A DNA stretch of 64,000 nt. It comes from Friedmanniella luteola (lineage in GTDB: Bacteria > Actinomycetota > Actinomycetes > Propionibacteriales > Propionibacteriaceae). This document shows, in pieces, positions 1 to 64,000 of the stretch. Numbering within the stretch: position 1 is the first letter of the stretch; each line of letters opens with the position of its first letter. The stretch spans positions 2,170,001 through 2,234,000 of the forward strand of contig NZ_LT629749.1 of the NCBI RefSeq assembly GCF_900105065.1, given 5' to 3'. Under the pieces are notes generated by a model that was not told the origin of the DNA, ran no database searches, and saw only the letters and a program-made list of their open reading frames with translations. Both the position numbers and the translations under genes were made by a program.

Positions 1-733
1 CCAGCACCTGCTGGACTTCGTGCTGGGGCTGCTGCGCGACTTCGGGCTGAGCGACTACTACCTCGAGCTGTCGACGCGCGACGACTCGGACAAGTTCATC
101 GGGTCCGACGCGGAGTGGGCGGTCGCGACGCAGGTCCTGGAGGACGTCGCCACCCGCTCGGGCATCGAGCTGGTGCCCGACCCGGGCGGCGCGGCCTACT
201 ACGGCCCGAAGATCTCCGTGCAGATCCGCGACGCCATCGGCCGCAGCTGGCAGATGTCGACCATCCAGTACGACTTCAACCAGCCCGCACGGTTCGGGCT
301 GGAATACCAGGCCTCCGACGGCACCCGGCAGCAGCCGGTGATGATCCACTCGGCCAAGTTCGGCTCGATCGAGCGGTTCATCGGGGTCCTCGTCGAGCAC
401 TACGCCGGCGCCTTCCCGCCCTGGCTGGCCCCGCTCCAGGTGGTGGGGATCCCGGTCGCCGACGAGTTCGCGGACTACCTCGAGGAGGTCTTCGCCGGCC
501 TCCGGAAGGCGGGGGTCCGGGCCGAGGTCGACCACTCCGACGACCGGATGCAGAAGAAGATCCGGACGGCCCAGAAGGCGAAGGTGCCCTACCAGCTGAT
601 CGCCGGGGGCGAGGACCGCGACGCGGGGGCGGTGTCGTTCCGCTACCGCGACGGGACCCAGAAGAACGGCGTCCCGGTGGCCGAGGCCGTCGCCGAGATC
701 ACCGACGCGATCGCCCGCCGCACCCAGGTCTGA
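1..733 (+). CDS. thrS: Threonine--tRNA ligase, C-terminal part (5' end outside window)
   Basis: The reading frame is already open at base 2 and gives 243 residues to the TGA at 731-733. It covers the end of the class II aminoacyl-tRNA synthetase core and the anticodon-binding domain. Motif 3 is recognisable near visible residue 121 ([15 protein letters not shown]), followed by the PPWLAPLQV linker and the alpha/beta anticodon-binding domain with [12 protein letters not shown] and PYQLIAGG. ThrRS charges tRNA-Thr with threonine in the cytoplasm. The next gene is the HIT protein 57 nt on; thrS-HIT-pgsA-acyltransferase-pimA is the mycobacterial order (Rv2614c-Rv2610c). Identification is firm; the N-terminal editing and TGS domains cannot be seen here. 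Confidence 0.95.
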
Positions 734-790
734 GCGCGGCTGGCCGCGTCTGATGTCAGCTGCCCTGCGCCGAGCGCTTAGGGTCGTCCC

Positions 791-1396
791 GTGCGTGGTC
801 AGGGGTCCGAGGAGGACGGCAAGGGGGTGGAGGTGGAGGACGCGGTCCACCTGCCGGGCGAGCCGGACGGTTTCGAGCGGCTCTGGACGCCGCACCGGAT
901 GGTCTACATCGGCGGCCAGGACAAGCCGGCGACGCCCGACGCCGACGCGTGCCCCTTCTGCCGGATCCCCCAGGGCGAGGACCGCGAGGGCCTCGTCGTG
1001 CACCGGGGCGAGCTCGCCTTCGTCGTCCTCAACCTGTACCCGTACTCGCCGGGCCACCTGCTCGTCTGCCCCTACCGGCACGTCGCGGACTACACCGACC
1101 TGACCGACGCCGAGACGGTGGAGGTGGCGGCGCTCAGCCAGCAGGCCATGCGCGCCGTCCGGGCCGCCAGCGCCCCGCACGGCTTCAACCTGGGGCTCAA
1201 CCAGGGGGCGGTGGCCGGGGCGGGGATCGCCGCGCACCTGCACCAGCACGTCGTCCCCCGCTGGGCCGGCGACGCGAACTTCCTGCCGGTCATCGGGCAG
1301 ACCAAGGCCCTCCCGCAGCTCCTCGACGACACGTGGCAGGTCGTCACCGCCGCGTGGGAACAGCTCGGCCCTTCGACAGGCTCAGGACACCGCTGA
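791..1396 (+). CDS. HIT-family protein, likely Ap4A phosphorylase (Rv2613c-like)
   Basis: 201 residues with a GTG start. The histidine triad HLHQHVV is at residues 149-155 (His149, His151, His153), and a CPFC pair near residue 55 resembles the zinc-binding cysteines of many HIT proteins. The stretches LWTPHRM, VLNLYPYSPGHLLV and NFLPVIGQTKALPQLL match the mycobacterial homologue Rv2613c, which cleaves diadenosine tetraphosphate by phosphorolysis; this activity is inferred from family and gene order. The stop TGA shares its A with the ATG of pgsA, so the two are translationally coupled. The last residues (PSTGSGHR) are encoded by a copy of the dispersed repeat at 1369-1386, which appears to have replaced the native C-terminus. 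Confidence 0.88.
   Translation: MRGQGSEEDGKGVEVEDAVHLPGEPDGFERLWTPHRMVYIGGQDKPATPDADACPFCRIPQGEDREGLVVHRGELAFVVLNLYPYSPGHLLVCPYRHVADYTDLTDAETVEVAALSQQAMRAVRAASAPHGFNLGLNQGAVAGAGIAAHLHQHVVPRWAGDANFLPVIGQTKALPQLLDDTWQVVTAAWEQLGPSTGSGHR
1369..1386 (+). repeat. Dispersed repeat copy inside the HIT gene 3' end
   Basis: CCCTTCGACAGGCTCAGG. Same family as the intergenic copies at 10174-10293, 18546, 20566-20600 and 22565. It lies in coding sequence, ending 7 nt before the HIT stop codon and in frame. Confidence 0.75.
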
Positions 1397-2013
1397 TGCT
1401 CGAACGGTTCCGCGGGATCTCCGCGGCCCTGCTGGGTCCGCTCGTCCGCCTGCTGCTGCGGCTGGGCGTCTCGCCCGACCTCGTCACCATCGCCGGCACC
1501 GCCGGGGTGGTGGTCGCCGCGCTCGTCTGCTTCCCGCAGGGCTGGCTGTGGCAGGGCGCGCTGGCGGTCACGCTGTTCGTCCTCTCCGACATGCTCGACG
1601 GCCAGATGGCCAAGGTCAGCGGCCAGGCGACCAGCTGGGGCGCCTTCCTCGACTCGACCTCGGACCGGCTCGGGGACGCCGCCGTGTTCGGCGGCATCCT
1701 GCTCTACTTCACCTACCAGCAGGACTCGACCCTGTGGGGCGCCGTCGCCCTGGCCGGTCTGGTGTTCGGGCAGTGGACGTCCTACGTCAAGGCGCGGGCG
1801 GAGAGCCTCGGCTTCACCTGCTACGGCGGGCTCGCGGCGCGCGCCGACCGGCTGGTGATCATCCTGCTCGGCACGCTGCTGGCCGGGTTCGGCGTCCCCT
1901 TCGTGCTGGAGATCGCGGTCGCGGTGCTCGCCGTGACCAGCATGATCACCGTCGTGCAGCGGATCCTGCAGGTGCGCCGCCAGGCGGTGGCTGCCGATGT
2001 CGCACCCGCCTGA
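1396..2013 (+). CDS. pgsA: Phosphatidylinositol phosphate synthase (CDP-alcohol phosphatidyltransferase)
   Basis: 205 residues. The ATG at 1396 overlaps the TGA of the HIT gene by one base. The enzyme condenses CDP-diacylglycerol with inositol phosphate at the membrane and is the first committed step to PI and PI mannosides. The CDP-alcohol motif has exact spacing: D65-x2-D68-G69-x2-A72-K73-x8-G82-x3-D86-x3-D90. Lys73 replaces the usual arginine of the motif. Several hydrophobic helices follow. The assignment to inositol phosphate rather than another alcohol rests on position directly before the PIM acyltransferase and pimA, as in mycobacteria (pgsA1). The C-terminus overlaps the next gene by 17 nt. 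Confidence 0.9.
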   Translation: MLERFRGISAALLGPLVRLLLRLGVSPDLVTIAGTAGVVVAALVCFPQGWLWQGALAVTLFVLSDMLDGQMAKVSGQATSWGAFLDSTSDRLGDAAVFGGILLYFTYQQDSTLWGAVALAGLVFGQWTSYVKARAESLGFTCYGGLAARADRLVIILLGTLLAGFGVPFVLEIAVAVLAVTSMITVVQRILQVRRQAVAADVAPA

Positions 2014-2923
2014 GCGCACCTCCCGACGGCTGCCGGACCGCGCCCGCGACGCCACCCTGCGCGCGCTGCACCGGACGGGCTGGCGGGTCGCCGCGCGCGT
2101 GCCGGTCCCCGTCGTCCGGGCGGTCGCGGTGGTCGCCGCCCGGGTGGCCGTCCGCCGCGAGGGGGTGCACGTCGCCACGCTCCGCCGCAACCTCGGCCTG
2201 GCCACGGGCACGCCCGCGTCCGACGCCATGGTCCGGGCGGGCGTCCGGTCCTACCTGCGGACCTTCTGGGAGGTGCTCGCCCTGCCGGGGTGGAGCCGGG
2301 CGGAGACCCTCGCCCGCGTGCGGACCGAGGGGGAGGAGCGCCTCCGGGACGCCCATGCCGGCCCCGGCTGCGTGGTGGCCCTGCCGCACAGCGGCAACTG
2401 GGACCTCGCCGGCGCCTGGGCCTGCGGCACCGGGATGGGCGTCAGCACCGTGGCCGAGCAGCTCTCCGACGCCGAGTTCGAGGCCTTCCTCGCGTTCCGT
2501 CGCGGCCTGGGCATGGAGGTGCTGTCCCACCGCGACCGCAGCGCCATCCCCGCGCTGGCCGCGGCCCTGCGCCGGGGTCGGCTGGTCTGCCTGGTCGCCG
2601 ACCGCGACCTCGACGGGTCGGGCGTGCCGGTGCGCTGGCGCGACCAGCCCGTCACCCTGCCGGCCGGCCCGGCGATGGTCGCGCGGCGCACCGGCGCGGT
2701 GCTGCTGCCGGCCGTCTGCCGCTACGAGGGCGACCAGATGGTCATCCGGTTCGGCGAGCCGGTCCGCCCGCGTCCCGGTCGGGAGGGCCTGGTGGCCATG
2801 ACGCAGGACGTCGCCGACTTCTTCGCCGCGCAGATCGCCGCCGCGCCGCAGGACTGGCACATGCTGCAGCCGTTCTTCGCCGCCGCCGCCGCCGCCGCCG
2901 CCGACGGGCGGCGGGCGGGGTGA
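1997..2923 (+). CDS. patA: Phosphatidylinositol mannoside acyltransferase (LpxL/HtrB family)
   Basis: 308 residues starting at the ATG at 1997, inside the end of pgsA. The catalytic HX4D motif of the lysophospholipid/LpxL acyltransferase family is H131-SGNW-D136. In mycobacteria the syntenic gene (Rv2611c, PatA) transfers a palmitoyl group to the mannose of PIM1/PIM2 on the cytoplasmic face of the membrane; that role is assigned here by family and synteny. The C-terminus has a run of eight alanines from a (GCC)8 tract at 2879-2902, then a short basic tail. The stop overlaps the GTG start of pimA (GTGA). Tightly packed operon pgsA-patA-pimA. Confidence 0.87.
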   Translation: MSHPPERTSRRLPDRARDATLRALHRTGWRVAARVPVPVVRAVAVVAARVAVRREGVHVATLRRNLGLATGTPASDAMVRAGVRSYLRTFWEVLALPGWSRAETLARVRTEGEERLRDAHAGPGCVVALPHSGNWDLAGAWACGTGMGVSTVAEQLSDAEFEAFLAFRRGLGMEVLSHRDRSAIPALAAALRRGRLVCLVADRDLDGSGVPVRWRDQPVTLPAGPAMVARRTGAVLLPAVCRYEGDQMVIRFGEPVRPRPGREGLVAMTQDVADFFAAQIAAAPQDWHMLQPFFAAAAAAAADGRRAG

Positions 2924-4080
2924 GCGGCCGTCCGCTGCGCGTCGGGCTGGTCTGCCCCTACTCCTTCGACCACCCCGGCGGGGTGCAGAACCACGTGCTC
3001 GGCCTGGCGCAGCACCTGCGCGCCCAGGGTCACGAGCCGTTCGTCCTGGGTCTCGGCCGTCCGGAGATGCCGCCCGCGCTGGCCGGCCGCTTCACCTCGG
3101 CCGGCTCCGCCGTCCCGGTCCGCTACAACGGCTCCGTCGCCCGGGTGCGCTTCGGCCCCGGGAGCGCGGCCCGGGCCCGGCGCTGGCTGGCCGACGGCGG
3201 CTTCGACCTCCTGCACGTGCACGAGCCGCTCACCCCGAGCATCTCCATCCTGGCGCTGTGGGCCGCCGAGGTGCCCGTCGTCGCCACCTTCCACACGGCC
3301 ACGCCGCGCTCGCGCTCGATGCAGCTGGCGGGCAGCACCCTGCGCGGCACGGTCGACAAGATCGACGCCGGCGTCGCGGTCTCGGAGCCCGCGGCCCGGG
3401 TCGTCCGCCGCTACCTCGGCCGCGACCCGCAGGTCATCCCGAACGGCTTCAGCTACGCCGAGTTCGGCGGCGGCCACCACCCCGCCGGCGGCTGGCGGGG
3501 CGGGGAGCGGCCGCGGCTGGTGTTCCTCGGCCGGGTCGAGGAGCCGCGCAAGGGCCTGGGCGTGCTGATGGCGGCGCTGCCGGCCGTCCGGGCCGTCCAC
3601 CCGGACCTCGAGGTGGTCGTCGCCGGGCGGGGCCACCGCGCCCTGCCCGGCTGGGTGCGCCGGGAGACCTCGGTGAGCGACGTCCAGAAGGCCGCCCTGC
3701 TGGCCGGCGCCGACGTCTTCGTCGCCCCGCACACGGCCCGGGAGAGCTTCGGGATCGTGCTGCTGGAGGCGCTGGCCAGCGGCGCACCGGTGGTCGCGTC
3801 CGACCTGCCGGCCTTCACGTCGCTGCTCGCGCACGACCGCGACGACCGCACGGCCGTCGGCACGCTGTTCCCGACCGGCGATGCCGACGCCCTCGCCGCC
3901 GCCGTGCTGCAGGTGCTCGCCTCCCGCGACGCCGTCGGGGCCGAGCGGGGCCGGCGGCACGCGCGCCGCTTCGACTGGTCGGTCGTGGGTCCGGCGGTGG
4001 AGGACGTGTACGCCGCCGTGCTGCGGCCGACGGCGGACGCCGACGCACCCCTGACCGTGCCCCGGCGGAGCGCGTCGTGA
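2920..4080 (+). CDS. pimA: Phosphatidyl-myo-inositol mannosyltransferase PimA (GT4)
   Basis: 386 residues; the GTG start at 2920 overlaps the acyltransferase stop by four bases. This GT-B retaining glycosyltransferase moves mannose from GDP-mannose to phosphatidylinositol, the first PIM mannosylation, on the inner leaflet. The N-terminus RVGLVCPYSFDHPGGVQNHV is the classic glycine-rich acceptor side of PimA, and the C-terminal donor site has the EX7E motif at E275-SFGIVLL-E283. FLGRVEEPRKGLGVLM marks the start of the second Rossmann domain. It ends the PIM operon; the next gene appears to have its own promoter 47 nt downstream. Confidence 0.93.
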   Translation: MSGRPLRVGLVCPYSFDHPGGVQNHVLGLAQHLRAQGHEPFVLGLGRPEMPPALAGRFTSAGSAVPVRYNGSVARVRFGPGSAARARRWLADGGFDLLHVHEPLTPSISILALWAAEVPVVATFHTATPRSRSMQLAGSTLRGTVDKIDAGVAVSEPAARVVRRYLGRDPQVIPNGFSYAEFGGGHHPAGGWRGGERPRLVFLGRVEEPRKGLGVLMAALPAVRAVHPDLEVVVAGRGHRALPGWVRRETSVSDVQKAALLAGADVFVAPHTARESFGIVLLEALASGAPVVASDLPAFTSLLAHDRDDRTAVGTLFPTGDADALAAAVLQVLASRDAVGAERGRRHARRFDWSVVGPAVEDVYAAVLRPTADADAPLTVPRRSAS

Positions 4081-4126
4081 GGCCCCGGACACGCCGTCGC
4101 GGTCGGTCCTGCCGGCTGCTGGCCAC

Positions 4127-4132
4127 TAACCT
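4127..4132 (+). promoter_or_regulatory. Candidate leaderless -10 hexamer of pgsA2
   Basis: TAACCT ends 6 nt before the second of two adjacent GTG codons (4136 and 4139). The spacing favours the GTG at 4139 as transcription and translation start. Confidence 0.5.
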
Positions 4133-4138
4133 GGCGTG

Positions 4139-4834
4139 GTGACCGGGGACCAGACGGGCGGGGCGACGCGTCCTGCCGACGACGGCGGACTGCCGCTGCC
4201 CGCCGCCGGGGCGGTCGGCCTGGTGGGCCCGGCCGACGGGGACGCCCCGACCTGGGACACCGACCGGATGTGGACGCTGCCCAACGTGCTGAGCCTGCTG
4301 CGGCTGGCCGGGGTGCCGCTGATGGTCTGGCTGATCCTGGGCCCGCACCACGACCTGCTGGCCGTCGTCGTGCTCGCCGTCGCCGGCTTCACCGACTGGC
4401 TGGACGGCTTCCTCGCCCGGCGCTGGCACCAGACCTCCCGCGTCGGCCAGATGCTGGACCCGGTGGCCGACCGGCTCTACATCCTCGCCGTCGTGCTCTG
4501 CCTGGCCGCCCGCGCGATCATCCCGTGGTGGCTCGTCGTGCTGCTCGTGGCGCGCGACGTGATGATCACCGCGCTGGTGCCGCTGCTGCGCACCCGCGGG
4601 TACTCCTCGCTGCCGGTGCACTTCCTGGGCAAGGCCGCGACCTTCAACCTGCTCTACGCCTTCCCGCTCATCCTGCTGGGCGCCGACGACGGGCTGGGCT
4701 GGGCCGTCGCCGGGGTGCTCGGCTGGGCCTTCGCGCTGTGGGGGGTCGGGCTGTACTGGTGGGCCGGCCTGCTGTACCTGGTGCAGACGCTCGGCCTGCT
4801 GCGGGACGTGCCGGCGCGGACCCGGGCGGGCTGA
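4139..4834 (+). CDS. pgsA2: CDP-alcohol phosphatidyltransferase, PgsA2-like (cardiolipin or phosphatidylglycerophosphate synthase)
   Basis: 231 residues from the GTG at 4139; GTG 4136 is possible and adds one residue. After a proline/glycine-rich N-terminus of about 40 residues come membrane helices and a complete CDP-alcohol motif, starting DWLDG near residue 86 and ending in two aspartates near 107 and 111. Gene order matches Rv1822 (pgsA2) of M. tuberculosis, annotated as cardiolipin or PG phosphate synthase. The precise acceptor (glycerol phosphate or phosphatidylglycerol) cannot be read from sequence. The DUF881 gene follows 7 nt after the stop. Confidence 0.82.
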   Translation: MTGDQTGGATRPADDGGLPLPAAGAVGLVGPADGDAPTWDTDRMWTLPNVLSLLRLAGVPLMVWLILGPHHDLLAVVVLAVAGFTDWLDGFLARRWHQTSRVGQMLDPVADRLYILAVVLCLAARAIIPWWLVVLLVARDVMITALVPLLRTRGYSSLPVHFLGKAATFNLLYAFPLILLGADDGLGWAVAGVLGWAFALWGVGLYWWAGLLYLVQTLGLLRDVPARTRAG

Positions 4835-4841
4835 GCGCCCG

Positions 4842-5717
4842 ATGACCGCGTCCCCCGCCGCGCCGACCTCCGCCCGGCCCCGGGCCCGTGTTCCCGCCCC
4901 GGGACGGGGGGGCCCCGCGAGCCCCGCCGACGCCAGCATGGACCTGCTGCTGCAGATCATCCGCCAGCCCGTCGACCCCGACTACGCCGCGGCCACGGCC
5001 CGCGGGGTGGCGCCGTCCCGCCGGCACTGGCTGCTCGGGGTGATCGCCGTCGTGGTCGGGGTGATGTTCGCCGTCGCCGCCGTCCAGACCAACCGGGCCG
5101 CGCCGGCCCTGCAGTCCGAGCGGTCGGACCTGATCGACCGCGTGCAGGCGGCCGAGAGCCAGCAGGACGCCCTGCGGGCCCGCGCGACCGAGCTCACCGA
5201 GGAGAACGCCGCGCTCCGCGCCGCCGCCCTCGGCGGCGACGCCACCGCCCAGCAGCTCGAGCGCGGCATCGCGGCCCTCGGCCCGGTCACCGGGACGGTC
5301 GCCGTGACCGGGCCCGGCGTCGTGGTGGTGGTCGACGACGCGGCGGAGCAGGCGACCGCCGACGGGTCCGGCGACCGGGTGCTGGACCTCGACCTGCAGA
5401 TCCTCGCCAACGGCCTCTGGCGGGCCGGGGCGGAGGCGGTGGCCATCAACGGTCACCGGCTCTCCTCCCTCACCGCGATCCGCAGCGCCGGCGACGCCAT
5501 CACCGTCGACTACCGGTCGCTGAACCGCCCGTACCGGGTGGAGGCGATCGGTGACCCGCGGACCCTGCCCGCCGGCCTCGCCGAGTCCGCGGCCGGCGCG
5601 TGGTGGCACGACCTGGAGCAGAACCGCGGCATGCGCTACGAGCTGGGGGAGTCGCGCGCGCTGACGCTGCCCGCCGACCCCGGCCTGGCCCTGCGCTGGG
5701 CGGAGGTGCCCGGGTGA
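4842..5717 (+). CDS. DUF881 family membrane protein (first copy)
   Basis: 291 residues. A proline/arginine-rich cytoplasmic N-terminus of about 60 residues precedes a single transmembrane helix at about 63-82. A coiled-coil stretch of about 45 residues follows, rich in Glu/Ala/Leu, and then the extracytoplasmic DUF881 domain (VTGPGVVVVVDD, ANGLWRAGAEAVAINGHRL). Function is not known; members are often encoded near division and envelope genes in Gram-positive bacteria. It stands just before sbp with a GTGA overlap, as in Rv1823-Rv1824-Rv1825. Confidence 0.85.
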   Translation: MTASPAAPTSARPRARVPAPGRGGPASPADASMDLLLQIIRQPVDPDYAAATARGVAPSRRHWLLGVIAVVVGVMFAVAAVQTNRAAPALQSERSDLIDRVQAAESQQDALRARATELTEENAALRAAALGGDATAQQLERGIAALGPVTGTVAVTGPGVVVVVDDAAEQATADGSGDRVLDLDLQILANGLWRAGAEAVAINGHRLSSLTAIRSAGDAITVDYRSLNRPYRVEAIGDPRTLPAGLAESAAGAWWHDLEQNRGMRYELGESRALTLPADPGLALRWAEVPG

Positions 5718-6046
5718 TCCCCCTCCTCGGCCTGCTGGCGGGCATCGTCGTCGGGCTCCTGCTGGAGCCGGCGGTCCCGCTGGCCCTGCAGCCCTACCTG
5801 CCGATCGCCATCGTCGCGGCGATGGACGCGCTGTTCGGGGCGTTCCGCGCCTACCTGGAGGGCAACTTCAGCGACAAGGTGTTCGTCGTCTCCTTCGTCT
5901 CCAACGTCCTGATCGCCGCGGCGATCGTCTACGTCGGCGACCAGATCGGCGTCGGCTCCCAGCTGTCCACCGGGGTCGTCGTGGTGCTGGGCATCCGCAT
6001 CTTCACCAACGTGGCCGCGATCCGCCGGGCCCTGTTCCATGCCTAG
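5714..6046 (+). CDS. sbp: Small basic protein (sbp, DUF1290 family)
   Basis: 110 residues; the GTG start at 5714 overlaps the preceding DUF881 stop. It is nearly all hydrophobic with about three membrane helices (IPLLGLLAGIVVGLLLEP; LPIAIVAAMDALFGAFRAYL; the FVSNVLIAAAIVYVGDQIG region). This is the small inner-membrane protein found between two DUF881 genes in actinobacteria, and linked to division clusters in Firmicutes. Biochemical role unknown. The following DUF881 gene starts 8 nt before its stop, so the three proteins are probably made in fixed ratio and may form one complex; the complex is inference. Confidence 0.85.
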   Translation: MIPLLGLLAGIVVGLLLEPAVPLALQPYLPIAIVAAMDALFGAFRAYLEGNFSDKVFVVSFVSNVLIAAAIVYVGDQIGVGSQLSTGVVVVLGIRIFTNVAAIRRALFHA

Positions 6047-6977
6047 CCCCGCCCGGCCCGGCCGGCACCGCCCTCCGACCACCCCACCGCCGGGACGGCG
6101 GCTGCGGGCCCTGCGCCGCAGCCAACGCCGGCTGACCGGCGACGCACCGGCCGCCCCGGCCTCGACGGCCGCCCCGGCCTCGACGGCCGTCACCCCGTCG
6201 GCGGGCACCTCGGGCGCCGATCGCGCCGCTGCGGCGCGGGCGTCGGGTCCCCGTCGCGTGTGGGAGTCGCTGGTGCGGCCGGGACGCGGGCAGATCATCG
6301 CCGCCGTCATCCTCTTCGTGGTCGGCATGGGCGGGGTCATGCAGATCCGCATCAACAGCGCCGACGACACCTACACCAGCGCACGCCGGGAGGACCTGGT
6401 CCAGCTGCTCGACGGGCTGGGCTCGGAGTCCCGCCGGCTGGAGAGCGAGATCACCGACCTGGAGCGCACGCGGGCCGAGCTGCAGTCGGGCGCGGACACC
6501 CAGCGGGTCGCCCGGGCGGAGGCCCAGCGGCGGACGGAGGAGCTGGGCATCCTGGCCGGCACCGCGCCCGCCGAGGGCCCGGGCATCCGGATGCGGATCA
6601 GCGACCCGGCCGGCAAGGTCGACGCCGACGTGCTGCTGGACGCGGTCGAGGAGATGCGTGACGCCGGCGCCGAGGTGATCGAGGTCAACGACTCGGTCCG
6701 CGTCGTGGCGTCCACCTGGTTCGGCGCCGGCCCCGACGGGCTGGTCGTGGACGGCCGGTCGATCAGCCGGCCGATCACCTTCGAGGTGATCGGCGACCCG
6801 CACAGCCTCGAGGAGGGGGCCCGGTTCCGGGGCGGTCTGGTCAGCGAGATCACCGGTCCCGGCATCGGCGGTCAGGTGCAGATCGAGCAGCTGGACCGGG
6901 TCGTCGTCGACTCCTTGCACGCCGCGCGCGAGAATCAGTACGCTCAGCCCGCATCGCCCCCGCCCACCCCGCGCTGA
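6039..6977 (+). CDS. DUF881 family membrane protein (second copy)
   Basis: 312 residues. A long disordered basic N-terminus contains a tandem Ala-Ser-Thr duplication (two PAST repeats around residues 40-50). One transmembrane helix lies at about 85-102, then a coiled coil of about 50 residues (SESRRLESEITDLERTR) and the DUF881 domain with GPGIRMRISDPAG and AGAEVIEVNDSVRVV. It is a paralogue of the gene at 4842 with the same layout. It overlaps sbp by 8 nt and is separated from gcvH by 45 nt that include a ribosome binding site. Function unknown. Confidence 0.85.
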   Translation: MPSPARPGRHRPPTTPPPGRRLRALRRSQRRLTGDAPAAPASTAAPASTAVTPSAGTSGADRAAAARASGPRRVWESLVRPGRGQIIAAVILFVVGMGGVMQIRINSADDTYTSARREDLVQLLDGLGSESRRLESEITDLERTRAELQSGADTQRVARAEAQRRTEELGILAGTAPAEGPGIRMRISDPAGKVDADVLLDAVEEMRDAGAEVIEVNDSVRVVASTWFGAGPDGLVVDGRSISRPITFEVIGDPHSLEEGARFRGGLVSEITGPGIGGQVQIEQLDRVVVDSLHAARENQYAQPASPPPTPR

Positions 6978-7022
6978 GCCGGCCGGCGGGCCCCACCCCG
7001 AACCCCAGGAGCCAGGAACGTC

Positions 7023-7409
7023 GTGCCCGATTACCCCGAAGACCTCAAGTACTCCGCCGACCACGAGTGGGTGCGCAGCGGCAACGGGTCGACCGTGCGC
7101 GTGGGCATCACCGAGTACGCCGCCGACCAGCTGGGCGACATCGTCTTCGTGTCCCTGCCGACCGTCGGCGACCCGGTCGCCTCGGGCGACTCGTGCGGGG
7201 AGCTGGAGTCGACCAAGAGCGTGTCCGACGTGTTCTCCCCGGTCTCCGGAACGGTCACCGCGGTCAACGAGACGCTCGAGGGCAGCCCCGAGACCGTCAA
7301 CGGCGACCCGTACGGTGACGGCTGGCTGTTCGAGGTCGAGATCGACGCCGACACCGACCTCGAGGACCTGATGGACGCCGACACCTACGCCGAGCAGGCC
7401 GGCGGCTAG
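7023..7409 (+). CDS. gcvH: Glycine cleavage system H protein
   Basis: 128 residues, GTG start at 7023 with the purine-rich AGGAGCCAGGAACG just upstream. The H protein carries the lipoyl group that shuttles the aminomethyl intermediate between P, T and L proteins. The lipoylation lysine is K65 in ELESTKSVSDVFSP, and the DHEWV and GITEYAADQLGDIVFV segments are typical. The length equals that of other H proteins. It is split from gcvP by garA, two MerR genes and a nuclease, exactly as in mycobacteria. gcvT is not in the window, but a lipoamide dehydrogenase gene lies at 50079-51479. Confidence 0.96.
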   Translation: MPDYPEDLKYSADHEWVRSGNGSTVRVGITEYAADQLGDIVFVSLPTVGDPVASGDSCGELESTKSVSDVFSPVSGTVTAVNETLEGSPETVNGDPYGDGWLFEVEIDADTDLEDLMDADTYAEQAGG

Positions 7410-7443
7410 CCGCGCGGTCCCGCCAGCACCTCGACCTCCCCCT

Positions 7444-7449
7444 TAGACT
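7444..7449 (+). promoter_or_regulatory. Candidate -10 hexamer for garA
   Basis: TAGACT, 52 nt before the garA ATG, would give a short leader of about 46 nt. No clear -35 was identified. Confidence 0.4.
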
Positions 7450-7501
7450 CGGGTCAGCGTCCGCCCCCGGACCCTCAAGTCTCGACCGAAAGCCGACCCT
7501 C

Positions 7502-8047
7502 ATGCCGTTCTGCACGAACTGTGGTCACGACAACCCGGATGGCAGCAACTTCTGCGGCCAGTGCGGGTCCGCGCTCAACGTGCCCCCGGCGCACACCACG
7601 CCGACCCCGGCCGGGGGGACGCGTCCCGACGCGGGGGAGCGCCCGCCGACGGGCGAGACCACGCGGACGATGCCGGCCGTGGTGGAGGGCGGGGACGCCG
7701 AGGTGCTGTCCCCCGACGAGGAGGCGGCCGTCGGCGCGCTGCCGGCGGGCTCGGCGCTGCTGATCGTGCAGCGCGGCGCCAACGCGGGCAGCCGCTTCCT
7801 GCTCAACACCGAGAGGTCGACGGTGGGCCGCCACCCCGACTCCGACATCTTCCTCGACGACATCTCGGTCTCCCGGCGGCACGCGGTCTTCGAGCGGACG
7901 CCGCAGGGCACCGTGGTCCGCGACGCGGGCAGCCTGAACGGCACCTACGTCAACCGCGACCTGGTGGACGAGGTGCTGCTGCAGCACGGGGACGAGGTCC
8001 AGGTCGGGAAGTTCCGGCTGGTCTTCTACGGGAGCGCGCAGGGCTGA
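7502..8047 (+). CDS. garA: GarA/OdhI-like FHA protein with N-terminal zinc ribbon
   Basis: 181 residues. A zinc ribbon at the N-terminus has two CxxC pairs (C4, C7, C18, C21). A proline/threonine-rich linker contains ETTRTM (T53, T54), which corresponds to the kinase site of GarA. The FHA domain spans about 95-175 with G109-R110, S124, R125-H127 and N146-G147, all the usual phosphothreonine-binding positions. GarA/OdhI bind 2-oxoglutarate dehydrogenase and glutamate enzymes and are switched off by Ser/Thr kinases; this role is from family knowledge. Mycobacterial GarA lacks the zinc ribbon, so the N-terminal domain is an addition typical of other actinobacteria. A small gap of 8 nt separates it from ftsR. 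Confidence 0.88.
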   Translation: MPFCTNCGHDNPDGSNFCGQCGSALNVPPAHTTPTPAGGTRPDAGERPPTGETTRTMPAVVEGGDAEVLSPDEEAAVGALPAGSALLIVQRGANAGSRFLLNTERSTVGRHPDSDIFLDDISVSRRHAVFERTPQGTVVRDAGSLNGTYVNRDLVDEVLLQHGDEVQVGKFRLVFYGSAQG

Positions 8048-8055
8048 GCGCGCCG

Positions 8056-8784
8056 ATGACGTCCGAGCCCAGCAGCAGTCCCGGGATCTCCCGCAGCATC
8101 GGCCAGGTCCTGGCCGCGCTGAAGGGCGACTTCCCGGACATCTCCATCTCCAAGATCCGGTTCCTCGAGTCCGAGGGCCTGATCGCCCCCGAGCGGGCCC
8201 CGTCCGGCTACCGCCGCTACGCCGAGCACGACCTCGAGCGGCTGCGCTACGTCCTCGCGGTGCAGCGCGACCACTACCTCCCGCTCAAGGTCATCAAGGA
8301 GCACCTGGCGCTGATGGACCGGGGCGAGACCCCGCCGCCGGTGCCCTCGCTCGACCGGGGCACGGCCGCCCGACCCGAGGCCGCCCCGTCCGGCGACGCC
8401 CGGCCCGCGCCCGCCGCGCCGCCGCCACCCCCGAAGCCGCCCGTCCGGATGACCCGGGCCGACCTGCTGGAGGCCAGCGGCCTCACCGACGCCGCGCTGA
8501 CCGAGCTGGAGCGCACCCAGATCGTGCAGGCGCGGCGCGGCACCTACTACGGCCGGGACGCCCTGACCCTGGCCATCGCCGCCCGCCGGATGGCGGAGTA
8601 CGGCATCGACGGCCGGCACCTGCGGGCCTTCAAGATGTCCGCCGACCGCGAGGTGGGGCTGGTGGAGCAGGCGATCGCGCCGCACCTCCGCCGGGCGGGC
8701 GGCAACCGGGACGTCCAGGGCGAGGTGACCCAGCTCGTGATCAGCTTCCACGCCGCCCTAGTGCGCACCGCGATGGAGCGCTGA
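8056..8784 (+). CDS. ftsR: MerR-family regulator FtsR-like (Rv1828-like)
   Basis: 242 residues. The N-terminal MerR winged helix (ISKIRFLESEGLIAPERAPSG, YRRYAEHDLERLRYVL) covers about residues 22-75. A proline/alanine-rich linker near 95-135 leads to a C-terminal domain of about 100 residues with a second helix-turn-helix-like segment (TRADLLEASGLTDAALTELE). It corresponds to mycobacterial Rv1828 and corynebacterial FtsR, reported to influence ftsZ expression; the function here is inferred from order and domain layout. No cysteine pattern for metal sensing is present. It starts 8 nt after garA and is probably cotranscribed with it. Confidence 0.82.
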   Translation: MTSEPSSSPGISRSIGQVLAALKGDFPDISISKIRFLESEGLIAPERAPSGYRRYAEHDLERLRYVLAVQRDHYLPLKVIKEHLALMDRGETPPPVPSLDRGTAARPEAAPSGDARPAPAAPPPPPKPPVRMTRADLLEASGLTDAALTELERTQIVQARRGTYYGRDALTLAIAARRMAEYGIDGRHLRAFKMSADREVGLVEQAIAPHLRRAGGNRDVQGEVTQLVISFHAALVRTAMER

Positions 8785-8825
8785 GGCCGAGCCCGGGCCC
8801 CGGCCCGCGCCGGCGGCCTGCGACG

Positions 8826-8831
8826 TAGGGT
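8826..8831 (+). promoter_or_regulatory. Leaderless -10 hexamer of the bifunctional nuclease gene
   Basis: TAGGGT ends 6 nt before the ATG at 8838, so transcription should begin at or next to the start codon. Confidence 0.65.
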
Positions 8832-8837
8832 TGGGCC

Positions 8838-9317
8838 ATGCGTGAGCTCGATGTGGTGGGTGTCCGGGTCGAGATGCCCTCGAACGCGCCGATGGTGCTG
8901 CTGCGCGAGGTCGGCGGCAGCCGCTACCTCCCGATCTGGATCGGGGCCAGCGAGGCCTCGGCCATCGCCAACGCCCAGGAGGGCGTGGTCCCGCCACGGC
9001 CGCTGACCCACGACCTGATGGTCGACACCCTGTCGACGCTGGGGCACCGGCTGACCGAGGTGCACATCACCGAGCTCGAGGGCGGGACCTTCTACGCCGT
9101 GCTGCTCGTCGACGGCGTCGAGGTCAGCGCCCGCCCGTCCGACGCGATCGCGCTCGCGCTGCGGGTGGGCTCCGACATCTACTGCGCCGAGGACGTCCTC
9201 GACGAGGCCGGGATCGAGATCCCCGAGGCCGAGGAGGACGAGGTCGAGAAGTTCCGCGAGTTCCTCGACCAGGTCAACCCGGACGACTTCGTGACCGGTG
9301 AGGAGCCGACGTCCTGA
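8838..9317 (+). CDS. Bifunctional nuclease family protein (BFN domain, Rv1829-like)
   Basis: 159 residues. The BFN/DUF151 domain is evident from MRELDVVGVRVEMPSNAPMV, LPIWIGASEASAIA, RPLTHDLMVDTL and SARPSDAIALALRVG. An acidic C-terminal tail of about 30 residues (EAEEDEVEKFREFL) may bind the UvrB/UvrC-like partner seen in some family members, but no fusion exists here. Plant and bacterial relatives show RNase and DNase activity; the physiological substrate is unknown. Its own leaderless promoter lies just upstream. Gene order equals Rv1829 between ftsR and the second MerR gene. Confidence 0.85.
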   Translation: MRELDVVGVRVEMPSNAPMVLLREVGGSRYLPIWIGASEASAIANAQEGVVPPRPLTHDLMVDTLSTLGHRLTEVHITELEGGTFYAVLLVDGVEVSARPSDAIALALRVGSDIYCAEDVLDEAGIEIPEAEEDEVEKFREFLDQVNPDDFVTGEEPTS

Positions 9318-9451
9318 GCGTGCCGCACCGACCTCTGACCCTCGACCCGCTCCTCAGGGTGCCGGCCGGGCGGAGCACCGATAGCACACGGGGGCACCCT
9401 CACGCCAGGGTCGAGAGTTGGGAATCCGTCCCGGAGCCCGGCGGCGTGTCG

Positions 9452-9481
9452 TTGACCCGCCCGAGGAGCGAGCCGTAGCGT
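9452..9481 (+). promoter_or_regulatory. Promoter of the MerR gene at 9565 (-35 TTGACC, -10 TAGCGT)
   Basis: TTGACC at 9452-9457 and TAGCGT at 9476-9481 are 18 bp apart. Just downstream, 9486-9511 contains two overlapping dyads (CCAGG...CCTGG and GTAAT...ATTAC), a possible operator for autoregulation. Confidence 0.6.
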
Positions 9482-9564
9482 TCCCCAGGTAATCCCGAGC
9501 CTGGAATTACGCGCGGGGAACTCGGGGAAGCCGTTCCCTTCCGACCGCACCGACCGGAGGCCAC

Positions 9565-10152
9565 GTGAGCAGCACCGAAAGACCCGCCGAGGTGGCGGAC
9601 GCCGCGCCCCAGGGCGACGCGCAGGGCCTGCTCTTCGACGGCGACTTCTCCCCGGTCCCCAGCGACCTGGGCTTCCGCGGCCCGGTCGCCTGCAGCGCGG
9701 CCGGCATCACCTACCGCCAGCTGGACTACTGGGCCCGCACCGGACTGGTCGTGCCCGAGGTCCGCGGCGCCTCCGGCTCCGGTAGCCAGCGGCTCTACAG
9801 CTTCCGCGACATCCTCATCCTCAAGGTCATCAAGCGGCTGCTGGACGCCGGCATCTCGCTGCAGCAGATCCGCACCGCCATCGAGCACCTGCGGGTCCGC
9901 GGGGTCGAGGACATCACCCAGGTGACGCTGATGAGCGATGGCGTCTCGGTCTTCGAGTGCACCTCCGACGACGAGGTGATCGACCTGCTCCGCGGCGGCC
10001 AGGGCGTCTTCGGGATCGCGCTGGGCAGCGTCTGGCGCGACATCGAGGGCACCCTCGCGGCGCTCCCGGCCGAGCGCACCGTCGTCGAGGAGACGCCGGC
10101 CTCCGCGTCGGACGAGCTCGCCCGTCGCCGCCGCGCCCGCGCCGCCGGCTGA
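9565..10152 (+). CDS. MerR-family transcriptional regulator (Rv1830-like)
   Basis: 195 residues, GTG start at 9565 preceded by GGAGG at 9556-9560. The MerR domain begins near residue 45 (AAGITYRQLDYWARTGLVVP) and continues through YSFRDILILKVIKRLLDAGISLQQIRTAIEHL. The C-terminal part of about 70 residues has no recognised ligand motif. Rv1830 of M. tuberculosis is the syntenic gene. It stands before the glycine riboswitch and gcvP but is separated from them by a repeat-rich stretch. A dyad downstream of its promoter suggests self-regulation. Targets cannot be named from sequence. Confidence 0.85.
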   Translation: MSSTERPAEVADAAPQGDAQGLLFDGDFSPVPSDLGFRGPVACSAAGITYRQLDYWARTGLVVPEVRGASGSGSQRLYSFRDILILKVIKRLLDAGISLQQIRTAIEHLRVRGVEDITQVTLMSDGVSVFECTSDDEVIDLLRGGQGVFGIALGSVWRDIEGTLAALPAERTVVEETPASASDELARRRRARAAG

Positions 10153-10173
10153 CTCCTGACGTCTCCCGGCCTG

Positions 10174-10293
10174 CCCTCCGACAGGCGCAGGGGACTCGCG
10201 CCCTGAGCTCGTCCAAGGGCTGACCCCGGCCCCCTGCCCCCTGGGCTCGTCGAGGGGCCGCCCCGGCCGCCGCTCCCTGAGCTCGTCGAAGGG
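10174..10293. repeat. Cluster of four dispersed-repeat copies
   Basis: Copies at 10174-10192, 10201-10219, 10239-10257 and 10275-10293. The first is in the CCCTCCGAC...CAGGG orientation; the other three read CCCTGAGCTCGTCNAAGGG or close variants. They fill the gap between the MerR gene and the gcvP promoter, and no gene is visible in it. Confidence 0.75.
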
Positions 10294-10301
10294 CCGCAGG
10301 C

Positions 10302-10330
10302 GTGACCTCTCCGCGGGGGCCGGGTAGGGT
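10302..10330 (+). promoter_or_regulatory. Promoter of the glycine riboswitch-gcvP unit
   Basis: GTGACC at 10302-10307 and TAGGGT at 10325-10330 with a 17-bp spacer. The predicted start, near 10337, is a few bases before the riboswitch. Confidence 0.5.
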
Positions 10331-10344
10331 GGCGCCTGCTGCAC

Positions 10345-10460
10345 ACGACGACGCGGGAGAGCTCACCGGCTCAGGGACGAGCACGGTGGCGCCGAAGGGG
10401 CAACATCCCCGGAACCTCTCAGGCACCCAGACCGCGTCCGTCTGGCAACTCTGGAGCCCA
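10345..10460 (+). ncRNA. Glycine riboswitch upstream of gcvP
   Basis: Conserved blocks occur in the right order: GGGAGAG near 10355, GGCGCCGAAGGGGCAA at 10388-10403, CTCTCAGGCA at 10416-10425 and ACTCTGGAG at 10448-10456. A perfect 7-bp closing stem can form between 10350-10356 and 10432-10438, and an alternative hairpin CCAGAC/GTCTGG at 10427-10445 overlaps it. Only one clear aptamer is seen, with a possible degenerate partner after it. Mycobacterial gcvB has the same element. Glycine would be expected to turn on gcvP. Confidence 0.85.
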
Positions 10461-10546
10461 CCGGGTGACAGGGCGGGGAGTGCACGTCGACCGCTGCCCG
10501 CGGCTCGGGGTCGCACCGCCGGACCGCCTGGAACGAGTTCCCGCTG

Positions 10547-13423
<2,877 letters not shown>

Positions 13424-13460
13424 ACCCTGGGCGGTCACCGGCACCGGGCCCCCGCGACCG

Positions 13461-13466
13461 TAGGGT
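13461..13466 (+). promoter_or_regulatory. Leaderless -10 hexamer of the permease gene at 13473
   Basis: TAGGGT ends 6 nt before the GTG start. Confidence 0.6.
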
Positions 13467-13472
13467 GAGCCG

Positions 13473-14555
13473 GTGGACCTCGGGGAGCTGGCCGGCCGGG
13501 TCGGCCCGATCCTGGCGTTCGTGGTCTGCATCACCGTCGTGGCCGAGCTGGCGAACGCCCTGGGCGTCTTCGCCATGCTGGCTGCGGCGGCCGCCCGGCT
13601 GGCCCGCGGCTCCGTGCTCGCCCTGTGGCTGCTGGTGGTGCTGGTCGCCGTCGTCGCCACCGCGGTGCTGTCCCTGGACACCACGGCCGTGCTGCTGACG
13701 CCGGTCGTGCTGGCGCTGGCCGCGCAGCTGGGGCTGGACCGCGAGCTGTTCGCCCTCACCGCCGTCTGGCTCGCGAACACGGCGTCGCTGCTGCTGCCGG
13801 TGTCGAACCTCACCAACCTGCTGGCCCTGGGGCGGCTGCCGGGCTACGACGCCGGGCGCTTCACCACGCTGACCTGGCCGGCGGCCCTGGCGTGCGTGCT
13901 GATCACCGTGGGCGCACTGGCGCTGCTGTTCCGCCGCTCCCTGCGCGGGCGCTACCGCCCGGCGTCGACCCCGCCCGTGGCGGACCGCCGGCTGCTGGTG
14001 CTCGCGACGGTCGTCTGCGCGCTGCTCGGGCCGGCCTTCCTCCTCGTCGACGTCGTGGTGGCCTCGGCCGTCGCCGCCGGGGTCCTGGTGGTGGCGTGCG
14101 CGGTGGCCCGGCCGTCCCTGCTCCGCCGGCGGCTGCTGCCCTGGCCGCTGGTGCTCGGGGTCAGCGCCCTCTTCGTGGTCGTGCAGTACGCGCACGACCA
14201 CGGCCTGGCCGAGCTGCTGACCCGGGCGGCCGGGGCGGGGGAGGGCTGGACCGCCCTGCTCCGGGTGGCGGTGCTCGGGGCGCTCGGGGCGAACCTGCTC
14301 GACAACCTGCCCAGCTACCTGGCCCTGGAGCCGGCGGCGGACGGGTCGCCGCTGCGGCTGGCCGCGCTGCTGGTCGGGGTCAACGCCGGCCCGCTGGTCA
14401 CGCCCTGGGCCAGCCTGGCGACGCTGCTGTGGGCGGCCCGCTGCCGGGCCGCCGGCGTCGCCGTCTCGTGGGGGCGTCTCGCCCTGCGCGGGCTGCTGCT
14501 GGTGCCGGTGCTGATGCTCGGCGCGGTCACCGCGCTGTGGCTGGTGCACGGGTGA
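13473..14555 (+). CDS. SLC13/ArsB-CitM-type permease
   Basis: 360 residues, almost entirely hydrophobic, with about ten membrane helices. The conserved half-repeat features of the ion-transporter superfamily are visible: LSLDTTAVLLTPVVLALAAQLGLD with the following TAVWLANTASLLLPVSNLTN, and later GANLLDNLPSYLALEP and GVNAGPLVTPWASLATLL. These resemble arsenite, citrate or Na+-coupled anion carriers (ArsB/NhaD/CitM). Substrate cannot be assigned; no arsenic genes adjoin it. It is shorter than typical ArsB (about 430). The stop overlaps the start of the serine hydrolase (GTGA), an unexpected pair. Confidence 0.75.
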   Translation: MDLGELAGRVGPILAFVVCITVVAELANALGVFAMLAAAAARLARGSVLALWLLVVLVAVVATAVLSLDTTAVLLTPVVLALAAQLGLDRELFALTAVWLANTASLLLPVSNLTNLLALGRLPGYDAGRFTTLTWPAALACVLITVGALALLFRRSLRGRYRPASTPPVADRRLLVLATVVCALLGPAFLLVDVVVASAVAAGVLVVACAVARPSLLRRRLLPWPLVLGVSALFVVVQYAHDHGLAELLTRAAGAGEGWTALLRVAVLGALGANLLDNLPSYLALEPAADGSPLRLAALLVGVNAGPLVTPWASLATLLWAARCRAAGVAVSWGRLALRGLLLVPVLMLGAVTALWLVHG

Positions 14556-15589
14556 GCCGGGAGGACGGGAGGGACCTGACCACGGCGGAGCTGGAGCAGC
14601 AGGTCCGCGACGCCGGCCTGCTGAGCGGGGACGTCGCCGTCGCCGTGGCCTGCACCGCACCCGGCACCGGGCGGCTGACCTCGTCGAGCGGGACGCTGGC
14701 CGACCGGGCCGTCGACGCGGGCACCCCGCTCTACGTCGCCTCGGTGACCAAGCAGCTCGTCGGGGTGCTGGCGGCGCAGCAGGTGCTGGCCGGGCGGCTG
14801 GACCCCGAGGCGAGCGTCACCGCCCTCGACCCCCGGCTGCCGGGCTGGGCGGCCCCGGTGCGGGTGCGGCACCTGCTGCACCACACCGCCGGGCTGCCCT
14901 CGACCGCCGTCCTGCTGACCGCGGCCGGGGTGGCCGAGCCCGAGCTGACCAACGAGCGCGTCGTCGCCGCGCTGGCCGCCCTGCCCGGACCGGGCCGGCC
15001 GCCCGGCGAGGCCTTCGCCTACAGCAACCTCGGCTACGTGGTGCTGGCCGAGGTGCTGGCGGCGGTCACCGGCACGGCGCTGCCGGTGCTGGCCCGGCAG
15101 CAGGTGTTCGAGCCGCTGGGCCTGGTCTCCGCTCACCTGGGTGCAGCGCCGCCCGGCCGGCCGGCCGACCTCCCGGCGGCGGTCCGACCGCCGGCCACCG
15201 TCGGGGACGGCGGCTGGTGGATCGGCGCCGCCGAGCTGCTGACCTGGCTGGACGCGCTGAACCGGGGTGCTCTCGGCGCGGGGGTGAGCGAGCTGGTCCA
15301 GACGCCCGGCCGGCTCGACGACGGCACCCCGCTGACCTACGGCTGGGGCGTCACGGTGCGGGTCGACGCCGACGGCGCCACCTGCACCCACGGCGGGACC
15401 TGGCCTGGCTGGACCGCGAAGACCGTGCGGCGGCCGGCGACCGGGACGGCCGTCGCGCTGCTGACCACGGGCGGCGACGTCGACGCGGTCAGCGGCTCCG
15501 CCGTGGCCCTGCACGATCAGCTGGTGGCCGGGCCCAGCAGCCAGTCCAGCTCGCGGGCCAGCAGCAGCCGGCGCCCCTCGGCGTCGTAG
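14552..15589 (+). CDS. Serine hydrolase, class C beta-lactamase family
   Basis: 345 residues from the GTG at 14552, overlapping the permease stop. The catalytic SxxK is S64-VT-K67, the second motif YSN is at 157-159 and the third motif HGG at 280-282. These define the penicillin-binding/esterase-type beta-lactamase fold; HGG rather than KTG suggests an esterase or peptidase rather than a true beta-lactamase. No signal peptide is seen, so it is probably cytoplasmic. The last 20 or so residues are Ser/Arg-rich low complexity, encoded antisense to the end of the ThuA-like gene: the two converge and overlap by 73 bp. Confidence 0.8.
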   Translation: MSREDGRDLTTAELEQQVRDAGLLSGDVAVAVACTAPGTGRLTSSSGTLADRAVDAGTPLYVASVTKQLVGVLAAQQVLAGRLDPEASVTALDPRLPGWAAPVRVRHLLHHTAGLPSTAVLLTAAGVAEPELTNERVVAALAALPGPGRPPGEAFAYSNLGYVVLAEVLAAVTGTALPVLARQQVFEPLGLVSAHLGAAPPGRPADLPAAVRPPATVGDGGWWIGAAELLTWLDALNRGALGAGVSELVQTPGRLDDGTPLTYGWGVTVRVDADGATCTHGGTWPGWTAKTVRRPATGTAVALLTTGGDVDAVSGSAVALHDQLVAGPSSQSSSRASSSRRPSAS

Positions 15590-16185
15590 GAGGCGGCGTC
15601 GTGGCCGAGGGCGTCGGCCACCAGCGGGGAGGCGCCCCACGTCCGCGTCCAGCCGAGCGCGTGCCGTTCGCCCTCCTCCTCGTGCTCGAGGAACACGGCG
15701 GAGGCGTCGTCGACCCACAGCCTCGTGTAGCGCTCGTCGCGGATGACCAGCCGGTCGAGCCCGGCGGTCAGCGGGTGCTCGGGCCGGGCGAGGGCGACGC
15801 CGTCGGCGTAGTCGGGGTGGTACGTGGTGCCGTAGGTCCAGCCGCCGCCGACGATCTCGCGCCAGAGCGGCCAGTCCGGGAACGCCGTCAGGGTCGAGTG
15901 GGCCAGCAGGGTCGGCAGCCCGCTCTGCAGCGCCGCCACGAGCCCGTCGGTGGCCGGCTCCGCCAGCCGCTCGGGGCCGTACCAGCCGAGGTTCAGGACC
16001 AGCAGGTCCGGCCGGGGTCCTGAGCCCAGGCCGGCGAGGGCGGTGTCCGCGTCGTCGTCGACGTCGACCCCGCAGCCGCGCGCCCTGAGGGCGTCGGCCA
16101 GCGCCTGTGAGGTGGCCGGGAAGGGGTGCCAGGGGTCGCCGTAGGGTTCGGCGCCGGAGATGACGAGGGCGTGCGGAGGAGTCAC
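15517..16185 (-). CDS. ThuA-like domain protein
   Basis: 222 residues with a GTG start. The class I glutamine amidotransferase-like fold of ThuA is indicated by the N-terminal ALVISGAEPYGDPWHPFP strand-loop, DLLVLNLGWYG, LAHSTLTAFPDWPLWREIVGG and a histidine-rich YGTTYHPDYADG loop. ThuA proteins are linked to trehalose/disaccharide use in rhizobia, but catalytic function is not settled. No sugar genes adjoin. It lies 46 nt downstream of the methyltransferase on the same strand and may share its transcript. Its 3' end overlaps the serine hydrolase gene tail to tail. Confidence 0.75.
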   Translation of the reverse strand: MTPPHALVISGAEPYGDPWHPFPATSQALADALRARGCGVDVDDDADTALAGLGSGPRPDLLVLNLGWYGPERLAEPATDGLVAALQSGLPTLLAHSTLTAFPDWPLWREIVGGGWTYGTTYHPDYADGVALARPEHPLTAGLDRLVIRDERYTRLWVDDASAVFLEHEEEGERHALGWTRTWGASPLVADALGHDAASYDAEGRRLLLARELDWLLGPATS

Positions 16186-16231
16186 CGGGCCACTCTCCCG
16201 CAGGCGGGGCCGGCCGGGACCACCGGGACCG

Positions 16232-16879
16232 CTAGCGTCGCGGGACCAGGACGGCGACCTCCCACGCGTGCGGTCCGGCGACCACCCGCTCGGAGCTCAC
16301 CAGGGTCAGCCGGCGCCGCAGCCGGCGGAGCAGCCGCCGGGTGGTCCAGGTGCGGGCGTAGCAGGACACCACGACGACCCCGTCGGGGGCGAGCAGCGCG
16401 GCGTAGCGCTCGACCACCCGGACCGGCCGCGGCAGGTAGTAGAGGACCTCGTTGAGAACGACCGCGTCCGGGGCGGTGTCGGGGACGTAGCGGCCGGCGT
16501 CCCCGACGACGAAGGTGGTCTCCGGTGCGCCGGCACCGCGGGCCCGGCGCAGAGCGGGGGCGTAGCGGTCGACGCCGACGTAGCGGCGGTAGCGGAGGCC
16601 CTCCTGCACGATGCCCTGGGAGCACCCGACGTCGAGCACGAAGCCGTCGGCCGCGTGCCGTTCGACGGCTGCGCGCACCGCCCGGTAGCGGTCGGCCTCG
16701 CCCGCGTCCCGCAGCCGGCCCCAGCCGCCGTGGGCGTTCTCGAGCGCGTTCTCCACCAGCATCGCGAGCCGCGCGAGCGGCAGGGGGACGGGCAGCCGGT
16801 CCAGGACCGTGACGGCCGCGCCGCTGAGGACGCGCTGCACGCGGGCCAGCGTGGGTCGGGACGGCTGCACGCCCCTCAT
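16232..16879 (-). CDS. Class I SAM-dependent methyltransferase
   Basis: 215 residues. SAM motif I is VLDVGCSQG at about residues 81-89. The acidic end of beta-2 follows in YVGVDRYAPAL, and motif II/III positions lie in VVGDAGRYVPDTAPDAVVLNEVLYYLPRP. The N-terminal 60 residues are helical and positively charged. Similar to small-molecule or lipid methyltransferases of the methyltransf_23 type; no substrate clue is present. GAGG lies shortly before the ATG at 16879. It heads a two-gene unit with the ThuA-like gene. Confidence 0.75.
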   Translation of the reverse strand: MRGVQPSRPTLARVQRVLSGAAVTVLDRLPVPLPLARLAMLVENALENAHGGWGRLRDAGEADRYRAVRAAVERHAADGFVLDVGCSQGIVQEGLRYRRYVGVDRYAPALRRARGAGAPETTFVVGDAGRYVPDTAPDAVVLNEVLYYLPRPVRVVERYAALLAPDGVVVVSCYARTWTTRRLLRRLRRRLTLVSSERVVAGPHAWEVAVLVPRR

Positions 16880-16927
16880 GGTGCCGCCTCGTCCTCCCGA
16901 TGGGCGGGTGTTGTCCCGATCGCGCGG

Positions 16928-17270
16928 GTGTTGGCCGTGTCCGTCGAGGCCTCAGATCCGCACGTGTGTCTGCCGACCGTTGAGGAGGTGGTGGCGCCGG
17001 TCCGGCCCGCGCTGGCCGCTGCGGTCTGGGCGGGTGAGGTGTCGGCGGAGAAAGCCGCCATGATCACCCGGGCGCTGGTCGCCGTGGACCGGCCGGGGTT
17101 CGGCCCGGCCGACGTCGACGCCGGGGAGAAGCTGCTCACTGACGACGCCGAGGTGTTCGGGCCGGAGGACCTGCGGCGGCTCATCCAACGGGTGGTGGAC
17201 GTCATCGACCCCGACGGGTCATGGCCGGACGAGGAGCTGCAGCACGACCGACGCTGGTTCCCGATGTCCC
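16928..17270 (+). pseudogene. Remnant of a DUF222/HNH endonuclease (13E12-like) gene
   Basis: From the in-frame GTG at 16928 the translation VAPVRPALAAAVWAGEVSAE and the later DPDGSWPDEELQHDRRW match the middle of DUF222 proteins, which carry a C-terminal HNH nuclease in many actinobacteria. The N-terminal region and the HNH motif are absent. After about 17260 the translation becomes unrelated low-complexity sequence. These genes are multicopy and recombine often, so a decayed fragment is the simplest reading. It fills most of the gap between the methyltransferase and the YihY gene. Confidence 0.65.
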
Positions 17271-17407
17271 CGACATGGTCAACCACCGCATCCGCCTCGC
17301 CCAGGACGAGCACCGACCGCACGGGTCCGCCGGTCCACCCCGGGTGCCGCGGCCGGTGCCCGGACCCGGAGCCCCGAGACGAGCCCGGGTCGCCCGAGCG
17401 CGCTGGG

Positions 17408-17413
17408 TAGCGT
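17408..17413 (+). promoter_or_regulatory. Leaderless -10 hexamer of the YihY gene
   Basis: TAGCGT ends 6 nt before the GTG at 17420. Confidence 0.6.
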
Positions 17414-17419
17414 CAGCGC

Positions 17420-18502
17420 GTGCCCGCGCTGACAGAGCCGACCTCGCCCTCGACCGCCGGCACCCCGGCACTGCCCTCGGGCGTGCCGCACCTGCTGCGC
17501 GCTGTCGAGCGCTACATCAGCCGGCTGGGCGCCCAGTTCGCCGGCGCCATCACCTACTTCTCGGTGCTGGCCGTGATCCCGATCCTGATGTTCGCGTTCT
17601 CGGCGGCCGGGCTGGTGCTGACCGTCACCCGGCCCGAGCTGCTGCTGCCGCTCGCCGACGCCATCGCGGACACCCTCGGGACCGCGGACCCGGCCACCCG
17701 GCAGCAGATCCTCGACCTGGTCCGCAGCGCCCTCAGCAACTGGCGCAGCATCGGCATCCTGGGGCTGGTGTCGGCGGTCTACTCCGGCGCCGGCTGGATG
17801 GGCAACCTGAAGAACGCCGTCCGGGCCCAGTGGCGGCCCGAGTTCGACGTGCAGGCCGAGGGCGGCAACGTGCTGCTGCTGACCCTCAAGATCTACGTGG
17901 TCAACCTGCTCCAGCTGCTGGCGCTGCTGCTGGCGATGGCGATCACCTTCGGCCTGGCCGCGCTGTCCACGACGTTCGCGGGCACCCTGCTGAGCTCGCT
18001 GGGGCTGGCGGAGATCGGCTGGCTCAACCCGCTGCTCCGGCTGGTGCCCGTGGTGTTCTCGATCGCCGCCGGCTCCGTGCTGTTCCTGTTCCTCTACACC
18101 GTGCTGCCGGAGACGCGGGCGCCGCGCCGGACGGTCCGCCGCGCCGCGCTGATCGGGTCCGTCGGGCTGGCCGTGCTGCAGTACCTGAGCACCTTCCTGG
18201 TCAGCCTGTTCTCGGGCAACCGGGCCTTCGCCGTGTTCGGCTCGGTGATCGCGCTGATGCTGTTCCTCAACCTGTTCGCGCAGCTGATCTTGTTCATGGC
18301 CGCCTGGATCGCGACCGCCGACCACCCGGCAGCGCCGCCGGCGCGCGTCGAGGCTGAGGTCGTGCGCTTCCCGCTCGTGGCGCCCGAGCCCGCCGAGCCC
18401 GCCGAGGTCCTCGCCGGGCGTCGGACCGGCTGGCTGCTGGGGGCCGCGGCGGGGGCCGGGCTCGGGGCCGCGGTCACCTGGTGGCTCGCGCGGCGGCGCT
18501 GA
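17420..18502 (+). CDS. YihY/virulence factor BrkB family membrane protein
   Basis: 360 residues. The family signature RYISRLGAQFAGAITYFSVL is at about 31-50, then six membrane helices, with SAVYSGAGWMGNLKNAVRAQW after the second. The C-terminal tail is acidic/proline-rich and ends in an additional hydrophobic helix and an RRR terminus. YhjD/YihY proteins are inner-membrane proteins of uncertain function; YhjD has been implicated in lipid or LPS export. Expressed from its own leaderless promoter. It converges on the phosphofructokinase gene, with a repeat copy in the 73-nt gap. Confidence 0.83.
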   Translation: MPALTEPTSPSTAGTPALPSGVPHLLRAVERYISRLGAQFAGAITYFSVLAVIPILMFAFSAAGLVLTVTRPELLLPLADAIADTLGTADPATRQQILDLVRSALSNWRSIGILGLVSAVYSGAGWMGNLKNAVRAQWRPEFDVQAEGGNVLLLTLKIYVVNLLQLLALLLAMAITFGLAALSTTFAGTLLSSLGLAEIGWLNPLLRLVPVVFSIAAGSVLFLFLYTVLPETRAPRRTVRRAALIGSVGLAVLQYLSTFLVSLFSGNRAFAVFGSVIALMLFLNLFAQLILFMAAWIATADHPAAPPARVEAEVVRFPLVAPEPAEPAEVLAGRRTGWLLGAAAGAGLGAAVTWWLARRR

Positions 18503-18545
18503 TCCCGCTGCTGAGCACCGGTCCGCACCCTGGGCCCGCCGACGG

Positions 18546-18564
18546 CCCTCCGACGAGCTCAGGG
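18546..18564. repeat. Dispersed repeat copy between convergent genes
   Basis: CCCTCCGACGAGCTCAGGG lies between the ends of the YihY and PFK genes. Its ends are partly self-complementary and it may help terminate transcription. Confidence 0.7.
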
Positions 18565-18575
18565 AGCGGAGTGGG

Positions 18576-19796
18576 TCAGTGCGCGGCGGCGGGCTGGGGG
18601 GCCGGCTGACCGAGGCCGGCCAGCAGCTCGCCGTACCAGTCGAGCGTGATGTCGAACGGCTTGCCGCCCTTGATCCGCTCGAACTCGATGGCGCGGAGCT
18701 CGTCGCCCTGCTCCTCGTCGTGGCCGATCACGCCGGGCTCACCGCGGAGGGCGGAGTCGACGGCGAGGTCGGTCATCGAGCGGATCAGCGCGAGGTCGGC
18801 CTCGTTGGGGGCGGCGGAGCGGGCGAAGTAGCCCGACTTCTGCACCAGCACCTTGTCCGCGCCCAGCTTCTCGGCGAACTTGGAGGCGAACCAGGCCCCG
18901 GGGTTGATCTTGTCGATCTTCACGTGGCCGAACGGGTCGCGGGCCACCTCCTCGCCCGAGCGCTCCAGCTCGGCGACGATGGTGTCCAGGCCCGCGCCCT
19001 CGGAGACGAACAGCGTCACCGACCCGACGGTGTCCATGACCTCCTTGAGACGGGCCGCCTCGCCCTCCAGGTCGAAGGCGGCCTCCGGGACGTAGACGCC
19101 GTGCACGTCCCAGGCGTCGCGGCTCAGCCCGATCTCCGGCAGCCACTCCTGGCTGTCCAGCCAGTCGCGGTAGGCCCGCGCCGTGGCGGCGGTCAGCCAG
19201 CCGCAGTGCCGGCCCATGACCTCGTGCACGATCAGCATCCGCGAGCCCGAGTTGTGCTCGCCCACGACGTTCTGGGCGAACCGGGCACCCTGCTCCGCGG
19301 CGGTCCAGGCCCCCAGCGACTGGCGGATCGGGATCACGTCGTTGTCGATCGTCTTGGGCAGCCCGACGACGGTCAGTGCGTAGTCGTTCTTGGCGAGGAA
19401 GGCGGCCAGGTCGGCGGCGGTGGTGTTCGTGTCGTCCCCGCCGATGGTGTGCAGCACGTCGACGCCGTCGGCGGTGAGCCGGTCGGCGGCGGCCTGCAGC
19501 GGGTCGACGCCCTCGGCGACCAGGCCCCGCTTGACCAGGTCGGCGGCGTTGGTGAGCTTGACGCGGGAGTTGCCGATGGGGGAGCCGCCGAAGCGGTGCA
19601 GCAGGCCCGCCTTCGCGCGGATCTCCGGGGTGATCGCGATCGAGTCGCCCTGCAGCAGGCCCTGGTAGCCGTAGCGGTAGGCGATGATCTCGACGTCCGG
19701 GGCGACGGCGCTGTAGCGCTCGATCAGCCCGCCGACGGCGGAGGAGAGGCAGGGAGCGAATCCGCCGGCGGTGAGCAGGGCGACCTTGGTGACCAT
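18576..19796 (-). CDS. pfp: 6-phosphofructokinase, pyrophosphate-dependent type
   Basis: 406 residues. It phosphorylates fructose 6-phosphate to the 1,6-bisphosphate in glycolysis. The donor-determining residues point to PPi: GGDD at 119-122 (ATP enzymes have GGDG) and P147-KTIDND-153. The N-terminus MVTKVALLTAGGFAPCLSS starts the first Rossmann fold; VMGRHCGWL is the substrate loop. The length suits the PPi-PFK group found in actinobacteria. The C-terminus ends in a short Pro/Ala tail. A leaderless TAGGAT hexamer sits 6 nt before the ATG; the divergent neighbour has the same arrangement. Confidence 0.92.
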   Translation of the reverse strand: MVTKVALLTAGGFAPCLSSAVGGLIERYSAVAPDVEIIAYRYGYQGLLQGDSIAITPEIRAKAGLLHRFGGSPIGNSRVKLTNAADLVKRGLVAEGVDPLQAAADRLTADGVDVLHTIGGDDTNTTAADLAAFLAKNDYALTVVGLPKTIDNDVIPIRQSLGAWTAAEQGARFAQNVVGEHNSGSRMLIVHEVMGRHCGWLTAATARAYRDWLDSQEWLPEIGLSRDAWDVHGVYVPEAAFDLEGEAARLKEVMDTVGSVTLFVSEGAGLDTIVAELERSGEEVARDPFGHVKIDKINPGAWFASKFAEKLGADKVLVQKSGYFARSAAPNEADLALIRSMTDLAVDSALRGEPGVIGHDEEQGDELRAIEFERIKGGKPFDITLDWYGELLAGLGQPAPQPAAAH

Positions 19797-19802
19797 GGGG
19801 CG

Positions 19803-19808
19803 ATCCTA
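19803..19808 (-). promoter_or_regulatory. Leaderless -10 hexamer of pfp
   Basis: TAGGAT on the minus strand, 6 nt before the ATG at 19796. Confidence 0.6.
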
Positions 19809-19883
19809 GGGGAGCGACCCGGGCCGGTCCGCGTCCTGGTCGGGGCGTGGGAGACCAGCGCCCCGACGTCGGCGCCGCCGATC

Positions 19884-19889
19884 TAGGCT
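19884..19889 (+). promoter_or_regulatory. Leaderless -10 hexamer of the YrdC/YciO gene
   Basis: TAGGCT, 6 nt before the ATG at 19896; back to back with the pfp promoter. Confidence 0.6.
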
Positions 19890-19895
19890 CGGCGC

Positions 19896-20528
19896 ATGGC
19901 CCGCTACTTCGACGTCCACCCCGTGAACCCGCAGGCCCGGACGATCGGCAAGGTGGTCGACCTGCTGCGCGGCGACGGCCTGATCGCCTACCCGACCGAC
20001 TCCTGCTTCGCCCTGGGCGCCCAGCTGGGCAACAGGGACGGGCTCGACCGCATCCGCAGCATCCGCCACCTCGACGACTCCCACCACTTCACCCTGGTCT
20101 GCGCCGACTTCGCCCAGCTGGGCCAGTTCGTGCACCTCGACAACAACGTCTTCCGGGCGGTCAAGGCGGCGACGCCGGGCCAGTACACCTTCATCCTGCC
20201 GGCCACCAAGGAGGTGCCGCGCCGGATGCTGCACCCCAAGAAGCGGACGGTGGGGGTGCGCATCCCCGAGCACACGACGGCGTTGGCCCTGGTGCACGCG
20301 CTGGGCGAGCCGCTGGTGTCCAGCACGCTGCTGCTGCCCGGCCAGGAGGCGCCGATGACGCAGGGCTGGGAGATCAAGGACACCCTCGACCACGTCCTCG
20401 ACGCCGTCGTCGACTCCGGGGAGTGCGGCGAGACCCCGACGACCGTCGTCGACTTCTCCGACGGCACCGCGGTCATCACCCGGGTGGGCGCCGGCGACCC
20501 GGAGCGGTTCGCGAGCCTGGCGGCCTGA
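19896..20528 (+). CDS. YrdC/YciO-family protein (L-threonylcarbamoyladenylate synthase type)
   Basis: 210 residues. The YrdC fold is shown by LIAYPTDSCFALGAQL, the RIRSIRHLDDSHHFTL segment (replacing the KxR(x)KxR pattern of strict TsaC), ATPGQYTFILPATKEVPRRM and VGVRIPEHTTALALV. The N-terminal pattern is closer to YciO than to TsaC/Sua5, so a role in t6A tRNA modification is likely but not certain; YciO has weak TsaC-like activity. A 17-bp perfect hairpin made of two repeat copies lies 38 nt after the stop. Confidence 0.82.
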   Translation: MARYFDVHPVNPQARTIGKVVDLLRGDGLIAYPTDSCFALGAQLGNRDGLDRIRSIRHLDDSHHFTLVCADFAQLGQFVHLDNNVFRAVKAATPGQYTFILPATKEVPRRMLHPKKRTVGVRIPEHTTALALVHALGEPLVSSTLLLPGQEAPMTQGWEIKDTLDHVLDAVVDSGECGETPTTVVDFSDGTAVITRVGAGDPERFASLAA

Positions 20529-20565
20529 GGCCGTCCTCGCCCTCGGGAGTGGAGGGATCACGCGG

Positions 20566-20600
20566 CCTGAGCGCGTCGCAGGCCCTGCGACGCGCTCAGG
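20566..20600. repeat. Perfect inverted pair of dispersed-repeat variants (hairpin)
   Basis: Arms CCTGAGCGCGTCGCAGG (20566-20582) and CCTGCGACGCGCTCAGG (20584-20600) are exact complements with one base between them. Each arm is a variant of the repeat family. The hairpin could end transcription of the YrdC/YciO gene. Confidence 0.75.
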
Positions 20601-20663
20601 GCGCGTTGACCGGGTTCAGCGATCAACAGCGCCGCGCGCTTGTCGAGGGCCCGCCGAGCCTTC

Positions 20664-20669
20664 TAGCCT
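20664..20669 (+). promoter_or_regulatory. Candidate -10 hexamer of the ankyrin gene
   Basis: TAGCCT; predicted start near 20676 gives a leader of about 120 nt before the GTG at 20797. Confidence 0.45.
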
Positions 20670-20722
20670 GACGGTGGCGTGCAGGACGCCTCCGGTCCGC
20701 GGGCAGGGCAGAGCCCCCCTGC

Positions 20723-20791
20723 GAGGTGCGAGCCCGTCGTCCACCTCCTTCCGGCCCTGGCGTCGCGGACCGCAGGGACCGCGGAAGGAGG
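20723..20791 (+). promoter_or_regulatory. Structured leader with sequestered ribosome binding site
   Basis: CCTCCTTCCG (20744-20753) is perfectly complementary to CGGAAGGAGG (20782-20791), which contains the ribosome binding site of the ankyrin gene. The loop has a further CCCTG/CAGGG stem (20755-20759 with 20773-20777). An exclusive alternative pairs GAGGTG (20723-20728) with CACCTC (20742-20747), which would free the site. This is a possible translational switch; the ligand or signal is unknown. Confidence 0.55.
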
Positions 20792-20796
20792 CCGCC

Positions 20797-22314
20797 GTGC
20801 CGACCCCGAGCCTGCCCGACCGTCCCCACCTCGACCAGCTCCGGCGCCGCGCGCGCGAGCTCCAGCGGGGCGCGACGGGCGGTGACCCCGACGCCGTGGC
20901 GCTGCTCCGCCGGCACCTCGGCGCCGTGCCGGAGGGTCCGGTGCCGCTGCACCTCGCGCAGCTCGCGCTGGCCCGCGCCCTCGGGTTCGCCGGCTGGCCG
21001 CGGCTCGTCAGCCAGGTGCGGGTCGTGCAGGCCGCCAGCCGGGACCCGCTGGACACCCCGCGGGCGCCCGGCAGCCCGCTCACCGAGCTGCTCCGCGCGG
21101 CCGTCCTCCGGTTCGGCCCGGACGACGGACCCGCCTCCTGGGCGCACGCGGCCTCCGTGCTGGCCGCCCACCCCGGGCTGCCGGCAGCCGACGTGCACGC
21201 CGCCGCCGTCACCGCCGACGTCGACGCCCTGCGGGAGCACCTGCGCCGGGACCGCCGCGCCGCCTCGGCCGAGGGCGGGCCGTTCCGCTGGCCGCCGCTC
21301 CTCCACCTGGCGTTCAGCCGCCTCGGCCTGGCCGGCGTGCCCGGACAGCCCGTCGCGGCGCTGGAGCTGCTGCTGGCGGCGGGCGCCGACCCCGACGCCG
21401 GCTACTGCTGGCAGGGCCTCACCCCGCCGTTCACCGCCCTGGCCGGGGTGCTGGGCGGCGGGGAGGGCGGCCAGCCGCCGCACCCCGCCGCGGACGCGCT
21501 GGCGGCGCGGCTGCTGGGCGCCGGGGCGGACCCCAACGACGGCCAGGCCCTCTACAACCGGATGTTCGGCGCGGCCGACGACCACCTGGACCTGCTGCTG
21601 CGGCACGGGCTGGGACGCGGGGACGGCGGGCCGTGGCGTCGGCGGCTCCCCGACCTGACGGACGCGCCGGCCGACCTGCTGGCCACCCAGCTGGCCTGGG
21701 CCGTGGTGCACGGCCGGGCCGAGCGGATCCGGCTGCTGGCCGCGCACGGCGTCGACCTGGACCGGCCGCTGGCCGGCCGGTTGCCCGTGGCGCCCGGCCG
21801 GACGGCGCTGCAGCTGGCCCGCCGGAGCGGACGGCCGGAGGTCGTGGTGCTGCTCACCGCGCTCGGGGCCCACGCCGACGACGACCCCGAGGGTGAGCTG
21901 GTCCTCGCCCTGCTGAGCGGGGACGCGGAGGGCGTCGAGCGGCTCGGGGCCGCGCACCCCGACGCGCTGCCCGTGCTGCGGTCGACGATGCCGTCCCTGG
22001 TGCTCCGCGCGGCGGTGGCCGACCGCTTCGACGGCGTCCGGCTGCTCGTCGAGCTCGGGTTCGGCGTCGACGCCCTCGGCCGTCAGGACCTGCCGGTGGA
22101 GCAGCCCTGGGAGACCGCGCTGCACCACGCCGCGGGGGAGGGCAAGGAGGACCTCGTCCGGCTGCTGCTGGCCCTCGGCGCCGACCCGGGAGCTCGCGAC
22201 CGGCGCTTCGACGCCACCCCGCTGGAGTGGGCCCGCCACCTCGGCCGCGGCGGCACGGCCGCCCTGCTGGGCCCGGTCACCCCCGGCGCGCCGAGGTCGG
22301 CGGCCGGGGGCTGA
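20797..22314 (+). CDS. Ankyrin-repeat protein
   Basis: 505 residues from the GTG at 20797, chosen because GGAAGGAGG lies 6 nt upstream and because PSLPDRPHLDQLRRRARELQ is the usual N-terminus of a family of bacterial ankyrin proteins (followed by AQLALARALGFAGWPRLVSQV). Ankyrin-type repeats are recognisable as ALELLLAAGADPDAG, AARLLGAGADPNDG, LQLARRSGRPEVVVLLTALG, GVRLLVELGFGVDALG and ETALHHAAGEGKEDLVRLLL followed by ALGADPGARD. No signal peptide or membrane helix. Partners are unknown. An upstream in-frame GTG at 20674 exists but lacks support. The leader can hide the ribosome binding site. Confidence 0.83.
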   Translation: MPTPSLPDRPHLDQLRRRARELQRGATGGDPDAVALLRRHLGAVPEGPVPLHLAQLALARALGFAGWPRLVSQVRVVQAASRDPLDTPRAPGSPLTELLRAAVLRFGPDDGPASWAHAASVLAAHPGLPAADVHAAAVTADVDALREHLRRDRRAASAEGGPFRWPPLLHLAFSRLGLAGVPGQPVAALELLLAAGADPDAGYCWQGLTPPFTALAGVLGGGEGGQPPHPAADALAARLLGAGADPNDGQALYNRMFGAADDHLDLLLRHGLGRGDGGPWRRRLPDLTDAPADLLATQLAWAVVHGRAERIRLLAAHGVDLDRPLAGRLPVAPGRTALQLARRSGRPEVVVLLTALGAHADDDPEGELVLALLSGDAEGVERLGAAHPDALPVLRSTMPSLVLRAAVADRFDGVRLLVELGFGVDALGRQDLPVEQPWETALHHAAGEGKEDLVRLLLALGADPGARDRRFDATPLEWARHLGRGGTAALLGPVTPGAPRSAAGG

Positions 22315-22320
22315 CCCGGA

Positions 22321-22524
22321 TCAGGCCTTGCGGAGCGAGGACTCCTTGTGGGCGGCCTTCGAGCCCGACTTCTCCGACTCCACGACCCAGTAGGGCTCGT
22401 CCTCGGACGCCTTGAACTTCTGCCCGTCGAGGGTGAACTCCCGGGTCTTCTTCTCCACCGTCGTGCCGGTCGTCTGGCCCTGGGAGGTGTTCCAGTGGAC
22501 CTTGTCGCCTTTGCTGAGTGCCAT
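22321..22524 (-). CDS. DUF2945 small protein (hypervirulence-associated TUDOR-type domain)
   Basis: 67 residues. KGDKVHWNTSQGQTTGTTVEK and FKASEDEPYWVVESEKSGSKAAHK are the two conserved blocks of DUF2945, a small SH3/TUDOR-like beta-barrel domain. It may bind nucleic acid or a methylated protein; function unproven. Ends 6 nt from the stop of the ankyrin gene, tail to tail. It has its own leaderless TAGGAT promoter. Very basic/acidic mixed composition, cytoplasmic. Confidence 0.82.
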   Translation of the reverse strand: MALSKGDKVHWNTSQGQTTGTTVEKKTREFTLDGQKFKASEDEPYWVVESEKSGSKAAHKESSLRKA

Positions 22525-22530
22525 GGCCTG

Positions 22531-22536
22531 ATCCTA
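22531..22536 (-). promoter_or_regulatory. Leaderless -10 hexamer of the DUF2945 gene
   Basis: TAGGAT on the minus strand, 6 nt before the ATG at 22524. Confidence 0.6.
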
Positions 22537-22564
22537 GGAACCCCCTACCGAACCTGCCGCCCGG

Positions 22565-22582
22565 CCCTTCGACGGGTTCAGG
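22565..22582 (+). repeat. Dispersed repeat copy
   Basis: CCCTTCGACGGGTTCAGG, between the DUF2945 and DUF2630 genes. Confidence 0.7.
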
Positions 22583-22617
22583 AGACGGGCACCGGTGGCG
22601 GCGCTGGAGCCGGTCCG

Positions 22618-22863
22618 CTACTGCAGGTAGCTCTCGACCTCGGGAACCGGGCGGGCGGCGGCGGCGGCCGGGTCCTCGCCGAACTCCTCCCGGGCCCGAC
22701 GCTGCCGCAGCAGGTCCCAGCACTGGTCGAGCGACTCCTCGAGCTTCCGGATCCGGGACCGGGTCTCGGTGGCGTCGTCGGGGTCCTCGGCGAGGTGGGC
22801 CCGCAGCTCCCGCTCGGTGTCGACGATCTGGTGGATGCGGTCCAGGATCTCGGCGTCGTCCAT
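22618..22863 (-). CDS. DUF2630 family small protein
   Basis: 81 residues, mostly alpha-helical. The family core is clear: ILDRIHQIVDTERELRAHL, LEESLDQCWDLLRQRRAREE and the terminal PVPEVESYLQ. Function unknown; such proteins are frequent single genes in actinobacteria. A leaderless TAGGCT hexamer precedes the ATG by 6 nt. Not obviously in an operon. Confidence 0.85.
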   Translation of the reverse strand: MDDAEILDRIHQIVDTERELRAHLAEDPDDATETRSRIRKLEESLDQCWDLLRQRRAREEFGEDPAAAAARPVPEVESYLQ

Positions 22864-22869
22864 GGCCCG

Positions 22870-22875
22870 AGCCTA
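22870..22875 (-). promoter_or_regulatory. Leaderless -10 hexamer of the DUF2630 gene
   Basis: TAGGCT on the minus strand, 6 nt before the ATG at 22863. It lies between this gene and the end of the TagF-like gene. Confidence 0.6.
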
Positions 22876-22905
22876 CGACCGGGGCCGCCCGCAGGCGCGG
22901 GCGGC

Positions 22906-23994
22906 TCAGTCGACCGCGACCAGGGACGCCCGGTCGTCCTGGCGGAACAGCCACCCCAGCCGCTCGCCGGCGTGCCCGTCGTCCAGGTGGGCGAAGAGCC
23001 GTTGGAACTCGGCGTACCGCCCGCCGTGCTCGGCCCGCACCGCGTCGAGGTCGCGCAGCGCGGCCAGCACCTGCTCCGACGTCCGCAGCACCGGCCCGGG
23101 GGCCAGCGGTTCGAGGTCGAAGTAGAAGCCGCGCAGCGTGTCGCGGTAGCTCTCCAGGTCGTAGGCGAAGAAGAGCAGCGGCTTGCCCGTGATGGCGAAG
23201 TCGAACATGGTCGAGGAGTAGTCGGTGACCATGACGTCGGCCGCCAGGTAGAGCTCGTGCACGTCGGGGTAGCGGGAGACGTCGACCACCCGCTCGTCCG
23301 CCGTCGGCGCGGCCCGGCCGGTCATCTTGTAGTGCAGGCGCGGCAGCAGCCAGACGTCGTCGGGCAGGTCGCGCAGGAAGGCCGGGACGTCGAGGGCCAG
23401 CTCGACGTCGCCGCCGGCGAAGAACTCGTCGTCGCGCCAGGTCGGGGTGTAGAGCACGGCGGTGACGTGCTCCGGGATGCCCAGGGCGGCGCGGACGCGG
23501 GCCCGGACGGCGGGCGCCTGCGGGCCGACGAGGACGTCGTTGCGCGGGTAGCCGACCTCGAGCACCTCGCCCCGGAAGTCGAACGCGTCCCGCAGCCGGG
23601 GCGTCGAGATGGCGTTGGGCGAGAGCAGGTAGTCCCAGCGCGCCACGTCGAGGTCGAGCCGGGGCAGCACGCCCTCGGGCGCCCAGAGCACGTCGTGGTG
23701 GATGCGCTTCAGCGGGGTGCCGTGCCAGGTCTGCAGGTAGACCGCGCCCGGCTTCTTGTCCCAGTCGAAGTCGAGGTGGCTGTTGGCGACGACGAGGTCG
23801 GCCTCCTCCAGCGCGGCGCGGGCCGCGCGGCTGCCGTAGCGGACCGTGTCCACGCCGGCGGGGAAGCCGTCGGCGAAGCGCGGGTCGCACAGCCAGGTGT
23901 GGCGGTCGCCGGGGTCCCGGTACCGCATCTGCTCGTAGAGGGCTCGCGGGTTGTCGCTGTAGCGCCCCTCGAATGCGTCGTAGACCACTTTCAT
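22906..23994 (-). CDS. CDP-glycerol glycerophosphotransferase family protein (TagB/TagF-like)
   Basis: 362 residues, only the catalytic domain. Hallmarks of the teichoic acid polymerase/primase fold are YLQTWHGTPLKRIHHD near residues 87-102 and the C-terminal VMVTDYSSTMFDFAITGKPLLFF near 260-285. It would transfer glycerol phosphate (or a similar unit) from a CDP-activated donor to an envelope glycopolymer or lipid. There is no N-terminal glycosyltransferase domain. Its ATG overlaps the stop of the HAD gene by four bases, so the two are coupled. No further teichoic acid genes lie in the window. Confidence 0.83.
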   Translation of the reverse strand: MKVVYDAFEGRYSDNPRALYEQMRYRDPGDRHTWLCDPRFADGFPAGVDTVRYGSRAARAALEEADLVVANSHLDFDWDKKPGAVYLQTWHGTPLKRIHHDVLWAPEGVLPRLDLDVARWDYLLSPNAISTPRLRDAFDFRGEVLEVGYPRNDVLVGPQAPAVRARVRAALGIPEHVTAVLYTPTWRDDEFFAGGDVELALDVPAFLRDLPDDVWLLPRLHYKMTGRAAPTADERVVDVSRYPDVHELYLAADVMVTDYSSTMFDFAITGKPLLFFAYDLESYRDTLRGFYFDLEPLAPGPVLRTSEQVLAALRDLDAVRAEHGGRYAEFQRLFAHLDDGHAGERLGWLFRQDDRASLVAVD

Positions 23995-24788
23995 GTGCGT
24001 GCACCGTCCTTCCGGTCCGGGGTGGGGGGCTGGGCCGGCCGGCTGCGCTGGAGGAGGTCAGCCAGCTCGGCCCAGGTGTCGATCAGGGCGTGCACCCCGA
24101 CCCGCTGCAGCTCGAGGACGCGCTGGGCGCGCTCGGCGGGCGGGACGAAGCAGAGCATGCCCACGGTGGTGAGGCCGGCGGCCACGGCCGACTGCGCTCC
24201 CGGCACGGCGTCCTCGACGGCCAGGGCCTCGCCGGGCGCCAGGCCCAGCTGCTCCACGGCCAGCAGGTAGACGGCGGGGTCGGGCTTGCTGGTGGGGACG
24301 GGGAGCGAGTCCTGCGCGCTGAACCGCCGGTCGGCGGGGAACAGCCCGGCCAGCCCGGAGCTCTCCAGGCTGGCGTCGATCCGGCTGAGCGCGCTGGAGC
24401 TCACCAGGGCCAGCTCGAGCCGGGCCTGCAGCGCCCGCAGCGGTCCGCCGACGTCGTCGTCGGGCCGCAGGACGGCGGCGAGGTGACGGGTGACGACCTC
24501 GTTCTCCTCGGCGACCCAGGCGTCGAGGTCGCGGGCGAACGCCGGTGACCCGACGTCGACGCCGTGGGCGGCGGCCAGCTCGGTGAGGCTCAACCGGAAG
24601 CTCTTGCCGTTGGCCGCGAGCCGCAGCTCCTCGGCGGTGAACCGCTGCCGTGCGCCTCTGCGCTCCAGCCAGGTGTTGGTGACCGTCACCGAGGCCTCGA
24701 AGGCCGGCTCCTCGGAGGCGAACAGCGTCCCGTCGGCGTCGCAGAGCAGGGTGCGGACCGTGCTGAGGTCCAGCTCGGGGAGCGGCAT
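23991..24788 (-). CDS. HAD-superfamily phosphatase, beta-phosphoglucomutase-like
   Basis: 265 residues. HAD motifs in order: DADGT (17-21; nucleophile D17, acid D19), SSS near 129-131, KPDP near 168-171 and VEDAVPGAQSA near 190. The helical cap sits between motifs I and II, as in subfamily I phosphatases and phosphomutases. GGAGGT lies 6 nt before the ATG at 24788. Coupled by a 4-nt overlap to the TagF-like gene, it may remove or recycle a phosphorylated intermediate of the same polymer; this is inference. Confidence 0.82.
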   Translation of the reverse strand: MPLPELDLSTVRTLLCDADGTLFASEEPAFEASVTVTNTWLERRGARQRFTAEELRLAANGKSFRLSLTELAAAHGVDVGSPAFARDLDAWVAEENEVVTRHLAAVLRPDDDVGGPLRALQARLELALVSSSALSRIDASLESSGLAGLFPADRRFSAQDSLPVPTSKPDPAVYLLAVEQLGLAPGEALAVEDAVPGAQSAVAAGLTTVGMLCFVPPAERAQRVLELQRVGVHALIDTWAELADLLQRSRPAQPPTPDRKDGART

Positions 24789-24845
24789 CGTCGTACCTCC
24801 AGGGGAGTGGCGGGGACGGGCCGCTTCAGGGCAAGGCCGGAAATT

Positions 24846-26384
24846 CTACGTGGTCAGGGCGAGGGCCTGCGCGAGAGCAGCGCGCCAGCCCTGCGCCCCG
24901 AGGGTCGTGAGCTGTCGTCGGAGCGTCCCTACGACGTCAGCGCGGTGACCGAGGTCACCGAAGACGTCGACCGCCCCGAGCACCGGCCGTGGGTCGTCCC
25001 CGCCACCGGCTGCGAGCCGTTGCAGCTGCACCCCGCGGCCGTCGGTCAGCCCGAGGCCGCCCGGCTGGCGCAGGCCGTGCAGCCAGCCGGCGACGGCGAG
25101 CGTGAGCAGCGCGTGCGGCCGGCCGCGGTCGGCGGCCTCGCGCAGCGAGGGCAGCAGGTAGGCGGGCACCTTCGTCGAGGCCCGCCCGGCCAGCCGGGTC
25201 AACGGGTCGACCAGCACGGGGTTCGCGAAGCGGGTGAGCAGGGTCTGCTGGTAGCGGGCCAGGTCCAGACCGGGGACCGGCGGCAGCAGCGGGGCGACCT
25301 CGTCGGCCATCAGCGCGGCGACGTAGGCCCGCAGCAGCGGGTCGGCCATGGCCTCGCCGGTGTCGTCGTACCCGGCCAGCACCCCGAGGAGGCCGAGGGC
25401 GCAGTGGGTGCCGTTGAGCAGCCGGGTCTTGGCGCGCTTGTGGGGCCCGACGTCGGTGACGAACTGGACCCCGACCTGGTCCAGCGGCGGCCGGTGTCCG
25501 GCGAAGGCGTCCTCCACCACCCACTGGGTGAACGGCTCCGTGACGACCGGCCAGCGGTCCCGCAGTCCGAACTCCTCGGCCAGCAGCCGCCGGTGGCCGT
25601 CGCCGGTGGCCGGGGTGATCCGGTCTACCATGGCGTCGGGGAACGTGACGTGCTGTTCGACCCAGCGCGCCAGACCCGGGTCGCGGCGCTCGGCCAGCAC
25701 CCGCACGGCCGCCCGGCTCGCCGCGGCGGCGTCGGCCCGGTTGTCGCAGGAGAGCACGGTCAGTCCCGGGCCGTCCTGCTGCCGGCGCCGGTCGAGCGCC
25801 GCGACGAGGAAGCCGAAGGCGGTGCGAGGGTCCTCGGGGTGGTCGAGGTCGTGCTGCAGCTCGGGGGCGACGACGCCGCCGGTGGCCGGGTCGACGGGGT
25901 AGCCGTCGCCGGTGAGGGTCAGGGTGACCAGCGCCGTCCGGCGGCGGGCCAGCGCCGCCAGCACCGCCTCCGGGTCCTGGGGGGCGTGGTGGTAGCGCCG
26001 CAGCGCGCCGACCACGCGGGCGCGGGTGCCGTCCGCGCCCTGCTCGAGCACCGTGTACAGCAGGTCCTGCGGCGGCAGCGCCTCCTGCATCGCCGTGCTG
26101 CGCAGTCCGACCCCGGTGACGCCCCAGCGGGTGAGCCCCAGCCGGGCCAGGTCGTCGAAGTAGACGCCCTGGTGGGCACGGTGGAAGCTGCCGACGCCGA
26201 GGTGCACGACGCCGGTGCGCAGCTGGTCGCGGCGGTAGCCGGGGACCTCCACCCGCGCGGCCAGACGGGGGAGGTTGCGGTCGCGCAGCGCCCAGGACCG
26301 GCTCGGTCGCTGCTCCGGGATCCGGGGACCGCCGGCGGGCAGGGGGACGACGACGCGGGAGAGGTCAGGGCGGCGCTCGGCCAC
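24846..26384 (-). CDS. Mannitol dehydrogenase family protein (mannitol 2-dehydrogenase/fructuronate reductase)
   Basis: 512 residues from the GTG at 26384, selected because GAAAGG ends 9 nt upstream; an in-frame start at 26435 would add 17 residues. The polyol-specific long-chain dehydrogenase fold shows the NAD-binding VVHLGVGSFHRAHQGVYFDDL, MVDRITPAT, and the catalytic-lysine block HKRAKTRLLNGTHCALGLL. These enzymes oxidise mannitol, arabinitol, mannonate or related polyols at C2 with NAD(P). The exact substrate cannot be set from sequence. No PTS or sugar kinase genes adjoin, although PFK is 5 kb away. Confidence 0.85.
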   Translation of the reverse strand: MAERRPDLSRVVVPLPAGGPRIPEQRPSRSWALRDRNLPRLAARVEVPGYRRDQLRTGVVHLGVGSFHRAHQGVYFDDLARLGLTRWGVTGVGLRSTAMQEALPPQDLLYTVLEQGADGTRARVVGALRRYHHAPQDPEAVLAALARRRTALVTLTLTGDGYPVDPATGGVVAPELQHDLDHPEDPRTAFGFLVAALDRRRQQDGPGLTVLSCDNRADAAAASRAAVRVLAERRDPGLARWVEQHVTFPDAMVDRITPATGDGHRRLLAEEFGLRDRWPVVTEPFTQWVVEDAFAGHRPPLDQVGVQFVTDVGPHKRAKTRLLNGTHCALGLLGVLAGYDDTGEAMADPLLRAYVAALMADEVAPLLPPVPGLDLARYQQTLLTRFANPVLVDPLTRLAGRASTKVPAYLLPSLREAADRGRPHALLTLAVAGWLHGLRQPGGLGLTDGRGVQLQRLAAGGGDDPRPVLGAVDVFGDLGHRADVVGTLRRQLTTLGAQGWRAALAQALALTT

Positions 26385-26515
26385 GGGGCACGACCTTTCG
26401 CTGCGGTCGAGCGCGCCGTGGGGAGCAGCGCGCACGGGGGAGGGCGCTGCACTGCCGAACGCTGGTGCCGATCAGGTACCCGACGGTCGGGCCGCCCAAA
26501 CCCGCCGGGGAGGCC

Positions 26516-27955
26516 TCAGGAGCGGCTGCCGGCCTGCTGCGCCGCCGCCACCGTCCGGGCCACCTTCTCGACGAAGGCCTGCGGGTCGGCCTTCCGCTCC
26601 AGGCCCGCGGCGTTCATGTACCGGGTCTTGCCGAAGACGGTGCGCTCGGTCCAGCCGCGGTCGTGCTGCCCGAAGACCCAGGCGACGTTCGCGTAGGAGT
26701 TCGCGTCGCGGCCGTCGACGAAGTAGGTGTTGTTGAGCCGCAGGGTGGTGGCGTAGGCCTCCTCCGGGGTGGCCGACCACTCGAGGATCTTCTTGCCCCA
26801 GTACATCCGCATGTAGTTGTGCAGGTACCCGGCGTAGCGCATCTCGTCCATCGCGGCGTTCCAGTAGGGGTCGTCGGTCTGGCCGTCCTCCAGCTGCTGC
26901 GCGGTGTACTGCGGATCGCGCCGGTCCCGCGCGTGCTCGGCGAGGGTCTGCCGGGCCCAGCCGGGCAGCTGCTCGTAGCTGTCGTAGCGCGGCTCGTAGT
27001 ACACGAAGTTCATCGGCAGCTCCCGGCGGACGATGAGCTCCTCCAGGTAGGTCTCGACGTTCTCGTCCACCCGGTCCGCGTGCTCGCGCACCTGGAGGGC
27101 GATGTAGACCGGCGACAGCTGCCCGAAGTGCAGGTACTTGCTCATGTGCGACACGTGGTCGGTCTGCGGCTGGTTCCGGTGGGCGGCGTACTCGGCGAAC
27201 CTCGACGCGAGGAAGTCGGCGAGCACCCGCTCCCCGGCGCTGGTGCCGCCCTCGAAGAGCAGCACCGGGGCGACGCTGCGGTCCAGCGCCAGCCGGTCGA
27301 GCAGCGCGTCCGGGTCATCGAGGTCCTCGCCCTCGACGTCCGGCACGGTCGTGTCGACCAGCCGCGCCTGCGGGAGGGCGACGAGGAAGCGCTCGAGGTG
27401 GCGGGTGATCTTGGGTCGCAGCGTCCGGGCCGCGGTCTCCTTCTTGTCCGAGGCCAGCTCGACCGGGACGACGACGTCGCTCTCCACCTGCACCACCGAG
27501 CACCCGGCCTCGGCGGCGACCCGCTCGCGCCAGGCCCGCTGGGGCCGCAGGTAGCCGCGGTCGCAGACAACCAGCGCGGCGTCGGCGGCCAGCCGCAGCG
27601 CCACCTCGTCGGGGGCGCCGCGCTGCACCACGAACGGGACGTGCCGGCGGCGCAGGGCGTCCGCGACGTCGGCCAGGCCGTGCACCATGAAGTGGTAGTG
27701 CCGCAGGTTGGCCTCGGGGTAGCCGTCCATCAGCCCGAAGGCGACCAGCAGCGGCAGCCCCAGGTCGTTGGCGCGCCGGACGGCGTACTCCAGCGCGTGG
27801 TTGAGCTCGGCGCGCTGCGCCTGCTGCATCCAGTAGAGGACGTGGCGCCCGTCGTCGCGGACCGCGTCGTCGTTGAGCAGCTGGACGCGTTCGGCCTGGA
27901 TGCCCGGGTACACGTCGGCCGGCGGGTCGGGGAGCCGCTTCGTCGAGGTCGCCAT
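26516..27955 (-). CDS. phr: Class II deoxyribodipyrimidine photolyase
   Basis: 479 residues. The class II signature blocks are present: MSKYLHFGQLSPVYIALQV, ELIVRRELPMNFVYY, YMRMYWGKKILEWS and NNTYFVDGRDANSYANVAWV followed by FGQHDRGWTER. The N-terminal alpha/beta domain (LYWMQQAQRAELNHALEYA) is the antenna-binding half. It splits UV cyclobutane dimers using FADH- and visible light. Expression is from a leaderless TAGCCT promoter back to back with that of the ArsR gene, so the 100-bp gap may be a shared control region. A UV-exposed lifestyle would fit. Confidence 0.93.
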   Translation of the reverse strand: MATSTKRLPDPPADVYPGIQAERVQLLNDDAVRDDGRHVLYWMQQAQRAELNHALEYAVRRANDLGLPLLVAFGLMDGYPEANLRHYHFMVHGLADVADALRRRHVPFVVQRGAPDEVALRLAADAALVVCDRGYLRPQRAWRERVAAEAGCSVVQVESDVVVPVELASDKKETAARTLRPKITRHLERFLVALPQARLVDTTVPDVEGEDLDDPDALLDRLALDRSVAPVLLFEGGTSAGERVLADFLASRFAEYAAHRNQPQTDHVSHMSKYLHFGQLSPVYIALQVREHADRVDENVETYLEELIVRRELPMNFVYYEPRYDSYEQLPGWARQTLAEHARDRRDPQYTAQQLEDGQTDDPYWNAAMDEMRYAGYLHNYMRMYWGKKILEWSATPEEAYATTLRLNNTYFVDGRDANSYANVAWVFGQHDRGWTERTVFGKTRYMNAAGLERKADPQAFVEKVARTVAAAQQAGSRS

Positions 27956-27961
27956 GCGCCC

Positions 27962-27967
27962 AGGCTA
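27962..27967 (-). promoter_or_regulatory. Leaderless -10 hexamer of phr
   Basis: TAGCCT on the minus strand, 6 nt before the ATG at 27955. Confidence 0.6.
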
Positions 27968-28018
27968 GGTGCGTGCGGGGACCGGTCCGCGGCGCGGGCT
28001 CCGCAGAGTGCAGCACTC

Positions 28019-28048
28019 TTGTGCAGAACTATTGTGCACAACTAGTGT
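28019..28048 (+). promoter_or_regulatory. Promoter and tandem operator of the ArsR-type gene at 28056
   Basis: Two 13-bp direct repeats abut: TTGTGCAGAACTA (28019-28031) and TTGTGCACAACTA (28032-28044); the second contains the perfect palindrome TTGTGCACAA. The -35 TTGTGC (28019) and -10 TAGTGT (28043-28048) are 18 bp apart, and the ATG follows 7 nt later. A bound repressor would cover the whole promoter. Confidence 0.65.
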
Positions 28049-28055
28049 GGAGCGC

Positions 28056-28655
28056 ATGACCGATCCTGCGCCGCCCACCGGCCTGCGGCTGGACGCGACG
28101 TCCCTCCGGGTCCTCGCGCACCCCCTGAGGTCGCGGCTGCTGTCCCGGCTCCGCGTCGACGGGCCGGCCACGGCCACCGAGCTCGCGGGCGTGCTGAGCA
28201 CCAACACCGGCGCGACCAGCTACCACCTGCGCAAGCTGGAGTCGGTGGGGCTCGTCACCGACACGGGGGAGGGGGAGGGCAAGCGCCGGCTGTGGCGCGC
28301 CTCGACCGACTTCCACAGCTTCGACCCCTCGGACTACCGCGACGACGACGAGGCCGCGGCCGCGGTGGGCTGGCTGCAGCGCGACTACGTCCGCCAGATG
28401 GCGAGCCGGGCCGAGGGGTGGTTCGACGCGGCGGACCGCTGGCCGGACGCCTGGGTGGACGCCGCCGGGTACGGCGACACCCACCTCACGGTGACGGCCG
28501 CCCAGCTGCGGCAGGTCTCGGCCGAGCTCTTCGCGGTGCTGGAGCGCTGGCGCACGGCCGGCGCCGGCGACCCGGCGGCACGCCGGGTGCTCGTCTCGCT
28601 GGTCGCGCAGCCGGCCGACGTCACCGACCCGCCCCCTGCGGAGGTCGACCGGTGA
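28056..28655 (+). CDS. ArsR-type winged-helix regulator
   Basis: 199 residues. The HTH_20/ArsR winged helix spans about 10-80: LRVLAHPLRSRLLSRLRVDG, TELAGVLSTNTGATSYHLRK and the wing LVTDTGEGEGKRRLWRAS. The C-terminal 100 residues are helical and may bind a ligand or dimerise. Its start is set by a -10 hexamer 7 nt upstream (leaderless). It overlaps the MFS gene by 4 nt (GTGA), a regulator-efflux pair. A tandem operator over its own promoter indicates autorepression. Inducer unknown; there are no conserved cysteines for metal sensing. Confidence 0.83.
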   Translation: MTDPAPPTGLRLDATSLRVLAHPLRSRLLSRLRVDGPATATELAGVLSTNTGATSYHLRKLESVGLVTDTGEGEGKRRLWRASTDFHSFDPSDYRDDDEAAAAVGWLQRDYVRQMASRAEGWFDAADRWPDAWVDAAGYGDTHLTVTAAQLRQVSAELFAVLERWRTAGAGDPAARRVLVSLVAQPADVTDPPPAEVDR

Positions 28656-29950
28656 CGGCCCTGAGCGCGGCGGCGGCGCGGCGCCGGCTGCTGCTCCTGA
28701 CGGCCACCCGGTGGCTGCCCGTGGGGCTCGTCTTCGGCCTCACCACCCTGCTGCCGCTCGAGCGCGGGCTGAGCCTCGCCCAGGTGTCGCTGGTCCTCGC
28801 CGTGCAGGGGTTCGTGGTGCTGGCCCTCGAGCTGCCGACCGGGGGGCTGGCCGACGCCGTGGGACGGCGACCGCTGCTCGTCGCCGCCGCGCTGGTCGCG
28901 GTGGTCAGCGGGGTGCTCTTCCTGCTGGCCACCGACGTCGCGACGTTCGCGGTGGCCATGCTGCTGCAGGGGGTCTTCCGCGCGCTCGACTCGGGTCCGC
29001 TCGAGGCCTGGTACGTCGACGCCGCCCAGGCCGACGACCCGCAGGTCGCCGTGGAGCGGACTCTCGGCCACGCCGGGGCCGTCCTCGGGATGGCGATCGC
29101 CGGCGGTGCGCTGGTCTCCGGCGGCCTGGTGGCCTGGCACCCGGTGACGGGCTCCAGCGCGCTGGTGCTGCCCTACCTGGTCGCCACCGCCCTGCTCGGC
29201 CTGCACGCCCTGCTGGTGCTGCTGCTCGTCGCGGAGCCGGGCCCGGGCGCACCGGCGGCCCGCTCCGAGGCCCGCCGTCGGGCGTGGGACGCGGCGCGCG
29301 GGACGCCCCGGGTCGTGCGCGACGGGCTCGTCGTGGTGACCCGCAACCCCGTCCTGCGCGGGCTGGTGCTCGTGGAGGTGTTCTGGAGCGTGGCGATGAT
29401 CGCCTTCGAGACCCTGAACCCCGTCCGGCTGGCCGAGCTCGTCGGCGGCGAGCAGCGGGCGGGCGCGCTCTACGGCCCGGCGTCGGCGGCGGCCTGGGCG
29501 CTCTTCGCCGCGGGGTCGGCGGCCGCGGGGCTCGCCGCCACCCGGCTGGGGGTGGCCCGGACGGCGGTGCTGGTCCGGGTGCTGAACGGGGGGTTCGTCG
29601 TCGTCATGGGACTCGTCGCCGGCCCGGTCGGCCTGGTGGCGGCCTACTGGCTCGCCTACCTCACGCACGGGGCCGCGAACCCGGTGCACAGCACGTTGCT
29701 GCACCGGCAGGCGGAGCGGGCGCACCGGGTGACGGTGCTGTCGGTCAGCTCGATGGTGAGCGGCGGCGTCTACAGCCTGGGTCTGCTGGCCCTGGGCCCG
29801 CTGGCCCAGAGCACCTCGACGGCCACGGCCATGGTGGTGGCCGGGGCGGTCAGCGTCGTCGGGGCCCTCGGCTACGCACCCGCGCTGCGGGACGAGCGCG
29901 CCGGGCGCGCGACGTCACCGGTGCCGGAGGCCAGCCCGGCTCGCCGCTGA
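28652..29950 (+). CDS. MFS transporter
   Basis: 432 residues from the GTG at 28652. About twelve membrane helices, with the MFS loop motif GGLADAVGRRPLLVAAAL between helices 2 and 3 and a central hydrophilic loop (EARRRAWDAARGTPRVVRDG). Drug-efflux or sugar-export types share this layout; its coupling to the ArsR-type regulator suggests efflux of a compound sensed by that regulator. Basic C-terminal tail. Ends 31 nt before the convergent DUF1206 gene. Confidence 0.83.
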   Translation: MTALSAAAARRRLLLLTATRWLPVGLVFGLTTLLPLERGLSLAQVSLVLAVQGFVVLALELPTGGLADAVGRRPLLVAAALVAVVSGVLFLLATDVATFAVAMLLQGVFRALDSGPLEAWYVDAAQADDPQVAVERTLGHAGAVLGMAIAGGALVSGGLVAWHPVTGSSALVLPYLVATALLGLHALLVLLLVAEPGPGAPAARSEARRRAWDAARGTPRVVRDGLVVVTRNPVLRGLVLVEVFWSVAMIAFETLNPVRLAELVGGEQRAGALYGPASAAAWALFAAGSAAAGLAATRLGVARTAVLVRVLNGGFVVVMGLVAGPVGLVAAYWLAYLTHGAANPVHSTLLHRQAERAHRVTVLSVSSMVSGGVYSLGLLALGPLAQSTSTATAMVVAGAVSVVGALGYAPALRDERAGRATSPVPEASPARR

Positions 29951-29981
29951 GCGGCCGGCGGGGCGGTCGGCGGGACGCGCC

Positions 29982-30815
29982 TCAGGAGCGCGCGTTGCGG
30001 GCCCAGACGAAGCAGAACAACCCGAACGCGGCGAAGCCCGCGGCGAGCACGGTGAGCAGCGACGAGCCCTGCGGCTGGGAGGCGACGGTGTGCAGGGCGG
30101 CGTCGAGCCCGCCGGCGCGGTCCGGGTCGGCGCTCAGGGCGGCCCAGCCGAACAGCCCGGCGACCACGGCCAGGGCGACGCCCTTGGCCACGTAGCCGGC
30201 CGTGCCCAGGACGCGCACCGCGCGCGTCCGGTCGCCCTCGAGGTCCTCGGTGAACTTCTGCCGCACTCCGCGGACCACCTGGCTGACGCCGACGGCGAGG
30301 ATCGCGGCCGCCACCAGGACGACGAGCGCCCGGCCGAACGGTGCCTGCAGCAACCGGCCGGTGAGGGTGTCCTCCTGCCCGCCGGAGGAGCCGGCGCCGG
30401 CGACCAGCCGGGCGGCGCTCACCCCGATGAGCAGGTAGACCACGGCCCGGCCGGCAGAGGAGAGGCGCTTGCGGAGCCGGCGCCGCTCGTCGTGCTCCTG
30501 CGCCACCCGCCCGTAGCCGAAGGCGGCCTCCGCGGCCTGCCACAGCACCAGGGCCAGCATGCCGACGGCGACGACCCCGAGCAGCAGCGGCCCGGCCCCG
30601 GTCTTCGCCAGGGCGCGGAGGGCGCCCTCCTGGGAGGCGTCGCCGCCCCCGCCCCAGGCGACCCGCAGGGCGATCCAGGCGATCAGCAGGTGCACGACGC
30701 CGTAGCAGACCAGCCCCACCGCGACGAGGACCTGGTAACCGCGCGAGCCCCGCATCTGCTGGCTGGCGTCGCGTGCACCCTCGGCGGCCTGGCCCGCCAC
30801 CCCCGCGTTGCTCAT
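29982..30815 (-). CDS. DUF1206 family membrane protein
   Basis: 277 residues from the ATG at 30815. Three repeated units of two helices each, typical of DUF1206: GYQVLVAVGLVCYGVVHLLI, GRAVVYLLIGVSAARLV and LGTAGYVAKGVALAVVAGLF, each starting with a glycine/arginine-rich turn. Function unknown. A longer frame reaching 30965 would overlap the divergent gene and lacks homology, so it was not used. The upstream gap of 79 nt separates it from the SRPBCC gene. Confidence 0.83.
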   Translation of the reverse strand: MSNAGVAGQAAEGARDASQQMRGSRGYQVLVAVGLVCYGVVHLLIAWIALRVAWGGGGDASQEGALRALAKTGAGPLLLGVVAVGMLALVLWQAAEAAFGYGRVAQEHDERRRLRKRLSSAGRAVVYLLIGVSAARLVAGAGSSGGQEDTLTGRLLQAPFGRALVVLVAAAILAVGVSQVVRGVRQKFTEDLEGDRTRAVRVLGTAGYVAKGVALAVVAGLFGWAALSADPDRAGGLDAALHTVASQPQGSSLLTVLAAGFAAFGLFCFVWARNARS

Positions 30816-30882
30816 GGGCACATCATGCGGCCCGCCGGCGCACGGGGAGGCCGGTCGTCCGAACTCGTGACCCCGGGCACCC

Positions 30883-30888
30883 GATACT
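30883..30888 (+). promoter_or_regulatory. Candidate leaderless -10 of the SRPBCC gene at 30895
   Basis: GATACT ends 6 nt before the GTG at 30895. Confidence 0.45.
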
Positions 30889-30894
30889 GGGGCG

Positions 30895-31386
30895 GTGCCC
30901 GTCGTCGAGTCCCGGCTGACCGTCCCGCTCGAACCCGAGCTGGCGTTCTGGGTGTCCCAGACCACCGCGCCGCTGCGCTACCGCTGGGACCCGTTCGTCC
31001 GCTCCCAGCACCTGCTCGACGGGGCGACCCGGCCGGCGCAGGGGGTCCGCACCGCGACGACCTCGCGGCACGGCCTGCGGATGGTCAGCCGCTACGTCTC
31101 GTTCGCCCCGCCGCGCAACGTCGGCATGACGATGGTCAGCGGTCCCTGGTTCTTCGCCCGCTTCGGCGGCGGGTGGCGGTTCACCCCCGGCGCGCAGCCC
31201 GGCACCACCGACGTCACGTGGCGCTACAACTTCGCCACCCGCCCCCGGCTCCTGGAGCCGCTGGCCGACCGCCTCGGGCGCTGGGTCCTGCAGCGCGACA
31301 TCGACCGGCGGATCGCCGGCTACGCCCGCGGCTGCAGCGATCCCGTCGTGCTGACCGCGGCGCGGGAGGCGGCCGCGGCGGGCTAG
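30895..31386 (+). CDS. SRPBCC (START-like) family protein
   Basis: 163 residues, GTG start. It begins SRLTVPLEPELAFWVSQTTA and continues with beta-strands such as RYVSFAPPRNVGMTMVSGPW and TTDVTWRYNFATRPRLLEPL, then a long C-terminal helix, the pattern of the SRPBCC ligand-binding fold. It probably binds a hydrophobic small molecule; no catalytic residues can be named. The next gene, an ABC exporter, starts 10 nt later but with its own leaderless -10 formed across this gene's stop codon. Confidence 0.65.
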   Translation: MPVVESRLTVPLEPELAFWVSQTTAPLRYRWDPFVRSQHLLDGATRPAQGVRTATTSRHGLRMVSRYVSFAPPRNVGMTMVSGPWFFARFGGGWRFTPGAQPGTTDVTWRYNFATRPRLLEPLADRLGRWVLQRDIDRRIAGYARGCSDPVVLTAAREAAAAG

Positions 31387-31389
31387 GTT
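31384..31389 (+). promoter_or_regulatory. Leaderless -10 hexamer of the ABC exporter gene
   Basis: TAGGTT overlaps the TAG stop of the SRPBCC gene and ends 6 nt before the GTG at 31396. Confidence 0.6.
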
Positions 31390-31395
31390 CTGCGG

Positions 31396-33183
<1,788 letters not shown>

Positions 33184-33214
33184 TCGCGGCCCGCCGCCGG
33201 CCAGGGCGCGGCGC

Positions 33215-33736
33215 TCAGGGCGTCGACCCCGCCGGTCCGTGGGCGTGGCCCTCGTGCGGGTGGTCCAGCCCGAACGCGGCGGCGGTCGCGGCGTCCATCA
33301 CGTACAGCTCGACCGGGACCCCGCCCGGAGCCCTCAGGTTGAGGTGCAGACCGGCGCCGGAGTCGACGACCGCGCTGTGCGGGACGTCGTCGGCGACCAG
33401 CCGCTGCCGCCAGTCCTCCAGCGCGTCGGCGTCCGGGACCGCGAGGGCGACGTGGTCGAGGCCGGTCCGCCGTTCGTCGAACGGCCCCCGCACCGTGGCC
33501 TCGTGGTCGGTCACCGCGATCGCGACGCGGCTCGGCCAGTGGACGACGAACAGCAGGTGGGGGGTGTCCGTCGTCACCTCGAAGCCCATCGTCCCGGTCC
33601 AGAAGCGCCGGGCCGCCGGCAGGTCGGGCGCGGAGAGGGCGAGGTGCGACACGCCCAGCAGCGGTGGCGCCGGCGACGGGGTGGTCGCCCCGGGGGTGGT
33701 GCTCGTGGGGGTGGTCGTGCCCGTGGTCGTGGTCAT
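33215..33736 (-). CDS. VOC family (glyoxalase/bleomycin resistance) protein
   Basis: 173 residues from the ATG at 33736, preceded by GGAGGAG about 11 nt upstream. A threonine/proline-rich tract of about 23 residues leads into two beta-alpha-beta-beta-beta modules: GVSHLALSAPDLPAARRFW and GLDHVALAVPDADALEDWRQ. Putative metal ligands are His residues in SHLAL and DHVAL and a Glu in PVELYVMDAA, as in extradiol dioxygenases and glyoxalase-like proteins. A histidine-rich C-terminus (HPHEGHAHG) may bind metal. Substrate unknown. Confidence 0.8.
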   Translation of the reverse strand: MTTTTGTTTPTSTTPGATTPSPAPPLLGVSHLALSAPDLPAARRFWTGTMGFEVTTDTPHLLFVVHWPSRVAIAVTDHEATVRGPFDERRTGLDHVALAVPDADALEDWRQRLVADDVPHSAVVDSGAGLHLNLRAPGGVPVELYVMDAATAAAFGLDHPHEGHAHGPAGSTP

Positions 33737-33953
33737 GCCCGGAGGCTCCTCCGCCAGCGGCGGGCGCGCATCCGTGGAAGCACGGAGCGTGCCGGCCGAC
33801 CCGTCACCCGCTCCGGTGTTTACGGCGTACGCGCTGCGGGTAGCCAACCGGTCGCGCGCGACCGATCGGGCGCGGCGGCCTCGCGTCGCCGCCCCGGATC
33901 CGGCTCCACCCCCGCGTCAACCCCCCGCGCGATCTCACCACCCAGGAGCACCC

Positions 33954-35102
33954 ATGACCGCCCACGGAGCAAGCACCCTCGGCTCACAGCCGGGGCGCCC
34001 GGTCCCCGACCCCGCCGGACGCCAGGACGACCAGGACGGGGGAGCGCCGGCCCCGACGGCCCGGCGGCGGCTGCTCAACCAGACGTCGCCCTTCCGCATC
34101 GGCTTCGTGGGGGCGGTCGGGGTGATCCTGGCCTACGCCCTCGCCCAGGCCGTCGTCCAGGCCCGCTCGATCATCATCGTCGTGGTCGTCGCCTTCTTCA
34201 TCGCGCTCGGGCTGAACCCGCTGGTGCGGGCCCTGACCCGGCGCGGGGTGAAGCGCGGGACCGCCGTGCTGCTGGTGCTGGTGGGCGTGGTGGTCGTCTT
34301 CGCGCTCGCCCTGCTCGCCGTGGTCCCCGTCTTCGTGGAGCAGATCGGCAACCTCGTCCGCTCGGGGCCCGGCCTGCTGCAGGACACGCTCCGCAACCCG
34401 CAGGTCAACGCGCTGAACGAGCGCTACCAGGTGGTCGACCGGGCCCGGGACGCGATCAGCTCCGGCGGGCTGGTGTCCTCGGCGTTCGGGAGCCTGCTCG
34501 GGGCCGGGGCCGCGGTGCTGAGCGCGGTGGTCTCGGGCTTCACGCTGCTGATCCTCAGCCTGTACTTCCTGGTCGCCCTCCCGGCGATCAAGAACGCGGT
34601 CGTCCGGCTCACCCCGGCCTCGCGCCGGGACCGGTCGAGCTACCTGTCCGAGCAGATCTTCCTGCGGATCAGCTCCTACATCTCCGGCACGTTCGTCGTC
34701 GCGCTGATCGCCGGCGTGCTGTCCTACGTCTTCTTGCTGGTCGTCGGGCTGTCGGAGTACGCGCTGGCGCTGGCGGTGCTGGTCGCGGTGCTCGACATCA
34801 TCCCGCTGATCGGCGCGACGCTCGCGGCCGTCGTCGTCGTCATCATCGGGTTCAGCCAGTCGGTGACCATCGGCATCGCGGCGCTGATCTTCTACGCGCT
34901 CTACCAGCAGTTCGAGAACTACGTGGTGCAGCCGCGGGTGTTCAAGAAGGCGGTGGACGTGCCGGGCGCCCTCGTCGTCATCGCCGCGCTCGTGGGCGGC
35001 AGCCTGCTGGGGATCGTCGGCGCGCTGCTGTCCGTCCCCGTCGCCGCGGTGGGCCTGCTCATCCTCCGTGAGGTGGCCCAGCCCCGCCTCGACGCCAGCT
35101 GA
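33954..35102 (+). CDS. AI-2E family transporter (PF01594)
   Basis: 382 residues from the ATG at 33954, with AGGAG 6 nt upstream. A disordered N-terminus of about 45 residues precedes seven to eight membrane helices. Family marks include FFIALGLNPLVRALTRRGVK and the C-terminal block VAVLDIIPLIGATLAAVVVV with YQQFENYVVQPRVFKKAVDV. Members include TqsA and sodium/proton antiporters; the substrate is not inferable. The 217-nt upstream gap shows no convincing promoter. A small gene follows 23 nt downstream. Confidence 0.85.
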   Translation: MTAHGASTLGSQPGRPVPDPAGRQDDQDGGAPAPTARRRLLNQTSPFRIGFVGAVGVILAYALAQAVVQARSIIIVVVVAFFIALGLNPLVRALTRRGVKRGTAVLLVLVGVVVVFALALLAVVPVFVEQIGNLVRSGPGLLQDTLRNPQVNALNERYQVVDRARDAISSGGLVSSAFGSLLGAGAAVLSAVVSGFTLLILSLYFLVALPAIKNAVVRLTPASRRDRSSYLSEQIFLRISSYISGTFVVALIAGVLSYVFLLVVGLSEYALALAVLVAVLDIIPLIGATLAAVVVVIIGFSQSVTIGIAALIFYALYQQFENYVVQPRVFKKAVDVPGALVVIAALVGGSLLGIVGALLSVPVAAVGLLILREVAQPRLDAS

Positions 35103-35125
35103 GGACCTCGACGAAGGAGCCGCTG

Positions 35126-35350
35126 ATGCGCATCACCAGGAACGAGCTGGTGGCCCTGCTGAGGGTCGCCGGCCGTCACGACGAGATCGGCCGCGCCCAG
35201 CAGCGGCTGCCCGACCGGGTCGACAGCGAGCGGCACGGCGGCCTGCTGGACGAGCTCGGCCTCGACCTGCACGAGCTGCTCCGGCCGACGGGTGGCCCCA
35301 ACCTGAGCGACCGGCTCGGTGGGCCCCTGGCGCCGGAGTCGTCGGGCTGA
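35126..35350 (+). CDS. Small hypothetical protein (74 aa)
   Basis: No family recognised. The ATG at 35126 has AAGGAG 7 nt upstream. The protein is charged, begins MRITRNELVALLRVAGRHDE and ends in a Gly/Pro-rich tail; the middle RLPDRVDSERHGGLLDELGL is predicted helical. It follows the AI-2E gene by 23 nt and is probably cotranscribed with it. Real gene status rests on the ribosome binding site and codon usage. Confidence 0.6.
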   Translation: MRITRNELVALLRVAGRHDEIGRAQQRLPDRVDSERHGGLLDELGLDLHELLRPTGGPNLSDRLGGPLAPESSG

Positions 35351-35395
35351 CGCGCCTCACCCCTGACGGCCCTCGCCCCCCGGGGCGACCCGTCC

Positions 35396-36442
35396 TCAGC
35401 CCAGGTCGAGCCGGGGCCGCAGCCCGCTGCCCGGGACGAGGCCGTAGCGCTCCATCCCCTGCCGCAGGTGCTCGGCGGCGTCGACGTTGAGCGGGCCGCT
35501 CGTCCACATCGCGTAGGGCAGGTCGAGGTAGCGCTCCTCGCGCACGGCCGCCAGGTCGCGGCTGGCGGGGTGCTCCGCGAGGACCTGCTGCTTCTGGGCG
35601 AGCGTCTGACCGGGGTAGTCGACGAAGACGATGAGGTCGGGGTCGGCCTTCGCCACCCGCTCCCAGCTGACCTCGGTCCAGGTGTCCTTCAGGTCGGCGA
35701 GGGCGTTGCGCCCGCCGGCGGCGTCGATGATGGCCTGCGGGCCGCCGAAGGCGCCGGAGGAGAAGACGGCGTCCGTCCCGCTGTCGAACACGAACACCAC
35801 GGGCGCCCGCTCCGGCCGCGGGGCCGCGGCCAGGGCGGCCAGCCGGGCGTCGGTGTCCGCCACGACGGCCGCCGCGGTGTCGACGTGCCCGGTGATCGCG
35901 CCGAGGTTGGTCAGGTCGGTGCGGACCGCGTCCCAGGGGTCCATCGTGCCGCGGGCGCCGTCGGCGCGCCGGCAGCTCTCGCTCAGCACGTAGGCGCCGA
36001 TCCCGCGGTCGCCGAGGGTCTGCGGCGTCACGTCGGTCGACTCGCTGAACCCGTAGTTCCAGCCCGCGACGACGACGTCGGGCCGCGCGGCCACGACGGT
36101 CTCCATCGTCGGGCTCTCCGGCGCCACCTGGCGCAGCCCGCCGACCACGTCGCCGTACGCCCGGGTCAGCACGTCGGTGTCGTCCTGGAGGCTGGTGACG
36201 GCCGCGATCTGGTCGCCGGCGCCCACGGCCAGGCTGAGGGCGACGAGGTTGCCGTCGTTGACGAACAGCCGCTGCGCGGGGGAGGGGAAGCTCTGCGGCT
36301 TCCCGCAGTTCGTGACCGTGACCGTCCCCGGGCTGCTCGGCGACCCGGACGACGCGGGCGGCGCGGTCGCGCTGCAGCCGAGCAGGGCGAGGGCGAGACC
36401 GGTGGCGGCCAGGGCGGCCAGGCGGGGGTGGTGGGGGCTCAT
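35396..36442 (-). CDS. btuF: Cobalamin ABC transporter substrate-binding lipoprotein (BtuF-like)
   Basis: 348 residues from the ATG at 36442. A lipoprotein signal ends in the lipobox LLGC with Cys23 as the lipidated residue. The helical-backbone binding fold of periplasmic-binding family 2 (Fe3+/B12) follows: AQRLFVNDGNLVALSLAVG, ARPDVVVAGWNYG, ADPDLIVFVDYPGQ. By sequence alone an Fe-siderophore protein would be equally possible, but the operon sits behind a cobalamin riboswitch. It overlaps the ATPase gene by four bases (ATGA) and is the last gene of the btuC-btuD-btuF operon. Confidence 0.83.
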   Translation of the reverse strand: MSPHHPRLAALAATGLALALLGCSATAPPASSGSPSSPGTVTVTNCGKPQSFPSPAQRLFVNDGNLVALSLAVGAGDQIAAVTSLQDDTDVLTRAYGDVVGGLRQVAPESPTMETVVAARPDVVVAGWNYGFSESTDVTPQTLGDRGIGAYVLSESCRRADGARGTMDPWDAVRTDLTNLGAITGHVDTAAAVVADTDARLAALAAAPRPERAPVVFVFDSGTDAVFSSGAFGGPQAIIDAAGGRNALADLKDTWTEVSWERVAKADPDLIVFVDYPGQTLAQKQQVLAEHPASRDLAAVREERYLDLPYAMWTSGPLNVDAAEHLRQGMERYGLVPGSGLRPRLDLG

Positions 36443-37269
36443 CGGGACTTCTTCCGGTCGGCGGGGGAGAGGTGGGGTGGGCGGAGCACCAGGTGCTCCT
36501 GACCGGTGGCCGGGTCGCGCAGCAGGGCGGGGACGACGCCGAAGGCGGTCCGGACGACCTCCGGCACGAGCACCTCGGCGGCCCGGCCGGTGGCCAGGGC
36601 CCGGCCGTCGTGCAGCACGACGGCCTGGTCGAAGCCGTTGCGGGCCAGGTCGAGGTCGTGCAGGGAGGCGATGACGGTGCGGCCGCTGCCGCGCAGCACC
36701 CCGACCAGCTCCTGCTGGTGGGCGACGTCGAGGTGGTTGGTCGGTTCGTCGAGGACGACCAGGCCGGTCCGCTGGGCGAGCCCGCGGGCCAGCATCACCC
36801 GGCGGCGCTCGCCCCCGGAGAGGTGGTCGCAGCGTCGGTCGGCGAGGTGCTGCAGCCCCACCTGCGCCAGCGCGGCGGCGACGGTCTCCCGCTCGCCCGA
36901 GCCCGGCCCGGCCCAGGGGCGCTGGTGGGGCACCAGCCCGAGCGCGACGGCCTGCCAGACCAGCAGCTCCTCGGCCGGCGCGTCCTCCTGCCCGACCCAC
37001 GCGAGCAGCCGGGCCCGGGCCCGGCCGGGCAGCGCGTGCAGGTCGGCGCCGTCGACGGCCACCCGCCCCGCCAGCGGCCGGCTCAGCCCGGCGAGCGCGC
37101 GCAGCAGCGTGGACTTGCCGCTGCCGTTCTCGCCGACGACGGCGACGAGGCTGCCGGGTTCGACGGCCAGGCTGACGCCGGCCACGACGAGGTGGCCGTC
37201 GACCCCGGCGTCGAGGCCCGTCGCGGTCAGCGCGACCCCGGGCGGGCTCGTCGGGCTCGCCGGGCTCAC
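36439..37269 (-). CDS. btuD: Cobalamin ABC transporter ATP-binding protein (BtuD-like)
   Basis: 276 residues from the GTG at 37269, overlapping the permease stop (GTGA). Walker A is VGENGSGKSTLLRALAG near residue 40, signature LSGGERRRVMLARGLAQ near 140, Walker B GLVVLDEPTNHLDV, and the switch histidine in VIASLHDLDLA. Layout is that of FepC/BtuD/HmuV ATPases for Fe-chelate or B12 import. Cobalamin is favoured by the riboswitch upstream. Confidence 0.86.
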   Translation of the reverse strand: MSPASPTSPPGVALTATGLDAGVDGHLVVAGVSLAVEPGSLVAVVGENGSGKSTLLRALAGLSRPLAGRVAVDGADLHALPGRARARLLAWVGQEDAPAEELLVWQAVALGLVPHQRPWAGPGSGERETVAAALAQVGLQHLADRRCDHLSGGERRRVMLARGLAQRTGLVVLDEPTNHLDVAHQQELVGVLRGSGRTVIASLHDLDLARNGFDQAVVLHDGRALATGRAAEVLVPEVVRTAFGVVPALLRDPATGQEHLVLRPPHLSPADRKKSR

Positions 37270-38318
37270 CGGGCACTCCCGAAGCGGTACTCGGCCCGAC
37301 CCATCAGCAGCAGGAAGACGGGGGCGCCGACCACGCCGGTCACCACCCCGATGGGGATCTCCAGCGGCCGGAAGAGCATCCGGGCCAGCACGTCGACCCA
37401 CACCAGGAACAGGGCCCCGCCGAGCGCAGCGACCACCACCAGCGCGCGGTGCCGGGCGCCGACCACCCGCCGGGCCAGGTGCGGGAGGACGAGGCCCACG
37501 AAGCCGATGCCGCCGGACACCGCGACCAGCACCCCGACCAGCACGGCCAGCCCGCCGAACAGCGCCCGCCGCAGGCCCCCGACGGGCACGCCGAGGGAGG
37601 CGGCCGTGTCGGGCCCGGCGGCCAGCGCGTCCATCCAGCCGCTGCTGGCCAGCAGGAGGGCCGTGGCCAGCAGGACCACGGCCGCGGGGAGCCCGACCTT
37701 GGCCCACGTGGCCCCGGTCAGGTTGCCGAGCAGCCAGAACAGCACCGACTGGGCGGCCCGGCTGTCCTGCGCGGCGAAGACGAGGAACGACGCGACGGCG
37801 CTGAAGGCCGACGACAGCACGACGCCGGACAGCACGAGCCGCAGCGGGGTCAGACCGCCCTGGGCGCTGGCCACCAGGTAGACCACGACCGAGGCGGCGA
37901 GCGCGCCCAGCAGGGCGCCGCCGGAGAGCGCCCACACGCCCCAGGCACCCAGCAGCCCGGTGGTGATGACGGCGGTGGCGCCGACGCCGGCGCCGGAGGA
38001 GACCCCGAGCAGGTAGGGGTCGGCCAGCGGGTTGCGGACGAGGGTCTGCATGGCCAGTCCGGCCAGCGTGAGGCCCGCCCCGACGACGGCGGCCAGCACG
38101 GCCCGGGGGGCCCGCAGCTCCCAGACGATGACGTCGGCGGTCGGGTCGGCCCCGCGCCCGCCGGTGAGGCGCTGGCCGACGACGTCGACGACGGCCGGCA
38201 GCGGCACGGTCTCGGTGCCCAGGGCGAGCGAGCCGACGAGGCTGAGCACCAGGGCGGCGGCGAGGACGACGGCGGTGGGTCCGGGACGGCGCTGACGGGC
38301 GTCGCGCAGGTGGGTCAC
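37266..38318 (-). CDS. btuC: Cobalamin ABC transporter permease (FecCD/BtuC-like)
   Basis: 350 residues from the GTG at 38318. A longer frame to 38459 would run into the riboswitch, so the first start codon after it was chosen; no good ribosome binding site is visible. About ten membrane helices, with family blocks LRAPRAVLAAVVGAGLTLAG, MQTLVRNPLADPYLLGVSSG and the coupling motif GGIGFVGLVLPHLARRVVG, which contacts the ATPase. First gene of the btuC-btuD-btuF operon. Confidence 0.86.
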   Translation of the reverse strand: MTHLRDARQRRPGPTAVVLAAALVLSLVGSLALGTETVPLPAVVDVVGQRLTGGRGADPTADVIVWELRAPRAVLAAVVGAGLTLAGLAMQTLVRNPLADPYLLGVSSGAGVGATAVITTGLLGAWGVWALSGGALLGALAASVVVYLVASAQGGLTPLRLVLSGVVLSSAFSAVASFLVFAAQDSRAAQSVLFWLLGNLTGATWAKVGLPAAVVLLATALLLASSGWMDALAAGPDTAASLGVPVGGLRRALFGGLAVLVGVLVAVSGGIGFVGLVLPHLARRVVGARHRALVVVAALGGALFLVWVDVLARMLFRPLEIPIGVVTGVVGAPVFLLLMGRAEYRFGSAR

Positions 38319-38407
38319 CGGGCGGTCGGCGGGGCGGGCGTTGCAGGACGGGACGCGGACACGGAGGTCTCGATTCAGGCAGGAACCCGGTCGCGGGGTT
38401 CTGGGCG

Positions 38408-38575
38408 GGCACGACCGAGCCGGCAGGTCTTCGGACTCGGGGTCGACCGGAGGTGGCACCTTCCCAGGACCTGTGCAGCCCCAGTGGTCTCACGCCACCG
38501 CCGTCACCCTCACCGCTGCGCGCCAGTCCCGGAGTTCCACCGGGTTCCCTGTCATCCTCGCGGATGCACGACCGA
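38408..38575 (-). ncRNA. Cobalamin (B12) riboswitch
   Basis: On the minus strand the conserved blocks occur in order: GGGAACCCGGTGGAACTCCG, GGGACTGGCGCGCAGCGGT, GAGACCACTGG, CTGGGAAGGTG and the B12 box CCGAGTCCGAAGACCTGCCGG. A TAGGTT -10 hexamer lies at 38587-38592, so transcription starts at its edge. An AACCC/GGGTT hairpin at about 38385-38401 downstream may be the expression platform. B12 should shut off the btuC operon. Confidence 0.88.
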
Positions 38576-38586
38576 CTCGTCCGCCG

Positions 38587-38592
38587 AACCTA
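38587..38592 (-). promoter_or_regulatory. Candidate -10 hexamer of the riboswitch-btu operon
   Basis: TAGGTT on the minus strand, about 12 nt before the riboswitch. No -35 recognised. The rest of the gap to 38668 shows nothing further. Confidence 0.5.
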
Positions 38593-38668
38593 GCAGGCCC
38601 CTGCCGCCGGATGGCGGAGCAGCCTGCGCCGACGAGGCGGCACGAGCTCCCAGGAGCGCGTCCCGCGC

Positions 38669-39907
38669 TCAGCGGGTGGTGACGGTCGCCGGCTCGGGCA
38701 CCGGGACCGACGTCCGGTGGGAGCGCCCGCTCAGCACGCCGGCGGCGGCGACCACCACCAGGCCGGCCAGCGGTACGACGAGCAGCCCGACCCGCAGCGA
38801 GGCCGCGTCCGCCACCGCCCCGACGACGGGCGGGGAGAGCAGGAAGCCGAGCCGCAGCAGCCAGCTCACGACGGTGAGCCCCGTGCCCGGCGCCAGCCCG
38901 GGCAGCGCGTCGGCCCCGTGCATCGCGGCCGGGATCAGGGTGGCGATGCCGAGCCCGGCGAGCCCGAACCCGACGACCGTACCGGGCACCGTCGGGACGA
39001 GGAGGGCCGCTCCCATCCCCACCAGGGCGACCAGCCCACCCGTCCGTGCCACCGCCCGTTGCCCGAACCGGTCCACGAGCGGGTCGCCCAGGAAGCGGCC
39101 GAGGCACTGCATCCCCTGCAGGGCGATGAAGCCCGTGCCGGCGACGAACGCCGAGGTCCCGAGCGCGTCGGTCAGGTAGATCGCCGACCAGGAGCTGCCG
39201 GAGTCCTCGATGACGCCGCCCGCGCCCCCGACCAGGACGAGGGCCGCCAGCACGCCGTAGAGCCGGAGCCGGCCGGAGGTCGGGCGCCGGCCCGGCGCGG
39301 GGGCGACGGGCGGGGGCGCCGGCTCGACGGGCTCGTCGTCGTGCAGCAGCCAGCGGAACGCCAACGCCGCCACGGTGCCGAAGACCAGGGCGGAGGCCCC
39401 CAGATGCAGCCCGCGGGGGAGCGCCGCCTCCGCCGCCAGTGCGCCGAGGGCACCGCCCACCACGGCGCCGACGCTCCAGATGGCGTGCAGCGAGTTGAGG
39501 ATGGAGCGGCCGTACCGCCTCTGCACCCGCAGGCCCTGGGAGTTCTGGGCCACGTCGGCCAGCGCGTCCATCGCGCCGGCGAGGAGCAGCCCGGCGGCCA
39601 GCAGGATGCCGACGGGGGCGACGCCCGCCGCCAGCTGGCCCAGGGCGGCCACGACGGTCGCGCCGACCGCCAGCCGGTCGGAGCCGAGCCGCCGGATCAG
39701 CGCGCCGGCGGCGAGCCCGGCGACCATCCCCCCGATCGGGAACCCGGCCACCGCCAGGCCGAACTGCGCGTTGCTCAGCGCGAGCTCGGCCTTGATCTCG
39801 GGATAGCGCGGCACCAGGTTCGCGAAGAGCGCGCCGTTGGTGAGGAAGAGGGCGCCGGTGGCGGCGCGGGCCCGTCGGGCTCGAGGAGCCGGCCGCGGGT
39901 TCGTCAC
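38669..39907 (-). CDS. MFS transporter (YbjJ/fucose-permease-like)
   Basis: 412 residues from the GTG at 39907, chosen by a leaderless TAGGCT hexamer 7 nt upstream. Twelve membrane helices; TNGALFANLVPRYPEIKAEL and LSNAQFGLAVAGFPIGGMVA resemble the YbjJ branch of sugar/drug MFS proteins, with NSLHAIWSVGAVVGGALG in the fifth-helix region. A hydrophilic proline-rich linker divides the halves. Substrate not inferable. It precedes the btu operon on the same strand but that operon has its own promoter. Confidence 0.8.
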   Translation of the reverse strand: MTNPRPAPRARRARAATGALFLTNGALFANLVPRYPEIKAELALSNAQFGLAVAGFPIGGMVAGLAAGALIRRLGSDRLAVGATVVAALGQLAAGVAPVGILLAAGLLLAGAMDALADVAQNSQGLRVQRRYGRSILNSLHAIWSVGAVVGGALGALAAEAALPRGLHLGASALVFGTVAALAFRWLLHDDEPVEPAPPPVAPAPGRRPTSGRLRLYGVLAALVLVGGAGGVIEDSGSSWSAIYLTDALGTSAFVAGTGFIALQGMQCLGRFLGDPLVDRFGQRAVARTGGLVALVGMGAALLVPTVPGTVVGFGLAGLGIATLIPAAMHGADALPGLAPGTGLTVVSWLLRLGFLLSPPVVGAVADAASLRVGLLVVPLAGLVVVAAAGVLSGRSHRTSVPVPEPATVTTR

Positions 39908-39914
39908 CGGCGAC

Positions 39915-39920
39915 AGCCTA
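39915..39920 (-). promoter_or_regulatory. Leaderless -10 hexamer of the MFS gene
   Basis: TAGGCT on the minus strand, 7 nt before the GTG at 39907. Confidence 0.6.
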
Positions 39921-39997
39921 GGGAGAACGGCGCGCTGGATCGAATCAGAGTCGCCCGGCCGCTGGACGTCGCCCGGTCCGGTGCGCCAGGGTGAGGC

Positions 39998-40198
39998 ATG
40001 ACGACCCACGACCGCCGGACGCGGACGGTCCTGCCGGCGCTCGCGGCCCACGCGGTGCTGACGGCGCTGGTCTGGCGCGACATCGCCCGCCGTGACCGGG
40101 CCGACCTGCGCGGCAGCCCGACCCTGTGGCGGGTGCTGACCGCACTGAACACCGGCAACCACCTCGTCTACCTGCTGGTCGGCCGCCGCCGGAGCTGA
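39998..40198 (+). CDS. Small membrane-associated hypothetical protein (66 aa)
   Basis: 66 residues. An N-terminal hydrophobic stretch (VLPALAAHAVLTALVW) and a C-terminal segment (WRVLTALNTGNHLVYLLVGR) ending RRRS resemble the PLDc_N-type two-helix membrane domain. CAGGGT lies 5 nt before the ATG and could act as a -10. Function unknown. It stands alone between the divergent MFS gene and the SRPBCC-ArsR operon. Confidence 0.6.
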   Translation: MTTHDRRTRTVLPALAAHAVLTALVWRDIARRDRADLRGSPTLWRVLTALNTGNHLVYLLVGRRRS

Positions 40199-40200
40199 CG

Positions 40201-40217
40201 CGCAACTGATGGTTGCG
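40201..40217 (+). promoter_or_regulatory. Operator 1 of the SRPBCC-ArsR operon
   Basis: CGCAAC-TGATG-GTTGCG, a perfect 6-bp dyad with 5-bp spacer. It overlaps the likely -35 (TTGCGT, 40214-40219). Confidence 0.7.
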
Positions 40218-40235
40218 TATTTTCTGACGTCGTCC

Positions 40236-40241
40236 TAGGCT
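40236..40241 (+). promoter_or_regulatory. -10 hexamer of the SRPBCC-ArsR operon
   Basis: TAGGCT, 16 bp after TTGCGT. Transcription should begin near 40248, inside operator 2. Confidence 0.55.
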
Positions 40242-40245
40242 TTTC

Positions 40246-40262
40246 TGCAACCACTAGTTGCA
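40246..40262 (+). promoter_or_regulatory. Operator 2 of the SRPBCC-ArsR operon
   Basis: TGCAAC-CACTA-GTTGCA, same dyad CAAC-N5-GTTG as operator 1, 45 bp downstream centre to centre and over the start point. Confidence 0.7.
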
Positions 40263-40272
40263 GGAGGTCGGC

Positions 40273-40734
40273 ATGGAGCTGGGCAGCATCGAGCGCGAGA
40301 TCTACGTCGAGGCGTCGCCGGAGGTCGTCTTCGGGGTGGTGAGCAGCCCCGAGCACCTCCGGGCCTGGTGGCCGGACGACGCCCGCTACGCGCCGGTGCC
40401 CGGCGCGGTGGGGGAGATCGTCTTCGGCGAGGAGCAGACCGGCGGGACGGTCGTCGCGTTCACCGTCGTCGAGGTCGAGCCGCCGCGGCGGTTCGCGTTC
40501 CGCTGGACGCACCCGGCGGGCGAACCGGCCCGCGAGGGCAACTCGCTCCTGGTCACCTTCGACCTGGTGCCGTCCGGGGTGGGGACCCTGCTCACGATGA
40601 CCGAGACCGGTTTCCGCGCCCTGGGCTGGGAGGCGGCCGTCCTCGAGCAGCAGTACCGCGAGCACGTCACCGGCTGGGACTTCTACCTGCCCCGGCTGGC
40701 GCCCTACGTGGCGACCCTCGGGGTGCCCGCGTGA
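40273..40734 (+). CDS. SRPBCC/AHSA1-like protein
   Basis: 153 residues from the ATG at 40273, with AGGAGG 5 nt upstream. AHSA1/START-like fold: REIYVEASPEVVFGVVSSPE, LRAWWPDDARY, RRFAFRWTHPAGEPAREGNS, TLLTMTETGFRALGWEAAVL and YREHVTGWDFYLPRL. These proteins have a hydrophobic cavity; many are paired with ArsR regulators. The following ArsR gene overlaps by 4 nt (GTGA). Control by two CAAC-N5-GTTG operators is clear from the upstream DNA. Confidence 0.85.
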   Translation: MELGSIEREIYVEASPEVVFGVVSSPEHLRAWWPDDARYAPVPGAVGEIVFGEEQTGGTVVAFTVVEVEPPRRFAFRWTHPAGEPAREGNSLLVTFDLVPSGVGTLLTMTETGFRALGWEAAVLEQQYREHVTGWDFYLPRLAPYVATLGVPA

Positions 40735-41075
40735 GCGCGGTCGTCGAAGAGGTCGACGACGACCTGTGGTCCGCCATCGGCGACCCGACCCGGCGCCGGC
40801 TGCTCGACCTGCTGCTGGTCGAGGGTGGCGGGACGGCGACCTCGCTCGGCCACCAGCTGCCCGTCACCCGCCAGGCCGTGGCCAAGCACCTCGGCGTGCT
40901 GGACCGCGTCGGCCTGGTGCGGGCCACGCCGGCCGGGCGGGAGAAGCGGTACCGGGTGGACGACGCCCAGCTGACCCGGGCCGTGGCCCAGCTGTCCTCG
41001 GTCGGGTCGGCGTGGGACGCCCGGTTGCAGCGGATCAAGCGGATCGCCGAGACGATCCGGCGCCAGCAGGACTGA
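40731..41075 (+). CDS. ArsR-family transcriptional regulator
   Basis: 114 residues from the GTG at 40731. The winged helix covers most of the protein: DDLWSAIGDPTRRRLLDLLL, TATSLGHQLPVTRQAVAKHL and the wing AGREKRYRVDDAQLTR. No metal-binding cysteines (no ELCVCDL), so it is not an arsenic-type sensor. It belongs to the metal-independent ArsR group fused or coupled to SRPBCC proteins. Expected to bind the two dyads ahead of the operon and repress itself. The candidate dif site lies 64 nt after its stop. Confidence 0.88.
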   Translation: MSAVVEEVDDDLWSAIGDPTRRRLLDLLLVEGGGTATSLGHQLPVTRQAVAKHLGVLDRVGLVRATPAGREKRYRVDDAQLTRAVAQLSSVGSAWDARLQRIKRIAETIRRQQD

Positions 41076-41138
41076 CGAGGCAGAGGGAGGGACGCGGGAT
41101 GGTGGAGATCTGCCCAGGATCGCGGTCCGCTCCGGCCT

Positions 41139-41166
41139 ATCTGACATAATGTCGCTTATCGGACTG
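41139..41166 (-). other. Candidate dif site (XerC/XerD recombination, chromosome terminus)
   Basis: On the minus strand the 28 bp include CCGATAA, a 3-bp middle and ACATTATGTCA. The actinobacterial dif consensus, as I recall it, has CCGATAAT followed by two variable bases and ACATTATGTCAAGT. The right (XerD-type) arm ACATTATGTCA is exact, the left arm is CCGATAA exact, and mismatches fall in the centre and the two outer ends. It is an AT-rich island in very GC-rich DNA, in a noncoding gap between two converging genes. Gene orientation flips around it. Confidence 0.7.
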
Positions 41167-41197
41167 GCACCGGGGGGTGTCGGGAGGGCCGGTGAGG

Positions 41198-42523
41198 TCA
41201 GCTCACCCGACGTCCGCTCAGCCGTGTCAGGCCGTACAGCGCGACGCCGACGGCGAGCAGCCCGAGGCCGTACAGCCAGACCGTGCCCTCCTGGCGCGTC
41301 AGCAGCAGGACGCACGACGCCACGCCGAGCACCGGGACGACGGCCGGCACCCGGAAGTGCGCGTGCTCGACGCGGTCGCGGCGCAGCACCAGGACGGCGA
41401 CGTTGGTGCTGATGAAGACGAACAGCAGGAGCAGCACGACGGTGCTGGCGAGCACCGACAGGTCGCCGACCAGCGTCAGCAGCATGGCCAGCACCGTGGT
41501 GGCCACGATCGCGACCGCCGGCGTCCGGCGGCCCGGCAGGACGCGGGCGAGGACGCCGGGCAGCAGCCCCTGCTCGGCCATCCCGTAGGTCACCCGGCTG
41601 GCCATGATCATGGTGAGCAGCGCGCCGTTGGCCACGGCGACCAGGGCGATCAGGCTGAACACCCAGGCCGGGATGCCGACGCCGGTGGCCTGGACGACGG
41701 CCAGCAGCGGGCCGCTCGAGGCGGACAGCTCGGCCGCCGGCAGGGCGATCGAGCTGGCCAGGCCGACGAGCACGTAGACGACGCCCGCGGTGACCAGGGC
41801 GCCGAACAGCGCCCGCGGGTAGGCGCGGCTGGGGTCGCGGACCTCCTCCGCGACGTTGGCGGAGGTCTCGAAGCCGACGAAGGAGTAGTAGGCGATCACC
41901 GCGGCCCCCAGGGTCGCCGCGGCCGGGCTGACGCCGGCCGGGAACTCGGTGACCCGGCCGACGTCGCCGCCGCCGCGGCCCAGCAGCACCGCCACCGTCA
42001 CGATGACGATCAGCAGCCCGCTGACCTCGACCACGGTCATCACGAGGTTGGTCCGCAGCGACTCGGCGATCCCGCGCGCGTTGAGCAGCGCGACCAGGCC
42101 GAGGAACACGACGGCGGCCGGCACGGCGGGCACGTCGAGGAAGGTCCCGAGGTAGTCCCCCGCGAACGCCAGGGCCAGGCCGGCGGCGCTGGTGACCCCG
42201 GCCGCCAGCATGGCGAAGCCGACCAGGAACGCGACCAGCGGGTTCCGGAAGGCGCGCTCGGCGAAGATCGCGGCTCCCCCGGCCCGCGGGTACTTCGTCA
42301 CCAGCTCCGCGTAGGAGCCGGCGGTCAGCAGCGCGAGCAGCAGGGCCACCGCCAGCGGCAGCCACAGCGCGCCGCCGACCTCCTGGGACAGCACGCCCAT
42401 CAGCGCGTAGATGCCGGCGCCGAGCACGTCGCCGAGGATGAAGACGAAGAGCAGGGGTCCGGTGATGCTCTGCCGGAGCTTCGACTCCCCCGTCGTCGTG
42501 CCGGGCTGGAGCTGGGTCGCCAT
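41198..42523 (-). CDS. APC-family amino acid permease
   Basis: 441 residues from the ATG at 42523; an in-frame start at 42577 is possible. Twelve membrane helices with the APC start LLFVFILGDVLGAGIYALMG, YAELVTKYPRAGGAAIFAER in helix 2-3, and the helix 6 region AAVIAYYSFVGFETSANVAE followed by EVRDPSRAYPRAL. This pattern fits cationic amino acid or amine transporters of the YfnA/CAT type. No neighbouring enzyme identifies the substrate. Confidence 0.85.
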   Translation of the reverse strand: MATQLQPGTTTGESKLRQSITGPLLFVFILGDVLGAGIYALMGVLSQEVGGALWLPLAVALLLALLTAGSYAELVTKYPRAGGAAIFAERAFRNPLVAFLVGFAMLAAGVTSAAGLALAFAGDYLGTFLDVPAVPAAVVFLGLVALLNARGIAESLRTNLVMTVVEVSGLLIVIVTVAVLLGRGGGDVGRVTEFPAGVSPAAATLGAAVIAYYSFVGFETSANVAEEVRDPSRAYPRALFGALVTAGVVYVLVGLASSIALPAAELSASSGPLLAVVQATGVGIPAWVFSLIALVAVANGALLTMIMASRVTYGMAEQGLLPGVLARVLPGRRTPAVAIVATTVLAMLLTLVGDLSVLASTVVLLLLFVFISTNVAVLVLRRDRVEHAHFRVPAVVPVLGVASCVLLLTRQEGTVWLYGLGLLAVGVALYGLTRLSGRRVS

Positions 42524-42620
42524 GGGGTGCCTGTCGCTGGAGGGATCAGCCCACGCCGTCAACAGCGCGGGCTCCACCCCCGGTACCCGGGGACGCGGCG
42601 CCCAACCCTGCGGACCCCGC

Positions 42621-44870
42621 TCAGCGGCCCCGGCCGCGCTGATCCTGACCCGGCCCCTGCTGACTAGGGACCTGGGCGCCGGGGGCCTGCTGGCCCCACC
42701 GGTTCCCGAACCCCGAGCCGGCGCCCGGCCGGGTGGTGCCGCCGCCGTCGACGAGGGCGGCGGGCGGGGCGTCGAAGGCGGTCGCCGGGACGTCCCCGAG
42801 GTAGGCCTCCATCGCGGGCTTCCAGATCCGCACGCCCGCGTCCCCGCTGCCGGAGCCCTCCAGCCGGTCCCCGGTCGAGGGCACCACGTAGTCCTTCAGC
42901 CCCGAGCGGCGCGAGCCCGCCTCGCCGGCGACGAACGGCGCGCGCGCGTTGTCGACAGAGATCATGGCCGCGCCGGCCGCCTCGGGCGTGTAGCCGACGA
43001 ACCAGGTGGCGGCGTTGCTGTCGATGGTGCCGGTCTTGCCCGCCTGGGGCCGGCCGTCGCTGGTCGCCACCCGGGCGCCGGTGCCCTGGGTCATCACCCC
43101 GGCCAGGAGCGAGTTCATCGCGTCGGCGACGCCCTCGCTCAGCACCCGGGTGCAGTTCCCGTCCGGCACGGCCAAGGGGGCGCCCGCGGCGTCGGTCACC
43201 GAGTCGAGCACGACCGGGTCGCAGTGGACGCCGCCGGAGGCGAAGGTGGCGTAGGCCGTGGCCATCGAGAGCGGGTCGACCTCGACGGTGCCCAGGGTGA
43301 ACGACGGCTTGTCGTCGTAGGAGCTGACCGGGGCACCGGGCGTGCTGCTCTGCACGCCGAGCTTCTCGGCCATCCGCGTCACGTCGCACAGCCCGACGTC
43401 GAGGGCCAGCTGCACGAAGTAGGTGTTGACGGAGCGCTGCGCCGCGAGCCGCATGTCCATCACCCCGTTGGTGCCGGTGGAGTTGCTGACCTCCCACTCC
43501 CCGCCGACCCGGCGGGTGCCCTCGCAGCTCGCGAAGCTGGCTCCCGAGAAGTCGATGGTGCGCCGGGCGTCGTACCGCGTGGACAACGGCAGCCCGTCCT
43601 CCAGCGCGGCGGCGGCGGTGAAGGCCTTGAAGGTGGAGCCGGCCTGGAAGCCCTGGGCCCCGCCCAGCGACGGCGGCACCGAGTAGTTCCAGTAGGTCTC
43701 CCCCGCGTCGGCGTCCGCGCCCATCACCGGCCGGCTCTGCGCCATGGCCAGCACCCGCCCGGTGCCGGGCTCCACCATGTCCATCACCGAGATCAGCGGG
43801 TCGGTCGGGCCGACCACGGCGCTGACGGCCTCCTGGGTGGTCCTCTGCGTCGCCGGGTCGAGGGCGGTGCGGATGGTCAGACCACCCCGGAGCACCGCCT
43901 GCTCGCGCTCGTCGGGCGTGGCCCCCAGGCTGGGGGTCTGCAGCAGGGTCTTGAGGACGTAGTCGCAGAGGAAGGGGAACGCGCTGGTGGTGCAGCCGCT
44001 GGGGGTGGTCACGACGTCGTCCTCGTCGAAGCCGGTCTTCTCGGCCTTCGCCACCTGCGCCTGGCTGACCGTGCCCAGCTCGGCCATCCGGGCGAGCACG
44101 ACGTCACGGCGCTGCAGGCCGGCGGCCTCGTTCTCCACCGGGTTGTAGGCCGTCGGGTTCTGCACCAGGCCGGCGAGCAGCGCCGCCTGGGCCAGCGTCA
44201 GCTCCGCGGCGGTGGTGCCGAAGTAGTGCTCGGCCGCGGCCTCCACGCCGTACGCGCCGTCGCCGTAGTAGGCGATGTTGAGGTAGCGCTCGAGGATCTC
44301 GTCCTTGCTGAGGTTCTGCTCCACCGAGATGGCGTAGCGGAGCTCCTTGATCTTGCGGCTGTAGGTGCCGGCCCGGGCGTCCTCGACGGCCTGCGCGTCG
44401 CCCGCCTTCGCCGCCTCCTCGACCTGGACCATCTTCACGTACTGCTGGGTGATGCTCGAGCCGCCCTGCGTCACGTCGTCGGCGGCCTGGTTGCGCAGGA
44501 ACGCGCGCAGCGTGCCGATCGGGTCGATGGGGCCGTGCTCGTAGAACCGGTGGTCCTCGATCGAGATGATCGCCTCGCGCATCACCGGCGCGATCTGGTC
44601 GAGCCCGACGTAGACCCGGTTCTCGGCGTAGAAGGTGGCCAGCACGTCGCCGTCGGCGTCCAGCACCCGGCTGCGCTGGGACTGGGCCGGGGCGTCGAAC
44701 GCCACCGGCAGGGTCGCCAGCTCGTCCGACGCGGCCGAGGTCGCCCAGGTCGCCGCAGCGACGGCGGGCAGCACCAGACCGGCCGCCAGCAGCCCGGCGA
44801 CGGCGCTCACCGCGACGAAGACGAGGGCCGCGGTGGTCCGGCGGCGGGGTCGCGAGGAGGAGGCGGGCAC
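42621..44870 (-). CDS. Class A penicillin-binding protein (transglycosylase/transpeptidase)
   Basis: 749 residues. A membrane anchor at about 13-42 is followed by the GT51 glycosyltransferase (catalytic E105 in EDHRFYEHG; GGSSITQQYVKMV) and the transpeptidase with S412-TF-K415, S480-V-N482 and K612-TGT. It polymerises and cross-links peptidoglycan outside the membrane. The C-terminal 60 residues are Gly/Pro/Gln-rich without a PASTA domain. A leaderless TACCCT hexamer sits 6 nt before the GTG at 44870, so the start is well supported. Similar in layout to PonA proteins. Confidence 0.94.
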   Translation of the reverse strand: MPASSSRPRRRTTAALVFVAVSAVAGLLAAGLVLPAVAAATWATSAASDELATLPVAFDAPAQSQRSRVLDADGDVLATFYAENRVYVGLDQIAPVMREAIISIEDHRFYEHGPIDPIGTLRAFLRNQAADDVTQGGSSITQQYVKMVQVEEAAKAGDAQAVEDARAGTYSRKIKELRYAISVEQNLSKDEILERYLNIAYYGDGAYGVEAAAEHYFGTTAAELTLAQAALLAGLVQNPTAYNPVENEAAGLQRRDVVLARMAELGTVSQAQVAKAEKTGFDEDDVVTTPSGCTTSAFPFLCDYVLKTLLQTPSLGATPDEREQAVLRGGLTIRTALDPATQRTTQEAVSAVVGPTDPLISVMDMVEPGTGRVLAMAQSRPVMGADADAGETYWNYSVPPSLGGAQGFQAGSTFKAFTAAAALEDGLPLSTRYDARRTIDFSGASFASCEGTRRVGGEWEVSNSTGTNGVMDMRLAAQRSVNTYFVQLALDVGLCDVTRMAEKLGVQSSTPGAPVSSYDDKPSFTLGTVEVDPLSMATAYATFASGGVHCDPVVLDSVTDAAGAPLAVPDGNCTRVLSEGVADAMNSLLAGVMTQGTGARVATSDGRPQAGKTGTIDSNAATWFVGYTPEAAGAAMISVDNARAPFVAGEAGSRRSGLKDYVVPSTGDRLEGSGSGDAGVRIWKPAMEAYLGDVPATAFDAPPAALVDGGGTTRPGAGSGFGNRWGQQAPGAQVPSQQGPGQDQRGRGR

Positions 44871-44876
44871 CCTCCG

Positions 44877-44882
44877 AGGGTA
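44877..44882 (-). promoter_or_regulatory. Leaderless -10 hexamer of the PBP gene
   Basis: TACCCT on the minus strand, 6 nt before the GTG at 44870. Confidence 0.6.
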
Positions 44883-44990
44883 GGAGCGGCCAGGCCGGGA
44901 ACCCAGGCCCTGCGGGGCTTCTCACACCGGGAACGAACGGCGCTGACCAGGCGTTGGAGCGCCGGACGGGCCCCGCCCGAGCCGTCCCGC

Positions 44991-45548
44991 TCAGCCTGGC
45001 CCGGCGTCCTGGGCGGCGGTCCGGACGGCGTCGAGGTAGCGCTCGGTGACGAGGTACTGCCCCGCCCGCGCGACCGGCGCGCCCAGCACGGTGAACCAGC
45101 GTCCCCCGCGCGAGAAGGCGACGAGGTCGAAGAAGACGGCGCCGTCCGCGGCCAGCTCGACCGCGAACGACTCCTCCCCGCGCTCGGGATGACCGGGCAG
45201 GGTGCCGTAGACGAAGCCGCGGCGCTGCTCGTCCTCGACCACCTCGAGCACCCGGACCGGGATCCGCAGCCCCAGGGGGCCCAGCCCCAGCCGCAGCTCC
45301 GCGACGGTGCCCGTCCGCACCCGCCGGTCCGACACCCGGGCAGTGAGCCCGGCCCCCTCGTGCATGCCCCAGGTCAGCAGCGTCTCGGCGGCCGCCTCGA
45401 ACGCCGCCCGGCCGGTGCCCACCCGGGCCGACACGTGCTGGTGGTGGTAGCCGGCGGGCAGGGGGCCCCGCGTGGCACCGATCTCGGGGTAGGTGAGCGG
45501 GGCGGTCTGCAGGGCCAGCGCCGCCCCCGGCGCCAACAGCTCCACCAC
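44991..45548 (-). CDS. DUF1990 (UPF0548) family protein
   Basis: 185 residues, GTG start with GGAGGG about 9 nt upstream. Family features: PLTYPEIGATRGPLPAGYHH, LTWGMHEGAGLTARVSDRRV, RRGFVYGTLPGHPERGEESF and AFSRGGRWFTVLGAPVARAG. Likely a small beta-rich cytoplasmic protein; function unknown. It is 62 nt downstream of the YczE gene on the same strand and may be cotranscribed with it. Confidence 0.84.
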   Translation of the reverse strand: MVELLAPGAALALQTAPLTYPEIGATRGPLPAGYHHQHVSARVGTGRAAFEAAAETLLTWGMHEGAGLTARVSDRRVRTGTVAELRLGLGPLGLRIPVRVLEVVEDEQRRGFVYGTLPGHPERGEESFAVELAADGAVFFDLVAFSRGGRWFTVLGAPVARAGQYLVTERYLDAVRTAAQDAGPG

Positions 45549-45609
45549 GCTCTCGTTCCCTCCCCCGGCCGCTCGACGCCCGCGATCCTGCCACGGGCGC
45601 GCCTCCCGG

Positions 45610-46335
45610 TCAGGCGCCGGGCGTGGACGCCGGCGCGGACTGCGGCGCAGGGGTCGACGGTGCCGCGGTCCGCGGGGCCGTCGGCCGGGCCTCCAGCCGC
45701 ACGGCGACGAGGGGCAGGAACCGCTGGGTGAGCGGCCCGATCCCGACGGCGTACAGCACGGTCCCGACGCCGACGGTGCCGCCCAGCAGGAACCCGATGC
45801 CGAGCACCACGACCTCGATCCCGGTGCGGACCAGCCGCAGGCTCCCGCCGGTTCGCCGGGCCAGACCCGTCATCAGACCGTCGCGGGGCCCGGGTCCCAG
45901 CTGGCTGCCCATGTACACCGCACCGGCCAGGCCGTTGGCCACCAGGCCGCCGATCAGCAGCAGCACCTGGAGCACCAGCGACGACGGCGTGCGCAGCGCG
46001 GCGAGCCCGAGGTCGACGGCGATCCCGACGACGAACACGTTGGCGACGGTGCCCAGGCCCGGGCGCTGCCGCAGGGGCACCCACATCAGCAGCACCAGGG
46101 CGCTCACGAGGACGGTGATGGTCCCGAAGCTGAGCGGCAGCCGGAGCGAGAGGCCCTCGGTCAGCACGTCCCAGGGGGCCAGCCCGAGGTCCGAGCGCAG
46201 CATCATCGCCATCGAGAACCCGTAGAGGGCCAGCCCGACGAGGAGCTGCGGGATCCGGCGGCCCAGCCGGCCGGCGCGGAGCTGCTCGAGGGGCCCGAGG
46301 GAGGTGAGCGGGGAGGAAGGGCTGGACGACGTCAC
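45610..46335 (-). CDS. YczE/YyaS/YitT-family membrane protein
   Basis: 241 residues from the GTG at 46335. Five to six membrane helices; the segments LYGFSMAMMLRSDLGLAPWD and VYMGSQLGPGPRDGLMTGLA are typical of YczE proteins. The C-terminus is a Pro/Ala-rich tail. It is divergent from a MocR-type regulator across 118 bp, the arrangement that defines the YczR group of MocR regulators. Transport substrate unknown. Confidence 0.84.
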   Translation of the reverse strand: MTSSSPSSPLTSLGPLEQLRAGRLGRRIPQLLVGLALYGFSMAMMLRSDLGLAPWDVLTEGLSLRLPLSFGTITVLVSALVLLMWVPLRQRPGLGTVANVFVVGIAVDLGLAALRTPSSLVLQVLLLIGGLVANGLAGAVYMGSQLGPGPRDGLMTGLARRTGGSLRLVRTGIEVVVLGIGFLLGGTVGVGTVLYAVGIGPLTQRFLPLVAVRLEARPTAPRTAAPSTPAPQSAPASTPGA

Positions 46336-46372
46336 CCGTCCATCGTGCCGGGCTCCGGCGACCCTTCGCCAG

Positions 46373-46430
46373 GGCCAATTGCGGACCACTGGCCTGCTCT
46401 TCCGTCGAGCAGAGCCGATTGGTACGGTCC
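46373..46430 (+). promoter_or_regulatory. Divergent control region of yczE-like and mocR-like genes
   Basis: Contains an inverted repeat GGCCA-N12-TGGCC (46373-46394), GGACC (46383-46387) and GGTCC (46426-46430), and a -10-like TACGGT (46423-46428) for the MocR gene. The exact operator is uncertain. Confidence 0.45.
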
Positions 46431-46453
46431 TAGCAGTCCACTTGAGGAGCACC

Positions 46454-47893
46454 ATGACCACCACCCGCTGGCTGTCCGCGGCCGGTCTGCGCGACCTGGT
46501 GGGGGCGGACCGCCTCCGCTCCCCCGCCTACCGCGACCTCGCGGAGCGGATCCGCTTCCTCGTGGTGGACGGCCGGCTGGCCGTCGGCACCCGGCTGCCC
46601 AGCGAGCGCGAGCTCGCCCGCACCCTGGCGCTGAGCCGCTCCACGGTCACCGCCGCCTATGCGCACCTCGGGACGGCCGGCTACCTCCGGTCCCGGCAGG
46701 GGGCCGGCAACTTCGTCGTCGTCCCGCCCGGCCGGGCGCTGGGCGGGCTGCCCGGCGTGGGGCTGGCGGACGCCGGGACGCTCAACCTCACCTTCGGGGC
46801 GCCCGCCGCCCCGGCGGGGGTGGCCGAGGCCTACGCCGGCGCCGTCGAGCAGCTGCCCGGCCTGCTCCGCAGCCACGGGTACTCCGCCGACGGGCTGCCG
46901 GTCCTGCGGGAGCGGATCGCCGCCTGGTACGGCGCCCGCGGGCTGCCCACCGACCCCGCGCAGGTCGTGGTGACCAGCGGGGCGCTGGCCGCGCTCAACG
47001 TCGTCGCGGCGGCGCTGCTCGGGCCGGGTGACCGGGTGCTGGTCGAGGCCCCCAGCTACGGGAACGCGCTGGAGGCCCTGCGCCGGCGCGGAGCCCGGCT
47101 GCTGCCCTACCCGCTCGGCCCCGACGGCTGGGACCCGGCGGGCTTCGACGCCACGGTCCGCCAGACCGCCCCGCGGGCGGCCTACCTGATCCCCGAGTTC
47201 CACAACCCGACCGGCCACTGGATGGCGGAGGAGGTGCGTCCCGAGCTCGCCGGGTCGCTGCGCCGCAACCGGACGGTCGCCGTCGTGGACGAGACCCTGG
47301 TGGAGGTCCGGCTGGACGGCCAGCCGCCCCGGCTGCCGCTGGCCGCCCACCTGCCCGACGCCGTCACCCTCGGCTCGGCCAGCAAGGCGTTCTGGGGCGG
47401 GCTGCGGGTCGGCTGGCTGCGCGCACCGCGCGACCTCGTCCGGACGCTCGTGGAGAACCGGGCGACCCTCGACCTGGGCACCGCGCCGTTGGAGCAGCTG
47501 GCCGTCGCCGGCCTGCTCGAGGACCCCGGACCCGTGCTGGCCGACCAGCGCCGACGGCTGCGCGAGCAGCGCGACCGGCTGGTGCAGCAGCTGGCCGAGC
47601 ACCTGCCCGGCTGGCGCTGCCGGGTGCCCGCCGGCGGCTTGAGCCTGTGGCTCGAGCTGCCGACCGAGTCCTCCAGCCGGTTGGCGGCGGCGGCGGAACG
47701 GCAGGGCCTGCTGCTCACCGCCGGGCCGCGCTCCTACCCCGGTGCCGGCGGCGAACGCCGGGTGCGGCTGCCGTTCGCGGCCGCACCGGAGGTGCTGGAC
47801 GACGCCGTCCAGCGGCTGGTGCGGGCCTGGTCCGCGGTGGAGGACGCCGGCACCAGCGCCCCGAGCCTGCCGCCGCTGGAGCTCAGCGCCTGA
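46454..47893 (+). CDS. MocR-type PLP-dependent regulator (GntR-aminotransferase fusion), YczR-like
   Basis: 479 residues from the ATG at 46454 with GAGGAG 4 nt upstream. An N-terminal GntR winged helix (about 20-95; YRDLAERIRFLVVDGRLAVG, LPSERELARTLALSRSTVTA) joins a fold-type I aminotransferase domain with the PLP lysine in GSASKAFWGGLRVGW near residue 310. Such proteins sense PLP or an amino-compound and activate a neighbouring gene. The divergent YczE gene makes it a YczR-group member; target assignment is by that arrangement. Confidence 0.9.
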   Translation: MTTTRWLSAAGLRDLVGADRLRSPAYRDLAERIRFLVVDGRLAVGTRLPSERELARTLALSRSTVTAAYAHLGTAGYLRSRQGAGNFVVVPPGRALGGLPGVGLADAGTLNLTFGAPAAPAGVAEAYAGAVEQLPGLLRSHGYSADGLPVLRERIAAWYGARGLPTDPAQVVVTSGALAALNVVAAALLGPGDRVLVEAPSYGNALEALRRRGARLLPYPLGPDGWDPAGFDATVRQTAPRAAYLIPEFHNPTGHWMAEEVRPELAGSLRRNRTVAVVDETLVEVRLDGQPPRLPLAAHLPDAVTLGSASKAFWGGLRVGWLRAPRDLVRTLVENRATLDLGTAPLEQLAVAGLLEDPGPVLADQRRRLREQRDRLVQQLAEHLPGWRCRVPAGGLSLWLELPTESSSRLAAAAERQGLLLTAGPRSYPGAGGERRVRLPFAAAPEVLDDAVQRLVRAWSAVEDAGTSAPSLPPLELSA

Positions 47894-47910
47894 GCGGACG
47901 GCCGCCCGGC

Positions 47911-48501
47911 TCAGCCGGCCGAGGCCGCCGCCTGCCTCTTCGCCGCCTTGACCGCCCGCTTGCTCTCCCGCACCTTGGCGAGGGACTCCTCGTCGACGAC
48001 GTCGGCGACCGAGCGGTGACCGTCCTGCCCGAAGTCGCCCGCCGCCTCCTGCCAGCCGGGAGGCTGCACGCCCCGCTGCTTCGCCAGCACCGCGACGAAG
48101 ATGGTCGCCTTCTCCGGCCCGAAGCCGGGCAGGGCGGTGATCGCCCGCTTCAGCTCGGCCCCGGTCGTCGCGCCCCGCCAGACGTTGCCCGCGTCGCCCT
48201 CGAACTGCTCCACCAGCACCTGGCAGACCTGCCGCACCCGCTTGGCCATCGCGCCCGGGAACCGGTGCACCGCCGGGCGCTCCGAGCAGAGCGCGACGAA
48301 CGCGTCCTCCTCCATCGCGGCGATGGCGGCCACGTCAAGCCGGCCGCCCATCCGCTGCGCGATCACCGCCGGCCCGGCGAAGGCCTTCTCCATCGGCACC
48401 TGCTGGTCCAGCACCATGCCCAGCAGCAGGGCGTTGTCGTCGGTGGTCAGCAGGTCGTCGGCGGCCGGGTCGCCGGTCAGCCAGATGCGGCGGGAGCTCA
48501 T
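47911..48501 (-). CDS. HhH-GPD-type base excision repair protein
   Basis: 196 residues. The helix-hairpin-helix motif is ITALPGFGPEKATIFVAVLA near residues 121-140. The N-terminal part (DDNALLLGMVLDQQVPMEKA) matches the start of the glycosylase core. It is shorter than full glycosylases and lacks an iron-sulfur cluster; the C-terminal tail is lysine/arginine-rich and may bind DNA. Lesion specificity unknown. The last bases are 17 nt from the MocR stop, tail to tail. A CAGACT hexamer 6 nt upstream suggests a leaderless mRNA. Confidence 0.83.
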   Translation of the reverse strand: MSSRRIWLTGDPAADDLLTTDDNALLLGMVLDQQVPMEKAFAGPAVIAQRMGGRLDVAAIAAMEEDAFVALCSERPAVHRFPGAMAKRVRQVCQVLVEQFEGDAGNVWRGATTGAELKRAITALPGFGPEKATIFVAVLAKQRGVQPPGWQEAAGDFGQDGHRSVADVVDEESLAKVRESKRAVKAAKRQAAASAG

Positions 48502-48507
48502 GCGCCC

Positions 48508-48513
48508 AGTCTG
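48508..48513 (-). promoter_or_regulatory. Candidate leaderless -10 of the HhH-GPD gene
   Basis: CAGACT on the minus strand, 6 nt before the ATG at 48501. Confidence 0.45.
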
Positions 48514-48541
48514 GTGCGGCGGGACCGGAGCCGCCAGCGCC

Positions 48542-48885
48542 TCACTCGTAGAGGACGTACTCCGGTCGTGGCCGCAGCGCCAGCACCTGCTCGGGGGTCA
48601 TCAGCGGTCCGGCCTCGGCGTCCTCGGTGCAGAAGAGCTTGAAGCCGGCGTGCACGTGCCCGGGCGGTCCGGTCCACCGCGCGGTAGGTGGCCTCCTTCG
48701 CCGCGCGCACGCCGATGCCGTCGACCGACTTCACGAGCGCCACCCCGCGGTGGTCGCGCAGGTCCCGCTCGCGGCGGACGATCGAGGGCGCCGGCTGGTG
48801 GTGCACCAGCACCTTCTCGGGCAGGTCGCCGGCCTTGAGACGTCGGCCCCCGGGCGGGTCGGTGACCGGCTCGCGGGCGGCGGGT
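48542..48885 (-). pseudogene. Truncated, frameshifted remnant of an actinobacterial secreted/lipoprotein family gene
   Basis: Two minus-strand frames together resemble the C-terminal third of a conserved actinobacterial family (pattern DLPEK-x-L-x-VHQ, then VDG-x-G and GFKLF-x-ED). The first frame reads LKAGDLPEKVLVHHQPAPSI and VALVKSVDGIGVRAAKEATY. The second reads GHVHAGFKLFCTEDAEAGPL and EQVLALRPRPEYVLYE, and ends at 48542. The frame changes near 48655-48670 at a CCCGGG tract, consistent with one inserted base. The N-terminal two thirds are missing. The family match is from memory, so moderate. Confidence 0.55.
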
Positions 48886-48915
48886 GAACGCCCTGACCAG
48901 GGGCGGGTCGCGGTG

Positions 48916-48921
48916 TAGCGT
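48916..48921 (+). promoter_or_regulatory. Leaderless -10 hexamer of the LacI gene
   Basis: TAGCGT ends 7 nt before the ATG at 48929; it favours this start over an in-frame upstream one at 48884. Confidence 0.6.
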
Positions 48922-48928
48922 GACCGCC

Positions 48929-50053
48929 ATGTCCACGGGCACCGCCTCGTCGCGCGACGCGGCCCCGGGCGCCGACAGCGGCGCCCCCCGGGACGACGGG
49001 TCGCGGACGGCGCCCGCGGACGCGACGCTGGACGGCGGCGTCCGGCCGGTCCGGGGGCAGCCCACCCTGGAGATGGTGGCGGCGGCCTCCGGTGTCAGCC
49101 GCTCGACCGTGTCGCGGGTCGTCAACCGCTCCCCCAACGTCCGGCCGGAGGTCGCCGCCGCCGTGCAGCGGGCCATCGACGACCTCAACTACGTGCCCAA
49201 CCGGGCCGCCCGCTCGCTCGCCGGCCGGCACACCTACGCCATCGCGCTGCTGGTGCCGGAGGACGCGACCCGCTTCTTCGGCGACCCGTACTTCGCGTCC
49301 ATCGTGCAGGGCATCACCGGCGCGCTCGAGTCCAGCGACTACGTGCTCAACCTGCTGGTGGCCCGCGACGGCGCCGGCGGGAAGACCCGCCGCTACCTGC
49401 AGGGCGGGAACGTCGACGGCGCCCTCGTGGTGTCCCACCACCCCACCAACACCGATCTCCGCGACATCAACGCCAGCCTGCCCGTCGTCTTCGGCGGCCG
49501 ACCGGCCGTACCGGACCTCGACCCCTGCTACAGCGTCGACGTCGACAACGTCGGGGGCGCCCGGCTGGCCGCGGCGCACCTGGTCGGCCTGGGACGGCGT
49601 CGGATCGGCACGGTGACCGGTCCCCTCGACATGCCCGCCGCCGTCGACCGGCTCGCGGGCTGGCGGCAGGTGCTGGAGACGGCCGGACGGCCTCCGGACG
49701 CGGTGGTGTCGGGCGACTTCACGACGGCCGGCGGGGCCGCCGCGATGCGGGACCTGCTCGCGCGGGTGCCCGATCTCGACGCCGTCTTCGTGGCCAACGA
49801 CCTGATGGCCCGCGGCGCGCTCACGGTGCTGACCGAGCGGGGGCTCGACGTGCCCGGCGACGTCGCGGTGGTCGGCTACGACGACAGCCCGGCCGCCATC
49901 TCGGGCGACCTGCCGCTGAGCACCGTCAGCCAGCCCTCGACGGCCATGGGCGCCCGGATGACCGAGATGCTGCTGGGACTGCTCGCGGGCCGGGAACCCG
50001 AGAGCCGGGCCTGCGTGCTGCAGACCCGGCTCGTGCTGCGGGCGACCGCCTGA
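48929..50053 (+). CDS. LacI-family transcriptional regulator
   Basis: 374 residues. A disordered N-terminal extension of about 45 residues precedes the HTH (TLEMVAAASGVSRSTVSRVV followed by NRSPNVRPEV). The periplasmic-binding-like sensor domain covers about 105-374 (YAIALLVPEDATRFFGDPYF, ASLPVVFGGRPA, VAVVGYDDSPAAISGDLPLS). It should bind a sugar or nucleoside-type effector. No sugar transport operon adjoins, so targets are elsewhere or unknown. Converges on lpd. Confidence 0.9.
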   Translation: MSTGTASSRDAAPGADSGAPRDDGSRTAPADATLDGGVRPVRGQPTLEMVAAASGVSRSTVSRVVNRSPNVRPEVAAAVQRAIDDLNYVPNRAARSLAGRHTYAIALLVPEDATRFFGDPYFASIVQGITGALESSDYVLNLLVARDGAGGKTRRYLQGGNVDGALVVSHHPTNTDLRDINASLPVVFGGRPAVPDLDPCYSVDVDNVGGARLAAAHLVGLGRRRIGTVTGPLDMPAAVDRLAGWRQVLETAGRPPDAVVSGDFTTAGGAAAMRDLLARVPDLDAVFVANDLMARGALTVLTERGLDVPGDVAVVGYDDSPAAISGDLPLSTVSQPSTAMGARMTEMLLGLLAGREPESRACVLQTRLVLRATA

Positions 50054-50078
50054 CCGCTCGGTCGGCCGTGCTCGGTCC

Positions 50079-51479
50079 TCAGAGGTTGATCATGTGGCCC
50101 GAGATGCCGTGCGCGGCCTCGAGCAGTGCCTCCGACAGGGTCGGGTGGGCGTGGATGTTCCGGGCGACCTCGTCGGCCGTCAGGTCCCACAGCTGGGCCA
50201 GCGTCAGCTCCGGCAGCAGCTCCGTGACGTCCGGGCCGATCATGTGCACGCCGAGGATCTCGTTGTGGGCACTGTCGGCGATCAGCTTGACGAAGCCGAC
50301 GGCCTCGCCGAGCCCGTGCGCCTTGCCGTTCGCGGTGAACGGGAACTTCGACACCTTGACGTCGTAGCCCTTGTCCTTCGCCTGCGCCTCGGTGTAGCCG
50401 AAGGACGCGACCTGCGGCTGGCAGTAGGTGGCCCGCGGGATCATGTCGTAGTTGATCGGCATGGTCTCGGCGCCCGCGATGGTCTCGGCCGCCACGATGC
50501 CCTGCGCCTCCGCGGTGTGGGCCAGCAGCAGCTTGGCCGTCACGTCGCCGATGGCGTAGATGTGCGGCACGTTGGTGCGCATGTGGTCGTCGATGGCGAT
50601 GGCGCCGCGTTCGGTGAGCTGGACGCCCGTCTTCTCCAGGCCGTAGCCGGTGGTCCGCGGGGCGAAGCCGATGGCCTGCATGACCTTGTCGGCCTCCAGC
50701 ACCGTCGCGTCGCCGCCCGCCGCCGGGGAGACGGTGACCTTGACCTTGTCGCCCGAGTCGTCGATCTTCTCGACCTTGGTGCTGGTCATCAGCGTGACGC
50801 CCAGCTTCTTGTAGTGCTTCTGCAGCTCGGCGGAGACCTCGGGGTCCTCGAGCGGGAGCATCCGGTCGAGGAACTCCACGATCGTCACCTGGACGCCGTA
50901 GTTGGCGAGCACGTAGGCGAACTCGGTGCCGATGGCGCCGGAGCCCGCGATGATGATCGACTCGGGCAGCTCGCCGGTGAGGATCTGCTCCTCGTACGTC
51001 ACGACGCGGTCGGTGACCTCGGTGCCCGGCAGCAGCCGGGTGGTGGCGCCGGCGGCGATGATCAGGTTGTCGAAGCTCACCTGGGTGGTGGTGCCGCCCG
51101 GGCCCTCGACGCTGACGTCGTGGTCGCCGGTGAACGTCGCCCAGCCGTCGATCTCGGTGATCTTGTTCTTCTTCATCAGGAAGTGGACGCCCTTGGCCAT
51201 CCGGTCGGCCACGCTCCGGCTGCGCTTGAAGGCGGCCCCGAAGTCGAAGGTCACGTCCCCGCTGATGCCGAACGTCTTCGCCTCGTGGTTGAAGATGTGG
51301 GCGATCTCGGCGTTGCGCAGCAGCGACTTCGTGGGGATGCAGCCGACGTTGTTGCACACCCCGCCCCAGTACTTGAGCTCGATGATGGCGGTCGACAGCC
51401 CCAGCTGGGCGGCGCGGACAGCGGCCACGTAGCCGCCGGGTCCCGCACCCAGCACGACGACGTCATAGTGATCGGTCAT
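50079..51479 (-). CDS. lpdA: Dihydrolipoyl dehydrogenase
   Basis: 466 residues from the ATG at 51479, set by a leaderless TAGAGT hexamer 7 nt upstream. It reoxidises dihydrolipoamide in 2-oxoacid dehydrogenases and the glycine cleavage system. The FAD Rossmann motif is [14 protein letters not shown]; the redox disulfide is C42-NNVG-C47; NAD motif [17 protein letters not shown]; the C-terminal catalytic histidine is in [25 protein letters not shown] differs slightly from the common CLNVGCIPSKAL. It could serve GcvH encoded at 7 kb. Confidence 0.96.
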
Positions 51480-51486
51480 GACCTCA

Positions 51487-51492
51487 ACTCTA
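51487..51492 (-). promoter_or_regulatory. Leaderless -10 hexamer of lpd
   Basis: TAGAGT on the minus strand, 7 nt before the ATG at 51479. Confidence 0.6.
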
Positions 51493-51592
51493 GGGGCGGC
51501 GGGTGAGCTCGGGCGAACCGACCGCCGGCGATCGCTCACGGCGCAACCCGGCGGTCTCGTGGGCCAGGACACACCGAAGATCCGGAACAAAT

Positions 51593-51611
51593 CTCACATG
51601 TGAGTTATTGT
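51593..51611 (+). promoter_or_regulatory. Operator and leaderless promoter of the XRE-MurA gene
   Basis: CTCACATGTGAG (51593-51604) is a perfect 12-bp palindrome in an AT-richer patch. The -10 TATTGT (51606-51611) abuts it and ends 7 nt before the GTG at 51619. A dimer of the encoded XRE domain is the likely ligand (inference). Confidence 0.65.
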
Positions 51612-51618
51612 CCTCCGC

Positions 51619-53145
51619 GTGACTGACACCTACGCCGACCGGATCGGCGGGCTCATCCGCGACGCCCGCAAGCACCGGGGGCTCACCCAGACCCAGTTGG
51701 CCGACGTGCTCGGGACCAGTCAGAGTGCCGTGCACCGCATCGAGGCCGGCAACCAGAACCTCAGCCTGGACATGGTGAACCGCATCGCCGAGGCGCTCGA
51801 GTCCCCCCTCATCACCGTCGGCCCGAACGGCCCGCTGCACCTGCGCGTGCAGGGCGGGGTCAAGCTCTCCGGCCGCATCGCCGTCCGCTCGTCCAAGAAC
51901 GCGGCCGTCGCGCTCCTCTGCGCCAGCCTCATCAACCGCGGCCGCACCGTCATCCGCGGCATCGCCCGGATCGAGGAGGTCAACCGGATCGTCGAGGTGC
52001 TGACCAGCATCGGCGTGCGGGCGACCTGGCTGAACGGCGGCAGCGACCTCGAGCTGGTCCGGCCGGACGAGCTGGACCTCGCGGCCATGGACGTCGAGGC
52101 CGCCCGCCGGACCCGCAGCGTGATCATGTTCCTCGGCCCGCTGCTGCACTCCTACCCCAGCTTCCAGCTGCCCTACGCCGGCGGCTGCGACCTCGGCGCC
52201 CGCACCATCGAGCCGCACCTGCAGGTGCTCCGCCGCTTCGGCCTCGACGTGGTGCCGACCGAGGGCTTCTACCAGTGCGACGTCGACGAGTCGGTCGAGC
52301 CGACCCGGCCGGTCACCCTGACCGAGCGCGGCGACACCGTCACCGAGAACGCCCTGCTCGCGGCCGCGCTGTCCCCCGGCGTCACCGTGCTGCGGAACGC
52401 CAGCCCGAACTACATGGTCCAGGACCTCTGCGTCTTCCTGACCCACCTGGGCGTGGAGATCGACGGCATCGGCACCACGACCCTGCGCGTGCACGGCGTC
52501 GAGAGCATCAACGCCGACGTCGAGTTCGCCCCGTCGGAGGACCCGATCGAGGCGATGAGCCTGCTCACCGCGGCGATCGTCACCCAGTCCGAGCTCACCA
52601 TCGAGCGGGCGCCGATCGAGTTCCTCGAGATCGAGCTGGCGATCCTGGAGGAGATGGGCCTCGACTTCACCCTCAGCGAGGAGTACGTCGCCGACAACGG
52701 CCACACCCGGCTGGTCGACCTGACGGTGCGGCCCTCGACGCTGCGCTCGCCGATCGACAAGATCCACCCGATGCCGTTCCCCGGGCTGAACATCGACAAC
52801 CTGCCCTTCTTCGCGGTCATCGCGGCCACGGCCGAGGGCAAGACGATCATCCACGACTGGGTCTACGAGAACCGCGCCATCTACCTCACCGAGCTCAACC
52901 GGCTCGGCGCGCGCGTGCAGCTCCTCGACCCGCACCGGGTGATCGTCGAGGGCCCGACGCGCTGGCGCGGCACCCAGGTGGTCTGCCCGCCGGCCCTGCG
53001 GCCCGCCGTCTGCATCCTGCTCGGCATGCTCGCCGCGCGCGGTGAGTCGGTCCTGCGGGACGTCTACGTGATCAACCGCGGCTACGAGGACCTCGCCAAC
53101 CGCCTCAACGCCCTCGGCGCGAACATCGAGGTCTTCCGGGACTGA
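51619..53145 (+). CDS. XRE helix-turn-helix fused to a MurA-like (UDP-GlcNAc enolpyruvyltransferase) domain
   Basis: 508 residues. An XRE/Cro HTH occupies about residues 8-62 (GLIRDARKHRGLTQTQLADV, GTSQSAVHRIEAGNQNLSLD). From about 72 the protein is an EPSP-synthase-like fold with MurA residues kept: K93-N94 in SSKNAAV, the reactive cysteine C190 in the loop AGGCDLGAR, and an aspartate in FPGLNIDNLP like MurA Asp305. MurA adds enolpyruvate to UDP-GlcNAc in peptidoglycan synthesis. Here it may be active, or act as a sensor of UDP-GlcNAc/PEP controlling DNA binding. A palindromic operator on its own promoter points to autoregulation. Confidence 0.85.
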   Translation: MTDTYADRIGGLIRDARKHRGLTQTQLADVLGTSQSAVHRIEAGNQNLSLDMVNRIAEALESPLITVGPNGPLHLRVQGGVKLSGRIAVRSSKNAAVALLCASLINRGRTVIRGIARIEEVNRIVEVLTSIGVRATWLNGGSDLELVRPDELDLAAMDVEAARRTRSVIMFLGPLLHSYPSFQLPYAGGCDLGARTIEPHLQVLRRFGLDVVPTEGFYQCDVDESVEPTRPVTLTERGDTVTENALLAAALSPGVTVLRNASPNYMVQDLCVFLTHLGVEIDGIGTTTLRVHGVESINADVEFAPSEDPIEAMSLLTAAIVTQSELTIERAPIEFLEIELAILEEMGLDFTLSEEYVADNGHTRLVDLTVRPSTLRSPIDKIHPMPFPGLNIDNLPFFAVIAATAEGKTIIHDWVYENRAIYLTELNRLGARVQLLDPHRVIVEGPTRWRGTQVVCPPALRPAVCILLGMLAARGESVLRDVYVINRGYEDLANRLNALGANIEVFRD

Positions 53146-53468
53146 GCTGTCGGACCTCGCTCCGCTCGGTCGCAGATCGCGCTCGGGCCCGCCGTCTTCC
53201 TCCCTGCGCTCGCAGACGAAGAACGTGTCTGCTCGCTCCGGTCGTCCAGACGGCGGCGCGCGATCCGGTGCCGGTCGGGATCCGCAGCACGTCACCCCTC
53301 GGCTCCCGGTCCCCCCGCTCGATCGGGGCGATCGGTCGTCCGAGGGGTGTTGTGCGCTCCCGCCACGACCGGGCACCTTCGTGTCGTCGAGGCACCCTCT
53401 CGAGAGAGTGCCTCGACGTGCAGAGGGTGCCCGGGCACGGAGGTGCCCCTCCCACCTCCCCGGCGACC
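53146..53468. other. Intergenic region of nested hairpins between convergent genes
   Basis: No gene seen. Perfect dyads: GCAGAC/GTCTGC (53212-53231); CACCCCTCGG (53293-53302) with CCGAGGGGTG (53340-53349); a near-perfect 32-bp palindrome at 53386-53417 with arms GTCGAGGCAC/GTGCCTCGAC around CTCTCGAGAG; and GGGCAC-GGAG-GTGCCC (53433-53448). Likely bidirectional termination or a REP-like element. Confidence 0.65.
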
Positions 53469-54335
53469 TCAGCGCAGCCGCGTCGCCTCGAACGTCCGGC
53501 TGGGGGCGGCGATCTCGTCCTGACCGGCGACGAGCTGCAGCTCGGCCTGGCCGGAGCGGACGGTGACGTCGAGGACGCCGTGCACGACGGCGGCCGTGCG
53601 CGCGACCGAGGCGGCGACGTCACGGGTGCGCAGGTAGCTGGCCAGGAAGGTCGCGGCGGTGAGGTCGCCGGCGCCGGTGAAGGTGCGCGGCAGCAGCGGC
53701 GTGGTCACCTGCCAGGCACCCTCCCCGGAGACGGCCACCATGGCGATGGTGCCGGGTGCCGCCTCGGTGTGGACGACGCTGGTGACCAGCACGATGTCCG
53801 GACCCAGCGCGCGGGCGGCGGCGGCGGCGGCCAGCACCTCCGGCAGGGTCGACGTGCCCAGGCCGGTGAGCAGCTCCAGCTCGAACTGGTTCGGGGTGAT
53901 CAGCTGCGCCGCGGGGACCACCCGGTCCCGCATCAGCTCGGGGATGCCGTCGCGGACGTAGACCCCCCGGCCGACGTCGCCGAGCACCGGGTCGCAGCAG
54001 TAGAGGGCCGCGGGGTTGCGGGACCGGACCAGGTCCACCGCGTCCAGGATCACCGCCCCGACGTCAGCCCCGCCCTGGTAGCCCGAGAGCACGGCGTCGC
54101 AGCGGTCGAGCACGCCGCGCTCGTCGATCCCCCGGATCACCTCGGCGACGTCCTCGGCCCGGAGCAGCGGACCGCGCCAGCCGGGGTAGCCGGTGTGGTT
54201 GGAGAAGTGGACGGTGAGCACGGGCCACACCTCGACGCCCATCCGCATCAGCGGGAAGGTGGCGGCGCTGTTGCCGACGTGCCCGTAGGCCACCGAGGAC
54301 TGGATGGACAAGATGGTGGTCACGGCCGCCATCAT
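53469..54335 (-). CDS. pdxY: Pyridoxal kinase (PdxY-type)
   Basis: 288 residues from the ATG at 54335; ATG 54332 or GTG 54323 are also possible and change only the first few residues. The ribokinase-like fold begins ILSIQSSVAYGHVGNSAATF, with SNHTGYPGWRG in the substrate lid and FTGAGDLTAATFLASYL carrying the catalytic aspartate (GAGD for the common GTGD). It salvages pyridoxal to PLP with ATP, which supports PLP enzymes such as GcvP. It follows the DICT gene 23 nt downstream on the same strand. Confidence 0.9.
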   Translation of the reverse strand: MMAAVTTILSIQSSVAYGHVGNSAATFPLMRMGVEVWPVLTVHFSNHTGYPGWRGPLLRAEDVAEVIRGIDERGVLDRCDAVLSGYQGGADVGAVILDAVDLVRSRNPAALYCCDPVLGDVGRGVYVRDGIPELMRDRVVPAAQLITPNQFELELLTGLGTSTLPEVLAAAAAARALGPDIVLVTSVVHTEAAPGTIAMVAVSGEGAWQVTTPLLPRTFTGAGDLTAATFLASYLRTRDVAASVARTAAVVHGVLDVTVRSGQAELQLVAGQDEIAAPSRTFEATRLR

Positions 54336-54358
54336 CGCGCACCGCCGCGCCCCGGCCG

Positions 54359-55657
54359 TCAGGCCTCGGTGAGCGGCGCCGCCCGGTGCGTCAGCCGGCT
54401 CAGCATGCTGCGGGCGGCGTGCGCCACCAGGTCGCGGTCGTAGGTGAGGATGTAGTCGAACTCGCGGTCCCGCTGGTGCCGGACCGGGGTCCGCAGGTCC
54501 GAGGCCGCCAGCATGACCGACATCGTGGGCGCGAGGACCAGCACGTTCCACTCGTGCACGAGGGGGTCCGAGGGGTCGAGCGAGGTGACCGAGACCCCCG
54601 GCACGTCGGTGTGGTGCAGCCCCTGCGCCGCCGCCATCACCAGGGTGCTGGTCCGGGCGAGCTCCCGGTAGCGCCGCTGGGTGTCCGGCGTGAACTGCGA
54701 CGCCGTCTGGAACGCCGCCAGCACCAGGCTGGAGGTGCCGGACGGACCGGCCGTCGCCTCCAGGCGCTTGCTGAGCGCCACCAGCACCGGCTTCGTCGCC
54801 CGGCGGGCGGGGTGCCGGCGGGCGGCCAGCTCGAACGGGCTGTGGTGCGCCACCGGCAGCGGCGGGCTGAACATCCGCAGCACCTCCTCCGCGGGACGGA
54901 GCCGCGAGCGGCGGGCGCGGCCGTGGTAGCGGGACCCGCAGGCCAGGGTAGCCCCCGCGGCGACCGCCGCCGCCTCGGAGCCCGCGTCGGCGACGTCCTC
55001 GGCCGCCACCACCGCACCCGAGGAGTGGCAGAACGCCGTCGTCGCCTGGATGGTCTCGACGCTCAGCCGGCTGGTGGGCTCGTCCAGCACGCGGCGGCTG
55101 AGCACCACCAGGGCCGGCTCGATGACCGAGACGGCGGCCAGGCTGGCCGGCGTGCCGCCCACCTCGCGCAGCCCGACCTCCCACCCCTGCGCGCGGGCCG
55201 CGGCGACCAGCCGGAGCATCTCCGCCGGCCGCTCGACCGCGTCGGTGCTGTCCACCACCAGGACGACCGGGGTGGGGTCGGCGTTGCGGGCGAGCTGGCT
55301 GAACGAGGCCAGGTGGGCGTCGAGGACGAGGGGCGCCTGGGGCAGCAGGGGGGCCAGCCGGGCCTCGGCCAGCGCTCGCGCGCGGGCGGCCTCGTCGAGG
55401 AAGGCGAGCTGGTCCGACGCCGCGACCAGCGCGCGGACCCGGGCGGGAGCGGCGTCGGCGTCCTCGGCCGGACCGTGCGTGAGCAGCCGCACGGCCACCG
55501 GGCGGCCGCTGGCGATCTCGACGAGCGGGGTCTGGGTGACCTGCAGCCGGCCGTGCCGGAAGAGGCCCTCCAGCACCGGGTCGACGGGACGGTCCCCCAG
55601 CACCGCGTCGGGGCGCTGCCGGTCGTCCCGGGGCACCGCACCGTGGTCGTCGAGCAC
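54359..55657 (-). CDS. Degenerate EAL-like domain fused to a DICT sensory domain
   Basis: 432 residues. The N-terminal half resembles an EAL phosphodiesterase fold (LQVTQTPLVEIASGRPVAVR, LVLDAHLASFSQLARNADPT, GWEVGLREVGGTPASLAAVS, ALVVLSRRVL), but the ExLxR metal motif is lost, so cyclic-di-GMP hydrolysis is unlikely. The C-terminal part from about residue 265 (FELAARRHPARRATKPVLVA, AAFQTASQFTPDTQRRYREL, DYILTYDRDLVAHAARSML) is a DICT sensory domain, often linked to diguanylate cyclases and light sensing. A leaderless TAGCCT precedes the GTG at 55657 by 6 nt. Confidence 0.72.
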   Translation of the reverse strand: MLDDHGAVPRDDRQRPDAVLGDRPVDPVLEGLFRHGRLQVTQTPLVEIASGRPVAVRLLTHGPAEDADAAPARVRALVAASDQLAFLDEAARARALAEARLAPLLPQAPLVLDAHLASFSQLARNADPTPVVLVVDSTDAVERPAEMLRLVAAARAQGWEVGLREVGGTPASLAAVSVIEPALVVLSRRVLDEPTSRLSVETIQATTAFCHSSGAVVAAEDVADAGSEAAAVAAGATLACGSRYHGRARRSRLRPAEEVLRMFSPPLPVAHHSPFELAARRHPARRATKPVLVALSKRLEATAGPSGTSSLVLAAFQTASQFTPDTQRRYRELARTSTLVMAAAQGLHHTDVPGVSVTSLDPSDPLVHEWNVLVLAPTMSVMLAASDLRTPVRHQRDREFDYILTYDRDLVAHAARSMLSRLTHRAAPLTEA

Positions 55658-55663
55658 GACGTC

Positions 55664-55669
55664 AGGCTA
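55664..55669 (-). promoter_or_regulatory. Leaderless -10 hexamer of the DICT gene
   Basis: TAGCCT on the minus strand, 6 nt before the GTG at 55657. Confidence 0.6.
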
Positions 55670-55783
55670 TGCACGGCCCCCGCACCGGTGCGCCCGGGTC
55701 GGCCGGCACACCGGTGCCGGCCGGGGCGGCTGTGGTGTCGCTGAGAATCCGGGATCGGGCGGACCGGGTTTGCCCGAGGACCT

Positions 55784-55789
55784 TAGGGT
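55784..55789 (+). promoter_or_regulatory. Leaderless -10 hexamer of the gene at 55796
   Basis: TAGGGT ends 6 nt before the ATG at 55796. Confidence 0.65.
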
Positions 55790-55795
55790 GGCGGC

Positions 55796-56302
55796 ATGTC
55801 GCCCGACGTCGAGCAGCCTTCGCCGCCCGACGTCCGCCCCCGGCCCGCCGCCCCGGAGGAGCCCGTCCACCTGGACGGGGCGCACGGCAGCCACCACATC
55901 CTGCGCGACTCCCCCGAGGACCGCTGGCGCTGGCGCGCCAAGATCCGGCAGAGCCCCCACCAGCTCCGGGTCTACCGCTTCTGCGTCGGCATCGCGGGCA
56001 CCCTGCTGGTCGTCCTCGGCTTCATCAGCGGTCCGCTGCCCGGTCCCGGCGGCATCCCGCTCGTGCTGCTGGGCCTGGCGGTGATGGCCAGCGAGTTCGT
56101 CTGGGCGGAGCGGCTGATGGGGGTGTTCAAGGCCCAGCTGCACCGCTTCCGCTCCTGGTCGCGTCCCCGCCAGACCGCCGCCTTCGCCGTCTTCTTCGCC
56201 TGCTGCGGGCTCGTCGGCTACGCCTACCTGCTGACGCTCGGACCGCCGACCTGGCTGCCGGGCTCCGTCGAGGGCGTGCTGGCCCGGCTGCCCGGTCTCT
56301 GA
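55796..56302 (+). CDS. TIGR02611/PGPGW-type membrane protein
   Basis: 168 residues. A proline-rich cytoplasmic N-terminus of about 60 residues is followed by two helices around the signature SGPLPGPGGIPLVLLGLAVM and another near the C-terminus (FAVFFACCGLVGYAYLL). WRAKIRQSPHQLRVYRF precedes the first helix. Function unknown; widespread in actinobacteria. The next gene starts 58 nt later. Confidence 0.82.
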   Translation: MSPDVEQPSPPDVRPRPAAPEEPVHLDGAHGSHHILRDSPEDRWRWRAKIRQSPHQLRVYRFCVGIAGTLLVVLGFISGPLPGPGGIPLVLLGLAVMASEFVWAERLMGVFKAQLHRFRSWSRPRQTAAFAVFFACCGLVGYAYLLTLGPPTWLPGSVEGVLARLPGL

Positions 56303-56360
56303 CCGGTACCGCTCCTGGTGTCGAGGCCCCGCCGGCGCCCGCGCGTGCTTCGATGACCCC

Positions 56361-57143
56361 ATGAGGGCCGACGACTACGCGTTCTTCCGCGCCCCGTTCC
56401 TGGCCTTCGCGCACCGCGGCGGCGCCCACTACCCGCCCAACCTGCACCGCGAGAACACCCTGCACGCCTTCGAGCAGGCCGCGGCGCTCGGCTACCGCTA
56501 CTTCGAGACCGACGTGCACGCCACGGCCGACGGCGTCCTGCTGGCCTTCCACGACGACCGGCTGGACCGCGTCACCGACCGCTCCGGCGTGCTGGCCACC
56601 CTGCCCTGGGCCGAGGTGGCCGAGGCCCGCATCCACGGCCGGGACCCGATCCCCCGGCTGGCGGACCTGCTGACCTCGTTCCCGGACGCCCGCTTCAACA
56701 TCGACGCGAAGTCGCCGGGGGCCGTGGACCTGCTCGCGGACACCGTCGACGAGCACGAAGCCTGGGACCGGGTCTGCGTCAGCTCCTTCGGGGTCGCGCG
56801 GCTGCACCGCCTCCGACGCCGGCTGGGCCACCGCGTCGCCTCCTCGGCCAGCGCGGCCGGCGTCGCGGCCAACCGCTTCCTGCCCTGGCTGACGCGGGTG
56901 CTCAACACCTCCGCGCCGGCGCTGCAGATCCCGGTCCGGCACCTGCTGGGGGGCCGGGAGGTCATGCTGCTGACCCCGGCCCTGGTCCGCGCCGCGCACC
57001 GGGCGGGCAAGCAGGTCCACGTCTGGACCGTCGACGACGCGCCGCTGATGGAGTGGCTCCTGGAGCAGGGGGTGGACGGCATCTTCACCGACCGGGTGGA
57101 CACGCTGAAGGACGTGCTGACCGCGCACGGGCGCTGGACGTGA
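56361..57143 (+). CDS. Glycerophosphodiester phosphodiesterase
   Basis: 260 residues. The TIM-barrel GDPD catalytic set is present: AHRGG near 17-21, the first glutamate in RENTLHAFEQA, the metal site YFETDVHATADGVLLAFHDD near 48-67, and FNIDAKS. It hydrolyses glycerophosphodiesters to glycerol 3-phosphate and alcohol. No signal peptide, so cytoplasmic. The UMF1 transporter gene overlaps its stop (GTGA), suggesting a coupled pair. Confidence 0.9.
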   Translation: MRADDYAFFRAPFLAFAHRGGAHYPPNLHRENTLHAFEQAAALGYRYFETDVHATADGVLLAFHDDRLDRVTDRSGVLATLPWAEVAEARIHGRDPIPRLADLLTSFPDARFNIDAKSPGAVDLLADTVDEHEAWDRVCVSSFGVARLHRLRRRLGHRVASSASAAGVAANRFLPWLTRVLNTSAPALQIPVRHLLGGREVMLLTPALVRAAHRAGKQVHVWTVDDAPLMEWLLEQGVDGIFTDRVDTLKDVLTAHGRWT

Positions 57144-58492
57144 GCGCCGCGACGACGGGCCCCTCGCCGACGGCCCCGGCCCGGTCCGGGCCGTCGGCGG
57201 TGCGCCGGCGGGTGGTGCTCGCCTGGGGCCTGTGGGACTGGGGCTCGGCGGCGTACAACGCCGTCATCACCTCCTTCGTCTTCGGGCCGTACGTGGTCCG
57301 CGGGGTGGTCGGCGACGCCGAACCGGGCGGCTGGTCGGCCAACACCTGGCTGGGCCTGTCCGGGTTCGTCGCCGGCCTGCTGGTGGCGCTGATCGCGCCC
57401 ATCACCGGGCAGCGCTCCGACGCCGGCGGCCACCGGCGGCGCAACCTCGCGCTCTGGACCGGGCTGGTCGTCGTCACGATGCTCGGGCTGTTCACGGTGC
57501 GCGACGAGCCGGCCTACCTGTACACGGCGCTCGTGCTGCTGGCCGCCGGCGCGGTGTTCCAGGAGTTCGCCGGCGTCTCCTACAACGCGATGCTGCCGCA
57601 GGTCTCGACACCGGCCACCCTCGGCCGGGTGTCCGGCTTCGGCTGGTCGATGGGCTACTTCGGCGGCATCTTCCTGCTGCTGATCTGCTACGTCGGCTTC
57701 ATCGCCCCCGACGTCGGCTGGTTCGGCGTGACCTCGGAGGGCGGGCTGAACATCCGCGTCGTCGCCGTCTTCTCGGCGGTCTGGTTCGCGGTCTTCGCGC
57801 TGCCCGTGCTGGTCGCGGTGCCCGAGCTCCCGCCGGGCCCGCCCAGCCGGCGGGTGTCGATCCCGCAGTCCTACCGGTTGCTGGTCCAGGACGTGCGACG
57901 GCTCTTCGCCCGCGACCGCAACGCCGTCTGGTTCCTGCTCGCCTCGGCGCTGTACCGCGACGGGCTGGCCGCGGTGTTCACCTTCGGCGCCATCCTCGCC
58001 GTCAGCGTCTACGGCCTCGACCAGTCCACCGTGCTCGTGTTCGGCGTCGCGGCCAACGTGGTGGCGGCGCTGGGCGCGCTGGCCCTGGGCGTCGTCGAGG
58101 ACCGGGTGGGGCCGAAGAGGATCATCATGGTCTCGCTGGTCGGCCTGCTGGTCTCCTGCACCGTGCTGCTGTTCGCCTCCGGGCCCACCATGTTCTGGAT
58201 CTTCGGGCTGCTGCTCTGCCTGTGGGTCGGGCCGGCGCAGGCCAGCTCGCGCTCGTTCCTGGCCCGGGTCGCGCCGCCCGGGCGGGAGGGCGAGATGTTC
58301 GGCCTGTACGCCACCACCGGGCGGGCCGCCTCCTTCCTCGCCCCCGGCCTGTTCGCCCTGTTCTCCGGATTGTTCTCCGACCGCGTGGGTATCGTGGGCA
58401 TAGCGCTGGTCCTGCTGGCCGGAGCGATCGCCCTGTCACGGGTGGCCTCTCCCCCACGGCTGACGAGCGGGCCCAGCGCCGGGTCGAGCTAG
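57140..58492 (+). CDS. UMF1/Atg22-type MFS transporter
   Basis: 450 residues from the GTG at 57140. WGLWDWGSAAYNAVITSFVF is the distinctive first helix of this family, and LIAPITGQRSDAGGHRRRNL corresponds to the loop after helix 2. About twelve helices. Yeast Atg22 exports amino acids from the vacuole; bacterial substrates are unknown. The overlap with the GDPD gene suggests handling of a glycerophospho-product or headgroup, which is inference. Confidence 0.86.
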   Translation: MSAATTGPSPTAPARSGPSAVRRRVVLAWGLWDWGSAAYNAVITSFVFGPYVVRGVVGDAEPGGWSANTWLGLSGFVAGLLVALIAPITGQRSDAGGHRRRNLALWTGLVVVTMLGLFTVRDEPAYLYTALVLLAAGAVFQEFAGVSYNAMLPQVSTPATLGRVSGFGWSMGYFGGIFLLLICYVGFIAPDVGWFGVTSEGGLNIRVVAVFSAVWFAVFALPVLVAVPELPPGPPSRRVSIPQSYRLLVQDVRRLFARDRNAVWFLLASALYRDGLAAVFTFGAILAVSVYGLDQSTVLVFGVAANVVAALGALALGVVEDRVGPKRIIMVSLVGLLVSCTVLLFASGPTMFWIFGLLLCLWVGPAQASSRSFLARVAPPGREGEMFGLYATTGRAASFLAPGLFALFSGLFSDRVGIVGIALVLLAGAIALSRVASPPRLTSGPSAGSS

Positions 58493-58513
58493 ACGGGGGC
58501 GCGTGCCGTGACC

Positions 58514-58539
58514 GGAACATTCCGGTGGAGCCGTGAGTT
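58514..58539 (+). promoter_or_regulatory. Possible SigR-type promoter of rbpA
   Basis: GGAACA (58514-58519) and GTT (58537-58539) are 17 bp apart, close to the GGAAT-N18-GTT pattern of oxidative-stress sigma factor promoters that drive rbpA in Streptomyces. Tentative. Confidence 0.35.
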
Positions 58540-58587
58540 GTAGATGAGCGGGGAAACAAGCGTCAGACGTCTAGACGGAGGTATGTC

Positions 58588-58968
58588 ATGGCTGATCGTT
58601 CACTGCGGGGCACCGGTCTGGGAGCCAAGAGCTTCGAGGACGAGGCCGGCGTCGAGTTCGCGGCGCGGCAGGAGGTCGGGTACGACTGCTCGCGTCAGCA
58701 CCACTTCACGCTCGTGTTCTCGGCCGAGGCCGAGATCCCCGCCCTGTGGGAGTGCCCGCGCTGCGGCGCCGAGTCCCTGCGGTCCGACGGGCAGCGCCCG
58801 GAGGCCAAGGAGGAGAAGGCCGTCCGCACCCACTGGGACATGCTGCGCGAGCGTCGCTCCATCGCCGAGCTCGAGGACCTGCTGGCCGAGCGGCTGACCC
58901 TGCTCCGCGCCGGCGAGCTGGGTTCGACGGCCTGGTCGCGGACCGCCCCCTCGAAGAAGACCGCCTGA
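58588..58968 (+). CDS. rbpA: RNA polymerase-binding protein RbpA
   Basis: 126 residues from the ATG at 58588, with GGAGG 8 nt upstream. RbpA binds RNA polymerase and the primary sigma factor and stabilises open complexes in actinobacteria. Features: N-terminal MADRSLRGTGLGAKSFE tail, the core domain with C34, H38/H39, C56 and C59 (CSRQHHF, ECPRCG) and the sigma-interacting helix THWDMLRERRSIAELEDLL. It faces ppm1/lnt as in Rv2050-Rv2051c. A strong bidirectional terminator separates it from fxsA. Confidence 0.95.
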   Translation: MADRSLRGTGLGAKSFEDEAGVEFAARQEVGYDCSRQHHFTLVFSAEAEIPALWECPRCGAESLRSDGQRPEAKEEKAVRTHWDMLRERRSIAELEDLLAERLTLLRAGELGSTAWSRTAPSKKTA

Positions 58969-58994
58969 CCCTCGGGGCGGGCCAGCAGACACCC

Positions 58995-59045
58995 AGGACC
59001 GCCCCGTGCGGCCGACCAGCCGGTCGGACCGCGCGGGGCGGTCCT
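58995..59045. terminator. Bidirectional terminator between rbpA and fxsA
   Basis: AGGACCGCCCCG (58995-59006) pairs perfectly with CGGGGCGGTCCT (59034-59045), with an inner CCGACC-AGCC-GGTCGG stem-loop at 59012-59027. Convergent genes on both sides. Confidence 0.75.
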
Positions 59046-59051
59046 GTCGTC

Positions 59052-59561
59052 TCAGCGGTCGGTGACCTCGCCACGGATGATGGTCGGTCCGCCCGGTCCG
59101 GGCGCCGGGTCGGGGACGGTCTCACCCGGGATCACCGTCCCGGAGGGGCCGACCGCCCCCGACGGCACGCCCAGCCGGCTCAGCCGTCGGGCGATGAAGA
59201 AGGCGACCAGCTTGCGCGCGGCCGGCCGGGTCAGCGGCAGCAGGAACAGGAACCCGACGATGTCGGTCGCGAACCCGGGCAGCATCAGCAGCAGCCCGCC
59301 GACCAGCACCAGGGCGGCGTCGGCCAGCTCACCGCTGGGCACCCGGCCGGTCTGGAACGCGTCGGTCAGCGCCGTCCACGCCCGACCACCCTCGCGCCGC
59401 ATGAGCCAGGCGCCGAGGACGGCCTCGGCGACGAGGATCCCGAGCGTCGCCAGGGCGCCGATCTGGTCGGCGACCTGCAGCAGCAGCCACACCTCGAAGA
59501 TCGGCACCGCCACCAGCAGCACGAGGAAGACCACCAGCGGCAGACCGCCGCGGAGCCTCAC
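59052..59561 (-). CDS. fxsA: FxsA family membrane protein
   Basis: 169 residues from the GTG at 59561, which overlaps the ppm1 stop by four bases. FxsA core: LVVFLVLLVAVPIFEVWLLL, LGILVAEAVLGAWLMRREGG and GGLLLMLPGFATDIVGFLFL. About four membrane helices and a Pro/Gly-rich C-terminus. E. coli FxsA affects phage F exclusion; the cellular role is otherwise unclear. End of the lnt-ppm1-fxsA operon. Confidence 0.88.
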   Translation of the reverse strand: MRLRGGLPLVVFLVLLVAVPIFEVWLLLQVADQIGALATLGILVAEAVLGAWLMRREGGRAWTALTDAFQTGRVPSGELADAALVLVGGLLLMLPGFATDIVGFLFLLPLTRPAARKLVAFFIARRLSRLGVPSGAVGPSGTVIPGETVPDPAPGPGGPTIIRGEVTDR

Positions 59562-60349
59562 CGCGACACCGCCGGCACGCGGCGGCGCAGGGCCGACAGC
59601 TGGCCCGCCCGGTGCCTGATGCCCCACAGGGTGGTCAGCAGCAGCGCCTCGACGACGATCCGCTGGCTCATCTTGCTGACGCCGTGCTCACGCTCGATGA
59701 ACGTGATCGGCACCTCGACGACCCGGAAGCCGGCCTTGAGGGCCCGCCAGGCCAGGTCCACCTGGAAGCAGTAGCCGGCCGAGACGACCCCGTCCAGCTC
59801 CAGCCCCCGCAGCGTCGCAGCACGGAACGCCCGGAAGCCGCCGGTCGCGTCCTTGAGCGGGAGGCCCAGCATGAGCCGTGTCCAGAGGTTGCCCCCGCGG
59901 GAGAGCACCTTGCGGGACAGCGGCCAGTTCACCACCGTGCCGCCGGTCACCCAGCGCGAGCCGAGCACCAGGTCGGCGCCGGCGAGCGCGGTCAGCAGCC
60001 GAGGCAGCTGCTCGGGCTGGTGGGAGCCGTCGGCGTCCATCTCGACGAGCACGTCGTAGCCGGCGTCCAGGCCCCAGCTGAAGCCGGCCAGGTAGGCGGC
60101 ACCGAGACCCTCCTTGCCGGTCCGGTGCAGGACGTGCACGTGGTCGTCCTCGGCGGCCAGCCGGTCGGCGAGCTCGCCGGTGCCGTCCGGGGAGTTGTCG
60201 TCGGCGACCAGCACGTGCGCGTCCGGCACGCTGGCCCGGACCCGGGCCACGATGAGCGGCAGGTTCTGGAGCTCGTCGTAGGTGGGGATGATCACCAGGG
60301 TCCGTTCGTCCCCCCGGGGGGCGGCGGGCGTCGCCGTCGACTCGCTCAC
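59558..60349 (-). CDS. ppm1: Polyprenol monophosphomannose synthase (GT2)
   Basis: 263 residues from the GTG at 60349, overlapping the lnt stop (GTGA). Transfers mannose from GDP-mannose to polyprenyl phosphate, supplying the donor for periplasmic steps of PIM/lipomannan synthesis and protein mannosylation. GT2 motifs: VIIPTYDELQNLPLIV, VADDNSPDGTGE and the DxD region VEMDADGSHQPEQLP. Two C-terminal basic segments. In M. tuberculosis this domain is fused to Lnt in one protein; here it is a separate gene. It complements the PIM genes at 1.4-4.1 kb. Confidence 0.92.
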   Translation of the reverse strand: MSESTATPAAPRGDERTLVIIPTYDELQNLPLIVARVRASVPDAHVLVADDNSPDGTGELADRLAAEDDHVHVLHRTGKEGLGAAYLAGFSWGLDAGYDVLVEMDADGSHQPEQLPRLLTALAGADLVLGSRWVTGGTVVNWPLSRKVLSRGGNLWTRLMLGLPLKDATGGFRAFRAATLRGLELDGVVSAGYCFQVDLAWRALKAGFRVVEVPITFIEREHGVSKMSQRIVVEALLLTTLWGIRHRAGQLSALRRRVPAVSR

Positions 60350-62058
60350 GTCAGGTCTCTTCCGTTCGTCGGTGCCGGCGCCCGGGCGGGGCCGACGGGA
60401 TCGGTGCGGGGCCGGCGCGAGCGGGCACCGACCAGGGCCAGCGCGCAGGCCAGCACGGCCAGCAGGGTCAGGCCGCGGTCCACCCACGGCGCGACGAGCA
60501 CGGCGGGCGTCAGGTGGGTGCGCAGCGGCATGGTGACGACGCGGTCGTCCGCGGTGAACTCGGTGGTCCGGGTGACCACCCGGCCGTCGCGGTCGATGAA
60601 GCCGGAGACGCTGTTGGTGGTCGCCACGGCGATCTCGCGGCGGGACTCCATCGCCCGGGCCCGGGTGATCGCGAACTGCTGCTCGATCTGCCCGGTGCCG
60701 CCGTAGGTGGCGTTGTTGCTCTGCACCACCGACACCTGGGCCCCGTGGGTGAGGGTCTCGTACACGGTGGCGTCGTAGGCGAGCTCGAAGCAGATCACGT
60801 CGCCCACCTTCAGCGGCCGGCCGTCGACCTGGACGTCGAGGACGCCGGGGGTGGTGCCCGGCACCGACTGGGCGCCCACCTGGGCCAGGATCGGCACCAG
60901 CGGCAGCAGCTGGTCCCGGAACGGGATCCACTCGCCGAACGGCACGAGGTCGCGCTTGTCGTAGCGGGCGAGGATCCCGGCCCGGGAGTCCCACCACAGC
61001 GCGCTCGTCTGCCGCTCGTCGGGGCCCGGCCCCTGCATCACGGCGCCGACGAGGATCGGCACCCCGGCGAGCTCGGCGGCCGACTGGACGGTCAGCCGGG
61101 TGAGGCCGTCCAGCGTCGGGTCGATGTCGGTGGAGTTCTCCGGCCAGAGCAGGAAGTCCGGCGTCGGGACCTGCCCGAGGCGGGCCTTGGTCATCAGGTC
61201 GACGGTCTCGGCCAGGTGGTTGTTGGTGACCGAGCGGGCCCGGCCCATGGCCTCGATGCCCCGCCCTGGGACGTTGCCCTGCACGATCCCGACGTCGACG
61301 CTGCCCTGCAGGCCGGCGGCGGGCTCCACCTGGAACCCGCGGAGCGCGGTGCCCGCCACCACGAGCAGCACCAGGGACCCGGCCACGACGAGCAGCGGAC
61401 CGCGGCGGGGTCGTCCGGCGGCGGCGGGGGCGGTCGGGGTGCGCCGCCGCAGCCGCAGCACCAGCCAGGCGACCAGCTGCCCGACGAGGGCGACGACGAA
61501 CGACACGCCGGCCACGCCGACGAGGGGGAAGAAGCCGGCGACCGGGGTGTCGACCGCGGCGTAGGCCAACCGCACCCAGCCGAAGCCGCCGAACGGGAGG
61601 CGGGAGTAGGCGAACTCGACCGCCACCCAGCAGCAGGCCGCGGCGAACGGCCAGGCGCGCAGCCGCAGCACCAGCGTCAGGGCCGCGGCCAGCACGCCGA
61701 AGAACAGGGCCTCGAACAGGATCAGCAGGGCGGCGACCCAGACCCCGAGGACGTGCAGCCAGCTGATGCTGACCGCCAGCAGCCCGAGGCCGAAGAGGTA
61801 GCCGAGCCCGAAGGACCGGCGCGGCGGGCCGCCCCGGACCAGCAGCGTCAGGGCCGGGACCCCCACCAGCAGCAGCGGCCACAGGCCGTACGGCTGCCAG
61901 GCGAGACCCAGCAGGGCGCCGGACGCCAGCGCCGCCAGCGCCCGCCAGCGCTGTCCGCGCCGCCCGCTGCCGGCGCTCGGGGACGCGCCGGCGGCGGCCG
62001 GGGGCGTCGGGGCGGGGGTGACCTCTGCGGGCGGGGCAGGGGTCAGGGGCGTCGACAC
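60346..62058 (-). CDS. lnt: Apolipoprotein N-acyltransferase
   Basis: 570 residues. Six to eight N-terminal membrane helices, then the nitrilase domain with catalytic E307 (LWPENSTDI), K368 (YDKRDLVPFGEW) and C423 (DVICFELAYD). It N-acylates the lipidated cysteine of lipoproteins such as the BtuF protein here. The start is fixed by a leaderless TAAACT hexamer 6 nt before the GTG at 62058, which lies inside the end of the amidohydrolase gene. First gene of lnt-ppm1-fxsA. Confidence 0.93.
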   Translation of the reverse strand: MSTPLTPAPPAEVTPAPTPPAAAGASPSAGSGRRGQRWRALAALASGALLGLAWQPYGLWPLLLVGVPALTLLVRGGPPRRSFGLGYLFGLGLLAVSISWLHVLGVWVAALLILFEALFFGVLAAALTLVLRLRAWPFAAACCWVAVEFAYSRLPFGGFGWVRLAYAAVDTPVAGFFPLVGVAGVSFVVALVGQLVAWLVLRLRRRTPTAPAAAGRPRRGPLLVVAGSLVLLVVAGTALRGFQVEPAAGLQGSVDVGIVQGNVPGRGIEAMGRARSVTNNHLAETVDLMTKARLGQVPTPDFLLWPENSTDIDPTLDGLTRLTVQSAAELAGVPILVGAVMQGPGPDERQTSALWWDSRAGILARYDKRDLVPFGEWIPFRDQLLPLVPILAQVGAQSVPGTTPGVLDVQVDGRPLKVGDVICFELAYDATVYETLTHGAQVSVVQSNNATYGGTGQIEQQFAITRARAMESRREIAVATTNSVSGFIDRDGRVVTRTTEFTADDRVVTMPLRTHLTPAVLVAPWVDRGLTLLAVLACALALVGARSRRPRTDPVGPARAPAPTNGRDLT

Positions 62059-63668
62059 GGAGGAAGTTTACCCAGCGCCGCCGGGTCGGAGTGGATCACG
62101 CGACCGGCCCCCAGCGTGGCGACGCAGCGCGGCAGCGGGTCCCCGGCGTGCAGCCGCGGCAGCCCGGACGCCGGGTCCAGCAGCTCGGCGGGCACGTCCC
62201 AGACGGCCACGTCGGCCGGCCGGCCCAGGGCCAGCACCCCGGCGGCGTCGTCCCGGGCCGCGCGGTGCGCCCCGCGGGTCGCGGCGTCGAAGGCGACGGC
62301 CAGCGGCAGCCGCTGGTCGGGGCGGACGTGCTGGACGGCGGCGCGGACCGTCGCCCAGCCGGCCAGCGGGGTGACCGGCGCGTCGGTGCCGAGGGCCAGC
62401 GCGACACCCGCCCGGTGGAGGTCCCCGAACGGGTTCATGGTGGCGGCGCGGCGACCGAGCCGCTGCTCGTAGAGCTCCCCCGGCCCGCCCCAGGCCGCGT
62501 CGAAGGCGGGCTGGACGCTGGCGACCACCCCGAGCTCGGCCAGGGTGGCCAGGTCCTCCGCCGCCACCATCTCGAGGTGCTCGAGCCGGTGCCGGGCCGC
62601 GCGGACGGCGTCGGCGCCGAGGAGGTCCGCGGCACGGCGCAGTCCCGCGACGGCGGAGGCGACGGCCTGGTCGCCGATGCAGTGGAAGCCGGCCTGCAGA
62701 CCGGCCCGGGTGCAGGCGACGAGGTGGGCGGTGATCTGGTCGTCGTCGAGGTAGCGGACGCCCTGGGTGTCGGCGTCGGCGTAGGGGGCGTGCAGGGCGG
62801 CGGTGTGCGAGCCGATGGCCCCGTCGACGCACAGGTCGCCGGCCAGCCCGACGGCGCCGACGGCCCGGGCGGCGGCCAGCGACTCCGCGTCGGCCAGCGC
62901 GCCCCAGTAGGTGACGGCGCGCACGCCGACGGCGGCCGCCTCCTCGGCCACCCGCACGAGGTCGGCCAGCGGGCCGAGGTGCGGCCCACCCAGCTCGTGC
63001 ACCGAGGCGACGCCCTGCGCGGCGGCCCCGGTGAGAGCCGTGCGGACGGCGGCCCGCCGCTCGGCGTCGGTGAACAGCCGGTCCATCGCCCCCCGGCAGG
63101 CGTGGTGGGCGTCCTGGGTCAGCCAGCCCTCCGGCGTGGCACCGGGCAGCCCGTCGAGGACCGGGAGCCGCTCCAGCAGACCGCTGGACACCAGGGCCGA
63201 GTGGACGTCGACGCGGGCCAGGTAGACGGCGACGCCGGGGGCGGCGCGGTCCAGCTCCGCCCGCGTGGGCGGCACCGGCTCCGGCCAGGCCCGCTCGTCC
63301 CAGCCCTGCCCGACGACCACCCGGATCCCCGGCCGGGCCCGGACGTGGGCCGCGACCCGCTCCAGCACGTCGGTCCGGCTGACGGCGTCGTGCAGGTCGA
63401 GGCCGTCGGCGACCTGGCCCACCTGGACGCAGTGCACGTGGGCGTCGACGAAGGCGGGGGTCACCAGCCGGCCCCCGAGGTCGACCTCGAGCGCGCCGGA
63501 GCCGGCAGCGCGGGCCGCGTCGTCGCCGCCGACGTGGACGACCCGCCCGCCCTGCAGCACCAGCGCGGTGGCACCCGGGACGGCGGGGCTGACGACGCGA
63601 CCGCCGGTGAGGACCAGCGGCGCGTCGTGCTCGGGTGCGGGCCGGACGGGGCCCGGGTGGGTGCTCAG
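62043..63668 (-). CDS. YtcJ-like amidohydrolase (metal-dependent hydrolase)
   Basis: 541 residues if translation starts at CTG 63668. The family N-terminus LVLTGGRVVSPAVPGATALV lies in frame upstream of the first GTG (63560), and CTG overlaps the stop of the Lrp gene as CTGA. Starting at GTG 63560 would delete that strand. Metal motif FVDAHVHCVQVGQ near residue 77, a histidine in QAGFHCIGDQAV, another in RHRLEHLEMV and an aspartate in LALGTDAPVTPLAG complete the amidohydrolase site. Substrate unknown (YtcJ-type). Overlaps lnt by 16 nt. Confidence 0.8.
   Translation of the reverse strand: MSTHPGPVRPAPEHDAPLVLTGGRVVSPAVPGATALVLQGGRVVHVGGDDAARAAGSGALEVDLGGRLVTPAFVDAHVHCVQVGQVADGLDLHDAVSRTDVLERVAAHVRARPGIRVVVGQGWDERAWPEPVPPTRAELDRAAPGVAVYLARVDVHSALVSSGLLERLPVLDGLPGATPEGWLTQDAHHACRGAMDRLFTDAERRAAVRTALTGAAAQGVASVHELGGPHLGPLADLVRVAEEAAAVGVRAVTYWGALADAESLAAARAVGAVGLAGDLCVDGAIGSHTAALHAPYADADTQGVRYLDDDQITAHLVACTRAGLQAGFHCIGDQAVASAVAGLRRAADLLGADAVRAARHRLEHLEMVAAEDLATLAELGVVASVQPAFDAAWGGPGELYEQRLGRRAATMNPFGDLHRAGVALALGTDAPVTPLAGWATVRAAVQHVRPDQRLPLAVAFDAATRGAHRAARDDAAGVLALGRPADVAVWDVPAELLDPASGLPRLHAGDPLPRCVATLGAGRVIHSDPAALGKLPPCRRP
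62065..62070 (-). promoter_or_regulatory. Leaderless -10 hexamer of lnt
   Basis: TAAACT on the minus strand, 6 nt before the GTG at 62058, inside the amidohydrolase coding region. Confidence 0.6.
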
Positions 63669-64000
63669 ATCTGCGGTCGGTCCTCGTACGGCACCGACAG
63701 CACGGTGGTGGTGTGGGTGGAGACCTTGCCGTCGGCCCGGATGCGGGCCAGCAGCGACTCCAGGTGGCTCATCGTCGGCACCTGCACCTTGAGCAGGTAG
63801 CTCGGCTCGCCGGCCACCGAGTAGCAGGAGAGGATCTCCTCGATGTGCTGCAGCCGCTCGGGCGCGTCGTCGGGCTGGCTGGGGTCGAACGGCTTGATCG
63901 CGACGAACGCGGTGACCATCAGGCCCAGCTCGGCGGCGTCCAGCACCGCGCGGTAGCTCTTGATCACCCCGCGCTGCTCCAGCCGGCGGACCCGCTGCTG
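63665..64000 (-). CDS. Lrp/AsnC-family regulator, C-terminal part (5' end outside window)
   Basis: The frame is open to the window edge and gives 111 residues. It starts at the end of the winged helix (QQRVRRLEQRGVIKSYRAV) and contains the whole RAM ligand-binding domain: MVTAFVAIKPFDPSQPDDAP, EEILSCYSVAGEPSYLLKVQ and MSHLESLLARIRADGKVSTH. Lrp/AsnC proteins sense amino acids. Its TGA overlaps the likely CTG start of the amidohydrolase, suggesting a joint transcript and possible local regulation. Confidence 0.9.
   Translation of the reverse strand, partial: QQRVRRLEQRGVIKSYRAVLDAAELGLMVTAFVAIKPFDPSQPDDAPERLQHIEEILSCYSVAGEPSYLLKVQVPTMSHLESLLARIRADGKVSTHTTTVLSVPYEDRPQI

Follow-up and report, generated by a model that had tools for sequence, protein, structure and literature searches.

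We identify a 28-bp element on the minus strand of the Friedmanniella luteola chromosome, at positions 41,139–41,166 of the window, as a chromosomal dif site of the known XerCD kind, a reading to which we assign a probability of about 0.97. By window we mean the whole 64,000-nt stretch that was analysed, which covers positions 2,170,001–2,234,000 of a single contig, 4,717,514 bp in length and with a GC content of about 74%. A first-pass annotation had proposed a candidate dif here, and that identity is borne out by a sequence that is unique in the genome and conserved among relatives, by its location opposite dnaA, by the presence of Xer and FtsK genes, and by a heptamer, GGGGGAG, whose polarity switches at the site.

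The minus strand of the element reads CAGTCCGATAAGCGACATTATGTCAGAT (plus strand, ATCTGACATAATGTCGCTTATCGGACTG), or CAGTCCGATAA-GCGACA-TTATGTCAGAT when divided into its arms and centre, and this 11 + 6 + 11 bp layout is, judged by sequence, the anatomy of an XerCD dif site. The two blocks that the first-pass annotation had seen framing a short centre, CCGATAA and ACATTATGTCA, are both present on that strand, and its description of an AT-rich 28-bp island in a noncoding gap between converging genes proves accurate: the 28-mer has 43% GC within a 122-bp gap of 67% GC, and a GC content as low or lower is found in 49 of the 63,973 28-mers of the window, the element itself counted. The gap runs from the end of an ArsR-type regulator gene (41,075, plus strand) to the stop codon of a permease gene (41,198–41,200, minus strand), the best NCBIfam model for which, TIGR00909, scores under its cut-off, with PF13520 above its own. 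The two arms share dyad symmetry at 5 of 11 positions, compared with 6 of 11 in what we take to be the E. coli dif sequence. In E. coli dif, one arm binds XerC and the other XerD; by analogy, we infer that both recombinases would bind and cleave the 28-mer.

Table 1. Features of the putative dif site and its surroundings in the window, and of the cassette-like arrays in two relatives (coordinates within the named locus)
Feature	Position	Strand	Basis
dif core, 28 bp, CAGTCCGATAAGCGACATTATGTCAGAT	41139..41166	-	Sequence; single exact genome match; conservation in the genus
Left 11-bp arm CAGTCCGATAA, presumed XerC-binding	41156..41166	-	Sequence; assigned by analogy with E. coli
6-bp centre GCGACA between two presumed cleavage points	41150..41155	-	Sequence
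Right 11-bp arm TTATGTCAGAT, presumed XerD-binding	41139..41149	-	Sequence; assigned by analogy
122-bp gap holding the site, between converging genes	41076..41197	.	67% GC
ArsR-type HTH regulator gene, left neighbour, outside the system	40731..41075	+	NF033788, 56.5 bits (cut-off 55); PF12840
Amino-acid permease gene, right neighbour, outside the system	41198..42577	-	PF13520 above cut-off
GGGGGAG, nearest copy left of dif, pointing to dif	40410..40416	+	
GGGGGAG, nearest copy right of dif, pointing to dif	42274..42280	-	
G103 array (C4)	L134 389-8022		
G103 array (C8)	L135 9883-10332		
G103 array (C10)	L136 436-3565		
G114 array (C12)	L160 7037-11895		
G114 array (C23)	L161 132-1025		

We searched the window, shuffled sequences and the whole genome with the pattern CCGATAANNNACATTATGTC, allowing up to 3 mismatches, which gave one match in the window and none in 100 shuffles. 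As the first-pass annotation had expected, the 28-mer occurs as a single exact copy in the 4.72-Mb contig, with no equally good copy and no better match elsewhere, the runner-up at position 3,001,141 having 3 mismatches. A tyrosine-recombinase match is found about 0.5 kb from this runner-up, and GC is lower there (68.3%); we considered the runner-up as a second dif and rejected it, because at the 3-mismatch level the reversed control gives hits in 9 of 20 genus genomes, so that such matches are expected by chance.

The sole DnaA-family match in the genome lies at 4,625,443–4,625,928, and about 7.5 kb from it, at 4,633,477, is a parS-like palindrome with one mismatch to what we take to be the parS consensus. 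On the assumption of a circular chromosome replicating from dnaA, about 2.41 Mb separate the site from dnaA in one direction and about 2.30 Mb in the other (51.2/48.8% of the contig), which places the 28-mer opposite the presumed origin marked by dnaA and the parS-like site, and in the terminus region. Kineococcus, with a genome similar in size and GC to the present one, is described as having a linear chromosome (PMC2587704). The first-pass annotation had gone further and placed the replication terminus at this very point; in our reading the site marks the terminus region and is presumably the point towards which FtsK translocates, and we drop the exact meeting of the forks, since dif need not coincide with the point where they meet, as noted in two accounts (PMC3025954, PMC13342612).

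The skew switch that the first-pass annotation expected here turned out to be uninformative. Across 55 pieces (the window, split at the site, and 53 further 20-kb stretches, together 1.124 of 4.72 Mb, or 24%), mean GC skew is +0.0004 on one replichore vs. -0.0045 on the other (Mann-Whitney p = 0.36), AT skew likewise shows no replichore difference (p = 0.95), and GC skew inside the window alone is mere local wobble. With the replichores alike, we dropped GC skew as a terminus test and did not count it against dif. Separately, the region at about 48,000–54,000 of the window has a GC content of 0.70–0.72 vs. 0.73–0.77 in the other segments, and is possibly acquired DNA.

Conservation was examined at three taxonomic levels. 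Within the genus, 18 of 20 genomes, the present one included, carry the motif at 0–2 mismatches, which bears out the comparison that the first-pass annotation had proposed, and the other two (G013 and G018, both many-contig assemblies) have 3-mismatch matches only. Positions 3–12, 16–22 and 24–25 are invariant across the 18 sites, partly by construction as the search pattern fixes most inner-arm bases, yet positions 3, 4, 12 and 25 lie outside the fixed pattern and are invariant too; variation falls at positions 1–2, 13–15 (within the centre), 23 and 26–28. The centre had been described as differing from an actinobacterial consensus (CCGATAAT), a description that fails for the genus: position 12 is G in 18/18 sites, so the centre is not deviant there. 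Mean pairwise identity among the 18 sites is 0.87 in the core but only 0.28 and 0.29 in the 100-bp flanks upstream and downstream, respectively, indicating that the element is retained amid unconserved surroundings.

At the family level, 89 of 97 genomes have a match with at most 1 mismatch (none for the reversed-pattern control), rising to 77 of 79 among those with a completeness of 90% or more and a contamination of 5% or less; the match occurs once in 85 of the 97, several times in 4 and not at all in 8. At the class level, where the sampled genomes had a completeness of 90% or more and were searched for exact inner arms with the centre left free, 131 of 216 have a match, 127 of them once (control 0), and 85 have none. 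Two families, f18 (5.8–11 Mb) and f23 (1.2–2.2 Mb), each with 0 of 20 genomes matching, supply 40 of these 85, the other 45 being scattered across other families; our guesses are that the loss in f18, which its genome sizes lead us to suspect of being Streptomyces-like, is tied to linear chromosomes and that in f23 the site has diverged. Among named genomes—a set from which our own genome was possibly left out—the exact 24-mer CCGATAAGCGACATTATGTCAGAT was found in Mycobacterium arosiense and one Nocardioides strain.

GGGGGAG was picked as a strand-biased oligomer from 43 pieces, all of them over 250 kb away from the site, where the two orientations number 204 vs. 32 (z = 11.2, against a 95% limit of 5.05 for the largest z obtained when replichore labels are randomised). 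Of its 93 copies in the 12 pieces held out from this choice, 84 are oriented towards the site; across all 55 pieces the figure is 288 of 329. The best single switch falls at 2,210,410–2,212,274, an interval of 1.86 kb that includes the 28-mer, and inside the window the plus strand carries 17 of the 18 copies to the left of dif and the minus strand 9 of the 9 to its right. Of the 17 relatives with a clear site, twelve were analysed on long contigs (G014–G017 were left out): within 20 kb on each side of dif, 138 of their 141 GGGGGAG copies are oriented to dif, and the best switch interval contains dif in 12/12. One relative, G008, has a 7.24-Mb contig (C1) that starts 147 bp before its dif (L023 147–166). 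We rejected a linear end at dif for this contig, as GGGGGAG copies across the two contig ends are oriented towards dif in 5/5 and 8/8 cases; the two ends share no similarity, and the contig fits an arbitrarily opened circle.

We give almost no weight to the possibility that the 28-mer is a secondary dif-like site from a mobile element using host XerCD. Relatives do have extra dif-like sites (G004:C22, G017:C436, G055, G103 and G190), but the 28-mer is the genome's sole exact copy and lies opposite dnaA, the GGGGGAG polarity flips within 1.86 kb around it, and the same core persists in relatives amid unrelated flanks; a pattern search of the genome also found no second, better dif with a polarity switch of its own. 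It is likewise very hard to credit that the element arose by chance as an AT-rich inverted repeat, or that it acts as a terminator of transcription or an operator between the converging genes. The sequence does hold an inverted repeat around a single central base, GACATAATGTC, in a gap between two 3' gene ends, but the absence of any match in 100 shuffles and the retention of the core without its flanks in 18/20 genus genomes argue otherwise; a consensus scan of 40,900–41,400 gave no terminator-like and no promoter-like site, a weak point given that about none would be expected anyway.

For the motif, as distinct from the dif site, an alternative origin is unlikely but carries appreciable weight, namely that gene-strand or replication mutation bias, and not selection for guiding FtsK, produced the polarity. 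Mutation alone can yield strand-biased oligomers, GGGGGAG is not over-represented in the window (27 copies vs. a shuffle mean of 32.8, so that its orientation alone is unusual), and its density rises unevenly towards dif, with values of 24.4–29.5 per 100 kb and no even trend in the middle distance bins. Against this, density peaks within 50 kb of the site (39.0 copies per 100 kb oriented towards it) and is lowest beyond 1.5 Mb (20.6). Copies oriented towards the site also number 118 of the 132 that fall in leading-strand genes, 87 of the 102 in lagging-strand genes and 83 of the 95 elsewhere (as called by a simple gene caller), and with polarity about equal in the two gene classes the bias appears independent of gene strand; general strand mutation bias, moreover, looks weak because GC skew is absent. 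We regard GGGGGAG as a candidate FtsK guide motif.

The genome also encodes what would be the machinery acting at the site. Among 13 tyrosine-recombinase matches, the two strongest are Xer-like (L003 and L004). By best model, L003 appears XerC-like (NCBIfam TIGR02224, 304 bits vs. a cut-off of 335) and L004 XerD-like (best equivalog TIGR02225, 323 bits vs. 330), each below its equivalog cut-off; both exceed the cut-off of the broader PRK00283 model (279), at 285 and 359 bits, respectively. After the xerD-like gene comes a reading frame that we judged by eye to be ParA-like. In the FtsK gene (L045), the 4TM, alpha, motor and gamma domains all score over their Pfam cut-offs.

How dif, XerCD and FtsK work together is known from the E. 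coli system. By analogy, an odd number of crossovers between sister chromosomes would yield a dimer; at septation FtsK would load on the DNA and be guided by polar motifs, pumping until the two dif copies meet; its gamma domain would then activate XerD, and XerD and XerC would swap strands on each side of the 6-bp centre, turning the dimer into two monomers.

Predictions of actinobacterial dif have been published for a set of 66 genomes, actinobacterial or others from a single phylum (PMC3025954). The present site resembles actinobacterial dif in its length of 28 bp, its inner arms (CCGATAA and TTATGTC), its 6-bp centre, its occurrence once per chromosome, and its intergenic location near the point opposite dnaA. 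It differs at position 2, which is A in the present genome alone and T in the other 17 clear genus sites, and its centre, GCGACA, is of the genus type (GC in 16/18) and not of the TGCACA type common in the class sample. The motif can be compared with KOPS, quoted as GGGNAGGG in one survey (PMC13342612), and with AIMS, described as polar guide motifs (PMC5993296): like these, GGGGGAG is G-rich, runs 5'–3' towards dif, switches at dif and is strongest near it. Unlike KOPS, it departs from GGGNAGGG and is not over-represented in the window, and its connection to FtsK would be by analogy. Our literature search on GGGGGAG and FtsK turned up only papers that, to judge by their titles, concern other subjects, and the available portions of PMC13277299, PMC11898615, PMC5993296 and PMC13342612 name no actinobacterial KOPS motif.

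Several relatives carry dif-like sites beyond the chromosomal one. Second, lone sites occur at G004:C22:15615 (L037 1498–1524), G017:C436:618 and G055:C1:103300, with inner arms intact or nearly so and differing centres, and possibly belong to Xer-using mobile elements or plasmids. In G190, from the same order, a standard-looking dif is accompanied by three further sites (C8:18889, C8:49132 and C11:26296), whose inner arms are exact and whose centres differ from one another.

A different arrangement, outside the window, came from the family scan of G103, whose eleven matches comprise one dif and ten copies of CCGATAACGTGCGTTATGTC, the latter sitting inside a repeat of 36 bp that is either GGTGGCAACAAGCCCGATAACGTGCGTTATGTCACC or a variant. 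A search with a longer pattern, allowing up to 3 mismatches, finds the repeat 13 times in G103, 9 times in G114 and not at all in 17 of the 19 genomes of their genus. The repeats, none more than about 8 kb from a contig end, are spaced 0.4–3.1 kb apart and have reading frames in the intervals. Each arm shares its inner 7 bases with dif, the centre being CGTGCG vs. GGTACA in G103's own dif. Ten frames in or beside the G103 arrays were scanned against Pfam: five lack any match, and the others correspond to an HTH_3 protein, an HTH_17 protein, Cas2, a partial Cas1 and a weak AbiEii match just under its cut-off.

Some segments shared between or within the two genomes end at the repeats. L135 9883–10296 is exactly one repeat plus one interval and matches L160 10211–9781 at 93.7%, of which one end coincides with a repeat and the other (9781) lies 185 bp away from one; L160 11417–11859 fills an inter-repeat space and matches L160 8095–8536 at 95.3%, of which neither end reaches the flanking repeats. 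Each of the two homologous pairs, then, has one copy whose two ends coincide exactly with repeats; in the partner copy, one end (9781) or both (8095 and 8536) lie 65–185 bp from the nearest repeat.

The Pfam matches to Cas2 and partial Cas1 come from frames (L134 8049–8853) that adjoin the end repeat of the G103:C4 array, and the repeat-plus-Cas2 stretch recurs in G103:C10 (L136 3530–3907) at 86.8% over 378 bp. Together with the 36-bp repeat length, these frames hint at CRISPR arrays, or at a repeat that may once have been a CRISPR repeat; set against the arrays being CRISPR arrays are intervals of 0.4–3.1 kb containing reading frames and the 9 repeats of L134, none of which show a 30-bp spacing. 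Viral contigs gave no match to an exact 25-mer taken from the repeat.

The arrays look like a gene-cassette system worked by XerCD and comparable to the dif modules of Acinetobacter. Neighbouring sites in those modules alternate in orientation, an alternation absent from G103:C4 (9/9 repeats the same) and G114:C12 (- - + + + + -), where the runs of same-orientation sites are integron-like. In the dif (pdif) modules described on Acinetobacter plasmids (PMC13141974, PMC6449649), as here, genes lie between sites with dif-like arms, and some of the shared segments here end at sites; the arrays differ in belonging to an actinobacterial family, in their near-invariant 36-bp repeat, and in the Cas1/Cas2-like frames beside the end site. 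No paper on actinobacterial dif modules was among the literature matches listed. We tentatively propose, at a little short of even odds, that the family's Xer site has two jobs: as a lone chromosomal dif with GGGGGAG pointers and, in G103 and G114, as a repeat bounding interchangeable cassettes, a half of the proposal that rests on draft contigs and would presumably involve host XerCD.

In Deinococcus radiodurans, a survey could not confidently identify dif or a polar KOPS, for which high GC was blamed (PMC13342612); here, in contrast, both the dif and the polar-motif signals are clear at about 74% GC. Where GC skew fails, the dif reading anchors the terminus region to a single 28-bp site on a chromosome very rich in GC, and GGGGGAG offers a directly testable guide-motif candidate for FtsK in this actinobacterial branch. 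If the cassette reading is true, the arrays of G103 and G114 would extend the dif-module idea beyond Acinetobacter.
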